Assembly: GCA_012862575.1 (NCBI GenBank)
Contig: BLSF01000025.1
Coordinates: 310,001 to 374,000, forward strand
Length of the DNA stretch: 64,000 bases
Direction: 5' to 3'
Source of the DNA: Parietichytrium sp. I65-24A
Taxonomy: Eukaryota; Sar; Bigyra; Thraustochytrida; Thraustochytriidae
The position numbers were made by a program, and so were the translations under genes. A model generated the notes under the pieces. That model had not been told where the DNA came from. It saw only the letters and a program-made list of their open reading frames with translations, and made no database searches. Within the stretch, counting starts at the first letter, position 1. The number at the start of each line of letters is the position of its first letter. This document shows, one piece after another, positions 1 through 64,000 of this stretch.

Positions 1-2
1 CG

Positions 3-116
3 CAGATTTGCAAAACGGTGGGTTCAGAAAAGGTCTGCAAGCAGGATCATTACCGCATCCTGTCAATCCAGAAGGTCCACGCGAAGCTCGAAAAGGTTAG
101 CGCGACAGAAAAATGA
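3..116 (+). CDS. Possible 3' end of a gene cut by the window edge
   Basis: The frame starting at base 3 stays open for 37 codons from the window edge to a TGA at 114-116. It reads as a mixed, mostly polar peptide ending in SATEK. Frame 1 is also open, to 189, but is Arg/Ser-rich and looks like a shadow; frame 2 stops at 98. I cannot name a family from so short a piece, and it may be chance. Confidence 0.3.
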   Translation, partial: QICKTVGSEKVCKQDHYRILSIQKVHAKLEKVSATEK

Positions 117-189
117 GAACCGGCACGTTGAACAGTACTGGAACCGCAAGCTCTACCAGTATCAGCACCAGCGACCATCTGAAGAGTGA

Positions 190-1819
190 CTTTCTTTTTC
201 AATGAACATGCTCGCTGCCATCATCTCTCGCAGACTTGGGGAACTATTTCCCGTCGCTTTTTATTCAAACAATTCTTTCACTGATTTCAAGTTTACGCAT
301 TATGAAACTCTTTGTGGCATTCTCTCCTCAGAAGAAGTGTGGGTGGAGCGACGGTTCATTCAGTTCACAGTTCAATTCGCAGATCCCCTCACAAAAACAA
401 GTACAGCTACTAAAGCTACTAGAGCTGGTATGCGCCTACGGGCAAAAAGTGGGATAGGAGTGGCGAGAACGAGATTGCTTGTATTGGCCATGTCAGTCAG
501 TACTTTGAGTAGAATTTTGCTTCCGCCTGCCAGTGGCTGACTGGCTGACTCAGAGTCACGTCAGTCAATTCAATCAATTCAGTCAATCCGCCTTGCAACG
601 AATGCGTGTTTCCAGTTCAAAAGAATCCTGAAATCTGAGTTCTGAATTCTGAATTGTGGATGTTGTTGCGTTTCCATCGACCGCGACCGCGCCAGCCCAG
701 CAGTCCATCCAAATCAATTTTCATGAACAAATAATCCGAGCCGTAGTTACGGATCCACGGGAGCAGCAAGTAAGAGCACGTTCGCTCAATGCTTGAATGA
801 AGGCGCGGAGAAAGGACCCAAACGGATTGTGATTTCCGGCACTAAGCACCCACCTAACTCCTCGAATGCCTCGAATGCTTCGAATGCCTCAGCCGAATGG
901 TGAGAGACACACCCTACGCACGTCCAACTAACAGAGTATCGTCCCTCCTGTGTCCTGAGATGTCCTGTGTCCTGTTGCCTATGTCCTGTTTCCTAGTGAT
1001 GTCCTGTGTCCTGTGATGTCCTGTGTCCTATGTCGCCTGTCTCGGAGCTGCTGCGAAGAACGGTAGTGAGATTCGCTCGCTCACTGAGAGGCCGGCGCTC
1101 TGACGCATACCGAGGACCACTGGCACACGCAGGATTTACGCGTGGCCACTGTCGGACCACGGCAGTCAAGTGGCGTGTCAAAATGTCAAAAAATTAGAAA
1201 AGAAAATTCGTTGTGATCTTGCTGAGCTGCTGAGCTGCTGAATTCCGCATCCCATCTCCTTTTGCACTGCCTTGCGACATGCCACTCCGAATATAATTTC
1301 CAAAGTTCAGCAGCTCAGCAACGGCACTGGCAGCGAGTACTTGACCAGAGTACCGGTACGTGCAAATGGAACTTCAAACTCGCGCTGACTTTTTTCGAGA
1401 TATAAAAATAAAGATAAAAAGCAAAAGTTAAAAAAAATTCATTCAGAATGCAGAATTCACAATTCACAATTCAGCCCGGCGCGTAACTTGCTGCTAGCGA
1501 GCGGGCCTTGTCGGAGGGCAGTCTGCTCGCTCTACCCTGCTCCTTCCCGAATCTTTTCCAACGTCTATTCATTCATCGCTTGCAGTTGAAATCAACTTTG
1601 AAGAAATCGACACTGAAAGCACTCGTCCTCTATCCTCTTTCCTGTCGCGGCGTTTCCTCCCGGGAGAAGGCAAGACCCAGCCTGAAAAAAGAAACACTAG
1701 GAGGTGGCTTGGCACAGAGTTCTAGTGTTTCGACTACCGCAGTTTTGTACGACCCTGGAGAAGAAAGTGTGCCAGGACGATTCGCATTTTCTCCGAGAGG
1801 GGAAAGTTGCCTTGGGGAA
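190..1819. other. Gene-free stretch with short duplications
   Basis: No convincing gene was seen. The stretch holds degenerate duplications of TCAATTCAATCA-like and TCTGAATTC-like words at 550-660, a TGTCCTGTGTCC array at 946-1035, and AT-rich DNA with further GAATTC/CAATTC words at 1400-1470. Open frames here begin at TTG or lack protein-like composition. Confidence 0.5.
946..1035. repeat. Imperfect tandem array of TGTCCTGTGTCC
   Basis: About eight imperfect copies of a GTCCTGT-containing unit follow each other, with spacers such as GAGA, TGCCTA and AGTGA. The purity is low, which fits an ageing minisatellite. Confidence 0.75.
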
Positions 1820-1981
1820 ATGGGTCTCCTCTCAGCTCTGGTAATCCTGACGTTCCTTCAACCTGCACTCGCCAAAAGTGCCGGGAGAAGGAAGAAGAAA
1901 AAGCAAAAGAGACTATTGAAGGGGAAGCGAACCGGTACACAATTACATATATACAGGGAGAGAGGGAGTGCGACAGGTTGA
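1820..1981 (+). CDS. Doubtful small secreted basic peptide (53 aa)
   Basis: The ATG at 1820 has a good context (G at -3, G at +4). It opens 53 codons: a hydrophobic start of about 18 residues resembling a signal peptide (ending PALA-KS), then a very basic stretch containing RRKKKKQKR, then a polar tail. The frame is also open upstream to 1508 without an ATG. The 3' part runs into a GA repeat. No family is recognised. It could be chance coding in purine-rich DNA. Confidence 0.2.
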   Translation: MGLLSALVILTFLQPALAKSAGRRKKKKQKRLLKGKRTGTQLHIYRERGSATG

Positions 1982-1982
1982 G

Positions 1983-2030
1983 TGAGAGAGAGAGAGAGGG
2001 AGAGAGAGGGAGAAGGAGAGAAAAAGGTAG
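1983..2030. repeat. GA-rich simple repeat
   Basis: A GAGA tract with occasional GGAG interruptions. Similar tracts recur at 3175-3260, 6600-6620, 7265-7310, 14610-14630, 18300-18345, 33290-33310 and 37245-37300, all between genes. Confidence 0.8.
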
Positions 2031-3174
2031 ACGGCATGAGAGAGATGCAAGCGAGGGAGAAGGAAGAGAGTCCAACATTTTTGTATTCACAGTCAGCTCC
2101 AGTACCAGCACTCTACCTGGCTAGCCCTAGCTTGTCACTCTCACTGCGACAGAGGCAACAGGTAAGATATATGAGAAAACAAAAAGACCAAACCTCTTCG
2201 CGACCGCCCCACAAACACAGGCGATTTTTCTCCACCCAACGTTGTTGATTGACAATACGCGCACAAGTTATGTCTCTGCTATGATATAATGACATGCGAG
2301 TCCGGAATGGGAAGAATTGGGCAACAACGTTGAACAGCGAAATCGTATAGAGCTGCTACCTTCCTTCCTTACTAGTTCAAATCAACCGTGTTCCCGGGCT
2401 CACCCCACGCTCTGATTCTCCGTCTCCGTCTCCTTCTTCGTTTGTTTCTTCTTTTGCCCCCTTGGCTCGCCACCTATGAATCCCGGCCTAACTCTGGTTT
2501 CACTCCGCGCTCTCTTTCGCAGCAGCAGCGACGCATTCATCAAAATTCGATTCCATTCAATGAACATTCACAGTCAATGTGTCAAGGAGACGGGAAGAGG
2601 GGAAGAGGGGAAGAGGAAGGAGGAGAACGAGGAGCGGGAGGAGGAAAGACGAAGGGAGGTAAGCAGGGCGGTACTGACAGTGAGTACTGACTACTCCTTC
2701 CCTCCTTCTTGCTCTGTTTGGAATTTGGCATTTTTACTCCGTCATTTCTTCCTTCCCCTTTCTTCTCCAACACAAAAGCCAAGCCGCCGCTGCTTTTAAT
2801 TTCTCCGTGCTGCGTTCGTTCTCCCTCTGCGACAGCAGCGACACACTCCATGTCGTGATGCTGGAAATCACGGAAAGAAAGAATGAATTACAGCGACAGC
2901 GCAATCGCCACACATCACACCGCATCACACATCGTTGGTTGATTTGGATTGATTGACTGATTCATTCATTGAGAAGAAAAGCACAAAACCCAAATGCCCA
3001 AAGCCCCAAGACACGGACCACCACGGCCGTCAGGCTACCGATTGACTGTGGTCCACCATAGATAAGAAGCAGAGAGGGAGACCGAGAGAGAGAGGAGAGA
3101 AGTGAGAAGGAAGGAAGAAAAAGAAAGGAGCAGACTGGTAGCCCCCGCCAAAGCCCGATCGCTTGCAAAGACGC

Positions 3175-3176
3175 GC

Positions 3177-3208
<32 letters not shown>

Positions 3209-3262
3209 CGAGAGAGAGAGAGAGAGAGGAGGAGGCAGAGAGAGAGAGAGAAGGGAAAGGAG
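3175..3262. repeat. Long GA microsatellite
   Basis: About 85 bases of GAGAGA with GCGA and GGAGGA interruptions. Because the repeat has few stops it generates long Arg/Glu and Ser/Leu frames on both strands that are not genes. Confidence 0.85.
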
Positions 3263-3703
3263 CGGGAGGGAGAAAGGTAGGGAGAGAGCGAGACCTCAAG
3301 TTGTGCAAAACGGAAAGAAGGAAAGAGAGAAAGAGAGAAAGGAAGAAAGAGGACAGGAATTGGTCTTTGATTCCTGTTCTGTTGTGCTGTACTCTCACGG
3401 TCAGGTCAGCCTCTGTCTCTCTCTCTTGAAGGGCTTGTCTTGCCTTGCCTTGCCTTCGCTTCCTTCTCCCCATATACTGTCGGTCTCATGTTGCCGAGCC
3501 AAAGAGCTCGCAGGTCAACAAACACAATAAACATCCTCCCTGTGACCCTTGCGGCCCAAATTCCACATTAGTGTGACCAATTCCTCTCGAAGAGCTGCGG
3601 GAGGGAGAAGCCAGGACGAGCTCGCATCGGTTTGTTTGTGTGACAATACAACAGCACATCGCACACAGCCCAGTCGCACCGGCAGTCGCGAGAGAAACCA
3701 AAT

Positions 3704-3725
3704 ACAACAACAACAACAACAACAA
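3704..3725. repeat. (CAA)7 microsatellite
   Basis: Seven CAA units in a row, about 300 bases upstream of the AP2 gene. Confidence 0.85.
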
Positions 3726-4020
3726 ACCCCTCCCCACGTCCCCTGCTTTCCGTTCAGTCATTCAACCCTCACTGTCATTCTCTCTGCAAACAGCACACGG
3801 GCAAAAGTTACAACGCCGCAGAAAAACCTTGCAAGCCAAACGGACCCGGGGTTTTGAAAACCCGAACGGTGACGCGGCAAGAGCGCGCGCAGGTGAGCCA
3901 GGCAGAATCGATTCCCGAGGTGCGCTGCGGAAGGCTCAAACCAGAGTGGACCAGACGGCCCGCTGCCGAGGCGGGGTAACATCGTCATGCTCGTAGTTGC
4001 GACCAGTTCTGAGACCACCA

Positions 4021-6255
4021 ATGAGCAGGCGGCGGCGGGAGCACCGCAGTTTGCAAAACACCAATGATAGCCGGCTTGTCCATTCCATCGATAGGTCCGT
4101 GGTCGTTGAGCCGGCGGAAGAAACGAGAGCAAGCGCGCAAGAGCGAGGTCCGCGTGGACGCACTTTGAGTGCAGCTGCGAGCCAAGTGGAGAATGTGTCA
4201 TCGACTTTAGAACAACAGCGAAGAGCACAGCCATCTCCCGCAGTCCCGCGGCCCCCTCAACACCCTGAATATCCCGGGTACTATGTGTTTGTACGAACAG
4301 ATGTCCCTCGCGACGAGGCAGTCCGGCGTGTGGTACGCCAGATCGACGAAGGCTCCAGGAACGATAACCGCTCGACAGCACAACCCGACACCTTAGGCAC
4401 AGGACTTCTTCAACAGGAGATGGGAGTGAAAGATAAAACCCGTGCAAAACCAGGAAGAAGGAAAAATCGTGCAGACAGAGATACAGACGCCAAACCTCTA
4501 CTCGAAGTAGAGACAGCCCCATTGTCGGATCAGAGGCCCCGACGCAGTGCAACATCGAGTTCGTCTTCGTCCTCAGCAAAGGGCGCAAAGGGAAAGAGCT
4601 CGAAAGGGAAGAGGCGCGCGAATAAAGAGGACCAGGAGGTTCGTTCAGGTGATAGGGACAGCAGTAGCGACTCTTCCAATCGCATGACCAAGAGGCCCCG
4701 CAGTACAGACCCTCCGTTAAGTCACGGACCGTTCAACGCCCTGCCAAGCCAATCGGCTGTTCACCCACAGCAGCAACACGGAGCCGGACAAGCTGGTTAT
4801 CCCGGTGCGTTCAACAATCCCATCATGCCACATCAATTTTCCCCGTCGCCACAGTTTCATCCAGGGCAGGTGCAAATGGCTCCTGGACCTCCTCTTCCTT
4901 CCCCATTCATAGCGCCGTACGCGGCACTTGCTCAGATGAATTTGAGTAATAACCAGTTAGCACACACGACCCCAAGTTCAAGCAGCGGGGGGTCGTATCA
5001 GATCGAGCGTCAACCTACATTTGCTGAGCAACAGCAGCGAATTTTCCATGCTCACCAACAGCAAACCTCACAGTCCAAAATGCGCCAAGCACGCGAGCCA
5101 TTCCCTCCCCAGACGCCTCTTTCGCAACAAAATCCAATACATCACAGCGCTCGTCCGCTCAGGCCAGAGGGCATCAGGTCCTCGTCCTCGTCGTCGTCAT
5201 CGAGCTCTTCGGACACCACCTCAACTTCGATAGGTAGCCGTATGCCTGTCAGACAACCCGGCGCACAGTACCCGAGCGCACCTGGCCAGCAGCTGGACGG
5301 TTCGGCAAGTGTCGCAGGCAACCCTTCAGCCGACTTCCGCTCACGGCATCCTGGGGATGTGCTTCAACGAGGAGGACCACCGCCTCGCCCATTCCCGTAC
5401 CAAGAGGGGAACAATACTAGTCCCGTACAAGCCCTCCCTCGCCATCTTGCCGCACGAAGCGCAAGCGCTGGTGCGGTGATAGGTAACGCTGGCGGTGCAC
5501 CACCGCCAGCACCCCAGCAGGCACCTCAGTGCACAAACAGATACAACGGTGTGTCGTGGCACAAACGTGACAAGCGCTACACGAGCCGTGCATGGATTGG
5601 CGGAAAAACGGTTCACAGGGGCGCCTACCACAACATGCATCTGGCCGCAGTTGCAGTAGATATGGTGAAGATGAAACACCAGTACCACGTCAAGATCAAT
5701 TTTGCGGATCAACAGGATCACTTTAACATCCTGAGACAAGTGCTAGCTGCGGCGGAGGCGGGGGACCAACACTCACGGACAGACTTGGACACTCTCCTGG
5801 CAAATTTTGAATTCGCCACGCACGAAGTCTATCGACCTTATGCCGATCTGATTCTTCAAAGCCGGCCCAACCTAAACCCATTGATAGCCCAAGGAACAAA
5901 TTCGGCGGGGATCATGCGGAGCGCTACAGCATCACCACAGCCTTCCATCGCACAAGGGCATGAGCACACCCCTTTGATGCCTCAGCGGGCACCTTCAGGT
6001 AGTATTGAAGAGCAAGGCGGAGCAGCAACTCAAACCCCAACTCGTCCCGCTCAAGACGGGTTGGCAACTGTGCGACATGTGCAAGGGACGGCATCCTTCT
6101 TGCAACCGGGGCGGTCACTGGAGGATGCGCGCCACAGAGCTACGTCGCACACGGACGATGACCTTTTCCTGGGAGTCTTCTCCGCTCTTGAGTCCAGCGG
6201 TAGCAGCCACCAGGGAAACAGCTCACCGGAAAAGCGACACAACGACACCTACTGA
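4021..6255 (+). CDS. AP2/ERF-domain transcription factor (744 aa)
   Basis: Single-exon gene. The start is set at ATG 4021 (A at -3, CCAATGAGC); the frame upstream contains only a TTG. The first 500 residues are disordered and rich in Ser, Gln and Pro, with Ser runs and a basic KGKSSKGKRR segment that could serve nuclear import. One AP2 domain lies at about residues 507-561: it opens RYNGVSWHKRDKRY, has the conserved Trp513, and ends near YHVKINF. It is atypical: the usual YRG reads YNG and the RAYD element is AVDM. After it come about 180 low-complexity residues. AP2 domains bind DNA through a three-stranded sheet, so a sequence-specific nuclear regulator is the likely role; the target is unknown. 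A second AP2 gene lies at 37669. Confidence 0.85.
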   Translation: MSRRRREHRSLQNTNDSRLVHSIDRSVVVEPAEETRASAQERGPRGRTLSAAASQVENVSSTLEQQRRAQPSPAVPRPPQHPEYPGYYVFVRTDVPRDEAVRRVVRQIDEGSRNDNRSTAQPDTLGTGLLQQEMGVKDKTRAKPGRRKNRADRDTDAKPLLEVETAPLSDQRPRRSATSSSSSSSAKGAKGKSSKGKRRANKEDQEVRSGDRDSSSDSSNRMTKRPRSTDPPLSHGPFNALPSQSAVHPQQQHGAGQAGYPGAFNNPIMPHQFSPSPQFHPGQVQMAPGPPLPSPFIAPYAALAQMNLSNNQLAHTTPSSSSGGSYQIERQPTFAEQQQRIFHAHQQQTSQSKMRQAREPFPPQTPLSQQNPIHHSARPLRPEGIRSSSSSSSSSSSDTTSTSIGSRMPVRQPGAQYPSAPGQQLDGSASVAGNPSADFRSRHPGDVLQRGGPPPRPFPYQEGNNTSPVQALPRHLAARSASAGAVIGNAGGAPPPAPQQAPQCTNRYNGVSWHKRDKRYTSRAWIGGKTVHRGAYHNMHLAAVAVDMVKMKHQYHVKINFADQQDHFNILRQVLAAAEAGDQHSRTDLDTLLANFEFATHEVYRPYADLILQSRPNLNPLIAQGTNSAGIMRSATASPQPSIAQGHEHTPLMPQRAPSGSIEEQGGAATQTPTRPAQDGLATVRHVQGTASFLQPGRSLEDARHRATSHTDDDLFLGVFSALESSGSSHQGNSSPEKRHNDTY

Positions 6256-8576
6256 AATGACCACTGTTCGAAACACCACCGGACACTTATTACAAGGAGA
6301 ACGCGTGCGTCCTCTCGGCCATCATTCATTGCATAGCGGCCGAGAGCTGCGGTGCTTCTCCTTGCTCCTCAACCAGACCCACCAACCAAACTTTTCTTTT
6401 TCACAGTCGAATGTTCCTCTGCGCAGACGCGCATGTCGTGCACAGCCGGGCCCGGCCCCTCTTTTAGCACAGCTGACTCGGGTTCAATGGGTCCCTCCGT
6501 TGGCGAAGATGCCCCGCATTTCTGGTGCCCCCGACGTCTCCGAGACTCAGACTCCCCAACAATCTGCGCTTACCCTCCGTCTTTCCGCATGCCCATCCCT
6601 CTCTCTCTCTCTCTCTCTCTCAGTCACTTCTTCACTTCTGGCTGATTGCCTCTCCGCCTGCCCGCCTGCGCGTGTATTGACATGGAAAAGCACCATGAGC
6701 TGCTCCGTCCTCCCGTGCTTTCGCCGCTGTGTCTCAAGGAGAACGCTTCATTTGGGACGCAACATACATCTATCTCTCTATCTCTCTGTCGCTTGCTCCT
6801 TTGCGCGCGCTCTGTGCAACAGAGACAGAGAGAGATAGAGACAGAGAGTGACTGCTTAGGGCCGAAGAAATGCAATGCGAAAGGGAGAGGGGCGGTGTTT
6901 CCACTACTTAATAAAAGGAACGATAGCAGAGAGGTGCAAGCTCAAGCCATTTGCGCGATGCAGCTCCATGTCCGAGTGAGCTCCACACTCCGACAGTGAA
7001 GAAGGCTGTTGCCTTGGAAGGCACCTTTCTCTCACAGGTCAACAACCCCTAGGTCGGATGGTCGGTGGTCTCCCTGCATTGGAAGAGTTGGTCGGCGGCA
7101 GCTACTGACTGTGAGTGTGGTTTTACCGGAGTCTCTGCTCCGTTTGCCATGAGAAGGGCAGTCTCTAACACACCATGGTGCGGTGCATGTGAGGATGTGA
7201 GGGTGCGCCACTGCTCCTTCTGCAACCTTGAAGGAGCAGCTCTATTTTGAGACAAGGTTGTGTCGCCAACTCTCTCTCTGACTCTAACTCTCTCTCTCTG
7301 TCTTTCTCTGTCTTCCTTGGCGAATTCCTGGACACTGTTCAAAAAAGTCGCACGGCCTGCTTGCAGGCGTGCTTTTCGTAGTCTATTGACGGTGACTTGG
7401 GACGACGAGTCCATTACCCAACGCGGTCAGGAGGTAGGAGGGTGGGTCTGTGGTCGATGGTCGATGGTCGCTTCGATTGTACGCATTTTTACGCATTTTT
7501 CGCACACGTCGTGCCACTTGTGGTACTGCCATGTCAGTTCAGTACTTAGACTGCCGGCCAGTCAGTGTGTCCAAGCTCGATATTTTCTTTCGCATTGCGC
7601 TCATAAACTTCTGCAGCTTGTCCCCTTCTCGACGGTCAAGAGTTGCGCTCACCCACAACTCAGATGCTCTCCCTAGTCGAACCGCTCCTACACTGGCCAA
7701 CATCAAACAACAAACAACAAACAACGCGCCGTCGACGATGCATGAAAGTCTTTGCGAAAGCTTTGAAGGATCGTAAGAAAGCGAGCAAGCGCAAAAGTGA
7801 CCGTGAGAATGAAAACGTGAACTCACAGTCCGTATCGCAAACTCTTTTGTCGTTGTCAGAGCTGCTCAGCGATGTCCTTCCTTACACAGTCATCTCCAAT
7901 TGTTCCAGGTTCAATCAGTTGAAATGTTCATCGAAACAAAAAAGGACACAAAACAAAACAAGTCAAAGCAACGCGGAAAAAGAACAGAACAAAACAAAAC
8001 AAAATACAAACGAACAACGTCGGCCAAGCCTCTGTGATTTATTATAAATATGAGAGAAGGAGGGAGAGCGGGAGGGAGAAGGGGAAGGAGAGAGGGAAGA
8101 GGAGAGGGAAGGGGGCAGAGGGAAGAGACCCCTACTAGTACAGTCTCCTCACTTGGACTGATAGGAACGCGCCTCGACCTGTTGGGCTTTCTCTTGCTGC
8201 CCCACACTGAACATTTACCGGCACTGAGAGTGAGTACTTAAGCCGCTTCTAGTAGCGCTCCGAGCTCCCGAAAGTTCGGTTTCCAAGATCAGAGCTCTCA
8301 ATACAAGTTGTCACGTCTCTCTCACGTCTTCCTTCCGCAGTTCCCTCATGGCTCGTTTTTTTGCTGTTCTGTAATTGCAATGCATGGATTTGAGAATGTG
8401 AATGAATTGTAGTAAAGTTTAATGAACATTGAATTGATATTACTTCGTCTTCGCGACCTTGCGATATGAAGACTTGTGCAGGAGGAAGAAATCTGAGTCT
8501 TACTTACCTCCATATCTGAGGCGTATGAACGGTGAAAGAGGCGGGTGAAAGACGTGGGTAGAGGGTAGAGGAAGAG

Positions 8577-8599
8577 AAGGAAGGAAGGAAGGAAGGAAG
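8577..8599. repeat. (GGAA) microsatellite
   Basis: Five to six GGAA/AAGG units in a row. A longer version is at 40963-40992. Confidence 0.8.
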
Positions 8600-8697
8600 A
8601 GGGACAATTACAGTAGCAGAAAAATTGCAAACAAATCATTACAAATTTGACTTTCTGAGAAAGAATGATGTGATTGTGAATGACAGTGAATGATAAC

Positions 8698-8835
8698 AAT
8701 CAAACAATCAAACAATCAAACAATCAATCAATCAATCAAACAATCAAACAATCAAACAATCAAACAATCAAACAATCAAACAATCAAACAATCAAACAAT
8801 CAAACAATCAAACAATCAAACAATCAAACAATCAA
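8698..8835. repeat. Octanucleotide satellite (CAATCAAA)n
   Basis: About 138 bases of almost perfect CAATCAAA units, interrupted near 8726-8738 by CAATCAAT variants. Since eight is not a multiple of three and the unit has no stop, all three plus-strand frames stay open and yield Asn-Gln-Thr-Ile-Lys repeats. These are artefacts. Confidence 0.95.
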
Positions 8836-9705
8836 CCGATCGCGGCTTTCTGCACAGCGCACATTTTCCTTCTCTATCTGGACATATGAAAAGCCTCCTG
8901 CTTTGACAACCGGGCTTCGGTCCAGCCAGCGAAAAGAAGAACTATACTTGAACGTCCATTGAGGACGAAAGCAAACGATCTTGCGACCGCAATGGCCGAC
9001 GCTAGATGGACTCTTCTTCTCATGAACCGTTGCGAAGACTGAACACCAACTAGACCAAGGTCAGGTCAGACAGCTGTGCTCCCGTCTACAAATTACAAAT
9101 CAAAGCTCCGTTGGCGAGAGAGGCAAGAGCATGCAAAAGCGCAAACTGCGCGAGGCTAGTCTGGCGAATGCATAACTCACATAGTGGCACGTGAGTCTTG
9201 ACGAGTGCGATGCCAATTGCTCTAAAATTGTGAGCTACTGTACAGCGCGTTACGGCACGCGCCGGAGCAGAGTACGTGAGGCAGCTGTTGTGGCTTCTTG
9301 AACACATCACTGTCAATCGGGGGAAGCTTTTTCGTACGCACCGCACAGCATAGAACATCCACTTTGATAAGCGAAACGAGACCATTTCAATGATTTCTAC
9401 ACCTGTGAAATCTGTCCCGACGTCGCTTCATCTCATTTGATTTCGTTTGCTTTTTAGTACATTAAATAAAATATGTTTTAAAAAAAACGAACTTCTCCGG
9501 CATATTGCTGCCGCGCCGCGATCTGATCTTGGCTTCCAAGCCACCGCAATCTTTGTGGGAAAGACAATTGACTTTCATGCTCGGCTCTATGTCCGCATTG
9601 CCGCTGAACCTTACGACAGGTTCTAGCAAAATTTCACTGCTACTAGAGGGGGGCTATGGCCGCTAAGCAAGCTGAACTGTTCACTTGCGCTGAAATCGCA
9701 AATTT

Positions 9706-9750
9706 TGGTTGTTTGACAATGTTTGGCAATGTTTGACAATGTTTGGCAGT
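9706..9750. repeat. Short tandem repeat of TTTGACAATG / TTTGGCAATG
   Basis: Four units of about 10-11 bases alternate GACAATG and GGCAATG, in AT-rich DNA. Confidence 0.75.
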
Positions 9751-11299
9751 GGGAAAGAGCGGGAGGCTTCAAAGATCGCGAGAGCAGAGCACAGGGATGA
9801 GAGTAATTGATTCGACAGGAGCAGGTAGCTGTGCGCTGAGCAGGGCTAGGAACTTAAAAGGTCAGTCAATTTGCGCATTTCGCAGATCATCTCAATCAAT
9901 AATCAGTAATCTGTAAAACAGAAAAGTAAAAGAAGTACGGATACTAGCACTGGTTAGTTATCAGTGCTAATATCCGGCTTTCAAGAGTTGATGTTTATTC
10001 TGTTCAGCACTGTTGGGTCTAGCTTCCAACTTCTACTAAAAGACTGCAAATCTTTATCCATAATCCATAAGGCATCGTACGAGTTAGAGAAAACGAACTT
10101 CGCGCCGCGTCTGGTTTCACAGAATCCGAACTTCCCATGTGGGAAGAAAAATGACGAAAATTGTAAAGCCCAGTGAAGTAGACTAAGTAGACACACCATC
10201 CCCCATGTCCTTGTCATCCAAGTATCCAAAACCTACTATCACAGTAAAAGCTGATCATAGAAGCTGTCCTGCTCAATGATCACATTGCAGTTTTGCACGC
10301 TGGGCGGTGCCACGGTACCGGACCCGGCAATCCATTTTCGCAGTCTGTCCAGTCTGTCCTTTTAAAACCGCAGTTTCCAACGAGGCTTACAAACAGCAAC
10401 AGAGCGCTGTGAAAGTTGAAACTTCTTCATAAGGCACGTGTCCCGAAGCTGAGTAACGTTCTTGACTCGTCATTTCCGCAACAGCAGCAGTTTCCTTGCA
10501 GGGACAAAAAGCCGTCTTCATTCGGCCGAGACATGCGTGATGTGTTACGTTCGAGCGATGAAATGGCTCTGGGATCTCCAATTTGTTAAAATGGAACTAA
10601 TGCGCATGGGACCCTCGTTCCCGCGAAAAGATCGGAAAGCGCTGCGCACCCACCCTTCTCTGCTCCTGGACTCCCTGGACTATGTGGCTCTATCTATCTC
10701 TCTCTCTCTCTCAAGTTCAGGTGAAAGCGCCTCCATTTTCACTGTGCACTGTCATTGAGACGGTTCCGTAGACGCTCTGCATTCACCATATATCACCCTG
10801 AACTGAGAGAAATACTTTTGGTGTTGCAGAATTGGGAAATATTCACATGAATTTAGCTCTCTTGGTTCTTACATCTTGAGAACCTGAACGACGTTCCAGA
10901 AATCTTGGTTCTCACCATCAACCGATTTTAGCCAAGAGAGTAGGCTATTTAAATTATATATCCTACCTACTAAAAGCCAGGAAGGAATAGGAGGCGTTAG
11001 GCTCTGGCATAGCCCTTACGTTTTCATTGAGGAAGGGTTAGCTGAGCTCTCTAACATCACCCTTCTTTTCACCTTATGAAGGACTTATCCAGTACTCTAT
11101 AAGCCTCGCTGTCTCTCTTGGCGAAGCCAGTGATAATCCCTAGCTATACAAATTCATAAAAGGACTGTCCAATCACGGATCACAGCCAAAATGACGTCAT
11201 ATTGCCATCGACAAAGCGTGAATTGCATCATCCCCGATCCGTCTCTCGAAGCAGAAGCTCCTAGTGAGGAAACTTCTCCGCGATTGCACTTTGTGCTAC

Positions 11300-11305
11300 T
11301 ATAAA
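11300..11305 (+). promoter_or_regulatory. TATA-box-like word upstream of the microprotein gene
   Basis: TATAAA (in ACTATAAATGG) lies 176 bases upstream of the ATG at 11481. The position suits a core promoter with a 5' leader of about 140-150 nt, but one match proves little. Confidence 0.35.
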
Positions 11306-11480
11306 TGGTAGCCGTGCTTATTCAAAATTGCAAATTTGCACAGAAATGGCAAATGAAGGAGCAAACAAGAAGATCATCAACAGCGTTTAGATTTAGATAG
11401 CAGACCCCGAATGCGATCGACATCGACAGAGAAGAAAGGATTGGAGATTGGAGAACACGTTAGCGAGAAGACACGGAACG

Positions 11481-11660
11481 ATGCCAAAGCCACAGCGCGA
11501 AAAGGACCGAGAGAGCGGCACTGGACGCGGCAAGGAGGTTGCCAAGGATGGATCTGGGGGCAAGTTCGTGTGGGGCACGCCAGGATCGGAGATGAGCGTT
11601 CCGCCAATGTCCAAAGGAGATCCGAACTACGATTCCGACCATGAGAAGGAGGATCACTGA
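11481..11660 (+). CDS. PDCD4/MA3-linker-like microprotein (59 aa)
   Basis: Short complete frame from ATG 11481. The charged N-terminus (MPKPQREKDRESGTGRGK) is followed by GSGGKFVWGTPG and then KGDPNYDSDHE. The order Gly-Gly-Lys-x-x-Trp-Gly-(Thr-Pro-Gly), a short spacer, and Asp-Pro-Asn-Tyr-Asp closely matches the linker just before the first MA3 domain of PDCD4 and plant MA3 proteins, where that part contributes to RNA and ribosome association. Here no MA3 domain follows: a TGA at 11658-11660 ends the frame, and I see no donor site or MA3-like exon in the next 900 bases. It is either a stand-alone translation or RNA-binding microprotein or a first exon whose continuation I missed. The frame upstream has only TTG codons. 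Confidence 0.65.
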   Translation: MPKPQREKDRESGTGRGKEVAKDGSGGKFVWGTPGSEMSVPPMSKGDPNYDSDHEKEDH

Positions 11661-12559
11661 GCCAAGTGGATTGCTCGGTGGATTGCTCGGCGACGTTCGA
11701 CGCTCACACCGCGGGCCTCAAAGGAGCCTGCGCAGATGGTATGGAATATTTAGATGGCACGATTTTGTACAATTTTAATTATTGATCAATCACACTACAT
11801 GAAAAGAAAAATATGTTTCCTATTTGGTTGTTGACTGTTTTTTTTTAAGGTCCTTCTACTTCTCGCAGTACGTTTACGATTTTGCTCGCAAACTTGCAGG
11901 TCGATGGTTGAATACGAGAAGCAGTCGGTCAAAGTGGGCAACCAAACGGACAATCCGATATTTGGGAGAAAGGCTTGGCCTGGAGTTGCATTGTACGTTG
12001 TACGTGGTCATTGCTTGCAGAATTGCAAATCGAAGTCTGCACGGGTGCTTGTTTGGTACATTTGAGGCCGTGGGTCAGATTCGGCAACATGTTGGGCAAG
12101 TGAAGTGCGCGGTACATTTGCGCTAAAACTCGCTAATAAAAAAGATAGACTATTGTTTCATATTTTTCAGTTTGTACATTTTTACACCTTATAGGTCAAG
12201 ATATTTACATGGCCGACTCGCGCTTCGGTGCCTCGTCGGTAGCTCGAAAAAAAAGCGTTCGACAGTCCGATGACACCGCTCGCACTCTGCCCGTACAAGT
12301 TGTTAACGATCACAAAGACAAAAGTGAGGAGGAAGAACAGGAAAAGGAGTGAAAAGGTCTAATAAGGAAAAAGAGGCCAGCTTGAAACTAGTTCCTTTCG
12401 TTTTCAAGCTTGCCAGCTCTTCTATGCTTGCGTTTCCGATGCTCGGAGTGAAACAGGACGATCGGCTTGGGGCTACGAGTTTTTGCGATTCTAACCAAAC
12501 AAGAAAAATGGGACACACGCGAGGTGAAGCTAGCGAAAAGATTGCCAGAGCATGGAAAC
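11661..12559. other. Intergenic: 3' region of microprotein gene, convergent with His-rich gene
   Basis: AT-rich DNA with an AATAAA at 12134 and a pyrimidine-rich TATTTTTCAG at about 12162-12171. A 100-codon open frame at 11824-12126 lacks a convincing start and resembles nothing known. The 3' ends of the two flanking genes probably lie here. Confidence 0.4.
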
Positions 12560-14401
12560 TCAAGCAAGGACTAAAGGGGCCGAAGGCACTTCTACGTTGA
12601 CATGACGAGCCTTGTCCTCTCCGTCCGAGACCAGTTCACTAGAGCCAGAGGAGTGCCTCTCGACATCTCCATCCAGATCATCCACAACAACCTCGCCCTC
12701 CTCAGCGACTTCCCTTGTGGCGAGCTGTGTCTGCTCCGCAACAGCTTCCGAGGACACATCGTCGGGAACGTTGATCTGCTTGCAGCAAATGAGGCCTCCA
12801 TGCTCATCAAAGAACGAGCAAGTGCCGAAGCGGACGGACTTTTTGCTGCAGACGGTCTCACACCTGTTGGACCTGGTGTGCTTTAGGATACCGTGAAGGT
12901 CGTCCTTCTTGGACTTGCTTCGGGAAAGCTTTTTCGCCAGTCCATCCAGCGAAATGCCGAGTTTTGCGAAGAATCCGCTGAACCCTCCCTTGTGTTCTTT
13001 GCTCGATCTGGAGCCCCTCTTGCTCGAGCGGTGCGAGGAAGAGTGGTGTGAGTGATGATGTGAAGACTTGTGGTGGTGAACATTGTGATGCATGCTTGGC
13101 TTGCAGTCCTTGCTACGTCGATGACGCATGCTGTGTTCCCCGCTACGGTGGTGGTGGTGATGATGGTGGTGGTGGTGGTCGCGATCACGTCGCAAGTCGC
13201 GACCGCCCGAGTGGCTCTTCCTCTTGCGCTGGCACGAGCGCGACGAGGAAGACGAAGTGTTGCAGTGCTTTGTTGACTCGTCCGAGCTCAGCGAGCTCGT
13301 GGAGCTCCCGCAGCTCTCGGTTTCGTGCGTTTGATGGTGGCTGTGCTGGTGCTGGCTACCCGTGCCATGAGAACAGCAACTGCCGAGGCCGGTCCAGACG
13401 GACGCCTTCGAGCGTGATTTCGGGCTGTGGCCACGATGATCGCGGTTCGACCGGGGCGAGCAGGGCGGTGACGATTGCGGGCTGGCGGTAGCAGCGTTTG
13501 TGGCAGTGTTTGTTGCGGCGGTCTTCAGGTCCACCTCGCCAGCGTCGCCATCGTCTTGTGGATCGCTTTCGCCCGACGCCCCATTCTCCGGCATGAGGCC
13601 GTGAAACCTGTGCGCGGACTCAATCATTGGCTTGTGCAAAGCCGTTCGCGCATTCTTCATGCGATTTCTCAAAAATGACGCCGATGCCGCCGTCGTGATT
13701 GCTGCCGGGTCAATCAGCCCTGCGTCCTTATCCGTCGGCACAAGCAAGGACGACACCAGCTCCGAGTTCTCCGCGCCGAGCACATCTTCCAGGCAATGCC
13801 TTGCATCGCTGACGCTCATCAACCTCACCGACTCCGCCAGCGCAAACACGAGCGCCTCTCTCAGCACATCCCTACAGTCATCCGCGGTGACCGACGTCGA
13901 GTGCACCTTCTGCCGTTTGACCGCGTCGTACATGTCCGTCGTGGACATCCCATCGATGTAATGGCGCAGCGACACCGACTTGCAGATCGCGCTGGCCGTG
14001 CGTTTCACGCTCACCACGTCCATTTCGCCAATTTCTCCCAAGTCGCCCAACTCCTCCTCCTCTGACGCAGCGCCGCCCTCCATCCGCCGCGCCACTCTTC
14101 GCGCTCCCAACAACGACGCCGCCTCGCTACTGTGACTGTTACTGTTGCGCTCGAAGTGTACCTTGCGCAGCGCCGCGCCGCGTACGAGACGCGCCACCGA
14201 CAAGCGTGAGTGGATCCCACTGCCACTCCCGCTCCCACTGCGCCGGGTCTGCTTTTGTCCGCGCGCAGCCTCCCACTGATCCCACTGAGCAGCCGCCGCC
14301 TCCTCCTTCTTCGTCTTCTTCTTCGCGAAGGGAGATTTTGGCTGTTCCTCGCTGCGTTCCGCGCTTGCTGGGGAACTCTCTCGCACCAAGCTCGCGCTCA
14401 T
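12560..14401 (-). CDS. His/Ser-rich protein with SILK and RVxF motifs, candidate PP1 regulatory subunit (613 aa)
   Basis: Single exon from ATG 14401. Residues 1-60 are polar. Residues about 135-260 form the only globular-looking, helix-rich part (SLRHYIDGMSTTDMYDAVKR onward). Residues 300-470 are Ser/His/Arg-rich, with ten consecutive His at 409-418 and further His clusters to about 455. A basic stretch (KKLSRSKSKKD) is followed by GILK at 504-507 and KSVRF at 521-525. In known PP1 partners (inhibitor-2 and others) a [GS]IL[KR] motif N-terminal to a [RK]-x-V-x-F motif docks two sites on the phosphatase, so a PP1-targeting role is a reasonable inference. The His runs may bind metal or sort to nuclear speckles. 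The last 60 residues are acidic. The globular part matches no family I know. Confidence 0.8.
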   Translation of the reverse strand: MSASLVRESSPASAERSEEQPKSPFAKKKTKKEEAAAAQWDQWEAARGQKQTRRSGSGSGSGIHSRLSVARLVRGAALRKVHFERNSNSHSSEAASLLGARRVARRMEGGAASEEEELGDLGEIGEMDVVSVKRTASAICKSVSLRHYIDGMSTTDMYDAVKRQKVHSTSVTADDCRDVLREALVFALAESVRLMSVSDARHCLEDVLGAENSELVSSLLVPTDKDAGLIDPAAITTAASASFLRNRMKNARTALHKPMIESAHRFHGLMPENGASGESDPQDDGDAGEVDLKTAATNTATNAATASPQSSPPCSPRSNRDHRGHSPKSRSKASVWTGLGSCCSHGTGSQHQHSHHQTHETESCGSSTSSLSSDESTKHCNTSSSSSRSCQRKRKSHSGGRDLRRDRDHHHHHHHHHHRSGEHSMRHRRSKDCKPSMHHNVHHHKSSHHHSHHSSSHRSSKRGSRSSKEHKGGFSGFFAKLGISLDGLAKKLSRSKSKKDDLHGILKHTRSNRCETVCSKKSVRFGTCSFFDEHGGLICCKQINVPDDVSSEAVAEQTQLATREVAEEGEVVVDDLDGDVERHSSGSSELVSDGEDKARHVNVEVPSAPLVLA

Positions 14402-17400
14402 TCCGTGCCTACTTGTCTCTTTTTTCTCTCAGTGTGTCTCTGTCTGTCTCCGTCTCTCCCTCTCAAGCTCCGTCTGAGGCTGGTGGTAGCCGCGGATAGA
14501 GAGTGGGTAAGAGCCCGGGGAAGTTTGGGTTGTTTGGGTTGCCTCTGAGGGCCGCCTCTCTCAGATGTGCGAAAGTTTTCGAGTTTTCGCTGTTTGTTTG
14601 CTGTGCTTCTCTCTCTCTCTCTCTCTCTCATGTGCTTGTGAGGGAGAAAGGAGGGATGGAAGGAAAGTTGTTAGCTGGACTGGTGAGAGGTGGTACGACT
14701 CTCACATCTCTCGCTAGCGTCGCGGCAGGTCGTACCGAAGCGCTTGGCCGGGCAGTAGCACTCCAGCGAAGTTACGCAGAATGGATACTGGATTGGTAGG
14801 ATCCGAGGGCTGGGTGTTCGTCCGCTAGCGCTCAGATAGCCACGTGTAGAACGCCGTACCGCCTCCCTCCGATTCTACCACACCCGGTAGCCACTGATAG
14901 CTTAACCGCCAGTACCTCAGCACTATCCCTCCGCACCAGCTGCTACGCGCTGCCACCGTAAATCACTAACTTTAGCACGCACTACACAGTGCTACTGAAC
15001 TGGGCGCGGGGTTACCTTAAGAGTACCTATCCACCTTAGCTGTAGTATTAAGCAAGCATATGCAGTTCTAACGTAGCGGGGCGTAGGAGTGGAGGCCGTA
15101 AAGTGGCGCAGGGGAATTTGGAGTTTGGAGGTTGTTTGGCGACGGCGAAGAATGGGGATTCCGTAAAGTGGAGACATGGGCAGGATGGGATGAGAGAGCA
15201 TTGCGTAGTATAGTATATGTGAGACGAGAGACGAATGAGGAGCGAGTGAGAGTGTGAGGGGACGGATGCGTGTGAGGGCACTGGCTGGAGGTCATCGTAG
15301 GATCGGGACTCCCTCCCCACCCATTCTCTTTTTACTCCAAAGACTCCAAAGACCCCAAAGACTCAAGGCTATTTTGCATAATCAACATAATCATCAATTG
15401 TTGTTCAGAAGAATCAGAAGCAGGTGAGGGAGGAAGAGCGCCACGTTGCTGGATGTCGCTGGAACTTTGCTCTGACTGGCCAGCCTTGCGTGGTGTGAGA
15501 TGCTGCGATGAGAGGGCGCTGGCCGGTGCGTGTGGCCGTGCTAGGGTATGAATCGATCGATGAGTTGTTGACATGGCTGACAAGTGAACAGAATGCAGAA
15601 TTCAGAATGTATTAGAATATATCTTTTGCGTTTTGAAGAAAATGAGAGGGAAAAGGAAAATGAAAAGGAAAAAGGCGTTGAAGCGGACTGTCTCGCTGAC
15701 TGGCTGGCTCACGAGACACGTCACACGAGTCAGCCAGTCAGCCCTCGTTTGCTACATCTGCCATTTATTTTTCCAAAAGTCTGTCGAGCTCGCTCCCCAC
15801 CAAGCTGCTCCGCCACTCCCTCACTCCTTCATCGCACAGTGTCAGTTCAAAATCAGAAGCCTCTTTTCTTTTTGACTGACCAAACCGTGACCATCAGCTC
15901 TCGCGGCTTTAACCAAATCTCAAGGGATGAACACTCGAGAGTTGAGAAGATTCTTCATGATGAAATCAGATGGGCTTCAGCGCTGTCGTCGAAAGATGTC
16001 GAAAGTCTGAGGTAGAGTAGCCTCTCTTGTGAGTTCAGATCCACTGTCAGTCTGACTGAATATGATTGTGCGCCACGCACTTTCCAAATTTGGAGAGAGT
16101 GAATGAGAGTGAGTGAGCGAGTGAGTGAGTGGAAGGAAGGAATGTGAGGGGACGGACGGGCCTTCCTTCTTTCTTTCACTCCTTCGTCCCTCTGTAAAAT
16201 GTAAAATATGCATAAGAGGGAGGGAGAGTTGGTCAGGGGCAGACGCCAGACGCCATCGTGTTGCAACAGGGATTTTTCCAGTACTATTGCGTAAATAGGC
16301 CTTACGCTAAAAGCCTGTACATTTCCCCGTCGTCTTTCTCCCGCTCCGTCACGTTTGCCAACGCCAAAGCAGGGGCTGGTGGGACTACCAGGTAGCTACT
16401 CACGGACATAGCATCCCGGAGGCTTGAGGCATCTTGAGCCTTGAATGGCTGGCCATGCTCCGGGTCGTGTTCGATCTTCACCGTTGTGGTTCATTTATCC
16501 TAAACATTAAATCTATTAAGATTGACTTGCGGAGCTTGTAGTTCAGACAACAATGCACACGCATCAGCTCCAGAGTGTTGTGAGAAAGACTGACATCTGC
16601 CTCACAGGTCGTATCGCTCTTCAGAGAAGAAGAGGCGGGAGCCGCAAAAGCTCCTTAAACAAATGATGCAATACCCGATACCTTTCTATCACTTTAAGTA
16701 GCCTTACTGGCCTCTGAACTTCCCGTCCAGAGTGACACGCCACCTAGTGTGGGTGGCGCTCCTGACACGAGACCCAGTTCACATCGCTGATTTTTTACAT
16801 CGTAGGTTTTCGCCTCGAGTTGCATTCGAGAGACAACTTCCCTATCGAAGCTCCTAGCCCAGCAGTAAGCAGACCGATCGAAAGTCGCTTAGGGCGGGAA
16901 ACTCGCATTTGCTTTGAATGGCCAAAAGAGCAACTAGGAATATCTTGGCAAAACGGCACAACAAAATGACCCAAATTCCAGCCCACCATCCGAGACCATG
17001 TCCTGCTGCACTCAGTACTGTACCATGGTACTCTTTACTCACAGTCAGTACATGACTCAAAAAAATCGACATTTCTTGCACCTCCTTTCTTCTTCTCATC
17101 CGCTGCACGTCGTAAAAAAAAAAGCCTCCTTTTCTTCTCCTGCTTCGTTTCTCTGGGAACTGGGATTCGATTGCGCCGATTTGCAGCGGTGCAAAACGAA
17201 CCTACTATTTCACCTACCGGATCCGCTAGGCCCCAGCGCCTCGCCATTTTTAGCTATTGTTTACTTAGGACGCCTTACTCACCAAAAGGTTCCGCCGTCG
17301 GGTACTAGTCAGCTGCTGGCTCACTTGTAGGCCAGCTGTGATCAGCGACCAGCGCCGTCCAGCTGGACTGCGCTGGAAAGAAGTGAGCTAGTACCTTACT

Positions 17401-18992
17401 ACTTCGGAATACTCGGAGTATTGTAGCTGGCCCAGGAACGCTCCTCAGCCTCTACCGGTTTTTCATTTCTCTCTTCTTTTCACACTTTGATTTTTTGAAA
17501 TCAATCTGACTGTGAATAAAAGAAAAAGACGACGTGAGTTCTAAAATTCTAAATTCTCAAATTCTGAAATCTGAACGTAAAGAACTACTGAACTCTGCAA
17601 AATATATCTATCTATTCTTCTCAGTGAATGCACGAAAGCTGTCTGGGTCGGATCCTCCCGTGGGTCAACACGACACGCACGCTAGCTGCTGGCTACGGCT
17701 GTGGCGTATTCTGCGAATTTTTCTACTCTGGAAAATGGAATGGTGCGCCGAGAGAAGGAACGGGAAGGAAACTCGCGGAGATGAGACAAAGCGAGCGCAC
17801 GACGAGTGCTTTGTGCCAGCCGTTGGTTGGCGAGGGCCAATTCAGCGTTGTGTTGGTTGGTTTGGACTGTTTGGACAGGGCTCAACGACGCGGATTTGTT
17901 GGGAGTGATCAATCACGTGCTTTGCTTTCAAAGATGAGAGATGATGGATGGTGATGGATGATGCATTGTTCCGCGCCAGCTCGTGGCTTATGACCGTTGA
18001 GCGAGGAGTGGCCTATTAATTTACAAATAACCACACTACGTCTTTACCCAATGCGTGTTAAAATGCCGGGGCGGCAGATATGTGCGATAACGTTCCATAT
18101 TGTCGATAAGGCTTTACTATGTGGTTTCAAAGAGCGGAATTTGAATCTGGTTTTGCTGTCGCGCCTTTTATTATGAAAAACTGGCGGTGGGGATCAACTT
18201 ACCGGAACTGGGGCGGAGCCACTCGTTGCAACATCACTCTGCCACTCTGTGCGTGCCGTGCACACTGCGCGATGCAACGCATGCGAAACACACTTTCGCC
18301 TCTCTCTCTCTCTCTCTCTCTCACTCTCTCTCTCTCCCTCTCTCGTCTCTGTCTTTGTCAGAAGCTTCTTGTCCATCCTTGTTCCCGCATCAGGTATTTG
18401 TGTTCAAGAAAATGAAAATCGAAAATCGAAAATCGACTTTCGCGAAACCATTGGAATATGATGGAAAGGGGTAAAAAGAAAAGATGTCGAGACACCAGTG
18501 GAGGCAGATTTGTATGTCACGCATTCCCACACAGCGAGTGGCTATGCGTGGCTGCCGGGGTGCAGAGTGCAGAGTACCACGAGTACTCAGTTCCACGGGC
18601 TGCAGTGCAGTGCTCAGTTACAAGTCCAACTCAGTCTGCTCCGGTAAGTAACTGCAGTGATCTGCAGTTGAGAGCCATCGATCATGATGTCGATGCAATA
18701 AATGCTGTCCAAGAGTCCGAAGATTCGCCAAGTTGCATCAAGTTGCCCCGCATGGCGTTTCGGAGCATCGTTCCACAGCTGTTCCTGCGCCGAGATATGC
18801 ACTGAGTACTACTCACCGTCTGCAACTTCCTTTGATCGAGTGAGTGGTGAGGCTGAAAGTGCGGCACCCCGCCTTTTGTCGGCAGTTGCACGCGTAAATC
18901 CCATCTGGCTGACGGTGAATCGAGAAACTTGCGGCGGGCGGAAAGATTTGGAAAGTGCGGAAGGACTGGCTGAAGGTCTTGAGTCTCTGGCG
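14402..18992. other. 4.6-kb gene-poor region
   Basis: No convincing gene. It holds CT tracts (14610-14630, 18300-18345), a C/T/A-rich stretch full of CTAG-, GTAC- and TAGC-like words (14780-15060) and TGACNGTGA-type words at 17039, 17507 and 18910. The first bases probably contain the promoter of the His-rich gene, including a CT-rich leader. Confidence 0.45.
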
Positions 18993-19634
18993 ATGTCGAA
19001 GGCGCCAAGGTAAGGTCTGTCTTTTGTGAGTTGAGGATGATGGATAATGATGGATACACGAGATGAGACACATTTTCCAGGAGTAGTACAGTACACTAGG
19101 TAATCGCGGTCCGCAAAGTCTCATCGCTTCGCCACTCCTTTTCGACGCCTTTCGGCCTTTCGAATTGACAAATTTATGAGTTTGTGAGTTTGTGACCGAG
19201 TCGCAAAAACAAGCGCTCCCGCTTGAACAAACCTTTCGAAATGAGACAACTTCTTGTTTCCTTTTTAGAGTCTGACAGCGAGTGTCGTGGTGCAGAGGAG
19301 GAGAGGGTTGGCTCTCTCAACACAGTCAGTCAAATCAAACGTTTTCTAAATTAGAACAAAGTTTCCGAAAAATTGATCGGCAGAGAAAATGCTGACTGGT
19401 TTTGCTTCTTTCTTGTTTAGCGAATGAGACGTGGAACAGATGGAACCAAAGCTACTTTCACGCTTGTTTGTTGGATTGTCTCATCGCGCACGGACATTTG
19501 GAAAAAGTGACGCTGGTGCCACCTGGTGCCTTCATGAGCGGGATCGAGAAAACCTGCGAAACCGGTGCCGCCTTTGCTGCGCAAAGATGACAAGTAAGGA
19601 AGACCCAGCACAGGAGATGGGGAAACAGAAATGA
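18993..19634 (+). other. Possible small spliced gene (splice-like signals only)
   Basis: An ATG at 18993 is followed by CCAAG|GTAAGG, a consensus-like 5' splice site (GT at 19010). Downstream are two strong acceptor-like sequences. CTTCTTGTTTCCTTTTTAG ends at 19268. A second runs from a CTGAC branch-like word (19392-19396) through a long pyrimidine tract to TTTAG at 19420. After 19421 all three frames stay open for about 90-215 bases, so I cannot fix the reading frame, and no protein family is recognisable. The region ends before the convergent MAP kinase gene. The splice signals suggest a transcript, coding or not. Confidence 0.25.
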
Positions 19635-19716
19635 GAAATGAAAAAGGTTGGGTGGCAAAACTGTTGGGTTGTTTTTCTGTTTCTTTCAGTTCAAAATGCG
19701 GTATCAGGGCTTTCGT

Positions 19717-21363
19717 TTATCTTACAGCACGGTCGTAGCTGATCTCCTTGGCTTGCTCGTTTGGCTTCTGGCCCCCAAACACGGACTTGGCAGCGAGTTT
19801 CACTTTCTGGAACCGGGAAGCCAGCGCACTGGTGACGGACTGGTTATCGCTGTTGTGCTTGGAGCTGTGCTTGGAGCTCTTGGAGCGCTCGTCTTCTGTG
19901 AGCCTGGAGTCGGACAATGACTCAGGCTCCAGGAACGAATCCTCTTGAGGGACTGTGATTACGCTCTGCTGCTGCTGTTGACGGAATGGATCGTCAAAGT
20001 GCTCCAGCACGAGCTGCGCCGACTTTTGGTTGTTGAGCTTTGCGTAGTGGTTGAGCTGAATTTGCATGAGCCTCTTGAAGTGTCCGGTGGTCACATTCTT
20101 GTCGCTCTCAAAGCTAAAGTCGGGGTCATCGATTGGAGGCCGCGTTGGCTCATCCTCAGGGCAAAACAAGGTTGCCATGTACGGATGCCGGAGTGCCTGC
20201 TCCACTGTGAACCTCCGGCTTGGCTCCCATGTGAGCAGCCGAAGCAGCAAGTCTTGTGCGCGCGGGCAAAAACCGCGGAATAGAGTCTTGATTGGATAGA
20301 TGGGTTTCGGGTACTGTTGTGCGAGGCTGCGCAAGTATGCGTGCATCTTGGCGCTCTTGGCGGTTCGAATGAGGGCTTCAGGTGGCGGCCCGAGAACCTC
20401 TGCGAAACGGCGCAACAGGTCATACTGGTCAGAGCCGGGGAAGAGCGGCTTACGCATGAGCAGCTCTGCCAAAATACATCCGACGCTAAACATATCGAGC
20501 GGTTTGCTGTACGTGCCCGCGGCCACAACCACCTCTGGGGCGCGGTACCACCGCGTCTGGATGTAGTCCGACATGTGTCTGGCGTCTTGTGTCTCTGGGA
20601 GATTGAGGCGAGCCAATCCAAAATCGCAGATGCGGAGATCGCAATTGGAGTTGACGAGGATGTTGCGAGGCTTGAGGTCGCGGTGAATGATTCCAGCGCT
20701 GTGCAAGTACAGGAGGCCGCGCAATACTTGGTACAAGAAGAATTGGCAGTGCTCGTTTGTCAAGTGCTGTGGAGACTTGATGATGGTTGTCAAATCGGTC
20801 TCCATTAGGTCAAAAACCGCATAAATATCAGTGCTGATGGTGCGCTGTTGGTTTGTCTTTCCTTCGTTGTTGCTGTTGTCTTGAGTTTGGTGGGCCATTA
20901 CATTGCGCAGAGTAATCACGTTCTCGTGGTTCATCATGTTGAGGAACTTGATCTCTCTGTACGTGCGCTTGCAGGCCGAAACACGGTCCAACGCGCCCTC
21001 AATCTTCTTGATGGCAACCAGCTTGCCAGTACTCTTTTCTTGTGCAGAGTACACGACGCCGTACGCTCCTTCTCCGATGCGGTCCAGAACGCGATAGCCT
21101 TGCTTGCTCAAGGAGAATGTCTCACTCAGCGCGCTGTAGGAGCCCTTCTCTTGATCATTCGAGTTCTTCTTGTGTGAGTTCTTCAGCTTCCCGTTCTTGT
21201 CGGCCTTGCTGGGGATAGTCGTGTTGCGGTACTCTGCACGCTCGATTTCGTCGTCATAGTCCTCCTTTGACTCCTCGACGGAGCTGTCAGGGAAGGAGTT
21301 GTCCTCCGCGAAAAGCTCCCCAGTTGGGCAAGAGCCTGGGCTCGAATTCCGCATGTCTGCCAT
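19717..21363 (-). CDS. Mitogen-activated protein kinase with SDY activation loop (548 aa)
   Basis: Start set at ATG 21363 (A at -3, G at +4); the frame extends upstream only to a TTG. An acidic N-terminal extension of about 88 residues precedes the kinase domain at about 90-400. The Gly loop GEGAYGVV begins at 97, the lysine in VAIKK is K119, the catalytic loop HRDLKPRN spans 227-234 and DFG spans 247-249. The MAPK activation segment is clear (YIQTRWYRAPE), but the dual-phosphorylation motif reads S265-D-Y267 where the family has TEY, TDY or TGY. There is an insert of about 18 polar residues around 160-178 between beta strands 4 and 5. A C-terminal tail of about 145 residues is Gln/Ser-rich. 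Expected role: Ser/Thr-Pro-directed signalling downstream of a MAPK kinase. Confidence 0.92.
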   Translation of the reverse strand: MADMRNSSPGSCPTGELFAEDNSFPDSSVEESKEDYDDEIERAEYRNTTIPSKADKNGKLKNSHKKNSNDQEKGSYSALSETFSLSKQGYRVLDRIGEGAYGVVYSAQEKSTGKLVAIKKIEGALDRVSACKRTYREIKFLNMMNHENVITLRNVMAHQTQDNSNNEGKTNQQRTISTDIYAVFDLMETDLTTIIKSPQHLTNEHCQFFLYQVLRGLLYLHSAGIIHRDLKPRNILVNSNCDLRICDFGLARLNLPETQDARHMSDYIQTRWYRAPEVVVAAGTYSKPLDMFSVGCILAELLMRKPLFPGSDQYDLLRRFAEVLGPPPEALIRTAKSAKMHAYLRSLAQQYPKPIYPIKTLFRGFCPRAQDLLLRLLTWEPSRRFTVEQALRHPYMATLFCPEDEPTRPPIDDPDFSFESDKNVTTGHFKRLMQIQLNHYAKLNNQKSAQLVLEHFDDPFRQQQQQSVITVPQEDSFLEPESLSDSRLTEDERSKSSKHSSKHNSDNQSVTSALASRFQKVKLAAKSVFGGQKPNEQAKEISYDRAVR

Positions 21364-23046
21364 CGTAAAGCACCGTATCAACCCTCTCTGCTCGTCTGTC
21401 AAGCTGCACAATCAACCTGACTCGAGTTGATTGACTGCTTGCGGCTGAAGGCACACACAAGTTTCCAGTTGCGTGTTTGCTGTGGCAACTCGAATGCTGG
21501 GCTTTTGTCTCCCCTTTTTCTGTCGGATCTGTTTCCACTCACTCGAGCTTTCCGAAAAGTGTCGGAGAGCCCTCCTGGTCTTATCTACCAGCAAAGTACG
21601 TGCTTTCGGATGTCAACAGCTATCTGTTGTACCTTTTTCGACACTTGTCTCAAGTCACCGACTAGAAACTGCCTTTTGTATTCGCCTGGCAATGTGACTG
21701 ACTAGCTTTCCGGGTATTTCCAAGATAGAGGGACACGCGAACGCACTGGCACATCAACAACATTGTGCTTTCCTTTTTCTTTCGTCCCATTCGAACTCTC
21801 GCGATCGGATCTACCGTCTCCAAGTGATGTTGACGGGATCACTTTTCGCTCATTTTCCTGTCCTTTAGTCGAGTCTTACCATGCACTACCCATGCACTTC
21901 CGAAAAAAAAAATGAACTTCTATTACTTCTATCAAGAGAAACAACTCCAGCTGCTCGTTACTGCCTACCAGCTCCCCACCTTCAATCCCACCATAGCGCT
22001 CAGCAATAGTCCTGTCAACAACGACTTGGATGCAAGCCCCTACGACTTTTCATTATTCTTGATTCGTTTCCTCTTCTGCCTTCGGATAGCCCGGATTTGG
22101 GACTTGAAAAGTGGTATTTGGATGCCAGTGCTCAACTATCCGTTGGGACATTTGTAGCGACGTCTTCGTACGGATTCAGAAAACAAAGTCTCACAGAATC
22201 CTTGTAGATTGTGTGCTACATTCATATCAGCATTTCTTTATTGGTGTCAGGCGGGGTTCTCCAGCTATGTTATCCGTTGGAGAAAGTGGGCTTCTTAGCG
22301 CTTGGCTTAGCCCAAATGTGCGTTGATTAAGTCGTTCGAGGGATCGAGCATTCCATGAAATCGGAAATACGAATGAGAGCTCTATCAATTCTAGAGCGAG
22401 AAGTGCACAAGCAACTCTGAAAAAAAGTAGAGAACGAGAGTTTTAGACGAGACCCACTGGCAAGGTACAAACGACTTCCGATGCTATCTCCGACAAGGGA
22501 AGACCACGTCATCGATGTCGGGCCAGAGCCACACTTTTTTTCTTTTTCTGGAAGCAGCTAATGTGGTCGAGGAGCGGAACAGATGTGTGTCCAAAGCCAA
22601 CAGGTGGATTGATCCAGCCAAGCGGAGGATTATTCGTTGAATGGAGAACTAATAGTCCGATACCTTCGCTTCGAGTTGTCTTGCTTTTCAATTGCACCAT
22701 GGTGCGTACTAATGCAACTCTCGTGCTGGTGTCGAATCCTGAATTTTGGATTCTGGATTTTGGACTAGGTTGCCTTGGATATGCATGGCACGTGCCCTCA
22801 ATCAGAGCTGTTGCGGATTTGGTCAATGCCTTGGTCGATATCCTTCCTTATGCGTACCCATACGTACATAAGAGCAAAGCTTGAAGCCAAGTTTCTCTCT
22901 GTTCATTGTTCGTGCCCAACAAGGCGCGGAGATGTACGTGAATCCTTCTTTTTCCGCCTGGTTGCTTTCTGGAATGCGTCCACGGCGCTGCTTCAACAAA
23001 TACTTCCCCGCACAGTTGCGGGTTTGACTCCGGCTCGGGGAGCGCC
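21364..23046. other. Divergent intergenic region between MAPK and LRR genes
   Basis: 1.7 kb between two divergently transcribed genes, so both promoters should lie here. No named motif is evident apart from pyrimidine-rich stretches near 21480-21560 and 21770-21870. Open frames of 60-110 codons overlap one another in several frames and look like chance. Confidence 0.45.
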
Positions 23047-23853
23047 ATGGAGGAGTACGACGACCTGATACGCGCGCCCGACGAGGGCGGCGTGGTAGAC
23101 TTGAGCCACCAGGCATGGGTAAATGTGGACCTTACGCTGTTCGACTGGGCAGAGACGCTCAAGTCGCTGAACCTGTCGTTCAACAAAATATTCCAGCTAC
23201 CGCCTCAAATCGGAAAGCTGACGTTCATGAGGGAACTCGATCTCACTAACAATGTTCTGGATACCTTGCCGAGCGAGATCGGCCTCTGCGTGCGTTTGAG
23301 AGTCATCAAAGCCGGAAGAAATCGAATACGGAGCTTGCCATCGTCGATCTCGGAGCTCCAACTTCTCGAAGAGCTCTACTTGGAAGAAAACTATCTTGTC
23401 CGACTGCCGGACACAATGGGAGCGCTTAAGTCGCTCCGCATTTTGCACATCCAGAGCAACAAGCTGGAGGAGATTTGTCCCGAGCTGAGTCAATGCATCT
23501 CCCTGGAGCAGGTGGAATGCTCCAATAATGTACATATTAAAAACGTCCCTCAGGACGCCTTGAGCAACACGACCTTGATGCTCTGGATTTGTTCACATAA
23601 TTACGTTCACAAAAAGGCAGTGGAAGAGTTGGAAGACGCAAACGAGGATCTGGAACTCGCTGCAGAGCTTACAGACAAACAACAAAACCAGCTGAGGGAC
23701 AAGCTAGCGGAGTTGGAGAAGCAGAATAATATTCTACTGCAAGAGCGGCCAGAGAAGTTCTTGAAGTTTTTGGCGTTTACGGACAACGTCAAGTCTCAGG
23801 TCAAGACCCGCGTGAAGACACAGTCCGAGTCCCAGACTTGCGTATTGCAATAA
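23047..23853 (+). CDS. Leucine-rich-repeat protein with C-terminal CaaX box (268 aa)
   Basis: Single exon from ATG 23047 (CGCCATGG). Residues about 38-175 carry five to six LRRs of the short Ras/SHOC2-like type (L-x-x-L-x-L-S-x-N, then I-x-x-LP), for example LKSLNLSFNKIFQLP, LDLTNN and LYLEENYLVRLP. They are followed by a coiled-coil segment of Glu/Leu/Lys at about 195-240. The chain ends Cys-Val-Leu-Gln: a CaaX box whose final Gln favours farnesylation in the known enzyme. The protein is therefore probably membrane-tethered by a lipid, with the LRRs as a binding surface, perhaps in small-GTPase signalling. The partner is unknown. Confidence 0.85.
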   Translation: MEEYDDLIRAPDEGGVVDLSHQAWVNVDLTLFDWAETLKSLNLSFNKIFQLPPQIGKLTFMRELDLTNNVLDTLPSEIGLCVRLRVIKAGRNRIRSLPSSISELQLLEELYLEENYLVRLPDTMGALKSLRILHIQSNKLEEICPELSQCISLEQVECSNNVHIKNVPQDALSNTTLMLWICSHNYVHKKAVEELEDANEDLELAAELTDKQQNQLRDKLAELEKQNNILLQERPEKFLKFLAFTDNVKSQVKTRVKTQSESQTCVLQ

Positions 23854-24375
23854 CACACGCTCGCTCTCTTTCCATTTTGTAACTGAAGCCTTCTCCTGAA
23901 CGAGAGTACAAGGGAGTTTAATATTGAACAGTACTGATTTTTAGAAAAAATTACTTTCGTCGTCACACCAACATGTCATGGGGCAGTTCATCATTCCCAT
24001 TTGGTTCCACACAAGCCACCGTCACAACTCAGCTCTCGCTGCCGATCGCTTCACAGTCAAGCAGCAAAGCAAACGAATGTCTATCGGCCATATCAGTCCG
24101 GCACCTGCAAACGCTAATGAAACATTTGAAACTCTCACACCAAACCAGCCTCTTCAAGTCACGGCTATCATAATTTTCATTCTCAACAAGAGCAATGCCA
24201 ACGCCATCTACGGAATCCCACGCACTCCAAACACGCAAAAAAAAGAAACAAACAAACAAAGAGAGAAACCGCGCACGTATACTGTCTTGGCTGCTTGGAT
24301 GAGCATTGGAATGGACACACTGGCGACTAGCTACTTATCACCAAAGTTAATAAAATCAAGCCGAATGACCTTGCT
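23854..24375. other. Convergent 3' intergenic region
   Basis: The 3' ends of the LRR gene (+) and the SETD9-like gene (-) face each other. An AATAAA-type word lies at 24348 on the plus strand, and one TCACAGTCA word at 24051. No gene was seen. Confidence 0.5.
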
Positions 24376-25491
24376 TCACTGGACCTCCTCGGACGGATTG
24401 GGTATGCCCCAGCGTCGATAGCTCTCGGCGAGGTCCACCGGGTGGTACCACTCCGGGAACTCCAGCGTGGGGTTGAACCTGTAGTCCAAGAGAAGCTCCT
24501 CACCGTCCTCGATGTCCCGTAGAGCAATGAGCACTGCGGACTGGACGTAAACAGTCTTCTCGCGCAGCATAAGCCACCAACTGGGGGTGACGCCCGAGCT
24601 GTCCTTGTAGATGGCATTGGGAATAAAATCTCTCACATTCAACGTAATGTCCGGCGCACTGACGAATTTGTCCGTAAAATCGTACGCCAGTGCCATCACA
24701 TTCGGAGTGTACCCTCGCGGCGGGTGATTAACCTTGTGCGCCACCGCGAACCAATTGGCCCTCTTGGACACGCTCCCTAGCCTCGCATTGAGCACAGTCC
24801 CATCATACCGCTGCATCGCGTGCTCGTTCCTGCGCCCGTTCTCCTCGCCAAACAGCTCCTCGTACGCATCCCGCGCCGCCTGCTCCCCTTGCGTTCCGCG
24901 CCTTCGATGAAACTCGTCCACGATGTGCTTCACCTGAAACGGCTGGTACGCCAAACCCGGGTACAGCGCCACCACCGTGCCTTTGCGCGCACCATTTCCT
25001 CGCACCACCACCCCTTGCCCCGCATTCTCCACCCCTGAAGCCTCCACTGCCGGGAAGAATCCCGCCATTCGAGTTGCCATTTCGCGAGCGTCCTCCACGC
25101 GAGCGCTCACCGCGTCCGCCTCCACATCCACATCCGCATTTCCCACGCGCACGCCGCGAACTTTGCGCAGGTCCGGCCCGAGCATTCTGCTGTCCTCTCT
25201 GTCTTCTCTGTCTTCTCTATTGTCGCTGTTCTCGGACGAGCAAGCTCGGAACAGCTGCCGCACCTGAGCGTCCACCAGAGCGTTCAGCGCGGCGGCGCCG
25301 TCCGGCGAGTCCAAAGCGCTGGAGGCAGCCGCCACCTTGGCTTCTGCATCTGCATCTGCATCTGCATCTGTGTCTGCGGCCGCCAATGGGTCGTCGCGAG
25401 AGGACAGCAGAGTATGCGCCACGCACCGGTCAACCCACTCCTGCACGTTCACAGGACGCCGGCGCCAGCGAGACAGAAGCCCGCGGAGCAT
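24376..25491 (-). CDS. SETD9: SETD9-like SET-domain protein (371 aa)
   Basis: Start ATG at 25491. The first 150 residues are Ala/Asp/Arg-rich with little order. A SET-type domain follows from about 160. Elements that match SETD9 include GTVVALYPGLAYQ, the segment YDGTVLNARLGSVSKR, the NHPPRGYTPNVMALAYDF block (equivalent of the NH-S motif that holds S-adenosylmethionine), FIPNAIY, and AVLIALRDIEDGEELLLDYR (the GEEL-x-x-DY catalytic tyrosine motif). SETD9 is a lysine-methyltransferase-like protein of poorly known substrate; activity is inferred from the retained motifs. It is the most downstream of three minus-strand genes in a row. A heptamer repeat lies directly against its start codon. Confidence 0.8.
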   Translation of the reverse strand: MLRGLLSRWRRRPVNVQEWVDRCVAHTLLSSRDDPLAAADTDADADADAEAKVAAASSALDSPDGAAALNALVDAQVRQLFRACSSENSDNREDREDREDSRMLGPDLRKVRGVRVGNADVDVEADAVSARVEDAREMATRMAGFFPAVEASGVENAGQGVVVRGNGARKGTVVALYPGLAYQPFQVKHIVDEFHRRRGTQGEQAARDAYEELFGEENGRRNEHAMQRYDGTVLNARLGSVSKRANWFAVAHKVNHPPRGYTPNVMALAYDFTDKFVSAPDITLNVRDFIPNAIYKDSSGVTPSWWLMLREKTVYVQSAVLIALRDIEDGEELLLDYRFNPTLEFPEWYHPVDLAESYRRWGIPNPSEEVQ

Positions 25492-25494
25492 TGC

Positions 25495-25588
25495 CTATTG
25501 CCTATTGTCGACTGTCTATTGTCGATTGTCGATTGTCTATTGTCTATTGTCGATTGTCGATTGTCGATTGTCGATTGTCGATTGTCCT
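25495..25588. repeat. Heptamer array (GATTGTC/TATTGTC) abutting the SETD9-like start codon
   Basis: About thirteen 7-base units of GATTGTC, TATTGTC or GACTGTC. The array begins within five bases of the start codon of the minus-strand gene, so it would form part of its 5' leader or core promoter. Confidence 0.9.
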
Positions 25589-26481
25589 TCGCCTTCTTTC
25601 GACTTGGCTTCTCCTCTCCGCGTCCGGGACCAAGTGGAGATGGGAGATGGGATGTGTGGGATGCATAGCAGATAGCCGCAGGCTAGGGACTATGCAGACT
25701 ATGCAGGCGCTGTTTCAGGTCCGAGTTGATTGTTGCGAATTTGAAAGAGTTTGAAAGAAGAACGCAAACGCGCGAGTTGGGTCGAGGTCTTGGATGACTT
25801 GGAAGGTGGAGGGTGCATGCGGTGCAGAGAGATGGGTAAATTTGTTTTTGTTTCGAAATTAAGCGGTCAGTCGAGAAGTAGGGCGTGTGAAGGCGACTCT
25901 TTTTGAACTCGTGAGGAATGGGAAATGAGAAGTGGCGGCGCGCTTCTAGATTGCATGCGGGGAGGACGGCAAAGGTGGGAGATGATGGGTTCACTGTCAA
26001 CCAGGGTTCTGGGTGATTTGCATCTCACAGTCAATCCACGTGGAAGACCTCCATCCTTTCATATCATGAGGCTCAGCGTGGAGTCGTGGGCCGCATCGAT
26101 CAGATCCTCGAGGTCTTCCCTTTCTTTCAAAGACAGTCAAGATTTATCGCAGGCTGCGAGTCGCGTACTGCTGCTTGCACTCATGCGTGAGAAATCAGGT
26201 CCCAGTGCTATCGCCATGGTGAAGACGACAAAGGTCATTTCTAAGCATCGCAAATCCCACTCTTCCCTCCATCTCGAGTCAACACGCCCGAATATGGCTG
26301 CAAGTACTCTGCTTGAGTAGGAGAGAGAGATAGAGAGACTTTATGACCATCTTTCTTTTCTTTGGAGACGCGAAGAGCGGAGAAGTGGAAAAGGAACTAT
26401 TGACTCTGTGCGAGTTCAAGCTACTTGACAAATGCTTCTTAACAAAAATCTGCGATCGACGGAGACGGAGACGGTGCGCTT
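25589..26481. other. Intergenic: SETD9-like promoter and MFS 3' region
   Basis: About 0.9 kb between two tandem minus-strand genes. It contains two TGACNGTGA-type words (25991, 26025). Open frames of about 100-130 codons here are not protein-like. No gene was seen. Confidence 0.5.
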
Positions 26482-28509
26482 TTATGAGCGAGTAGGTTGG
26501 TTCGAAACTGCACCGAGGAGCGGGGCCTGCGCGACCTCGCGAACGCCACCTCCAAACACTCTCTCAACGTCGCTGCGACCATCGTTGATATCACCTGCAA
26601 GTTGGCCTTCAGTTCCATCATCGTCATCATCGTCGTCGTCGTCGTCATCATCATCAATACCAGCAGTACGCCCAAATTCGTCCCTCCGCTCGGACTCGTT
26701 GACCGGGACAAGCGGGATCAAGAAAAACACAAACACCACTGATGCAAGCTGCAGCAAGGCAGTGATGAAAAACAAATGACCAAAACCATAGCGATCGATA
26801 CTCATGCCCCCGAGAACCGCGCTCCCACTCCAATTGAGACGAGTGATACTCTCTACGCTATTGTATTTGGCTCTCCGGGCCTTTGGCACAAAGTCCATCA
26901 AAATGGCCTTTCTCAACGGGCGCGTGCAGTGCTGTAGCGTGCTCACAAAATAGATGGGGAGCACAACGTGCAAATCTTTAGGCCCGACGTCTTTGCCGTA
27001 ATAAGCGAGCCCTGCGAGCCCGACTACGCTCAACGCACTGAGCCAAGCGCACACCTGTACCCTTCCACTGGACTTTGCCCACCGACCCGCGAACACGGAC
27101 ACCGCCGTCATAAAGATGGGCAGGGCTATATAGACGGTATTCAGGCTGATCGGCGACATGCGGAGGAGAGTTTTGAAATACAGAGGGAAGAATTTGACGC
27201 TCATTCCGCTCCCCAGGGCAGAGATCACATCGGAAGTGACGAGAAGAGCGGGGATGTGCTCCTGGCCAAAGCAGAGACATTTCGGTCCCATAAACCACGA
27301 CCCGTGGTGCTGCAACACCGGAACCGATTCACTGGATGCAACTGGAAACGCAGTGCGCGCACTCTGTCGGCCGCCCCTCTCCTCGCTGACAGCATTTTCG
27401 TACCGAGCGCGCCACATGGAGTTGCTTAGAGACTCGCGCTCCAAGCCAAGCTCTCTGAGATTGCCATTTGACGCGCTTCGCTCAGTATAGCGACCCAAAG
27501 ACCGCCGACGCTCCTCGATCCTTCCTCCCGCATTGCCTGCGTTACGTCCCATGCCCCTTCCTGTGCGCATCGGCGCATACGGGCTTGGCTGCATAGGGAC
27601 AAAGTCCTCGCCGCTTTGCTGCACCTCGAGGACTTCATCGACTAACCTCTGATATCTGGTAGAGTTCCCTCCAGGGGTGGAAGGGATGTGGTGGGATTCG
27701 CTGTCCATGCCAAGAGCCCCATCGTCGCTGACGCAGAAGAGGAGCAGGACAGGAATGATGTTGATCGAGACACCTACTGCAAACACCATCGTGAGCCGCC
27801 GCCAAGTCCAATCGTTTCCAAAATGGACAAAAAGAGCAACGCAAATCGCTGGTCCTGTCACACTAGACAGCTGCGTGAGAGCAAATCTGACAGTATTGAA
27901 TTTGCTTCGCTGGCCTGTGCGCACGCTGTCTGCAAACAGAGTGTCCAAGCTCGTGGCGGTCATTCCTTGGAAAGCTCCCATCACTCCAAGCGCGGCGGTC
28001 ATCCACCAGTACCTTCCCATACCCGCCAACGGGCTGTCATCATTGTCCCCAAGCGCCTCCGAATCCTCTTCGCCCAACACATACGAAAACCACCATGGCT
28101 CATTGTCTGAATGGGACGTTCCCACAGTGCTATTCCAGACCAAAAACTCGCTGCTAGAATATTTTGCAACGTTACCGAAGGTTTCGTATTGCTGGTGCTT
28201 GCCCGGGTCTCCGAGCAGTGTCCAGAGCAACATTGCGCATGCAAGCAGTCCCAGCAGCCCGGCAGCTTTGAGCACGCCATCTCTGCGCCATTGGTCGGCT
28301 ACAACGCCCGCCAACACAGCCGCCAGAGCCTGGGCCACGCCCTGAATCCCCTCTGCAGCACCAACCGCAGTGCTGGTGTTGGCAAGCTCTTTAAGATACA
28401 CTGATAGAATTGTAAACGCCCACACTCCACGCGAAGCGCTGGACAAGAAAGAGAACGCCAACGCTAGCCGCACATTGCGATTCCATGCAGAGCGCCGCCG
28501 GCCGCCCAT
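26482..28509 (-). CDS. Major facilitator superfamily transporter (675 aa)
   Basis: Start ATG at 28509. Twelve membrane segments in two sets of six are readable. The first set runs from LALAFSFLSSASRGVWAFTI to VSINIIPVLLLFCV. A hydrophilic central loop of about 130 residues follows (roughly 265-395, Arg/Glu/Ser-rich). The second set runs from LLVTSDVISALGSGMSVKFF to SVVFVFFLIPLVP. The basic loop between segments 2 and 3 (DQWRRDG) and ARRAKYNSVES between 10 and 11 are MFS-like. The C-terminal tail has 13 consecutive Asp. The long central loop is more than twice the usual size and may be regulatory. The substrate cannot be told; the layout resembles drug/proton antiporter-type MFS proteins. The TATA-like word at 28523 sits only 14 bases upstream. 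Confidence 0.85.
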   Translation of the reverse strand: MGGRRRSAWNRNVRLALAFSFLSSASRGVWAFTILSVYLKELANTSTAVGAAEGIQGVAQALAAVLAGVVADQWRRDGVLKAAGLLGLLACAMLLWTLLGDPGKHQQYETFGNVAKYSSSEFLVWNSTVGTSHSDNEPWWFSYVLGEEDSEALGDNDDSPLAGMGRYWWMTAALGVMGAFQGMTATSLDTLFADSVRTGQRSKFNTVRFALTQLSSVTGPAICVALFVHFGNDWTWRRLTMVFAVGVSINIIPVLLLFCVSDDGALGMDSESHHIPSTPGGNSTRYQRLVDEVLEVQQSGEDFVPMQPSPYAPMRTGRGMGRNAGNAGGRIEERRRSLGRYTERSASNGNLRELGLERESLSNSMWRARYENAVSEERGGRQSARTAFPVASSESVPVLQHHGSWFMGPKCLCFGQEHIPALLVTSDVISALGSGMSVKFFPLYFKTLLRMSPISLNTVYIALPIFMTAVSVFAGRWAKSSGRVQVCAWLSALSVVGLAGLAYYGKDVGPKDLHVVLPIYFVSTLQHCTRPLRKAILMDFVPKARRAKYNSVESITRLNWSGSAVLGGMSIDRYGFGHLFFITALLQLASVVFVFFLIPLVPVNESERRDEFGRTAGIDDDDDDDDDDDDDGTEGQLAGDINDGRSDVERVFGGGVREVAQAPLLGAVSNQPTRS

Positions 28510-28522
28510 TTCTCTGTAAAAC

Positions 28523-28532
28523 TATATATATA
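28523..28532 (-). promoter_or_regulatory. TATATATATA immediately upstream of the MFS start codon
   Basis: The TA run ends 14 bases before the ATG at 28509. If it is a working TATA box, transcription would start at or after this ATG. It may instead mark a downstream start codon, or be chance AT-rich sequence. Confidence 0.3.
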
Positions 28533-29322
28533 CTCCCCCGCGACCCGCCCACTCCACCACTCCACCACTCCACTACTCAAGGGCCCCCGACGCCACTGAG
28601 CTGCTTCTATCTTCCGCGCAGACTCTTCTATCTCCTCCAAGGTAGCGCAGCCACGAGGCAAGACCAAGTACGCTGGACTGTGAGACTGCGGGACCGGTTA
28701 GAGAGAGAGACAGACAGACAGAGAGAGAGGGAAAGACGGAGAGACGGAGATCAGGGGAAAGGCGTTGCGCGTGGGCGAAGTATTGGCCGGAAGGAGCTGC
28801 GATCTGGGCTTTGTGACCTGCGACAAGACATCTTTGGTCGCTGAGTGAGCGAGCGAATGTTAGAACTACGTGTATATCGTATGTTGAAGCGCGTTTATCG
28901 ACGACTGTGAGTACCGGTACTCACAGCCAGTACTCGTATTGATAGTGACAATAACATTGGTTGGCGGCTTGGGTGTCCGTCCAAATTTCTTCCGCCGCAC
29001 GATGCTCGCCTGCCTGCCTATCTGCCTGCCTGTCTGTCTGTCTGTCTGCATGGCAGTGCTCACAAGTCCGTTCCAAGCTCAAATTTTTAATAGCCATGAA
29101 GATGAGATGAATGAAGACTTTGCAATGTGCGTGCACACAAGCAAAACTCCTCATAAACTTACTGTATAGCGGCGTTTTACGGTTTAGGAAAAAAGAGGGG
29201 CAGAGAAATGAGAAAAGGGGTTGCCCGCAGGCAGAAAGATGATCTATCATTAGAATTCAGATGGATTGGCTGATCAAGAATAAATGATGTGTCGCAGGTC
29301 AAGGAGTTTTCGGTGAAGCAAG
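28533..29322. other. Intergenic between SF3B2 and MFS genes
   Basis: Holds a GACA/GAGA tract (28698-28745), AGTACCGGTACT-type palindromes near 28913-28935 and a CTGC/CTGT tetramer array (29007-29047). No gene was seen. Confidence 0.5.
29007..29047. repeat. Tetranucleotide array CTGC/CTGT
   Basis: About ten units: CTGC units first, then CTGT units, with one CTAT interruption. Confidence 0.85.
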
Positions 29323-31026
29323 TTAAAACTTGAAGTTGGAGTCGTCAAAGTCATCTTCGGCTGTCCCGGAGGACTGCTTGGAATTTTCTGAGGGATTGCC
29401 GGCCTTGGCTTTCTTCCGTCGTGGCTCCCCATGCTGTTCAGGGGCGACTATGTCTTCAGCTCGGTAGGTAGTGTTGCTTGCAAAAAATCCTGAGCCGACT
29501 TCTGTCTTTTCTTCACGAATGATTCTGTAGAGAGGCCGTTCGGGCTCCTCTTCCTCGAGTGAGCGTTTTCTAGCATCGGGGCCATTGCCCTGCGATTTAC
29601 CTTCTTCAGAATCTTCGATACGTTTGTCCTCAGTGCCGTCTTGGTCGTTGTCATTATCGCTCTCTGCTCCGCTGCTGGCTTGCTCTGCCACTCCGTCTTC
29701 TTCTTCGTCGTCGTCCTCTTCTTCGTCGCTTTCCATAACACCCCACAGCGTCCTATCGACGGGGGTTTCGTCTTCTTGAGACCCGCTCTTCTTACTCATT
29801 CCAAATACATCACCGTACAGGCCGCGGCCAAACTGATCCACGGGAGCATTGCCCCAACCGCCAGGGTGAAGCCCCCATGATGCCCCGGGCGGAATAGGAG
29901 CGTTGACGCCAGGTATCTTGAGCCCGGGGAAGCTTGGTGGGGGGCCGATTCGTTGCATCTGGAAGAGCCATGGCGGCGGCCCACCCTCCTCCATTTCGAG
30001 GGCCTCCATGAGCGCTGCAGAAATTTTCCCAGGGACGTAGTTCCCTGTGGTCGCCTCATTCTCTGCGCCCTCATAGTACAGTTCGCCGTGGCGCTTGAGC
30101 GGCGGCTTAGTCTGGTACTTGAAGAACGCGTCATGAAGCACCTCGTAGTCTACGTCCATCTTGCCGAGCGAGGGATTGATCCTCTCTCTCGCCCGCGTGC
30201 GCGCCTTTGCATTCGCCTCCTGCTCGGCGAGCGCAGCTCGTATCTTGTTGATTCCTGTCTGAGCAATATATTCTGGCAGCTTGTAAGACACGCGCTCTTT
30301 TCCTCTCTTGCCCTGCAAGTACTTGCGAATGTTTGCCCAGTGCCTCGGCACCTGCACGGAGTTTGGGAGCGTTTTCAGCTGCATCAGCAGCAGAGGCGCC
30401 GGCGACGCCACGTCATGCGACTCCACCAAGTCCGGCCTGGCCACAATTTGCTTGAGCTCGGCCACTGTGAAGCGCCTCAGTTGCTTCTTCTTGCGTCTGC
30501 CCACGGCGTCCTCCAACCGCAGCTCCTCTTTGTCGTCCGCTTCGGGAGCATCATTTCCCTCTTTGGCGTTTTTCTCGTCCTCGTCCGCGAGCTGTTCACC
30601 GTCGCTGCGTTCGTCGTCGCCGTCGTTGTCTAATTCGACATCTCTCGAATCCTGCAGAAGCTGCTCTTTCGCCTCACGCTTTGCCCGCTCCACGCCGCTC
30701 ACCAGCTCGCTCACCGGCGTGAACTTGCTCAAGATTTCTTGCAGCTCTGGCGCGAGCTCCATCCCCAGCTCCTCTGCCACGAGTTCTGCGTCCTGGCTTA
30801 CGCCGCCATCCTTTCGCTCTTGCTGTTGCTCCTGCTGTTGCCCGTTCTCGTTCCGGCGTTGGCCGCCATTCTTCCCACCATCTCCAACTCCATCTCCAAC
30901 ACCTGCGCTTGAGCCAACGCCATCATCCTCTGCACGATTCGCGGCTGGCTGCTCTCCATTAGCTGCACGCTGTTCGCGACGTTGTTGCCGCCGACGCTGC
31001 CGTTTCCTATCGTTTTTGGACACCAT
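29323..31026 (-). CDS. SF3B2: Splicing factor 3B subunit 2 (SAP145/Cus1) (567 aa)
   Basis: Start set at ATG 31026 (G at -3, G at +4); the frame runs further upstream only from a GTG. An Arg-rich N-terminus (NDRKRQRRRQQRREQ) and acidic low-complexity segments lead to the DUF382 core at about residue 215, starting PNSVQVPRHWANIRKYLQGK. A PSP (proline-rich) domain follows at about 335-395, with GGPPPWLFQMQRIGPPPSFP and IPPGASWGLHPGGWG. The C-terminal third is acidic then basic, ending in a disordered tail. These blocks are diagnostic of the SF3b subunit that binds p14/SF3B4 and anchors U2 snRNP at the branch point. The N-terminal SAP domain seen in animal orthologues is not evident. A working U2 system agrees with the introns found in UFC1. 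Confidence 0.95.
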   Translation of the reverse strand: MVSKNDRKRQRRRQQRREQRAANGEQPAANRAEDDGVGSSAGVGDGVGDGGKNGGQRRNENGQQQEQQQERKDGGVSQDAELVAEELGMELAPELQEILSKFTPVSELVSGVERAKREAKEQLLQDSRDVELDNDGDDERSDGEQLADEDEKNAKEGNDAPEADDKEELRLEDAVGRRKKKQLRRFTVAELKQIVARPDLVESHDVASPAPLLLMQLKTLPNSVQVPRHWANIRKYLQGKRGKERVSYKLPEYIAQTGINKIRAALAEQEANAKARTRARERINPSLGKMDVDYEVLHDAFFKYQTKPPLKRHGELYYEGAENEATTGNYVPGKISAALMEALEMEEGGPPPWLFQMQRIGPPPSFPGLKIPGVNAPIPPGASWGLHPGGWGNAPVDQFGRGLYGDVFGMSKKSGSQEDETPVDRTLWGVMESDEEEDDDEEEDGVAEQASSGAESDNDNDQDGTEDKRIEDSEEGKSQGNGPDARKRSLEEEEPERPLYRIIREEKTEVGSGFFASNTTYRAEDIVAPEQHGEPRRKKAKAGNPSENSKQSSGTAEDDFDDSNFKF

Positions 31027-31318
31027 CGCCGGCGCACAACCCAACTTCTCCCCACAGCTTTGCCACTCCGCCACTCCGCCACTCCGTCTGGCCACGGTGG
31101 CGCCAAGTCAGTCCAGCTCCGTCACTTTCGCAGAGCTTGTGTGCGAGGACGTGCGCGGAGGAGATCTGTGACTGCTGCTGCTGGTCTGTCTGTATAGTCT
31201 GTATGCACGACTATGGATAGCGGTAATCACAGTCAGTGGACTCACTTACTCACCTGTCTGTGCTCCCGTGTTCTTTTTTTAAGTGTTGCGAGAGTGGCCA
31301 GCTATCGAGATGTCGCTG

Positions 31319-31390
31319 TTTGGACATGTCTGGACATGTTTGGACATGTTTGGACGACTGGACGACTGGGTGACTGGATGACTGAACGAC
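31319..31390. repeat. TGGACATGT then GACTGGAC short tandem repeats
   Basis: Three 10-base TGGACATGTT-like units are followed by four to five 8-base GACTGGAC/GACTGGAT-like units, about 290 bases upstream of the SF3B2 start. Confidence 0.75.
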
Positions 31391-34300
31391 AAACACCGCA
31401 ACGCGCAACGGCGGCGTGGAAGATAGTGAATATTGAAATTGCCATCACAAGGAGGCGTGAATGGGAATGGGAATGGGAATGCGAGCGGTGCCATGCTGCC
31501 CGGGTGCAGGATCGTGTAGAGATGGATGTGCGTATTTAAGAAGTGTCCAGCATGCTCGCCTGCTGAGTTGGTTTCGAGGTCTGGAAAGAACGTGGTCTCT
31601 TGCCGGGTTTCCGGCATAGGTACACCTGTTTCGTGTGGATTTTCTTGGTCACGAAGGAACTCGGCACCTATCGTCTCGATGACGCCATGTCGCATCTAAA
31701 GCCACGCGTTTAGCTTTGAGGTTTCACAGTCTCTGTTTGTGTTCCAAGTCCTTTGGCTCTGCAAATACGAATACATCTTCGCTTGATCATTGAACCAAAC
31801 GTAAAATGGCTCTTGGATAGTGGAGAGTCAACGGTTATCTTTTAAAATTCGCACGAAAACCTTGGGGACAGGATTGGCCAAGTCGAAGACAGACACGAGA
31901 GTGGGTCATATACCCTTTCGTTTTGCTCGTCTGCGCGGTGAAGTCACTAGTTTCCTTGGCTCAAAACACTCTACTCTACGTTCACAAGAACCGAGAACCC
32001 GAATTGCAATCTTTCGGTTCCCCCATTTAATTTTGGAATAAAATACCTTATATATATCATTATAGAGACACATAATTGGTCTTAACATGAGACTATTTCA
32101 ATGTTCACTAGGACTGGGTGTGGTTGGTACCTCTTCTCATCCTCTCCAAGAACCAAGAGCCAAGAACCAAAGGTCAATGCTGACTTCCAGGTTCGGGTTC
32201 TTTGTCTAGTAGAAGTAAAAAGACCTCGGAAGTATGGCTTCATAGTGCTTTACTGGACCTTCTATGACATATGCGTATCTAGGCAGAGGCAGTAGCACGA
32301 TTTGAAACAAGGTAATTTCGAAAGTGAAATTACTCGCAAGTAAGTTCTGGTAGGGTGACTCGCCACTGCCGCCACCGAAATGTCCCAAGTTCACCTTCTT
32401 ACGGAATCCCACCCCAATGTTACCAACTCCTATTTCAACGCTATCACACACCACAGACTGATCACGACTGTTTAACGTAGTCTAGCCAGATGCATTTATT
32501 CCCTCCGTCTATTCTCGACTAACCTCTCCGTAATCGCCATACTGTATTGGCTGTGAGTACAAGTGAGTACTGTACACACCTTGGTGACGGAGTGAAGAAT
32601 GAATTTGATCTTACTCCGCTTGCAAGCGTATTCCGTCCGATGTTTTGTTTGAGGAGTAAAAGGAGGGCTTGGAACGGGAACAGGAAACCATACCAGCTCT
32701 CTTGGTATGTCAGCGACGAGCCAGCGAGTGCAGCGCGACACGCATGCAGTCGAAGGCTTCCTTTGCTGGATGGCACACGCCCTGTCATTGCTGGAGACCC
32801 AATTCCAGTTATTCCAAATGAATGGAAAATTCCTAAGTGGGGAAAGTAACGGAGACAGCACCCATCCAAGGAGCAGCAAGGTACTGAGTACTCTATGCCC
32901 GCTGTACCAGTGCTAATAACAAACGCTACGATGAGGACTGTGATCGGAGGAGGTAGTAACTGTAGGTAAGGCGTACCATGGACTGCGAAGGCATGAAATA
33001 GGAACTTTCACGCCGTAGTCATTCATATGCGTCGCTAGCAACGGAGAGGTATGATTGACGAAAGTTCGCCCTTCGCTTCCAAGTGCCGCTAGTACTGGCT
33101 ACGAGCCAGTACTTCCCGTACCTTCACTGTAACTGCACAAGTTCGGAAAGAAGAAGGAGGCCGGGAGAAGGCAGAAAAGTTGCGTATTAAAAGGTACTGT
33201 CAATTCTCGTTTTCCAGTACGTGGGTGGCAGCTAGCGTACTGCGTAGGAGTGAAGTATGAGAGGGGGATTTTGTATTGATTGTTGAGGAGGAGAGAGAGA
33301 GAGAGAGAGGGAGAGCGAGAGTGCGTCTCCGATTAATTTGTGATTCGGAATTTTTGGAGCTTGGAAGCTTATTTGTTCTCCATGTCAATTCGCCCACGGA
33401 CGGTGTGTCAGCATAGCCTGTCCTCACTGTCAGTTCAAATCTCTGTTTTCACAAGTTCGGAATCACAGTGCAGGGAGTTTTGTGCAATTTTGCTTTTCGA
33501 CTCGCAGGGATTCGCTGTCAGTACAACGCCTAATGTCTCCAAAATCAGAATTTGGAATTTACAGAATTCAGAATTCGCAGTAAAAACGAAAGAGGAACAA
33601 TCCCTTGGTGGAGCCTTTCAATGCGTGATCTACTGACAGCAGTCTGCAATCTCATAGCTCGCAAAAATTATACATCCGCGGAGGCCGACGTGCATGGTGA
33701 GCGCCCGTGCCAGCAGTGGAGCGGCCTCAGTCAAGAGTCTGAGTACGAGTGTCGCGAGTGTCACGAGAGTTACGAGACACAGAACATTTCCCGCCAGATT
33801 CCTGAATGAAGAAGGACATTGGTTGAAACTAACAGTTAGGACTGCAAAATTTGGACCTGCGGAGTTTATTTCTTTTAAATATTTGTCATTTGGAAATAGC
33901 TGGATGGAATTCAACTGTGATTCATGCACAGTCAAACGAGTTGGAAGCAGCTCGAGCTTTTCGATGTGAGGGAGGGAGGCGTATTCATACCTCACAGATC
34001 CTCACAGCAGCTTTTTTGCGCGCCACTACTCCGGACCGGTAACTGCTGTGTCGGGATTGTACAGCACGACACAAAATAGTACTGAACTCCGTACTCTGTA
34101 CAGTAAAAAGAGCTCACGAGAGGAAAATTCTAAATTCTGAATTCTAAATTCCGAAATTGCGCATGTCGACCCTTCATTTTACCACTCATGTGCGCTGATT
34201 CGCGTTGAGAGACTGAGAGCGAGTCCGTAGTGAGCTCATCAACGACACCCGTGCATCTCACCTCGTGGCTTTGGAGACTCTTGGGACCTCAAGAGAGCCA

Positions 34301-36092
34301 ATGCAAGCTGATTGTCCGTCGGTCGCAATTGGTACACATAATTTACTGTTCTGTTTCTCCACTGTCAAATTTAGAATTTAGAAAACTTCATCTGGTCAGG
34401 GGGTGCTTGCTACTCGGATTCGCAGGGCTAGCTAGAACACGTGTGTGGCGAAGAGCTAGTACTGGCACTGGCTGTGAGTACGCGTAAGCGGGGAAAAGGT
34501 ACGATACCTGACGCTAGAGCGAACCATCGCCAAGCATCGCCAAGCACTCGGAACGAGTCCTCGAAATTCCAATGTCGCCTCTACAGCGGCAAGCTTGGCG
34601 CTGCAGTGTGCACATCTCCCGAAGAAAGAAAGCCATTGACTTCGAATCCAAGGCTTGATTGATTGATTTCACGACCGCCATGCAGCACGCAATGAGTTTA
34701 GGGGAAAAAGAAACTTTTCTGACTCCGGATTCACGTGTGTGACTTGCGATACTACTCAACAAGTCCTTCGATGTACTCTTGGACTAGTGTCGCAAAATAA
34801 GCAATATCTTGATGCCTCGATACAGCATTAAGATTGTTTATGAAACTCGCCTAGGTATTACCACTCATCTTCATTCATACAGTGTACCTTCTTCTCCTGA
34901 CACGAGGAGTGGAATGGTATACAGTGGGATAGTGGCCCTCCAACCGCGCTATTGGAGTGGTAACTGCCACCGAAGCTTCACAGCATTCAGGCATACACAG
35001 AGATCGCAATTTCTACCTTTCCAAGGTCACTCCACTACCTTCCAGTTTCAGGAAATTGGGCTCCTCACACTCAGAACAGACCACGTAGTGCTGTACCGTA
35101 GTATAGCAATCAGACTACTAATGCTACCTCCCCTCCATCCTTGGTCGCGAGCTCGCAGTTCGGGATCTAGTACTCGACTATAATATAATAACAGTCCGCG
35201 CCACAAGAAACACTCACACATCTGACCAGATATTATAGTATACGGTAAATGCCTTTACCGACTCTTGTGGTCACACATGGCCACGCACCGAAATGTTTTC
35301 CTTCTTGGCTACCTTTCACTATCCGAGTCCTATCCACGTGGCGTTAAGCGCTGCAAAGTGTACTAGAGGTGCCAGAAGTTCTCCTACCCACCACTCTATG
35401 TAAAACGCATAGTGGAGAGGCAGTTTTACGGCAAGGACTCTTTTGCAGTGACGTTTCCGTGGCAAAGAAATTGGTCTCATGGCGCGGAGGCGATAGACCT
35501 CCACATATTCGAATGGATAGGCGCGGGCCCAAGAAGTTGCAAATGGAGCCACACGACGTGGGCAGCTTACTAGGTGCTGAGTATCAGTACTTGGTGAGCT
35601 TTCACCCTCCTCCTCTCACCTCAGAGGGTATACAAGGGAGTGCACCGCAGCGGAGAAGGAGAAGAAGGAGGGAGGAGGAAGCGGCAGTACCAAGTACGGG
35701 CCAGCTACTAAAAGCCGTAGTAGTATTGCAAGTGCCCGTGTTCGCTACATGGTGTTGGATTTTTGCAACTGCGTGAATTTGTTTACAGAATAATTTTTTG
35801 TTTTCACGGTCAGTTCGAAATCCAATACTAGCTCACTCTGAAATCTCTGAAAACTCGTTCTGGGCAAAAGGCGAGCCGCGTAAATTCGCAGGCAATAATT
35901 CTTTGATCAATCAATCGAAATGTTCTGAATTCTGAATTCTGAATATTCCAGCGTCTCCATACTTCACGATCGGTCACGTTGAACCAACAAATGCCTGCAT
36001 AGGGAGCAAAAGGATGCGTACAAGTACTTCCCCTCCAATGTAAAGCTTAGCCATCTTAGTCCGCAGCATCACAAATGGCATTCGTTTTAAAA

Positions 36093-36146
36093 ACAGTATT
36101 CAGAAATTCAGTATTCAGTATTCAGTATTTAGTATTCAGTATTCAG
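36093..36146. repeat. AGTATTCAGT tandem array
   Basis: Six to seven copies of a unit of about 7-8 bases, (A)GTATTCA, with small variants. Confidence 0.8.
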
Positions 36147-37471
36147 ACTCCGAACGACGGTGATTGACTTTGTAATTCGGAAACGAAGGAAGAAGGAATT
36201 GTGTGCTTTTTCACATCAAGCTACGATTGAATGGATGGACGGATTAACATATTGCCCCATCTCAAACTCAACCAGCATGACTTTTTTCTGTGTGATCGAT
36301 TGTGTTAGTTTTTTGTTCGAAAGAAAGACTCTGAGCATTGCACCCTGTCTGTGAACTGAAGTGACAAGTGCCCAGAGTATCATCTCCACACACAATGCGG
36401 TACAGTACTAGTACTTACCGAGACAGTGAGCCAAGCAAACAATTCTCTGCAAAATTATCCATTCCAAAATGAACGAGTCAGTAGCAGAGAACTAAAGTCT
36501 CATAGGCACGTATTTAGCGAGCATGCTACGGTATTCGCAGCTCGAATGACGGTTCAAGCCCTCGTTCTTGATCTGGCGAGCTACACTTCTCTGATAGAAC
36601 TTCATAATTATCTGATATCCTTCACTACGACTGCCGATCGCTGCAGTGACTTAGAGGTACAAGGCCATACCTCCATGGTATCATATACTGTTAGAGTGCG
36701 GTGTGGGTCCTGCCGTCTACGTGGTGTGTGAAAGCTTATGCAATGTCCTAAGGCTCAATACTGTTTTTTCCTGGCAGTGATAAACCTTTGCCTAAGCGAT
36801 ACAGCACGAGGAGTAGCCGATACTACGCACCTGCCTTACTACCAAGGAGGAGGAAGGAGGAGGGGCTCGCGGAAGGAAAAAAAGCGAGAGGTCCTAGTCT
36901 TAGCTACCCCCGCGCATAACTCTGAACCAACAGAGGGGAAACAGGAGAGACACAAGAGCAACCCCTACCTACAGCACTATCCATTCACTAGCAAGCGTAC
37001 GAGAGAAAAAGGAAAGAAGAAAATTGTAAAACCAAAAACATAAGAAGGAAAGAAAAACAACGCAAAAGAAAGCGGGAAGAGGAAGAAAAGGAAGGGAAAG
37101 GAAGGGACCACTACAACCTAGCTACACGTGATGGTAAGTGCCGAGTACCTCTACTCTACGGAGCTCCTTCACTAGCGGCCACATACCCAAAACCAATCGC
37201 GAATCCAATCTCTCTTCCTCTCTCCTCTCTCCTCTCTTCCTCTTTTCCCTTTCTCTCTCTCTCTCTCTCTCTCCACTTCTCTCTCTCTCTCCACTTTTCT
37301 CTCACTCTCCTCTCAGTCTCCCTCTCCACAGCCAACAGCAGCAGCAGCAACAACAACAAACACGCAAACAGAGGCAGACGGGCAACAAAGTACCGAGCTG
37401 CGCGACTGAAAGAAAGGAGAAAGGAGCAAGGCTTCATTGTGTGCGCGGAGTGTGCTGCGGGACGGGCAATT

Positions 37472-37499
37472 TGTCAATTTGTCAATTTGTCAATTTGGC
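37472..37499. repeat. TTTGTCAAT nonamer array
   Basis: Three 9-base units with a fourth diverged copy, about 170 bases upstream of the second AP2 start codon. Confidence 0.8.
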
Positions 37500-37668
37500 A
37501 AGCGGGAAGTGGAGGTTGAGCAGTTGAGGAGTTGAGGAGTTGATCGTGCGAGTGCGATTGAGTGGGAAGTTGCTCGCGGAGAGCTTGCGGTGGCCTTCCC
37601 GGGAAAGTCCGGGTTGGGGATTTAGCAAAACGTCGTTCCCTAATTCTTCAGACAAGCGCGGCTCAGCA

Positions 37669-38982
37669 ATGCAGATGAATCATTCGCTGAGCCCGACGCA
37701 AGCGAGCTTGCAAAGCATGCTGGCAGGGCATTCCAAGTTCTCTCTTGGCGGCATGCCGTTGAACCTCGGCGCGAGACCCCCGAGCGGTGCTTACTCTGCA
37801 AACTCTGCACTCAGTGCAATGCTCTACGACCAGCGCTTCGATGCATCTACATTCCCAAACTTTCTTCAATCGCAACTTGGCTCGCCGGCAGGGCTTGGGA
37901 TCAATCGTCAGCAGAGCTCTTCGCCGCTCAGCGGGGATCTTAGCTTTATGCAAAAACAGTATCTGAACCAGAGTGCAGCTGCTATCAAAGCCGAAGAAGC
38001 GAAACGCTTTCTGGGAGAAGAGAGTCTATACGCCAGTGCAAGGGCCTCCATGGGGCGCGGACCATTCGGTCATCATGGGCTGACACTCGATATGCACCGA
38101 ACCCCTCGTGCGCGAACCGGGTCGTTTCAGAATTCGGGCAACCCGTCCGGAGCATCTTCTGCTGCTGGCTTCGACCTGTACCCTGATGAGCACAAGCTAG
38201 CACGTCCATCTGGTAAGGTGAATGAAAAAAGAGCGCGTGAGATGCCATCCATGCCCCTCCACTCGTTCGGGCCAAACGGCGCTGCACCGTACAAGAGCGC
38301 GAGACTGAGCCCTCCCTCTGCCCCGCCTGCATTCGCAGATTTCTCAGGCTCTGGCGCGGTTGCAGTTTCGCGCGCGGAGGGAGCTCCGAGTGCCCCAAGT
38401 CGACGAAAGCCTGCATCGAAGGCCTCTGCCAAGAAGACCGCAACCGCCCCTCCTTCAGCTCCGCCTGCTGGGTCCGCCGCTCAAACTAAACTAGCTCAGA
38501 GGACATCCTCGGCTTCGTCCAAAGCAAGTGACGAGGACTCGAACGATCCGGACAAACGCCGCCAGCTTACATCCAAATACCGTGGCGTCTGCTGGTACAA
38601 AAGAACGAGGCGATGGGTCGTGCAGATCAAGGTGAATGGCATTCGAAAGCACGTCGGATACTTCAAAGACGAGCTAGATGCGGCTATTGCCTACGACAAC
38701 GCACTGACTGAACTCTCTGCAATGCCTCCGAAGCGCAAAGACCGGAGTATGCCTAAACTGCCCGGTGAAGCGGAGGACCCTGTACCGGCTCCTGTAAACG
38801 CCGCCTCCTTCAAACCGCATTCCATGGCATCCGAACCTGTACCTACCATGAACCTCAACACAGCACACCTCAGCAGCAGCAAGCCTTCTGCGCCATTCAC
38901 TATGACACAGTCTCCCACGGCCACTCTGCTTGAAGCCCCAAAACCGAAAACCGGAGCCAAAGCAGCACCGAGCCTTTTCTAG
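37669..38982 (+). CDS. AP2/ERF-domain transcription factor (437 aa)
   Basis: Start set at ATG 37669 (G at -3); the frame continues upstream only to a TTG. The N-terminal 300 residues are Ser/Pro/Ala/Gln-rich. A basic Ala/Lys stretch (RRKPASKASAKK) precedes one AP2 domain at residues 302-350. Its residues are canonical: S302-KYRGVCWYKRTRRW (YRG element), VNGIRKHVGYF, and AIAYDNAL in the RAYD position. The C-terminal 85 residues are low complexity. This domain is much closer to the plant/stramenopile consensus than the one at 4021, so the two genes are distant paralogues. A nuclear, sequence-specific regulator is expected. The leader upstream contains a CT tract and a purine-rich stretch. Confidence 0.88.
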   Translation: MQMNHSLSPTQASLQSMLAGHSKFSLGGMPLNLGARPPSGAYSANSALSAMLYDQRFDASTFPNFLQSQLGSPAGLGINRQQSSSPLSGDLSFMQKQYLNQSAAAIKAEEAKRFLGEESLYASARASMGRGPFGHHGLTLDMHRTPRARTGSFQNSGNPSGASSAAGFDLYPDEHKLARPSGKVNEKRAREMPSMPLHSFGPNGAAPYKSARLSPPSAPPAFADFSGSGAVAVSRAEGAPSAPSRRKPASKASAKKTATAPPSAPPAGSAAQTKLAQRTSSASSKASDEDSNDPDKRRQLTSKYRGVCWYKRTRRWVVQIKVNGIRKHVGYFKDELDAAIAYDNALTELSAMPPKRKDRSMPKLPGEAEDPVPAPVNAASFKPHSMASEPVPTMNLNTAHLSSSKPSAPFTMTQSPTATLLEAPKPKTGAKAAPSLF

Positions 38983-39596
38983 CCAGGCGGATGCCGCGTG
39001 GAAAATACAATTGTGAAAGACTAGCACCTGAACCTTGCACCTCTGACTCTCGTGAATTTCTATCTCTAGCCTCAGCCGCTCTCTGATGAGGGGCGGCTTG
39101 GTGTGGACTGACATTGACGTTGTGACCTTTTGTTCTCTACATTTGAAGGGATCTTTTGTTTCGTGAACAAATCGAACGGATTGCTAATATGAATTCTATC
39201 TTCTTGTATGAGCTTCTTTCTACTCTTCAACTTTTACCATTCTTCTGAACTTGTGTCTCGATGAGACGCAGAACAGAAAAAGTCCACTCTGGGTGAATGT
39301 CTCGCTTGCCATCTCTTTGCAGTGATTAAGCCATAGGCAGTGGCAACTCTCGAGCACGAAGGAAACTCTGCCGAAGACGGGCGTACTTTGGCCAGTATGT
39401 CCGAAAAGGAATGGTTACATCTAAAAGTTGTCTCTCAATCAGTTTTAAGGTATATATAAAAAAAGGAACACATTGCAATTATGCACGAAGGTGATGGTGA
39501 GGGCGAGGGTGAGGGCGGTGGCGCGGGATGGAATGGAGTGGAAGAAAAGATTGGGCTGAGCAATCGGATATCCGAGCATCCTCAACGTGAGTGCGT
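38983..39596. other. Convergent 3' intergenic region
   Basis: 3' ends of the second AP2 gene (+) and the 77-aa membrane protein gene (-). No gene was seen. Confidence 0.5.
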
Positions 39597-39830
39597 TTAT
39601 TTGCTCTCAACAGTACCAACGCGGTTCTCCTCGAGCTCCTCCTCTGAGGGCTTGAAGAACTTGATGCCAACCCAGACCATGATGATGGATCCGATGGTTC
39701 CACCGACGATAGCTGCAACGAGAACTCCGGTATCGGCTCCGCCCTCCTCCTCGAGGTTGCGTCCACGCAACTCATTCGCGTAGGTAGTTGCAACGGTCAT
39801 TGCCGCGACGACAGCTGTGGCAGCCTTCAT
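39597..39830 (-). CDS. Small single-pass membrane protein with signal peptide (77 aa)
   Basis: Start ATG at 39830 (minus strand). Residues 1-18 make a textbook signal peptide (MKAATAVVAAMTVATTYA, cleavage expected before Asn-Glu). A short acidic luminal or external segment follows (ELRGRNLEEEGG). A membrane helix lies at about 34-59 (from TGVLVAAIVGG to VWVGIKFF) with several small-xxx-small Gly pairs that favour helix packing. The tail is acidic and cytosolic (KPSEEELEEN). After cleavage the mature type I protein would have about 59 residues. No family recognised. It could be a subunit of a membrane complex or a surface protein. Codon use is gene-like and the start is a clean ATG. Confidence 0.65.
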   Translation of the reverse strand: MKAATAVVAAMTVATTYANELRGRNLEEEGGADTGVLVAAIVGGTIGSIIMVWVGIKFFKPSEEELEENRVGTVESK

Positions 39831-42227
39831 TTTGCTTTTCTGTATCTCGTAAACTAGTCGTCAAAGCTTGCTTCTCGCTCTGCGTTTCTTGGAGTTTGGG
39901 GTCTGCAAGGTCCTGCCTGGAGTGTCAGCAAGCCATTGCACAACATGTGAGATGGTTGAGTTGACCCCCTTGCTACCACACTGCACCGTCCATGCCAGAG
40001 TGTGCTAATCGTCCTCCCCTTTTTGAGAGAGCACCTTGGCTGTGGAAGGCGGCGGCTGTGAGGGTAACGCGTAAGCAGCGAGAACTCGATTGGTGGGAAT
40101 GTCTAGAATGTCTCACTCAAGAATTATCCGGCAAGCAAATTGCAAAATTTTGGGGCGTTGCTCTTCTTCTGTATCTCTCAGATCCATTTGTTCTCAGAAG
40201 CAAGAAGAAGAAGAAGAGGAGGACGAGGAGCAAGCTATGTGGCACTCAAGGAGTCATATTTGCCATCAAGAATAGCTACTGACGACTGGCGTGACTCCTG
40301 TTCTCGATGTCCTTCAATGCCGCCGTCGCTGTCAGCCAGCTCTTGAGAGCAGCTAGCCACGACCACGAGAAACTGCAAAACTGCAGAGCAGCAACTGCAC
40401 TCTCTTTCTCTCTCTCGTCGACACGCACACACACTCACACATCGAAAAGAGGAGTTGTGCCAGGAGCTCCTTCTCCTCGGACCAAGTCCTGCCTTCGTTT
40501 GCGCTAGCGGTCCAATTATCTCTCAGGGTGTGCGGCCGAAAGGACTCTTCGTTTCCTCTGGTTTCTTGCACGAACATCTGAACTCTGAACTCTACAATTT
40601 GCAGTGCGTGAGCCTTGAGACCGAGCCTCTGAGTGGGGAATTGCGACCGGACAACTAGAGCTCTTTAGACCGAGAATGCAGAGACCAAAGCTTCGCATTC
40701 CAACCCCTCACCCTTCGTGAGACTGCTCTAGAATGCAATTGCAATTTCCACCTCTGTAGTACTCTGTACTCTGTAGTAGCACCCGACTGCGACCGCGAGC
40801 ATGAACTCGGGAAAAGATTGCAATCTACTTGTGAGCGCTTTATTTACACAACGAGTCCGCAATGTATTCTGTCTTGACATGTGATAACTACTTCTCGTGC
40901 GCTGTTCTGCTCACTCGCTTAGTCACAGTCGATCTAGACTAGAACCACGCCTTGCAAGAGGGAGGAAGGAAGGAAGGAAGGAAGGAAGGAAGCGACGCGT
41001 TGACTTTCGGACCTGCCACCATCACGCTCCTCGGCTTCCTTAGCTAGTTCTGACATGCTATTCCTGAACGCAGCGTTCCTCGCAGAAAGAGCTTTCGTCC
41101 GCCTTGTTGTTCGTCGACTTTTTTTTTGCCCTTGCAAGCCCCAGTGACTGCAGCACCATGCAGCACCAGTCGCTGGCAATTTGGTTGCTTACTTTCTGCC
41201 TTTCTTCTTTTTTTGGTGAAATACTAAACAGATAGCACTGCTCGTATCTGTCGAGTAGCTCAGCTTCGCCCCGCTCCGCGAGATGGTTTCCTACACAGGA
41301 CATGATGACATGATCGATTGATCGTCTGTCACTCGAGAGTAGAGGAGTAGAACAGTGTGCTAGTGTGTGAGTAGTGCAGTGTTGCGAGTGTGCAGCTTCT
41401 CGGCATGAAGGAAGTTAGATGTGGTGGTGGGTTTTCTCTCCTTTCTCCTCTCACTGCACTCGCTGCACAAGATGCGCCAACTCTCCTGTCCTCAACGCCT
41501 GTCCGATGCAAAGCATTTCGTGCCAAGCTTAGGACAGGACTGTGAAGTGAAGCATCCGGGGCGTGTCAAGACTGTGGAGAGCAAGGAGCACGGCTCACAT
41601 GCATCCGAGTCTGTCGAAATTCGAGAAATTTCGAGAACAGAAAGGACCTCGTCTACCGTCGAGCCTATCACGACGGCGGCCTTGTGCAGTTGCATGTCGA
41701 CGAGTCTCGGTTGCCAGGCAAAAGTGCCGAGCTCCATCGCGCGCAAATCTGCGGTTTTTTAGACGCTCCGTGCTCTGTGTCTTCTGCGACAACACTCCCG
41801 CGAACCATGCGGATCATGGTGTCCATGAGCTCAACAAACTCAATCGTAAATGCGTCAAAACGCCAAGATTGCAAAGCCTGGCACCTTTGGCCGCAGTAAT
41901 CATTGGAACGCTGGGACTTTTTCCTTCCCTCATCCGCGCCAGCTCCGAGCAGGCGGCACTCAACACTCATACTCACTGAGAGAGAGACCTCACCGATGGG
42001 AGTAAACAACAATAACATTTAAAATTACTTGCAGTGTTTACATCAAACTTTTCACTGTGAGCCATCAGACCGCGAACTCATGCGACCTTTTCCCTTCGCA
42101 ACTTCGCTTTTGCTTGCTCTCGTTCGCAGTTGGGAACAGAATAGCAGACTAACGCACTCACGGACGAGATCAAGGATAGCAATAGTGCACACCGTGCGCC
42201 GGATGTAAAAACCACCTACACGAAAGG
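39831..42227. other. Gene-poor region
   Basis: No convincing gene. It holds a GGAA array (40963-40992), AGTACT-type words (40755-40780) and overlapping frames on both strands at 41490-42020 that are open in two or three frames at once (discussed under rejected items). Confidence 0.45.
40963..40992. repeat. (GGAA)7 microsatellite
   Basis: Seven GGAA/AAGG units in a row. Confidence 0.9.
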
Positions 42228-42389
42228 TTACGACAGCGAGATTTGTGACCCTTCGAGCCCTTTCAAGAGGGTCTTAGGCTCCTTAGGCGACGGTTTGGAT
42301 TTACTGTTAGAGGATGCTTTATCATCTTGCTTGTAGCTCAACATATCCTTTCTTTGTTTGAGAGCTTTGTCCCGCTCATGCCCCTGTAC
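42228..42389 (-). other. Possible lone 3' coding exon
   Basis: On the minus strand a frame of about 53 codons ending in TAA (42228-42230) reads like real protein: GHERDKALKQRKDML, then SKSKPSPKEPKTLLKGLEG, a charged helix then a Ser/Pro/Lys tail. It has no start codon at its left edge. An in-frame TGA lies a few bases upstream, separated by CTGACGGTGAGTACAG, which contains a CTGAC branch-like word and an AG, so it could be the last exon of a spliced gene. I could not find the earlier exon. No family recognised. Confidence 0.3.
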
Positions 42390-44249
42390 TCACCGTCAGC
42401 ACATGTGTTGGGCTGGCACAAAACCGAAATTTTAGAAGCACGGATGCGAAATGCATCGGGTTTTCTGGTTCAGGTGTAAAAGATCGACTCTGTCAAGCAA
42501 GCAGTCAACCGAACCCCACGAGTTGCGGGGGTTACTAAGAAGTGTTGGAGGGAGATGAGTACGGACGTATGGGCTGTGACGCCCACAAGATGTGCGATTC
42601 CCCTCGCGACTGCGGATGACTGACAGTGAAATGAATGTCCTTGACGAGAAACTGCGGTCAATACTTTCTATGCTCACCACGGCCAGTGATCCAACTAATT
42701 AGACTCTTCTCAAGACCGCACCTAGCCTATCTTTCGATGTCTTCCCAACCTGCAGGTTTCGCTTGGAGAATTTCCATACATTTTCATGAACAAAGATATC
42801 ACAGGTCGCCTCAATTTTATGAAAGGTCAGTCTATTGAAAACACGTGCGGTTGTGAATTTCAACGTATTGTCAATCAATCAAAATAACGATCAATTGGGC
42901 CCGACCCAAAGCATCCACAGAAGTTCTAAAGGCATCATGTCTGTGCGCTAGGTGGTGATACAATACATCGATGACACATCAAGCTAGGCTAGACGAGAAA
43001 AAAGAGCTGCATTCCCATGTTCATAAATTCATAATGAACATGAACAGGACGCGGCTTGTGGCATCCAGAACCAGCTCAGCACGAGTGTTGAAATTGGAGA
43101 ACTGGAGACCGTAAGATTTCTCAACTTACTCTCATCTGCAGCGCGACAAACTTAACTTTCTCGAGAAAAGATCAGTCTTGCGCTTCCTGCAGTGATCTTT
43201 CGGAAAACAACGCACAAGTTGTTTGCTCGCTCTGCGATCTCAAGGGCCCAGCAGCACCCTTGCAAAACGGAATGTGCCATGCTTACAACATGTTGATGCA
43301 TGATATTGCATGATGGGTTCATGAGATGGACACTAGCCTTTGCCTCTAATGACAATTAGCTGGTACACACCGAAGCGTTCTCTGCTCCTCTGCTCATTTA
43401 TGGATTTCTAGCTCTTTGCTGCGGGCACATTCTCCTCTTTTTTTTCTCGAGCGGCGATACACATGCCCTAGTACGCAGGGTCCCGCCGTTTTAGCCAACT
43501 TCAAAGTCAACTTGCCGGCTCTTCATACCGGGAAGCTTTGTACTCTCAGATCGCAAATGGCCGAGCTTCAAGTCCTGTTCTGACAATTCAGAGCCATTCT
43601 TTTTGAGCCGAGACCGCCTCGAGGCGCACTGCGATGCACAGTGCTGCCACTCCAATCCTAGTCTAACCGCTAACACTTACTGCTGTAGGTGTGGTACTGT
43701 GGTCTCTGTAGCACGCTACGGCACGAGCACTAACAACGCCAATAGCTGTTCACTAATCGTGCCAACGAGCGTGACCAGTGGTACTCTATCACTACCGAAT
43801 ACTCTAAATTCTTCAGTATTGCTCTGGTGAGGGAAGGGCATTAACGACCAACTAGAGAGCAGGTAAGGAAATATGAAGACTAGCTCAGAGGAGAGACACT
43901 ACCTTTGATAGCTAGATACGCTAGTAGAGCTCTCCTGGCATTCGTAGGTATTCGTAGAGAGAGAATCACACGCAGAGAGTAGGTGCTCTAGCTAGTCTCT
44001 AGCTAGAGTAGCTACTGATAGTACAGCCAGATGTGTTATAAAGTTGCGGTAACGGCGATCATGATGAAGCGATGGACGAGATGGATGAGATGGATGGCAG
44101 GCTGGGAAGAGCGTTTGAAGCACGTGTTTGCAGTGCATATAGGCAGGCTTCCACGGTGGAAGAGCCAAAACGCACCAGTCGATTAACAGCACACATTCAC
44201 ACATTCACGCATTCACGCATTCGCTGGGCGTCGAGCAGGTCGAGCGCAG
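42390..44249. other. Gene-poor region
   Basis: If the exon at 42228 is real, its upstream exon should be here, but I could not identify it. The stretch from 43660 to 44030 is full of CTAG and TAGCTA words. A GATGGA/ATTCACGC set of short duplications precedes the TTL-like gene (44070-44220). No tRNA was recognised. Confidence 0.4.
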
Positions 44250-45554
44250 ATGAAAGTAAGGGTGCAGTGCGCAGAGACTTCGCGGCTGTGCGTGGCTTGG
44301 ACGTTTCGTGACCCGTGGTACGAGCATGTGGAGCGCGCTCTGGAGAAGATCGGTGCCTGCCAGAGGGGCAGATGCGGGTCGTTGGAAACCGTGCGCATGG
44401 AGGAGTCGCCGATAACCGTGAGGTGTGAACACGGCCATGAACATGCCATTCCGTTCTGGGTGAATCAGTCGCGTTCCAAGCTCAAACACGAGAGCGTGGA
44501 GGCTTCATCAAGCTGCTTTACTGTCAAATTGTATGTTCTCGGAGAAGAGATCGATAGCGCGGCTGATTACCCTTCGTCCTCCTCGTTTCCGAAACAAAAC
44601 GACACTCTCCTGTACACTATGGCGGACATCAGTTTTCTCTTTTGGTACCTCGAGTCCAAGCACTTGCTGGCCAAATACAAAGGCGATTCCGGCCTCGTGC
44701 CCGAATCTTATGCGTTGTCTTGGGACGCGTCCGCTGAATACATAGATAGTGAGTTTGGCAGGCAAATCACGAGCGAAGAACCTTATGTTCTCAAACGTGA
44801 CGGCGGTTCGAGTGGCTATGACGTGCACTTTGTCACGGACGTCCAAGACGTGCACAGGCTGATGCAGCAAGCACAAGAAATGGAAGAGGCGCTTCCATTT
44901 CTGGAGGATCGCGCCGTCGCGAACTGGTGTATACAAAAATTTCTCTCCGACCTGATGACTCTTCAGCATCCTGACGGCAACCTTCCCGAGGCTCGACACA
45001 AATTCCACATTCGTACGTACACTGTGTCTGTGGGCACCAGGGTCTGGATGTACAAAACTTTCGAAATTCGTCTCGCACAAAACCCGGTTGCAGCGGAGGA
45101 CTCGCTCTTTGAAGACCTTGGGCAGCACTTGACGAATGGTGCAAACTACAACGGGGCAGGCCGCCGATATTTGTCCACGGAGTTTTCCGAGTTGGACTTT
45201 TTAGAGACCGCGATTCCGGAATTCCTTTTGCAGCTTATCGATCCTGAGCAAGAGCCTGACACAAGCTCTGAAATTGGCTTTGAAGGCTGCAGGGAAACAG
45301 GTTGGCGCGACTTTGATCAGTATCCGGCTGCTGCAAAGCAGAGCCTCTCCGCGTGCTCCATCATTGGACACGATATCATGGTTGATTCTCAGGGGAGACT
45401 GTTCCTCTTGGAGAGTAACCACTCACCCAGTGCTCCACCTGCAGATTTGGATGATCCTCAATTTCTAGCCCATCTCGACACCCTTATTAAGGACCTGTTC
45501 AAGTTGTTGTTGGCCCCAAATGCTGATCATGAACCTTTTCTCCACCTGCTCTAG
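44250..45554 (+). CDS. Tubulin-tyrosine-ligase-like (TTL family, ATP-grasp) protein (434 aa)
   Basis: Start ATG at 44250; context is weak (C at -3) and the frame is open upstream without another ATG. TTL-type ATP-grasp blocks occur in the right order. YVLKRDGGSSGYDVHFV at about 179 is the nucleotide-binding lysine loop. WCIQKFLSDL follows at about 229. KFHIRTYTVSVGTRVWMYKT is the R-x-Y strand. HLTNGANYNG corresponds to the HLTN motif of TTLs. IIGHDIMVDSQGRLFLLESN at about 370 carries the acidic metal-binding E-x-N. The first 110 residues match nothing I know. TTL/TTLL enzymes add Tyr, Glu or Gly to tubulin tails. The divergent sequence leaves the acceptor open: it may modify another protein. 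Confident on fold, not on substrate. Confidence 0.78.
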   Translation: MKVRVQCAETSRLCVAWTFRDPWYEHVERALEKIGACQRGRCGSLETVRMEESPITVRCEHGHEHAIPFWVNQSRSKLKHESVEASSSCFTVKLYVLGEEIDSAADYPSSSSFPKQNDTLLYTMADISFLFWYLESKHLLAKYKGDSGLVPESYALSWDASAEYIDSEFGRQITSEEPYVLKRDGGSSGYDVHFVTDVQDVHRLMQQAQEMEEALPFLEDRAVANWCIQKFLSDLMTLQHPDGNLPEARHKFHIRTYTVSVGTRVWMYKTFEIRLAQNPVAAEDSLFEDLGQHLTNGANYNGAGRRYLSTEFSELDFLETAIPEFLLQLIDPEQEPDTSSEIGFEGCRETGWRDFDQYPAAAKQSLSACSIIGHDIMVDSQGRLFLLESNHSPSAPPADLDDPQFLAHLDTLIKDLFKLLLAPNADHEPFLHLL

Positions 45555-45968
45555 CTCGCAGCACGCGCCAGCCCCTGATTAGCAAGAGGCACTTCGTCCG
45601 TCGCTTGTTGACGAACAAGAGTAGTCTCGGGCCACTGCCCCGAAAAGGGCAGTAACAGCTTCAAATCTTTATCGAACTTACTGTTAGTGACCGTAATCAA
45701 TCATGTTTATTTCCACAAGCTCGTCTTCTCCGACGAACGTCTCGAGAATCATTTAACCTCATCCGCCCGTGCTTTTCAGCCGAGCGCCTTGATTAAAAAG
45801 CTCCGCTTACCATACTAAAAACTTGGGCTCTCAGTCAGAGATAGTCAGAGCCAAGTATGTGCTCGGCATTGTACTAATTAGAAGTCCAACTCTATTTATC
45901 TTGGACAAACGAAAGACGGAGCCGCAAGAGCGTTCGAACGGCACTTGGGTCTTCGCGAGCATGAGCAG
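45555..45968. other. Intergenic: TTL-like 3' end and OGT-fusion promoter
   Basis: 0.4 kb between two plus-strand genes. A TCTATTTATC stretch at 45891 lies about 75 bases upstream of the OGT-fusion ATG and could be a weak TATA element. An out-of-frame ATG lies at 45961 (separate entry). Confidence 0.4.
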
Positions 45969-45981
45969 ATGGGCGGGCTGA
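45961..45981 (+). promoter_or_regulatory. Upstream ORF overlapping the OGT-fusion start codon
   Basis: ATG at 45961 opens a six-codon frame (MSRWAG) ending TGA at 45979-45981, so it spans the main ATG at 45969 in a different frame. Its context (A at -3) is better than that of the main start (C at -3). If the mRNA leader includes it, most scanning ribosomes would be diverted, which would hold output low or make it conditional. If transcription starts between 45961 and 45969 it has no effect. Confidence 0.5.
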
Positions 45982-48900
45982 AGCTTCTCGCGTTGTTCCT
46001 GCTATGTTGCTGTGCTCGAGGCGGCTCGAAAGAGGCTGGTACGGAGGCAGGAGGAGCGGCGGAGGCAGAGGCAGAGGCAGTTTTTGTGCGTAGCTCGGAG
46101 CGCGGAGTCCACGACAAAGATCTGCTGGAAGCGCTCTCGGCGTACCAGTCAGGGAAGGCGGAATTGGCGGGCAGAATTTTCGCCCGGAAAGTTGAGTTGG
46201 AGCCCAGGAACGTGGACGCATGGCACGTGTTCGGAGTGGTGGACCTGCTGGAGAAAAGGGTTGCCGAGGCGGTGGACAAGTTTGAATTGGCAACCCGATT
46301 GGATGGAACAAGAGCAGACATTTGGTCCAACCTTGGCGAGGCGTATCGGCTCGCGGGTGAGCTTCCTAAGGCAATCGCGGCGCTCAAGAAAGGCCTCGAG
46401 CAATCAGAAACGCCTGAACTTCACCTCAACCTTGGGACTGCACTCGAAGATATCGGAGATGCAAGCGGAGCACTGCAAGCATATCATCGCGCGCTGGCGC
46501 GAGCGCATGACTCTGGCAACAAGCGCATGGCAGAAAAGATTGCCAACGCGTATGCAAGGATAGGAGCGTCCGAGCTGGCGATAGAGACTTCCCTGACTTG
46601 GAGTGACGGGCTCTCTGGAGTATGCAGCAGCATGCTGGATGGCGGTGTCCGAGAAATTAGAGCAAAGAACCTTAATTCAGCAGAGCTCCAGCTGCGAAGC
46701 GCTCTCCAGTGCTTCGAATTGAAGCTTGACCGCTTAAAAAATGACGTCGACAGGGCTGAAGAGAACCACATAAAGTCTAGACAGGCGACAGCCCATTGTC
46801 TGCTTGGAACTTTGTACTTTAGTTTGCAGAACGACTATATTCGCGCTGCGCAAGAGTATTCTAAGGCACTGAGAATCGACGCATCACACGCTCTTGCACA
46901 CAACAACTATGGCTCCCTCCTCTGGCAAATGGGGTATGAGCAAGAATCAATGTTGCATCTTCATGAGGCGAGTCGCCTAGACCCAACGATGGCTGAGCCA
47001 AACGTGAATCTCGCAAACTCGTACTATGAGTTTGGCGATATCAATCTCGCAAAGAAGCATTATAAGATCGCAATTTCTAAAAATCCCGGGCTAGAAGCGT
47101 CATTAAGAATGCGGATGCTCTCTTTGACGAGGCCAATTTTACCAGCATGTACCAGTCGACAGAACTGTACAAACGTCTGGCGAGTGCCCATCGGTAAGGT
47201 TGTAAAGAACACTATGAAGCTTGCGATGGACGCACAAGTTGGCAATAAACCTTGGCTAATCGAAGATCCAGTTCACCATGTCGAGCGGCTTCCATTCTTC
47301 AACGTGTATCAAGGCGAAAACGAATTCTTCTTCCAGGCAAGAGTACATCGTTTATACATGGCCACCATGCCATTCATCCTGTCGGAAGAAGCTAACGCGC
47401 TTCCAGCTTCGCCATCCTGTGACGCGTTGCTGACTGGCCAGGCGCCATCTATAAAGGTTGGTTTTGTCTCCAAGTTTTGGCACGATAATCATCCACATGG
47501 GCAGCTCCTCGCAGGTGTCATATCCGGCTTGCGACAACTGCAGCGCGTAGACAAGGTCTACGTTCTCTCCATTCCGAACCCACGCGGGGGGCCATCAAAG
47601 GACCTTTTCGATGCAGTTGGCGACCCTGAGAGAGTTGTCGACCTCAAAGGTGGGCTAAGTGGAGCAATGAAAACCATCTCAGCGCTTTGTTTAGATGTCC
47701 TCATTTACGCGGACACAATGAGCGAACCGGTCTCACACTTTCTGACCAACTTTCGCTTGGCTCCTGTGCAAGCCTCTTTCTGGGGCAATCCGATCACGGC
47801 TGGTACAAGAAACCTTGACTACTTTATTAGTGGAGATTGGATGGAGCCGGGTTGTGCTGCCATCTGGTGCTCTCCGCACCATGCCCCCCACTACCATGAG
47901 CAGCTGGTGCGTCTCCCCGGGCAAGCCATACATTATCGTTCCATCAACGTTCCAGCCAAAGCGAGAGCAGCGGTGCAACGAAAGAAAGCGAACTGCATGG
48001 AAGCTAATAGGGTAGTTTTCGGCGTCTTACAGAGCACTTTCAAACTTCACCCAGCATTCGACCTCGTACTTAATCGCATTCTCGATGCAGTACCCAACAG
48101 CGAAATCTTGTTCTTGGAAGGCAGGAAAGCTAATTGGACTGTGCTTCTGAGAGAGAGGTTTCTTCAGACAATTCCCCTGGGTGCTGGAAGGATTGCCTTC
48201 TTGCCCAGAGTATCCTCCAGCGAGGAGTATTTCCAGCTTTTGGCAAAATGTGACATCATTTTGCACCCTTTCCCTTTCGGAGGTTCGAAGACCTCTCTCG
48301 ACGCGCTTCTTCTCGGCCTTCCACTGGTTGCCATGAATGGCGCTTTCCTTCGTGGAAGAATGGCTTTTGCGTACTTGAAGAAACTCGGACTCACACACTT
48401 CGTGGCAAATGACGCGGACCACTACGTTACTATTGCAACTCAACTGGCGCGAGACTGTACCCCGCGATTGTCATTCATGACCGCTCTGAACTCTGCGGCT
48501 GAGGACACTCTTCTGAATGACGAATCTGTCGTGAAAGCATGGGAGCAATGGATGCTCAGAGCAGTAGACTCCGCGCGACTAGAGCTAAAACTCAGCGAAC
48601 AGATTCGCATTCTGAAGGGTGAGATCGGAAGAGCAAATAACTCTGGCAATTTGCATGGAGCGCTGCAGCTGTCGCAGGCTATTCTTGGTCTTGGGGCCAC
48701 GGATACAAATACATTGAATGACCATGGAGCAATTCTCAAGCAGCTAGGGCAGCTTCAACCAGCTGTCGAGTATTTCCGTCAAGCAGTCCAAGCTAATTCG
48801 CGGAATTATGTGGCGTTAAACAATCTCGGAGTGACTTACAATGAAATTGGTGACCTCGACATGGCCGAAACGGCTTTCAATGCTTCATACAACAGTAATC

Positions 48901-49940
48901 GCACGTACCCGGGTGCCGTGTACAATCTTGGCAAGCTTCTCGAACGGCGAAACAGGACAGATGCTGCCTTCGGGCTGTATGCTTCGTATCTCAACGTTAG
49001 TGCTTTGGCTCCTGTTGAGCGGGCTGCTGTCCTCATTCTGTCCCTGTTTCGCTTTAACTCGGCCCAGAGTAAGGAAGTTGCTGGGCAACTCGATGAATCT
49101 TCAAGGAGAAAGCTTGCACACCTTCAGAGCGCTCGTCAATTTATTGAAATTGCCAACAGTGCAGTCCAGCTTATGGATCCCGCTGACTTTAACTTTGCCC
49201 AAATCACACACCAGTTTCTTGTCGCCGAAACGTGCCAGAGTATGACGGTGACTAGGATTGCAATCGTGACGCAGCTCTATCATCCAATGATGCAGTCCCG
49301 ACATCTGGATCTCTACTCTGCGTTCACTACGAACCTTCACAACGATTACATACAGGAGATTCACCTACTGGCTGAACCTGGATTTAACTTGGCCGACTTT
49401 TGTCAGAAAGGTAGAATATTGTCTGATGGGCCAAGCTGTACAGATGCACTGATAAGAGAGAAAGTCGTGTTGAGAAAACACCCCGGTCGGATCACTTTTG
49501 CGGAAGGGTTCGCCTACATCAACGCGAATCTTGCGGGGAAATATGCCTTTCTGGTAAATGCAGACATTGCTTTCGATGACTCTCTTTCTCGCCTGCCTGG
49601 CCTTATGCCTCAGGGGCGACACATGCTTGGGCTCTCGAGGTGGGAGCGCGACGCGCACGGGTCGTGGTATTGGGCTCCGAGGATCGATTCACAGGATGCT
49701 TGGGGTTACCTGCCGCCCCTTGCAATTGACTTGTCGGAACTCAACATAGAGCTTGGTCGCCCGCGTTGCGACAATCGCGTCGCCAGCGTACTTGAAAAAG
49801 GAAATGTAACCCTCATGAACCCGAGCCTTGACATTCGTATCCTGCACCATCACAGTTTTAGGGAAAACACAAAAACATCACCAGTACCTGGAGATGGCCA
49901 GGTAATTCTGCTGGAGTTGCCGCGGTTTACCTCACTCTAG
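45969..49940 (+). CDS. Signal-peptide TPR / O-GlcNAc-transferase-like / TPR / glycosyltransferase-like fusion (1323 aa)
   Basis: Start set at ATG 45969; the longer frame begins at TTG. Residues 1-20 (MGGLKLLALFLLCCCARGGS) look like a signal peptide. TPR units fill about 45-215 and 275-400 (for example NVDAWHVFGVVDLLEKRVAEA). A GT41 (OGT/SPY/SEC) catalytic region lies at about 494-840. It contains GFVSKFWHDNHPHGQLLAG (catalytic-His area), ASFWGNPITAG, VVFGVLQSTFKLHP (Lys equivalent to the UDP-contacting Lys of OGT) and HPFPFGGSKTSLDALLLGLP. A second TPR block follows at about 870-1010. The last 230 residues (about 1090-1323) look like a GT-A-type transferase: LVNADIAFDDSL with an Asp-rich site, then LSRWERD and PRIDSQDAWGYLPP. 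OGT normally acts in cytosol and nucleus; this one appears secretory and perhaps bifunctional. Acceptor unknown. Confidence 0.85.
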   Translation: MGGLKLLALFLLCCCARGGSKEAGTEAGGAAEAEAEAVFVRSSERGVHDKDLLEALSAYQSGKAELAGRIFARKVELEPRNVDAWHVFGVVDLLEKRVAEAVDKFELATRLDGTRADIWSNLGEAYRLAGELPKAIAALKKGLEQSETPELHLNLGTALEDIGDASGALQAYHRALARAHDSGNKRMAEKIANAYARIGASELAIETSLTWSDGLSGVCSSMLDGGVREIRAKNLNSAELQLRSALQCFELKLDRLKNDVDRAEENHIKSRQATAHCLLGTLYFSLQNDYIRAAQEYSKALRIDASHALAHNNYGSLLWQMGYEQESMLHLHEASRLDPTMAEPNVNLANSYYEFGDINLAKKHYKIAISKNPGLEASLRMRMLSLTRPILPACTSRQNCTNVWRVPIGKVVKNTMKLAMDAQVGNKPWLIEDPVHHVERLPFFNVYQGENEFFFQARVHRLYMATMPFILSEEANALPASPSCDALLTGQAPSIKVGFVSKFWHDNHPHGQLLAGVISGLRQLQRVDKVYVLSIPNPRGGPSKDLFDAVGDPERVVDLKGGLSGAMKTISALCLDVLIYADTMSEPVSHFLTNFRLAPVQASFWGNPITAGTRNLDYFISGDWMEPGCAAIWCSPHHAPHYHEQLVRLPGQAIHYRSINVPAKARAAVQRKKANCMEANRVVFGVLQSTFKLHPAFDLVLNRILDAVPNSEILFLEGRKANWTVLLRERFLQTIPLGAGRIAFLPRVSSSEEYFQLLAKCDIILHPFPFGGSKTSLDALLLGLPLVAMNGAFLRGRMAFAYLKKLGLTHFVANDADHYVTIATQLARDCTPRLSFMTALNSAAEDTLLNDESVVKAWEQWMLRAVDSARLELKLSEQIRILKGEIGRANNSGNLHGALQLSQAILGLGATDTNTLNDHGAILKQLGQLQPAVEYFRQAVQANSRNYVALNNLGVTYNEIGDLDMAETAFNASYNSNRTYPGAVYNLGKLLERRNRTDAAFGLYASYLNVSALAPVERAAVLILSLFRFNSAQSKEVAGQLDESSRRKLAHLQSARQFIEIANSAVQLMDPADFNFAQITHQFLVAETCQSMTVTRIAIVTQLYHPMMQSRHLDLYSAFTTNLHNDYIQEIHLLAEPGFNLADFCQKGRILSDGPSCTDALIREKVVLRKHPGRITFAEGFAYINANLAGKYAFLVNADIAFDDSLSRLPGLMPQGRHMLGLSRWERDAHGSWYWAPRIDSQDAWGYLPPLAIDLSELNIELGRPRCDNRVASVLEKGNVTLMNPSLDIRILHHHSFRENTKTSPVPGDGQVILLELPRFTSL

Positions 49941-50081
49941 CTTCGGCTTTGTTGCCAACGCGGGATCAGTAAAATATTAATTGCGCTTTTAAAATTAGAT
50001 TACTAATATTGCTTTGACTTTAAATCATTCTTCTCTATACAAAAGCACCTGTTTTCGTCAGGCCCTCGTGAGCGTGCGCAC

Positions 50082-50753
50082 TCAGAGATGGGACTGTGGG
50101 CGAGAGTCGCCAACCCGCGGCAGGTCATTCAGCTCGCGGACAAGCGCGTCGGTTGTCACCTGGCGACAGAAGCCGCCGAGCTCTCGCAGAGCAAACTCAT
50201 GTCTCTCCATCGTCAGCGTGAAGCACGCATCTGTCACCACAGTCACCAAGTATCCCAGATCGCATGCGTGCCTCACTGCAGAGGACACGCACTGATCCGT
50301 GAGCATACCGACGATAACGAGCTGCCGCACGCCGAGGTTTCTTAGCACATAGTCAATGTTTGTGGACACGAACACGTCGCAGGACGTCTTGGGGATCACC
50401 ATTTCATCTGCAACGGGCCGCACGCGCTCGTCCACTTGCGCATCAAAGCAGCCTTTCGGCAAGTTGAACCCGGAGATCTTGTAGTCCAAGCTCCTATCGC
50501 GCCCGTCCTTCGTCAGGCTCTCGATCACCGTGAACATCACCTCCACCCCGCTCCTCCTCGCTGCTGATTGCACTCTCGCGATCTTCTCCACGAACGCCTC
50601 GCGTCTGGCCGCGTCGGCAGCCGGCAAGTCCCCGTCGTACAACACGCCGCTCGGAGCGAGGCTCCCATTCTGCACGTCCACAACAAGCACGGCGCTCTGC
50701 TGCGAGCGCAGCGCCACCTCCCGCTCCTCCGTCCTTGGCTCGTAGCTCGCCAT
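50082..50753 (-). CDS. Isochorismatase-fold cysteine hydrolase (223 aa)
   Basis: Start set at ATG 50753 (A at -3); upstream extension begins only at GTG. The whole chain is one isochorismatase-like domain: AVLVVDVQNGS with catalytic Asp26, VIPKTSCDVF with Lys122, and VIVGMLTDQCVSSAVRHA with nucleophile Cys155 and the preceding Gly-Met-Leu-Thr turn. The Asp-Lys-Cys triad is intact, so the enzyme should be active. Family members hydrolyse C-N bonds in nicotinamide, N-carbamoylsarcosine, ureidoacrylate or isochorismate. The segment after strand 2 (SLTKDGRDRSLDYKISGF) resembles the ureidoacrylate/cysteine-hydrolase subgroup more than nicotinamidases, but the substrate is not certain. It converges with the OGT fusion, with only 141 bases between the stops. 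Confidence 0.88.
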   Translation of the reverse strand: MASYEPRTEEREVALRSQQSAVLVVDVQNGSLAPSGVLYDGDLPAADAARREAFVEKIARVQSAARRSGVEVMFTVIESLTKDGRDRSLDYKISGFNLPKGCFDAQVDERVRPVADEMVIPKTSCDVFVSTNIDYVLRNLGVRQLVIVGMLTDQCVSSAVRHACDLGYLVTVVTDACFTLTMERHEFALRELGGFCRQVTTDALVRELNDLPRVGDSRPQSHL

Positions 50754-51817
50754 TCTTGCCTGCTCTCTTCGGCGCTTCCTCTCTTCTCGCGAGCGCCGCC
50801 AGCTCAACTCTGAGCTCAAGGTCCACTTATGTCCACTTATGTCCACTTGCCAAGTTCAAGTTCATGATGAACATTGAACATCATTGAACAACAAGTTCAA
50901 CGTGTTGATTGATTGATTGATTGAGATTGAGATTGAGATTGAGATTGAGATTGAATTGAACTTGAACTTAAACTTAAACTTAAACTTGAAACTTGAACTT
51001 AAACTTGAAACTTGAACTTGAAACTTGAACTTAGTGACTTGACTTGAACTTAGTTTCAAGTTTCAAGTTCAAGTCCAAGTTGGCGGCGTGGTGAACGGAT
51101 ATCCATTGGACAACATAGACAACTTTTTTGTTTCGGTCCGTGGCTGGCGAAATGGACTTGGCGTGAGCGCGGACAGTCGTAGTTGGTGCGAAGGAGGAGC
51201 ATCTTGGGCTGCTGTGAGGTCTTCGTCTTGCGTTGCTGCTCCTGTTCGCATTTAACGTGGGTGGGAAGTTGTTTCGTTTCCGTGCGCACAGCTCATGTCT
51301 TGGGGTGAGACGTCCAGCCGCGAGGCTTCACGATGGCGGCGGGATGTACGAAGAGAGGCAAGGTTGCTCCGTTTTGGACGGCCAAGCGCCGCGGTGGTGC
51401 GAGAGAATCGACAGGTGAGAATTGAAAAAGGTAGGGTGAACGGAACGGAATGGTTTTATTAGATTCGTGCGAGCGCTTGACTGTGCAATGGGCGAAAGGC
51501 TCCGAGAAGGCTCTCGCGTGAATGTCCATATGAGGACCTCTGCAATGGCCTCTGGCCAAAGGGCGGAGCTAACATGTCTCTCGGAAGTCTTTAAATGAGA
51601 TGGGAGCGTCGCTCCTGACGGTCGCCAAATGGAGAGAGGGGTGATGCGGGCTCTCTTCGAGGAACCAGTTGTATAAGTTGCGCCGATTTTTTCGTGGTTT
51701 CAATGCTTGCTGACCAAGTCAAAAAAGGCAGAATACGAGCGCTGATCGCCCCTGCCGCACTGCCGAGAATTACTTGAGTGGAAATGGCCCTGAATGATTC
51801 TGCGAGGTGGAGGTCGG
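50754..51817. other. Intergenic region with compound satellite
   Basis: Between the isochorismatase-fold gene start and the UFC1 3' end. The main content is a compound array at 50906-51074. The rest (51080-51800) holds no convincing gene. Confidence 0.5.
50906..51074. repeat. Compound satellite: GATT, GAGATT, then (TTGAAC/TTAAAC)T units
   Basis: A run of GATT (five), then GAGATT (five), then about fifteen 6-7-base AACTTGA/AACTTAA units with AAACTTG variants. The stepwise unit change suggests successive slippage from a common AT-rich seed. It lies about 150 bases upstream of the isochorismatase-fold start. Confidence 0.9.
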
Positions 51818-52515
51818 CTACTGAGGGACGATCATGTTGTTGCGCACAAGCACCGGAACCTCGCTTGCCAGCCACGGAGCAAGACCGAGAGAGAGCAGAT
51901 GGGCAAGGCCAAACTTTGGAGAGTTACGGACCCAGAGCGGCTGGAAATGGGCTGTGAGGCAGATTTTCCCTCCTCTGAAAAGGTAAACATGACATGTTAG
52001 CTTGCGGCTGTCAATTCAAGTGCCGTGTGTATGTGAGATTTCGGTACTTCCGCGCAGCTTACCTGTACATTTTTACTGTCTTGCCGTCGAGCTCTGGCAG
52101 TCGAAGCTCCGGCGGAGCCAGGGGGTAGCTCACAGGAATGTCGAAGCAAAAATCGAACTCAAATTTCACATTCTCGTGAAAGTACCAGCATTTTCCTTCC
52201 CACCTTCACAGAGCACACGAACACGCGCAGTTAGTAATGAGCCTATCACATGACGCCATGAAACCCGTCAACTCTACCTGGCCATGACAATGATGTCAGT
52301 GCTCTATAGAATACGTACTTCGTTCCAGCCTCGTTCGCTTTAATGGTGAACCAATCCTCGTCATTATCCTTATTTGCGCGAACGTATTGAATCAGTGCCC
52401 GATACTCCTCTTTCAATCGTTCCGTCCACTCCGCGTCACGCGGGCCTGCGCGGATCTTGAGCAGCGGAATTCTTTGCACGTCAGCTTTCGTCTTCTCACT
52501 ATACGCATCGTCCAT
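51818..52515 (-). CDS. UFC1: UFM1-conjugating enzyme UFC1, three exons (164 aa)
   Basis: Exons on the minus strand: 52319-52515, 52063-52203 and 51818-51974. Joined, they give 164 residues (human about 167) collinear with UFC1. Exon 1 carries [12 protein letters not shown] and [17 protein letters not shown]. Exon 2 carries [20 protein letters not shown] (UFC1 has GKCWYIHD...EFDIEFDI) and [12 protein letters not shown]. Exon 3 carries [11 protein letters not shown], holding the active-site Cys, then [11 protein letters not shown]1 accepts UFM1 from UBA5 and passes it via UFL1, acting in ER-ribosome quality control. Conservation across the splice joints proves the exon structure. An uninterrupted reading of exon 1 alone would miss two thirds of the protein. 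The start ATG at 52515 is consistent with family length. Confidence 0.95.
51975..52061 (-). other. UFC1 intron 2 (87 nt)
   Basis: GTAAGC donor after ...ATGTACAG, CTTTTCAG acceptor before AGGAGGG; phase 2. A GCTAAC branch-like word lies about 25 nt before the acceptor. Confidence 0.93.
52204..52318 (-). other. UFC1 intron 1 (115 nt)
   Basis: GTACGT donor and CTGTGAAG acceptor, phase 2. Contains TACTAAC, the perfect yeast-type branch-point word, about 30 nt before the acceptor. The pyrimidine tract is weak. Confidence 0.93.
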
Positions 52516-53413
52516 TTCGGCAAATCACTCCGCTAATCTTCTCCCAAAACCTGCACAGAGTTGACGATCGCAGCAAAAAGAAACCTGCGTTGCGAGCTAT
52601 ACACACAGAACAGCTAGTCCCTTCTTGCACCCTGTCCACCTGTCAAGACCAATACAACTAGAACAGTGAGAAAGAGTGTCCTCGGTATAGTCGCGTACGA
52701 CAAAGTAGTCCTCGCTCTGTGTACTCGAGTACAGTGCTAACCCTATCGAACTCATAGCGGCTGTCCTGCACACCGAGGACCTAACCAGCTGGGGAATATA
52801 GAGAATAATGATTGATCGTGAACAAAAGGGAAGACAGTGTGCGCCAGCTGGGTGAAACTGGAAAATGAAAATGTCTTTTTCTTCTCTTGTTTTGCCTCTC
52901 TTTCGTTTTGCTACTCAGTACTGACTGTGAGTACTGAGTACCGGTACTGCCATCGCCATTTGCATCATTTTTGCATCGCCGAGAGAGAGTGAAGAAGCGA
53001 TCGCATCGTATGCGGATTGCGTCGCATGAGCGAACAATACGATCATAGAGCGCACTGTCTCTTACGAATAAGTGACTGTGAAAGAATTATCGCATGAACC
53101 TATGAAACAGTGAAACGAAAACACGTTTTGGCCAAGCTTGCATAGCTTGCATAGCTTGCATAGACGACACGTAGCGCGTGCTGCTTACACATCGCATTAC
53201 TCCCTCGGATTGCGTTGTGGCACGCACACCATCCACCATCCTGCGCTGAGTGACCAGTGTGACCACAGCGCCGAGCAAAGTACCTTGTGTCACCGTCAGT
53301 GCTGATTTGGCGACTTACAAGCGAGGGAGCGCAGTGCCCGTAAGTTGTGGACGCGTGTTGCAGAAGGCGAAAGTGAGATTGCGGTTGTCAGGCCGGCCTT
53401 TTAAAGCGGCAAT
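52516..53413. other. Divergent intergenic region between UFC1 and the histidine phosphatase
   Basis: 0.9 kb that should hold both promoters. It contains three TGACNGTGA-type words (52922, 53073, 53290), an AGTACCGGTACT palindrome (52935-52946) and a CATAGCTTG array (53134-53163). No gene was seen. Confidence 0.5.
53134..53163. repeat. CATAGCTTG tandem array
   Basis: Three copies of a 10-base AGCTTGCATA unit. Confidence 0.85.
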
Positions 53414-54496
53414 ATGGGTAAAGTGGAGCTCTGGTTTGTGCGACATGGGGAGTCCAAAAACAACGCCATCTTGAACGCCGCAGGAGGACTTGGGGCAGTC
53501 ATGTATCCTGTGAAATTCTCGCAGGACCCGTATATTACAGAGAAAGGGAGGGCGGTGGCCCAGCAGAACGGCGAGAGGCTGGTGGCGGCAAACGCGAAGT
53601 TCGACCTGTTGCTGTCCTCCGCCATGATCCGAACGATCGAGACGTCGTTTTACATGTTTGTGAAGACTGGAGTCATGGACAGCATCAAAGTGGTTCCTTA
53701 CATCTCGGAGATCCCCCTGAGCTTTGGAAAAATCCCCATTTACGAGAATATCCCGCTCAAGCGAGTTGATCAAATCAAGTCACTTGCGAAAGAACATGGA
53801 AGCGACCTTCTCGACGCTCTTGACTGGTCCCTGGTGGGCGGGCCAAATGGTGACAACGCCGACCTTCTCCCGCCGAATGGAGACAACTTTCTCAAGTGGC
53901 TGCACTCTTGCGATTTAGTCAAGCAGCTGATCGAGGAAAAAGGCCCAGAAGAAGTTGTGCGTATCGCAGTTGTCACCCACTCAAATTTTCTGATGAAGAA
54001 GGACACCTTGCATCTGGAGAAAAAGCCGAGCAATGCAGATATATGGATTGCGAATATGCACATAACGCCCAGTAATGGCGTCGGAGAAGATGTGCTAAGC
54101 TTGACGGACCTGAAGGGCTGGTATCGCGAAGAGGTCGCCACCATGCAAGAGAAAATCACAAAAAAGATCGAGAAAACAGACGCCCGCTCGGGGAAGAAGA
54201 CAGAAAAGTACACCGCAAAGCTCAGTCGTCTTAGTCTTCGGTTCAAGGCGAAGCTCGAAAGCTCCAAGTCCGAGGACTCTGAAGAGGCTGTTGAAGATGC
54301 CGATCTACAAAAAGCGCTGGAGAAGAAAACTAAAAAGGAGGAGAAGTACAATCGCCGTTTGAGCAAAAAACAGCAAAAGTATGCCCAAAAGAAGGGCGGC
54401 TTGGAAGAGAAAAAATCTCAATATGTCAACTTGTCAGACCTACAAACACAAGAACACCTTGCGCAAAACGAGGAGCCGCCAGCTAGCGCTGCATGA
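53414..54496 (+). CDS. Histidine-phosphatase (phosphoglycerate-mutase-like) protein with basic coiled-coil tail (360 aa)
   Basis: Start ATG at 53414 (A at -3). The N-terminal 210 residues are a histidine-phosphatase domain: VRHGES with nucleophile His11 in the R10-H11-G12 motif, KFDLLLSSAMIRTIET with the second Arg, EIPLSF with the acid, and AVVTHSNF with the second catalytic His189. The last 110 residues (about 250-360) are a Lys/Glu-rich coiled coil (EKTKKEEKYNRRLSKKQQ region), unusual for this family. It could bind RNA, membranes or a partner. Enzymes of this fold dephosphorylate small metabolites or phosphoproteins; the substrate here is open. An AATAAA lies 82 bases after the stop. Confidence 0.85.
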   Translation: MGKVELWFVRHGESKNNAILNAAGGLGAVMYPVKFSQDPYITEKGRAVAQQNGERLVAANAKFDLLLSSAMIRTIETSFYMFVKTGVMDSIKVVPYISEIPLSFGKIPIYENIPLKRVDQIKSLAKEHGSDLLDALDWSLVGGPNGDNADLLPPNGDNFLKWLHSCDLVKQLIEEKGPEEVVRIAVVTHSNFLMKKDTLHLEKKPSNADIWIANMHITPSNGVGEDVLSLTDLKGWYREEVATMQEKITKKIEKTDARSGKKTEKYTAKLSRLSLRFKAKLESSKSEDSEEAVEDADLQKALEKKTKKEEKYNRRLSKKQQKYAQKKGGLEEKKSQYVNLSDLQTQEHLAQNEEPPASAA

Positions 54497-54577
54497 CGCG
54501 AGGGATGATGTCAAACTCAACCCCCACCAAATATGAGTGCAGCACGTCTCTTGTTATGTATACATGCACTCGCCGTA

Positions 54578-54583
54578 AATAAA
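54578..54583 (+). promoter_or_regulatory. AATAAA polyadenylation-like signal
   Basis: AATAAA 82 bases after the stop of the histidine-phosphatase gene, and 88 bases before the convergent gene's stop. Confidence 0.45.
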
Positions 54584-54670
54584 AACAAAACCTCTCCGCG
54601 GAGCTATTTTCTTGGCTCACAGTCAAGTAGGCTCAAGATTAGAAGGAAAATAGGAAAAAAAAAAATCTTG

Positions 54671-55681
54671 TCAACCTATGAGCGATACACAATTTTTAAA
54701 TCTTTCGGGCTGTGCCAGCGCGTTCTCCTGCTCAAGGGCCTGATAGAACAGCCTGTCTTCTGCGTCCTCTAATATTTGCTTTTTAAACAACTCCTTCAGG
54801 GACTCAGAAGGCGTGAAGTTCTTGGAATCGCGCTTGTTCACTACCACAATCGCTTTACGCACGGAAGCAGTCAACAAGTCATCAGCGTCAAGAGTGTTTA
54901 GCACAGCTTGGCCTTGGACCAAAGCAGAGACGGCATTTGACGGGCCATCGGACTCGCCGTCCTTGTATGCATTACTATAAATTGGCTGAAAGACGCCCTT
55001 GCTCTGTGCGCTGATGTCTTTGGAGATTGTTTTGGCCCACTCAATTCGTTCGTGAGGGTCCAGCGCAGACAGTGTTTCTTGCCACGTTTTCGGAGCCACG
55101 TAGCCGATTGACGCATCACGCTTTGGTTTCTTCACCTGAGACTTATCTTCCTCCTGCAGCATGTCGTCCGCGACATCATCGAGGATATCCATCTCGTCGA
55201 AGGCATCATCCAGAATGTCATCCAGATCAGACATTTCCGCAGCTGCACTCGGCGAGGGAGAGTTCTCGAGATTTACTTCCTCCTTTTTCACCTGCTCCGC
55301 TTGTTTCTTCTTGTTCCTCAGCTCTTCTTCCTGTTCCTCGCGCTTCTTCTTCTCCTTGGCTTCTTGCTCTTCCGCTAGTTTCTCCTTGTTCCTCAGCTCT
55401 TCTTCCTGTTCCTCGCGCTTCTTCCTCTCCTTGGCTTCTTGCTCTTCCGCTAGTTTCTCCTTGTTCCTCTGTTCTTCTTCCTGTTCCTCGCGCTTCTTTC
55501 TCTCTTGAAGTTCCTTCGCCTCCTTCTGCTGCCTCTGTTCTTCCTCCTTCCTCCGTCGCTCCTCCTCTTCTTCCTTCTTCCTCGCCTCCTTTCTCACTGC
55601 GCCAAGCGCCTTCTCCCTCTGCACAAAGTACGCTGTCGTCAGCGCCGCGAGTAGAACTGCCAGCGCCACCGCAAAGAGCAT
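54671..55681 (-). CDS. Membrane-anchored coiled-coil protein with three 25-residue repeats (336 aa)
   Basis: Start set at ATG 55681; the frame extends three codons to a TTG. Residues 1-20 are one hydrophobic helix (MLFAVALAVLLAALTTAYFV) acting as signal anchor. Residues 22-135 are Glu/Lys/Arg coiled coil; 61-85, 86-110 and 111-135 are three near-identical 25-residue repeats (RKKREEQEEE-QRNKEKLAEE-QEAKE type). An acidic patch follows (DDILDDAFDEMDILDDVADD). The C-terminal 150 residues look globular (APKTWQETLSALDPHERIEW onward) and match no family I know. The layout suggests an ER-membrane protein with a long cytosolic rod. The neighbour at 56075 is divergent with only 393 bases between starts. 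Confidence 0.75.
   Translation of the reverse strand: MLFAVALAVLLAALTTAYFVQREKALGAVRKEARKKEEEEERRRKEEEQRQQKEAKELQERKKREEQEEEQRNKEKLAEEQEAKERKKREEQEEELRNKEKLAEEQEAKEKKKREEQEEELRNKKKQAEQVKKEEVNLENSPSPSAAAEMSDLDDILDDAFDEMDILDDVADDMLQEEDKSQVKKPKRDASIGYVAPKTWQETLSALDPHERIEWAKTISKDISAQSKGVFQPIYSNAYKDGESDGPSNAVSALVQGQAVLNTLDADDLLTASVRKAIVVVNKRDSKNFTPSESLKELFKKQILEDAEDRLFYQALEQENALAQPERFKNCVSLIG
55277..55501 (-). repeat. Three tandem 75-bp coding repeats
   Basis: In-frame tandem units encoding the 25-residue coiled-coil repeat. Units 1 and 2 are nearly identical at base level, implying recent duplication or gene conversion; unit 3 has drifted at its end. Confidence 0.85.
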
Positions 55682-56074
55682 CTCTATCAATTTGTATAAG
55701 CACTCTTACCGGGTACGCGAGGACGCATGCACAGCACGCGGACTTGTCTCTCCTGCAGCTGATCCTTGGGCTAGAGCTAGGGAAAGGGATAGAAGCGCGG
55801 ATAGCTACGCTGATGAACAGAGTAAGGCTCTTGGGGTTCTGAGGGAACAAAGAGAGCTCGTTGGGTGTCCGTTGGAGACGTTAGCTAAAAACGTTATGAG
55901 TGTGACAATGTGTCACAGTGCAATCGCTGTGATGCGACTTTGTCTGATTGTGATTGTGAGTTTGGAGAGAAAGAAAAACGCGAACGCCGTACGAGGACGG
56001 GGAAATAGACAGGTTTTGCGTTTGTTTCAACACGAATTCTGAGAGGGTGGCAGTGGCGAGATCGGAAACGCGGA
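55682..56074. promoter_or_regulatory. Short divergent promoter region
   Basis: 393 bases separate the starts of the coiled-coil gene (-) and the EF-hand gene (+). Both promoters must share this space, a candidate bidirectional promoter. No TATA word was seen. Confidence 0.4.
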
Positions 56075-57682
56075 ATGGCGGACTTTAGGTATGGCGCACC
56101 AAGCACGGCCGAGCAAATGGTGAACAGGATGAGGGTTGCCGACCGCGAGAGGTTCAAGATGGGGATGCAAAAGGTGCCGCAGAGCTATGTGGGATCTGGA
56201 TTCGTCAAGTTTCAGAGCTCTGTGGTGATTCGTAACTTGCAAACCGGGGCAGCTATGACGAATGACCTCTGGACCGAGGTGGCTCCCGGAGAGTTTTCCG
56301 TTTTTGCAGAGACTCCCGACGAAGAGATGAGAGGAACCTTTGCGAGATCCACGTTTGTGCTCGTCAAGGCCCAAACACAGCCGTCGTCTCGTATTCAACC
56401 TACGAGGCCATTTGACCGCGAAGATTCGCAGACACTGCACTTTGGTGAAGAGTTTCAAATAATGTGCAACCCGTCTCTTCTCGTAAATGAACAGGTCGGA
56501 ATGCTATCTGCGGCCTGCTACCTCAAATCAGACGGCGGGTTCGGAAGCGCGGCCCACTCTTTGTCCATGACGACAAAGCAATCTGATCCCAAGACTCGCT
56601 TCATCTGCCTCCCAGTGTCTGCTAAAGGTTCTCACGATCCGTTTTCAAAGACAATACTTATGGCAAGCGGAAAGCCAATACCCTGCGATGAGACTCTGTG
56701 CATACGCAACGTTATGTCAAATCTGCCCCTTGGCGTGAGCCTTCCGTCAAGAAATACGTCTGCGAATATACCAGCAGGCGCAACGCTGCAACTAGGTTGC
56801 GGGCCATCCTGCATCGGCCTCGAGTGGAAATTGGAATTTTCTGAGAACCCAGATGATGCCGTAGATAATCGCGCGCTGCCCAAGAGAATCACTAAACCCA
56901 AGGAACTGCTTCGCAAGGTACGAGAGGTGCTTTCGAAAAACGGTGGTAACATCTATGGGATACGCGAAATCAGCAGGACCTTTAGGGTCATGGATACGGA
57001 TCACAATGGTAGTCTAGACAAGAGCGAGATTCTTTACGGTCTGGAAAAGCATGGCATTCGCCTTGATGCGGAGCAAGCGACAGCCTTGTTCGAATACCTT
57101 GATGAAAACCATGACAAACGGATTGACCTCAACGAGTTCCTCGCGGCGCTGAGAGGGCCAATCAACAAGCGGAGGCTAAAGCTGATTCTCATGGCTTACA
57201 ACGTTCTCGATGTGAATCATGACCAAGTTGTGACTTTGGACGATCTGTTGCAGATCTATGATACTACCTGGCACCCAGATGTGATCGATGGGCGCAAAAC
57301 TCACGAGCAGGTCTTGCGAGAGTTCTCGTTGCAATGGGACAATGGAGGCGACACTCGAGATGGACCAAATGGCAATATTCGAGGGGATGGGATCATCACA
57401 AAGGACGAATTTATTCACTACTATCGAGACGTATCTGCTTCCATCGACGACGACGACTACTTTGAGCTCATGATCAGAAATGCTTGGCACATCTCGGGGG
57501 GGTCAGGCTGGTGCGAGAATACTTCAAATATCCGAGTTCTGGTGGAATTTCTCGACGACAGCGCTCGCGTAGTCGAGCTTCAGAACGACTTTGGGATTTC
57601 TCGGCAAGACATGCCAGCAATCCGCGCCACTCTTCGAAAGCAAGGCGTTCAAAACATTCGCCGGGTATCCCTAGCCGACTGA
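56075..57682 (+). CDS. Calcyphosin-type EF-hand protein with long N-terminal domain (535 aa)
   Basis: Start ATG at 56075 (G at -3). The first 270 residues form a beta-rich-looking domain of unknown function. The C-terminal half is calcyphosin-like. EF1 loop D307-TDHNGSLDKSE-318 is complete. EF2 (DENHDKRIDLNE) is nearly canonical. EF3 (DVNHDQVVTLDD) is weaker. EF4 is enlarged around RGDGIITKDEF and followed by the calcyphosin signature DDDYFELMIRNAWHISGG. The final 50 residues (RVLVEFLDDSARVVELQNDF) match tails of flagellar/ciliary calcyphosin relatives. It is probably a calcium sensor. The family is common in cells with flagella, which hints that this organism makes them, though not exclusively. 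An N-terminal domain of this size is longer than in classic 190-residue calcyphosin. Confidence 0.85.
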   Translation: MADFRYGAPSTAEQMVNRMRVADRERFKMGMQKVPQSYVGSGFVKFQSSVVIRNLQTGAAMTNDLWTEVAPGEFSVFAETPDEEMRGTFARSTFVLVKAQTQPSSRIQPTRPFDREDSQTLHFGEEFQIMCNPSLLVNEQVGMLSAACYLKSDGGFGSAAHSLSMTTKQSDPKTRFICLPVSAKGSHDPFSKTILMASGKPIPCDETLCIRNVMSNLPLGVSLPSRNTSANIPAGATLQLGCGPSCIGLEWKLEFSENPDDAVDNRALPKRITKPKELLRKVREVLSKNGGNIYGIREISRTFRVMDTDHNGSLDKSEILYGLEKHGIRLDAEQATALFEYLDENHDKRIDLNEFLAALRGPINKRRLKLILMAYNVLDVNHDQVVTLDDLLQIYDTTWHPDVIDGRKTHEQVLREFSLQWDNGGDTRDGPNGNIRGDGIITKDEFIHYYRDVSASIDDDDYFELMIRNAWHISGGSGWCENTSNIRVLVEFLDDSARVVELQNDFGISRQDMPAIRATLRKQGVQNIRRVSLAD

Positions 57683-58213
57683 CCCGCCTCGCGTCGCGGT
57701 GACTGTAAAGTACTTGAATTAATCCAACGCCGTTCTGTTTCCTCCGCATACCTCGGTCTATTTTAATTCCCTCCCGCCATCCTCAGCTCCGCGCGGACCA
57801 TGCGCCCAATCCCCGGGCCATTCATCCCATCAAACGTCTCCAAACCATCTCTCGCAAACTCCAAGTCCGTTGCTAGCCGATCGTACTACGCCACCACGAG
57901 TAGCCCTTCCCTTACCTAGCCTGCCTACCCCTGGCTACCCATTACCAGTAGACGCTCGCTTGCTCATTATTATACTCATAACTCACATAACTATACATAA
58001 CTCATGTTTTTCAAACGTCTGTTGACATCTGTTGTCAGTGTTGAGACATTGTTGAGACATTGTTGAGACATTGTTGACAGCGAGAGCAGCGAGCAAGTCG
58101 TCCACAAACACCACTCTGAACAAACGCCACTCTGAGCAAAGCCACAACGCAGCTGGCACGAGGATAAGAGGATAAGAGGAGACGAGGAGAGGAGGAGAAG
58201 AGGAGAAGAGGAG
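57683..58213. other. Intergenic: EF-hand 3' region and TTC5 promoter/leader
   Basis: 0.5 kb. It holds a GTTGAGACATT array (58037-58078) and ends in a purine tract (58163-58213: GGATAAGA and GGAGAAGA units) that runs directly into the TTC5 ATG. No gene was seen. Confidence 0.5.
58037..58078. repeat. GTTGAGACATT 11-mer array
   Basis: Three and a half copies of an 11-base unit, about 140 bases upstream of the TTC5 ATG. Confidence 0.88.
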
Positions 58214-59554
58214 ATGCGCGCGGAGGATGAGAGGGGATCGGTGTCAGCGGAGGCGATGCTCGGCGCCCTGGAAGATAAGCTAGAGGCGATCGACAAGCTG
58301 GTCGGCCTGGTGAGCTCGGGAAGCGCGGAACCGGAGGATGAGTCGCTGCTGGAGGAGCTCACGGAGTTTGTGGGCGGGAAGGTGGAGCAGGTGGAGCGCG
58401 TGGCGGGGTTGAGCACGAAACAGGGCAAGGGTGCTAGAACGAGGCTCTTGTACGTTCGGGGGAGACTTTTGGCAGCTCGCGGGGAGAAACGCGAGGCGCA
58501 GGAACTACTCACCAAGCATGTGAAGCTGGACCCGCTGAACGTGAAAGCGTGGGATAAGCTCGGGGAGATGTTCTGGGAGAACAACGAGTTTGAGACAGCC
58601 AAAGACTGCTACGTCGCCAGTCTGGAGCAGCAGAAGGACAACCGCATCCTGCGCAATTTGTCAATGCTGGTGAGGAAACTCAATTGCTCTAGCGCGAAAG
58701 AAAAGAGTGAACGAATGGCAGAAAGCCTCAGTCTCGCAAAGGAAGCTCTCGCGCTGGATTATGACGATGAAGAGTCCTGGTACGTGATGGGGAATACTTT
58801 TTTGGAGCTGTTCTTTGCAAGTTCCCACAATAGGAAAGATCTCGAAAACGCTCTTAAGGCATACAAGAAAAGCGAAGACATCCACATTGCCAAGAACAAC
58901 CTCCTGAATCCGGACCTTTTTTTCAACCGGGCTCAGGTTCTCGGATTTCTGGAAGAGTACGACTCTGCAGTGCAAGACTACAAGCGGGCAAAAGCCCTCG
59001 ACCCAAACCTTCCTTGTGAAGAGAAGGTGGATTTAATCCTCAGAAAAGTGGAGAGTGCGTCTGCTCTCATTCAAAAGAAAGGGCAAATGAAACCAAAGCG
59101 CCTGTCTGGTTTAGTTGAAGCTCTCGGGCCGAACGCACGTCATGACGTCGCCTTGCTGTCACACAACAACTTTGAGCGAATGCCACAATACGTCTGCGTG
59201 GACACCATCAAAGATCTGAATCACGGCGCGAATGAGGGAAAACGTATCGATCTGAGCGTAGTCATGCCACTTTCAAGAAGTAGCGATCCGCCAGTTTCAT
59301 TCCTAGTCGTCGATCGAAGCGGGAGTATGTGCGGCCTTTCAATATACCATTTGGACGCCAGCGTCCTCGTAAGAATTAAGAGCGACAGAGATCGGATCAC
59401 AGTTGTCAATCCGATCCTAAGGACCGTCAGTCTTGGAAAGGAGCAGTATCTGTCCATACAGCTTCACCAGCCCATGCAATTTTTCGTGAATGGGGAACCT
59501 ATGACATCCAGCTTCGCGAGGGCCTCGTTTGATTCTGTTAACCAGGCCACGTGA
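58214..59554 (+). CDS. TTC5: Tetratricopeptide repeat protein 5 (TTC5/Strap) homologue (446 aa)
   Basis: Start ATG at 58214 (G at -3), in a purine-rich leader. Length matches human TTC5 (about 440). TPRs span about 70-280, with LDPLNVKAWDKLGEMFWENN, the long-helix TPR DDEESWYVMGNTFLELFF and NPDLFFNRAQVLGFLEEY, as in TTC5. A linker (KKGQMKPKRLSGLVEALGP) leads to the C-terminal OB-fold (about 300-440, with YLSIQLHQPMQFFVNGEPM). In animals TTC5 is a p300/p53 cofactor and also recognises nascent tubulin chains during tubulin mRNA autoregulation. Which function applies here is unknown, but the tubulin role would suit a protist. There is no obvious oddity. Confidence 0.88.
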   Translation: MRAEDERGSVSAEAMLGALEDKLEAIDKLVGLVSSGSAEPEDESLLEELTEFVGGKVEQVERVAGLSTKQGKGARTRLLYVRGRLLAARGEKREAQELLTKHVKLDPLNVKAWDKLGEMFWENNEFETAKDCYVASLEQQKDNRILRNLSMLVRKLNCSSAKEKSERMAESLSLAKEALALDYDDEESWYVMGNTFLELFFASSHNRKDLENALKAYKKSEDIHIAKNNLLNPDLFFNRAQVLGFLEEYDSAVQDYKRAKALDPNLPCEEKVDLILRKVESASALIQKKGQMKPKRLSGLVEALGPNARHDVALLSHNNFERMPQYVCVDTIKDLNHGANEGKRIDLSVVMPLSRSSDPPVSFLVVDRSGSMCGLSIYHLDASVLVRIKSDRDRITVVNPILRTVSLGKEQYLSIQLHQPMQFFVNGEPMTSSFARASFDSVNQAT

Positions 59555-59888
59555 CGGATGTGGTTCAGGAGCACGCTTGCAATAGTCGCCTGTATACACT
59601 ATCTTTCTTATTATTCTTGTTTCCTTTCCACTGAATAAGTTTGATTTTGCAAGGTTCTTAATGTTAAAAGAAGGCGAGGAGCAGAAAAAGGCTATGACAG
59701 ATTAGTTTTGTGTACACTCTCAAGCGGTTCTTTTTAGTGTTCATTAATTATGCAGCTGGCACACGCATTTGCAGCGTGTTTTGGCAACCAGTTCCCTCCC
59801 GGTACTATAAAATTTGGCAGAGACTCTTACGGAGTTGGCGCGGCTATCGCAATAAAAATTTCGAGGAAAGGAAATGTTGCGCATACTC
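59555..59888. other. Convergent 3' intergenic region
   Basis: 3' ends of TTC5 (+) and the ASH2-like gene (-). An AATAAA lies at 59851 on the plus strand. No gene was seen. Confidence 0.5.
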
Positions 59889-60773
59889 CTAGGACTTTGG
59901 CACAATTTCGCTCAACGCTTTAAACTTGGTGACGTCGGAGGGGGGAAACCGAAAAGTAGGCCCTGGGTTCAGCCTGACTGTGGCGTTCTGATATACCGAG
60001 GCGGTTGCAAAGTAACCAAAGTGGTCCGGTTTGCCAATATCCTGGTAGGCAATACCAAGATCTTGGCCATTCTTCCAAAATCTGACATGAGAGCCTTTTA
60101 GTTTTTCCAAGGGGCCTTTCTGCGAAGACAGCGTTATCGCCTTTTTGCTCCGCAGCCTTTCCTCCTCTTGTTCCTCCAGCGGCTCTTCCTCGCCTAGAGA
60201 GATCGCCATGCCAATGACATCGCCCTCTTTGAAGTCCTCCCCATAGTCCCTTCGCCAGCCGTCGTGCACTTTTGAGCCATCGACATCGCGCAAGCCGTAC
60301 CCTAGTTGACACATGCCAACTGGGCCATCCACTCGCGCCAGCGCCTGCGACCACCCCACGCGGACATGTCCAGCGAGAGTCTCGTCGCCAGATTCGAGCG
60401 CTCGCTCCACCACCATCTCGCAGAACCATCTGCCACTACGCACTCCGTGGTTCACCCTAGCAGACCTGTACCCTTTAAATCCGCTCACCTCCAGGCGGTC
60501 CTCCGAGAGCGTTGCCTTGGAGCACTTGTCCCACGTGCTGAATGCCACAAATGGTTCCGCCGCGAGCAGCGACATGAGGTCCTTGTTCGTCCGCGCGCGC
60601 TTTCGGCTCTTCTGCGGCGAGTCATTGTCGTCGTCCGCCATACTCTCGTCGTCCAGCAGGTCTTCGTCCTCCTCCTCCTCCTCCTCTTCGTCCAGCTCGT
60701 GCGCGCCCGACTCTGGCGAGGACAGCTCCGAGTCAGACTCATCCGCTCGCTTGCCCTTGCGTCCCGTCCCCAT
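59889..60773 (-). CDS. ASH2/BRE2-type SPRY-domain protein (294 aa)
   Basis: Start ATG at 60773 (G at -3). Residues 1-60 are acidic (a run of Asp/Glu) with a basic patch (QKSRKRARTNKD). The SPRY domain lies at about 70-290. Blocks match ASH2L/Bre2: GYRSARVNHGVRSGRWFCEM, VRVGWSQALARVDGPVGMCQ, LGYGLRDVDGSKVHDGWR, YGEDFKEGDVIGMAI, HVRFWKNGQDLGIAY and a final FGYFATASVY. In Set1/MLL COMPASS complexes this domain contacts RbBP5/Swd1 and stimulates H3K4 methylation. The PHD/winged-helix part of animal ASH2L is absent, as in yeast Bre2. An ordinary SPRY protein such as a RanBP9-like one is less likely because the WSQ and VRFWKNG blocks are ASH2-specific. Confidence 0.82.
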   Translation of the reverse strand: MGTGRKGKRADESDSELSSPESGAHELDEEEEEEEDEDLLDDESMADDDNDSPQKSRKRARTNKDLMSLLAAEPFVAFSTWDKCSKATLSEDRLEVSGFKGYRSARVNHGVRSGRWFCEMVVERALESGDETLAGHVRVGWSQALARVDGPVGMCQLGYGLRDVDGSKVHDGWRRDYGEDFKEGDVIGMAISLGEEEPLEEQEEERLRSKKAITLSSQKGPLEKLKGSHVRFWKNGQDLGIAYQDIGKPDHFGYFATASVYQNATVRLNPGPTFRFPPSDVTKFKALSEIVPKS

Positions 60774-60830
60774 CGCGCCGCTGCTCCCTGCTCCCTGCTC
60801 TCGCGGTCAACTTGACAGAGTCACACGAAG

Positions 60831-60837
60831 TATATAT
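60831..60837 (-). promoter_or_regulatory. TATA-like word upstream of the ASH2-like gene
   Basis: TATATA about 58 bases upstream of the ATG, giving a leader of roughly 25-35 nt if used. This is a plausible core promoter position. Confidence 0.4.
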
Positions 60838-60895
60838 CCACACAGTATCACACAGTGCAAAGTCGCTTCGCCCTGACCGAAGAGCCTTTCAGCTT

Positions 60896-60952
60896 TTCCA
60901 GCGCTTGCGTCGCTCTTTCTTTTTCTTCCAGCGCTTGCGTCGCTCTTTCTTT
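60896..60952. repeat. Two tandem copies of a 29-base unit
   Basis: Two near-perfect copies built on TTCCAGCGCTTGCGTCGCTC and a TTTCTTT tail, about 120-180 bases upstream of the ASH2-like start codon. Confidence 0.9.
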
Positions 60953-62494
60953 CGCAGTCTGTCTCTCAGTCCACGACAGTCCACGCCAGTCCTCCGCGAA
61001 TATCCCTCTCTGTGCGCCTGTGCAGACTGTGCGGAGGGAAAAATAATTGCAATCAAAAGTCCCCAGAAAAGCGCGTGGAAAAAGATGGAAAAAGACAAGA
61101 AAAAAAAAAGGGAAGGATTTTAATTTGAAATTTGAAATTCGGAAAAAACTCTCGAATTGATCTTGTTGAATTTTGGACGATAAAAGTTGGTTCAATCTGC
61201 GACTCGTGTCTTGTGCCCTATCACCTAAGTAAGATCATCATCACCCGGTGGTACTAGTACTCAGTACTAAGTACTCTCAGTACCGTGACTGATTGAATTG
61301 GATTGGGACTTTTGCACACCTTGCGGTAGCGCTCAATATTGGTTGTCTACCACGCTCACATCACTCTGACTTTTCTTTTCTTTCTTTCCTCTCCTTTCCG
61401 GAGCCGGGCTACCTCTCAGCCCCTAATGATTGGTAGGAATCGGGGTAATCCTTGATCTACCCGATTGCATATTGTGGGAGATGCGACATAGTGGTATTTA
61501 ATTCGGCGCTAGTATTGTACGCGTCGTGCACGAGTAACAAAAGCTCTCCCGAAGCCTTCGCGCTCCTATCCATCTATTACCTGTTTCTCTAACCGTCCAA
61601 AAGCCGGCCAACGCCCGCTCTCGCAACCTTGGGCTCGGCCGGAGTCCTACGTTTTGCATAACGTTTGGCATATGTGAAGGGTTAACTAATGGTACACCTT
61701 ACTAGGGCAAGACCTTTCGCCTAGTAGCCTCATAGGCACTTGTGTAGCCCCCCCCAGCAATCCGTCTCGTTCGCTCTCCAACACATTCCAACACTCCCAC
61801 TCTTCCCTATCTCACCTACCACAAACTATAACATCCTCAGCTTAAAGGATGTGAGGGAGAGGCACACTCACGCTCCTTCGGTAGCACTCACATAGCTCGC
61901 TCTACCCAGCTCACCGTACTCAGTACTCCCTTTCTACTCCGTTTCCTAATACCTGCTACGCACCCACGCTCTATCGCTCGCTATGGCCGGGCCTTGCTCG
62001 CTTCACTCACGCACTCCGTATAGTATCTAATAGCACCTCCGCTAGCACCCGAGGAATCGCCCACTGCAGACAGTCCGAAAGTAACGCGGGAGAGTGCGCA
62101 CACGTCCGCGGACAGGTAAGGTCTTCTAGCGCCGCATCTAACACCCCGTACGCCGCGCACCCGGCGGAGCGACTCCCCAGCAGCTTAGTTTGAGGGAGAG
62201 AGAGATAGCCGTCGCGCCGTCGCTCTCTCTGCGGCGCCTGTGCACGCGCAGTGCGCTGGACGACTCTTTTTCGTTTTCGTTTTCTTTTCCTTTTCCATTT
62301 TTTTTAAACGCCGCGGACACCCACTAGAAGGTCCTCGGGCACGTACGCGTAACGTAACGGCAGGAGGCAGAGAAGCAGGCGGGCCGGGACGATCGAGGAG
62401 TGCGGTAGGCGGGTCGAGTAGGCGGACGTAAGGAACAGAGCGGTGTATTTGACGGGGCTTGTTGGTTGGTCCTTTGGTCCGTTGGTCCGTCGCG

Positions 62495-63943
62495 ATGGGC
62501 CTGAACTCGTCCACGCCAGCAGGGTCGGGCAGTGCCTCTGGCGTGACTGGGCGCGAGAGCAGTGCCCACAGAGTGGTGAATCTGCGCGATGCTCGCAGCG
62601 TCCGCGCGGATGATGTGGATCTGCTGGACACAGAGGCGCTCACGAGCGCGGAGGAGAGCAGCGCGGCGTCAACGCCGAGATCTCCCACGGAAGGCGGACC
62701 ATACTGGTGCGTGATCAAGGCCAAGACACGGCAGCACAGATCCTCGCGGTTCAACAAACGCGTGGTCAAATTTGAGGCGAAACCGGGGTCTTCGTTTACC
62801 ATAGGGAGTGGGGATGGGTGCGACTTGCAGCTCTCTGATGATCGTTGCGCTGTGCAAAATGCGCTTTTGGAACCCACGATGCGAGATGGCCTGGCAGGGA
62901 TTTCGCTGACGCCCAAGGCGCGCATGTACCAGCTGGTGGGCATGGGGGCGAAGAAGAATATGAGCGAAGCAGTCATTCATGTGGGTACGGTGATCAAAGT
63001 AGGCTCTGTGAGTTTGGAGGTCACTGATACTTGCACAAGCGAGAATGATGACTTTGTGGAGCGATTCGCTGTGGAGATCAATCACAACACGGCCAGGCCG
63101 CTTTCCAGGCGCATCTCGGCTCGCAAGGCGCAAAACTCTGGCAGCAAAAGGGACACAGTGGCAACTTGCGGGAACGAAGCTGAGTCCGAGGGTTCTATCG
63201 AGGGCATGTCGAATGCTGGAGACGAGACTGGACACGAAGACCTCGCGCGAGGATCCATTTCCGACGCATCCGTGGATGACCATGATATCTCAAGCGTAGA
63301 AGATGACGATGCTGACGCCATGTGCTACATTTGCTGGGGCGGCGTGGATGCCGTATCCAGTGATGGTGACGAGGCTGACGGAGAGCACAACGGTGATATT
63401 CCAGGCAAGAAGAAGGCGAACCCTCTGATCCAGAATCCGTGCGGGAAATGCTCGGGAAGCTCGCGATACGTGCATCTTAATTGCTTACTGACTTGGATCA
63501 AGAGTAGCGGCTCTGGCCATTGTTCGATCTGCAATGGACCTCTTCCCCAGCACTTTTCTTCGCCCCCTCCAAACATTGAGTTGAAGGTGGTGCGCCATAG
63601 GCGTGGTCAACAGTGGGTGGGCACCAGACGCTTTCGCCTCAGCTTTGCAGATCGAGACGAGGCGATTATTGGCAGAGATGCCGAGGCTGATGTGCGCCTG
63701 ACGGACAGCTCTGTCGGCAGCAAGCATGCCCGTATCGTCTTCAATCGCGAGACAAGGCAGTTCGAGCTTTCTGACTGCAACTCTCTTGGTGGCACGTATC
63801 TCCAAGTGCGTGGTGCAATGGACCTCGTTTTGGAGACCCCCACGTACTTAAAGATTGGGAGAACGCTTCTGACTTTAAAAATGACGCATAAGAGAGGCAC
63901 TCTCCAAACGATGTTCCATGGCCTCTCATGGAGCAAACGTTAG
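62495..63943 (+). CDS. FHA - RING-CH - FHA protein with N-myristoylation signal (482 aa)
   Basis: Start set at ATG 62495; upstream the frame offers only TTG. The protein begins MGLNSS, a good N-myristoylation signal (Gly2, Ser6). An N-terminal FHA-like domain at about 90-190 is degenerate (IGSGDGCDLQLSDDRCAVQN; the Arg and Ser-x-x-His of phosphopeptide-binding FHA are missing). A RING-CH (MARCH-type) zinc finger follows: C277-x2-C280, C316-x2-C319, H327-x2-C330, C343-x2-C346, with Trp334 and the typical PCGKCSGSSRYVHLNC block. The C-terminal FHA at about 380-470 has intact Gly-Arg, Ser-x-x-His (SSVGSKHARIVF) and SLGGTYL. This reads as a membrane-tethered E3 ubiquitin ligase steered by phospho-threonine binding. 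No transmembrane helices are seen, unlike animal MARCH proteins. Confidence 0.88.
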   Translation: MGLNSSTPAGSGSASGVTGRESSAHRVVNLRDARSVRADDVDLLDTEALTSAEESSAASTPRSPTEGGPYWCVIKAKTRQHRSSRFNKRVVKFEAKPGSSFTIGSGDGCDLQLSDDRCAVQNALLEPTMRDGLAGISLTPKARMYQLVGMGAKKNMSEAVIHVGTVIKVGSVSLEVTDTCTSENDDFVERFAVEINHNTARPLSRRISARKAQNSGSKRDTVATCGNEAESEGSIEGMSNAGDETGHEDLARGSISDASVDDHDISSVEDDDADAMCYICWGGVDAVSSDGDEADGEHNGDIPGKKKANPLIQNPCGKCSGSSRYVHLNCLLTWIKSSGSGHCSICNGPLPQHFSSPPPNIELKVVRHRRGQQWVGTRRFRLSFADRDEAIIGRDAEADVRLTDSSVGSKHARIVFNRETRQFELSDCNSLGGTYLQVRGAMDLVLETPTYLKIGRTLLTLKMTHKRGTLQTMFHGLSWSKR

Positions 63944-64000
63944 ATCATTGTGTACTCTACTGTGTTTTTTTTTTGGCTCACCAACCACACCCCTGCTGTC
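63944..64000. other. Start of 3' region after the FHA-RING-CH gene
   Basis: 57 bases, including a TTTTTTTTT run, cut by the window edge. Confidence 0.5.

Follow-up and report, generated by a model that had tools for sequence, protein, structure and literature searches.

A thraustochytrid protein joining TPRs, a GT41 unit and a predicted GT-A-fold domain in one chain with a signal-peptide-like N-terminus

The window, the whole 64,000-nucleotide stretch of Parietichytrium sp. I65-24A DNA analysed here, carries at 45969–49940 on the forward strand (as are all features below) a gene of a single uninterrupted frame, which begins with ATG and translates into 1323 amino acids with no internal stops. 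A preliminary description of this DNA had noted a signal-peptide-like N-terminus, TPRs, a GT41 region, second TPRs and a C-terminal domain in this one frame of 1323 codons, and that observation was confirmed. The four-part order of TPR, GT41, TPR and C-terminal GT-A was borne out by Pfam matches together with a structural model. All these domains lie in this order in a single chain, and the protein has paralogues in the genome. Using Pfam TPR models, a first TPR region was placed at about residues 55–375 (46131–47093) and a second TPR block at about residues 887–1013 (48627–49007), with the best stretches within residues 93–155, 271–373 and 891–1009.

Residues 1–18 (45969–46022) form a signal-peptide-like segment at the N-terminus, MGGLKLLALFLLCCCARGGS, in which Lys5 is followed by a hydrophobic core spanning residues 6–15; cleavage after A16-R17-G18 is possible. 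Within the first 40 residues, the most hydrophobic stretch of 10 has a mean Kyte-Doolittle value of 3.11, reached by only one of 30 background frames, which supports the earlier description of this end of the protein. This background set was drawn mechanically from the window and from nine genome loci as other ATG-initiated frames no shorter than 200 aa, with the GT41 genes and the GT-A-domain paralogue L005 left out. From these sequence features we predict that the segment functions as a signal peptide and that the protein is lumenal. The genome has five nucleotide-sugar-transporter loci, which could supply donors to a lumenal enzyme. No KDEL or HDEL ending is present at the C-terminus. The count of N-glycosylation sequons does not exceed chance (8, vs. 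6.8 in shuffles), and they were rejected as support for a lumenal location.

The window protein is not a lone oddity, as its gene is one of at least seven GT41-like genes in the genome. Six of the seven have a hydrophobic N-terminus. In four it is clear (L008, 3.40; the window protein, 3.11; L010, 2.90; L009, 2.60; each equalled by at most one of the 30 background frames), while those of L007 (2.06) and L006 (2.04) are equalled or exceeded by four and five of the 30 frames, respectively, so that the genome-wide pattern rests on the four clear cases. The canonical OGT-like protein, L019, scored 0.09. In a 10-row GT41 tree, which included neither animal OGT nor plant SPINDLY sequences, L019, L009 and L010 were split with 100/100 support from the window protein, three paralogues and three bacterial rows, and the clearly hydrophobic N-termini are spread over both clades. 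In the GT41 core, L019 and the window protein are 16% identical. Another GT41-like protein, C23, appears to end in a GT-B-like region, matching PF00534 weakly (22.8 bits, below the cut-off of 26.4); a PDB sequence search with this C-terminal region returned no match. As to lineage markers, no match above the cut-off was obtained for the PUFA-synthase model PfaA, for which 13 fell below it, or for PsbO; on the PsbO test alone, this eukaryote may be non-photosynthetic.

The best-known GT41 enzymes are nucleocytoplasmic, and the window protein might itself be cytosolic, its hydrophobic N-terminus being no signal peptide or its true start lying elsewhere. The assigned start at 45969 is not certain, and an upstream exon may exist. 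An out-of-frame ATG at 45961 opens six codons that run to a stop at 45979–45981, overlapping the assigned ATG, and its base at −3 is the better one (A, vs. C for the ATG at 45969). The GT41 enzyme SPINDLY has been described as nucleocytoplasmic (PMC9715652, PMC10027727). Against a cytosolic protein stand the clearly hydrophobic N-termini of four of the seven GT41-like genes, found over two clades, and the listing of GT41 in a table of an oomycete secretome paper, by which this kind of protein is also not wholly new. We consider a cytosolic location quite improbable.

The GT41 (GT-B) catalytic region, at about residues 431–872 (47259–48584), was delimited by its Pfam match and by structure-sequence and bacterial comparisons. 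Glyco_transf_41 (PF13844) scored 58.9 bits, well above the gathering cut-off of 25, with its best stretch at residues 673–834; the GT41 core alone scored 63.3 bits. K692 (48042–48044) lines up with the lysine of SPINDLY, of NGT and of the genome's own OGT-like sequences, and we take it to be the equivalent of K842 in hOGT, the conserved active-site lysine of GT41. Judged by these alignments, the region is homologous to GT41 and has kept the conserved lysine. An AlphaFold model of residues 398–1323, generated without an alignment, had a mean pLDDT of 34.

The preliminary description had called the enzyme OGT-like, a wording that the comparisons did not support. The GT41 part is closer to an alphaproteobacterial TPR-GT41 protein, WP_158306039.1 of Azospirillum sp. 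B510 (33% identity over 92% of the 480 queried residues, 178 bits), and among solved structures the core matched best to SPINDLY, the plant GT41 protein O-fucosyltransferase (77 bits), followed by the N-glucosyltransferase HMW1C/ApNGT (3q3e, 66 bits) and OGT (48 bits). OGT does share the TPR-GT41 order and the aligned lysine, but its score is lower, and an OGT-like protein that lacks a hydrophobic N-terminus, L019, is encoded separately in the genome. The Azospirillum protein has the same combination of TPRs and GT41 core as the window protein; unlike it, it has 646 aa and ends shortly after the GT41 part, and a Pfam scan detected in it neither a second block of TPRs nor another transferase domain. 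HMW1C/ApNGT has a similar lysine motif (STTMKLNP vs. QSTFKLHP), but is a bacterial enzyme that is not known to carry TPRs or to be fused to a GT-A unit. We know of no GT-A unit fused to SPINDLY. A viral scan with the GT41 core turned up no relatives, and a phage tblastn search with it gave no match at 1e-5.

For the C-terminal domain, at about residues 1094–1304 (49248–49880), Pfam and NCBIfam models gave no match, nor did PDB sequence searches, whether with the single sequence or by profile. The sole PHROG match had an E of 0.12 and was set aside. Using an alignment of 68 bacterial and viral relatives, reduced from 124 domain rows at 85% identity, AlphaFold produced a model with a pLDDT of 89 and a pTM of 0.88; L005, L024, L025 and L026 were left out of this alignment. 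All 50 of the 50 VIA-align matches listed are glycosyltransferases, the best being CHSY3 (Z 13.0, rmsd 3.4 over 185 residues), with SpsA at 12.3 and WrtF and ppGalNAc-Ts at about 12. The top PDB rows from Foldseek were mostly RmlA nucleotidyltransferases with poor superposition (TM about 0.4, rmsd 9–10); the Foldseek match to CHSY3 had a TM of 0.56–0.58. The domain is thus confidently predicted to have a GT-A fold, and the GT-A identity proposed earlier is supported, since the closest structures to the model are glycosyltransferases.

A metal-binding pair of aspartates had also been anticipated in this domain. The acidic motif NADIAFDD is indeed present, but the first aspartate is replaced by asparagine: N1197-A-D1199 (49557–49565), directly after the model strand at 108–112, occupies the DxD position as NxD in 69 of 69 rows, these having been chosen in part by NxD. 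A second motif, S1241-Q1242-D1243 (49689–49697), is kept at 65, 66 and 68 of the 69 rows for S, Q and D, respectively. As both NxD and SQD were used in the search patterns, their invariance is partly circular. Near the C-terminus is H1293-H1294-H1295 (49845–49853), with the first histidine in 68 and the third in 62 of the 69 rows. One of the two catalytic units might be inactive, serving as a scaffold or an acceptor-binding part: the GT41 lysine is missing in the paralogue L006, so decay occurs in this GT41-like set, and the GT-A motif is NxD rather than DxD. However, K692 is kept in the window protein, NxD is the norm of the GT-A-domain family, and five residues that no search pattern contained (R1111, N1122, R1174, R1224 and H1293) are each conserved in 68 or 69 of the 69 rows. 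We consider loss of one activity unlikely.

In bacteria and phages, the GT-A domain is often fused to other glycosyltransferases. Among 21 long relatives, GT47 was found in 12, GT2 in three and a GT1-type domain in two; many of the 12 GT47 fusions come from related alphaproteobacteria and are therefore not independent events. This fusion scan left out L129, whose frame equals that of L128 in length and score. One huge-phage protein combines the domain with GT47, nucleotide-sugar-transferase and GT25 domains. Neighbouring genes are sugar genes in Salipiger (gmd, GDP-fucose synthase and GT10) and in cyanophage S-SKS1 (a nucleotide-sugar epimerase). One cyanobacterium carries a GT41 gene 50 bases upstream of a GT-A-domain gene. 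Such pairs as common bacterial neighbours were not borne out: a GT41 gene was near the GT-A gene at one of 113 bacterial and viral loci (flanks of up to 5 kb), and among 386 genomes of the cyanobacterium's phylum, eight had the GT-A domain and one of these eight had a GT41 gene nearby. Viral scans with the window GT-A domain alone and with A1 found no relatives. Matches in 13 phage records and 18 plasmid records of Enterococcus spanned one third of the query and were dismissed as chance; where the listed rows were annotated, the genes were for phage DNA encapsidation or terminase. A Burkholderia match was set aside at E 0.2.

Both catalytic units of the window protein could be working transferases, housed in the same lumenal chain, that use separate acceptors or take part in building a polysaccharide of wall or scale; the fusion would then serve only to keep them together, with no disaccharide made in cis. 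Joining of the GT-A domain to several unrelated GT types suggests general glycan assembly, not a GT41-specific step, but TPRs combined with GT41 form the architecture of enzymes that modify polypeptides, as in OGT and SPINDLY. We rate this a serious alternative, not far below an even chance. The alternatives weighed here are not exclusive of one another.

Our favoured reading, which we hold to be probable, is that the window protein is a two-headed lumenal polypeptide glycosyltransferase, in which TPRs hold the acceptor, GT41 starts the glycan and GT-A extends it. Two catalytic heads in one chain would be made into the ER/Golgi lumen, where the N-terminal TPR superhelix, and probably also the second TPR block, would hold polypeptide acceptors. 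The GT41 unit, from the branch common to bacterial TPR-GT41 proteins, would place the first sugar on Ser, Thr or Asn of secreted or wall proteins, and the GT-A unit, from a family common to bacteria and viruses, would attach a second one, either to that glycan or to a neighbouring one. The activity of both units, the donor sugars, the acceptors and the cooperation are what we infer; assembly of a disaccharide by this one chain is possible. Two GT units per chain are familiar from the secretory enzymes EXT1, LARGE and the chondroitin synthases; among the last, CHSY3 also gave the best structural match to the GT-A part. To our knowledge, all of these enzymes lack both a GT41 unit and TPRs.

If confirmed, this would be a little-studied route for adding sugars to secreted or cell-surface proteins. 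If at least four of the seven GT41-like proteins are secretory, TPR-guided polypeptide glycosylation would also occur in the ER/Golgi, and the genome would offer a defined system for studying target choice by TPRs beyond the cytosol; among the secretory-looking ones, one clearly and one possibly has a second transferase attached. More tentatively, and with the balance somewhat against so broad a scenario, in this lineage, GT41 polypeptide glycosylation of both clades may have been relocated to the secretory pathway and a second, unrelated transferase attached at least twice (GT-A in the window protein, GT-B-like in C23), allowing start and extension in cis on secreted proteins with TPRs choosing the targets. 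The GT-A domain points to a transferase family that is widespread, common to bacteria, phages and giant viruses, and has no Pfam or NCBIfam name. The genome also encodes this domain on its own: in L005, a stand-alone paralogue of 353 aa, a hydrophobic segment begins near residue 31 and is followed by the GT-A domain, a type II-like layout.

The gene is an open forward-strand frame at 45969-49940, with 1323 codons from its ATG and no stop among them. The window forms part of contig 25 of a 42.5 Mb assembly whose gene content is eukaryotic. In the Pfam scan a Glyco_transf_41 match (58.9 bits) is flanked before and after by TPRs, bearing out the order of TPRs, GT41 region and second TPR block given in the preliminary description. 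The N-terminus is signal-peptide-like, in line with that description: the best 10-residue mean Kyte-Doolittle hydrophobicity near the N-terminus is 3.11, equalled by at most one of 30 other frames. A six-codon ATG frame (45961-45981), out of frame with the gene, overlaps its start, and could possibly reflect translational control or a wrongly placed start. The neighbours, a tubulin-tyrosine-ligase-like gene (44250-45554, forward strand) and an isochorismatase-like gene (50082-50753, reverse strand), provide no functional context.

None of the best stretches of Pfam matches lay beyond residue 1009, and the last 294 residues alone matched nothing in Pfam, NCBIfam or PDB sequences, returning a single PHROG match at E 0.12. 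An AlphaFold model of residues 1085-1323, predicted from an alignment with 68 relatives, had a pLDDT of 89 and a pTM of 0.88. All 50 VIA-align matches listed for it are glycosyltransferases, led by CHSY3 (Z 13.0, 3.4 Å over 185 residues), then SpsA (Z 12.3), with WrtF and ppGalNAc-transferases at Z about 12. The best Foldseek matches in the PDB were mostly RmlA nucleotidyltransferases, which superimpose poorly (TM about 0.4, rmsd 9-10 Å) and which we take to reflect a common Rossmann-like core. In a viral library, the top structural hits came from a phage (TM 0.74) and from Cedratvirus, the latter being a protein that bears the name glycosyltransferase (TM 0.76). The GT-A fold expected of this domain is supported by the model and its matches, but the expected Asp pair is replaced by N1197 and D1199, directly after a strand of the model and invariant in all 69 aligned rows. 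R1224 is kept in 69 of 69, and D1243 and H1293 in 68 each. Because the relatives were chosen with patterns around NxD and SQD, only R1111, N1122, R1174, R1224 and H1293 constitute independent evidence of conservation. SQD may correspond to the xED-type base, and HxH to the metal-binding His, of GT-A enzymes.

The C-terminal domain belongs to a widespread family. Cyanophage S-SKS1 (E 3e-10) and a plasmid of Salipiger (E 6e-6) each hold a relative recovered by tblastn, and a search with an alignment of these two, the window domain and a huge-phage copy brought in 33 further sequences from bacterial genome records and 136 from viral contigs (80 kept). The Salipiger relative shares its chain with an exostosin GT47 domain, and gmd, GDP-fucose synthase and GT10 genes lie nearby. 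The 1122-aa huge-phage protein (L026, 1093-4461) has four different transferase-like regions: GT47, nucleotide-diphospho-sugar-transferase, the C-terminal-type domain and GT25. We scanned the 22 domain-holding frames of at least 394 aa, minus L129, an apparent copy of L128; at E 0.01, the partners in the remaining 21 were GT47 (12), GT2 (3) and GT1-type (2), although the 12 GT47 fusions are not independent events, many coming from related alphaproteobacteria. Tandem GT-A domains occur in viral contigs, as three copies in L130 (3989-6031) and two in L126 (3059-6784).

The two domain types also meet as separate genes. In a Spirulinaceae cyanobacterium (L052), only 50 bases separate the end of a GT41 frame (2674-4929) from a GT-A domain frame downstream (4980-5768), and ahead of both lies a frame judged by eye to be type IV pilin-like (1983-2594). 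From its gene order, this row (1983-5768) is a candidate protein-glycosylation cassette. It is the single instance observed: one of 113 bacterial and viral loci, with flanks of at most 5 kb, had GT41 near a GT-A domain gene, as did one of the eight domain-bearing genomes among 386 from that phylum.

Searches of the assembly with the window protein, its GT41 core and PF13844 found at least seven GT41-like genes, every one readable as a single open frame. L007 and L006 belong only weakly: Pfam gives no GT41 match for the former, and the latter scores 68 bits with a core profile built without it. The preliminary description called the window protein OGT-like, a label that the comparisons do not support. 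Among solved structures, its GT41 part scores 77 bits against SPINDLY, 66 against HMW1C-like NGT and 48 against OGT, and the sole NCBIfam match of the core alone is an N-glucosyltransferase model (76 bits, far under the cut-off of 1000). It is closer to a plasmid-borne Azospirillum TPR protein (33% identity over 92% of the 480-residue query) than to its best own-genome paralogue (27% over 299 residues). In a 10-row tree of the seven GT41-like proteins of the genome and three bacterial ones, a 100/100 split separates the OGT-like L019, L009 and L010 from the window protein, L008, L007, L006 and the bacteria; the long branches of L006 and L007 make their placement uncertain. A Lys aligns with K692 in all ten sequences compared except L006. 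At one site L019 (contig 45, 867-3815) carries GNYP, against NHP in the window protein and DHP in L009 and L010, so that a Tyr stands where human OGT has an active-site His.

Hydrophobic N-termini are not confined to the window protein. L008 (3.40), L010 (2.90) and L009 (2.60) have values each equalled by at most one of 30 frames, while L007 (2.06) and L006 (2.04) are borderline, since four and five background frames reach theirs; the OGT-like L019 has 0.09. As the clear cases fall in both GT41 clades, relocation to the secretory route may have happened more than once. L010 (contig 23, 941-5206, 1421 aa) shares the plan of the window protein, with GT41 and then TPRs in Pfam, but ends in what may be a different second head, a region weakly resembling Glycos_transf_1 (22.8 bits, below cut-off). 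L005 (contig 5, 1712-2773, reverse strand) is a GT-A domain alone with a hydrophobic segment ahead of it from about residue 31, a topology like that of a type II Golgi enzyme as far as sequence indicates.

The best account is that the window protein is a predicted lumenal, two-headed polypeptide glycosyltransferase. Its TPRs would bind the acceptor, the GT41 head would begin the glycan and the GT-A head would lengthen it; the genome has five loci for nucleotide-sugar transporters, through which donors could be provided. We saw no retention signal at its C-terminus and no enrichment of sequons in it.

Brown algae average about ten GT41 genes, many in groups distant from characterised activity, and the term 'signal peptide' does not appear in the text of that paper (PMC11468063). 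The two columns of a cryptomonad genome table give 88 and 60 GT41s (PMC6260743). An oomycete secretome table includes GT41 (Saprolegnia parasitica 3, Achlya hypogyna 2; PMC4316629), entries that we take to be predicted secreted proteins, so a predicted secretory GT41 seems already to have precedent. Among the matches listed in open-licence literature (titles and abstract openings), none was a GT41 with a signal peptide and a fused second transferase; as far as these go, the fusion is without precedent.

Other large frames in the genome include a 1956-aa frame on contig 68 (L021, 407-6277) that, judged by eye, appears to join a ketosynthase to methionine-synthase-like and flavin-monooxygenase-like regions, and a 5583-aa frame on contig 66 with repeated PfaA-model matches.
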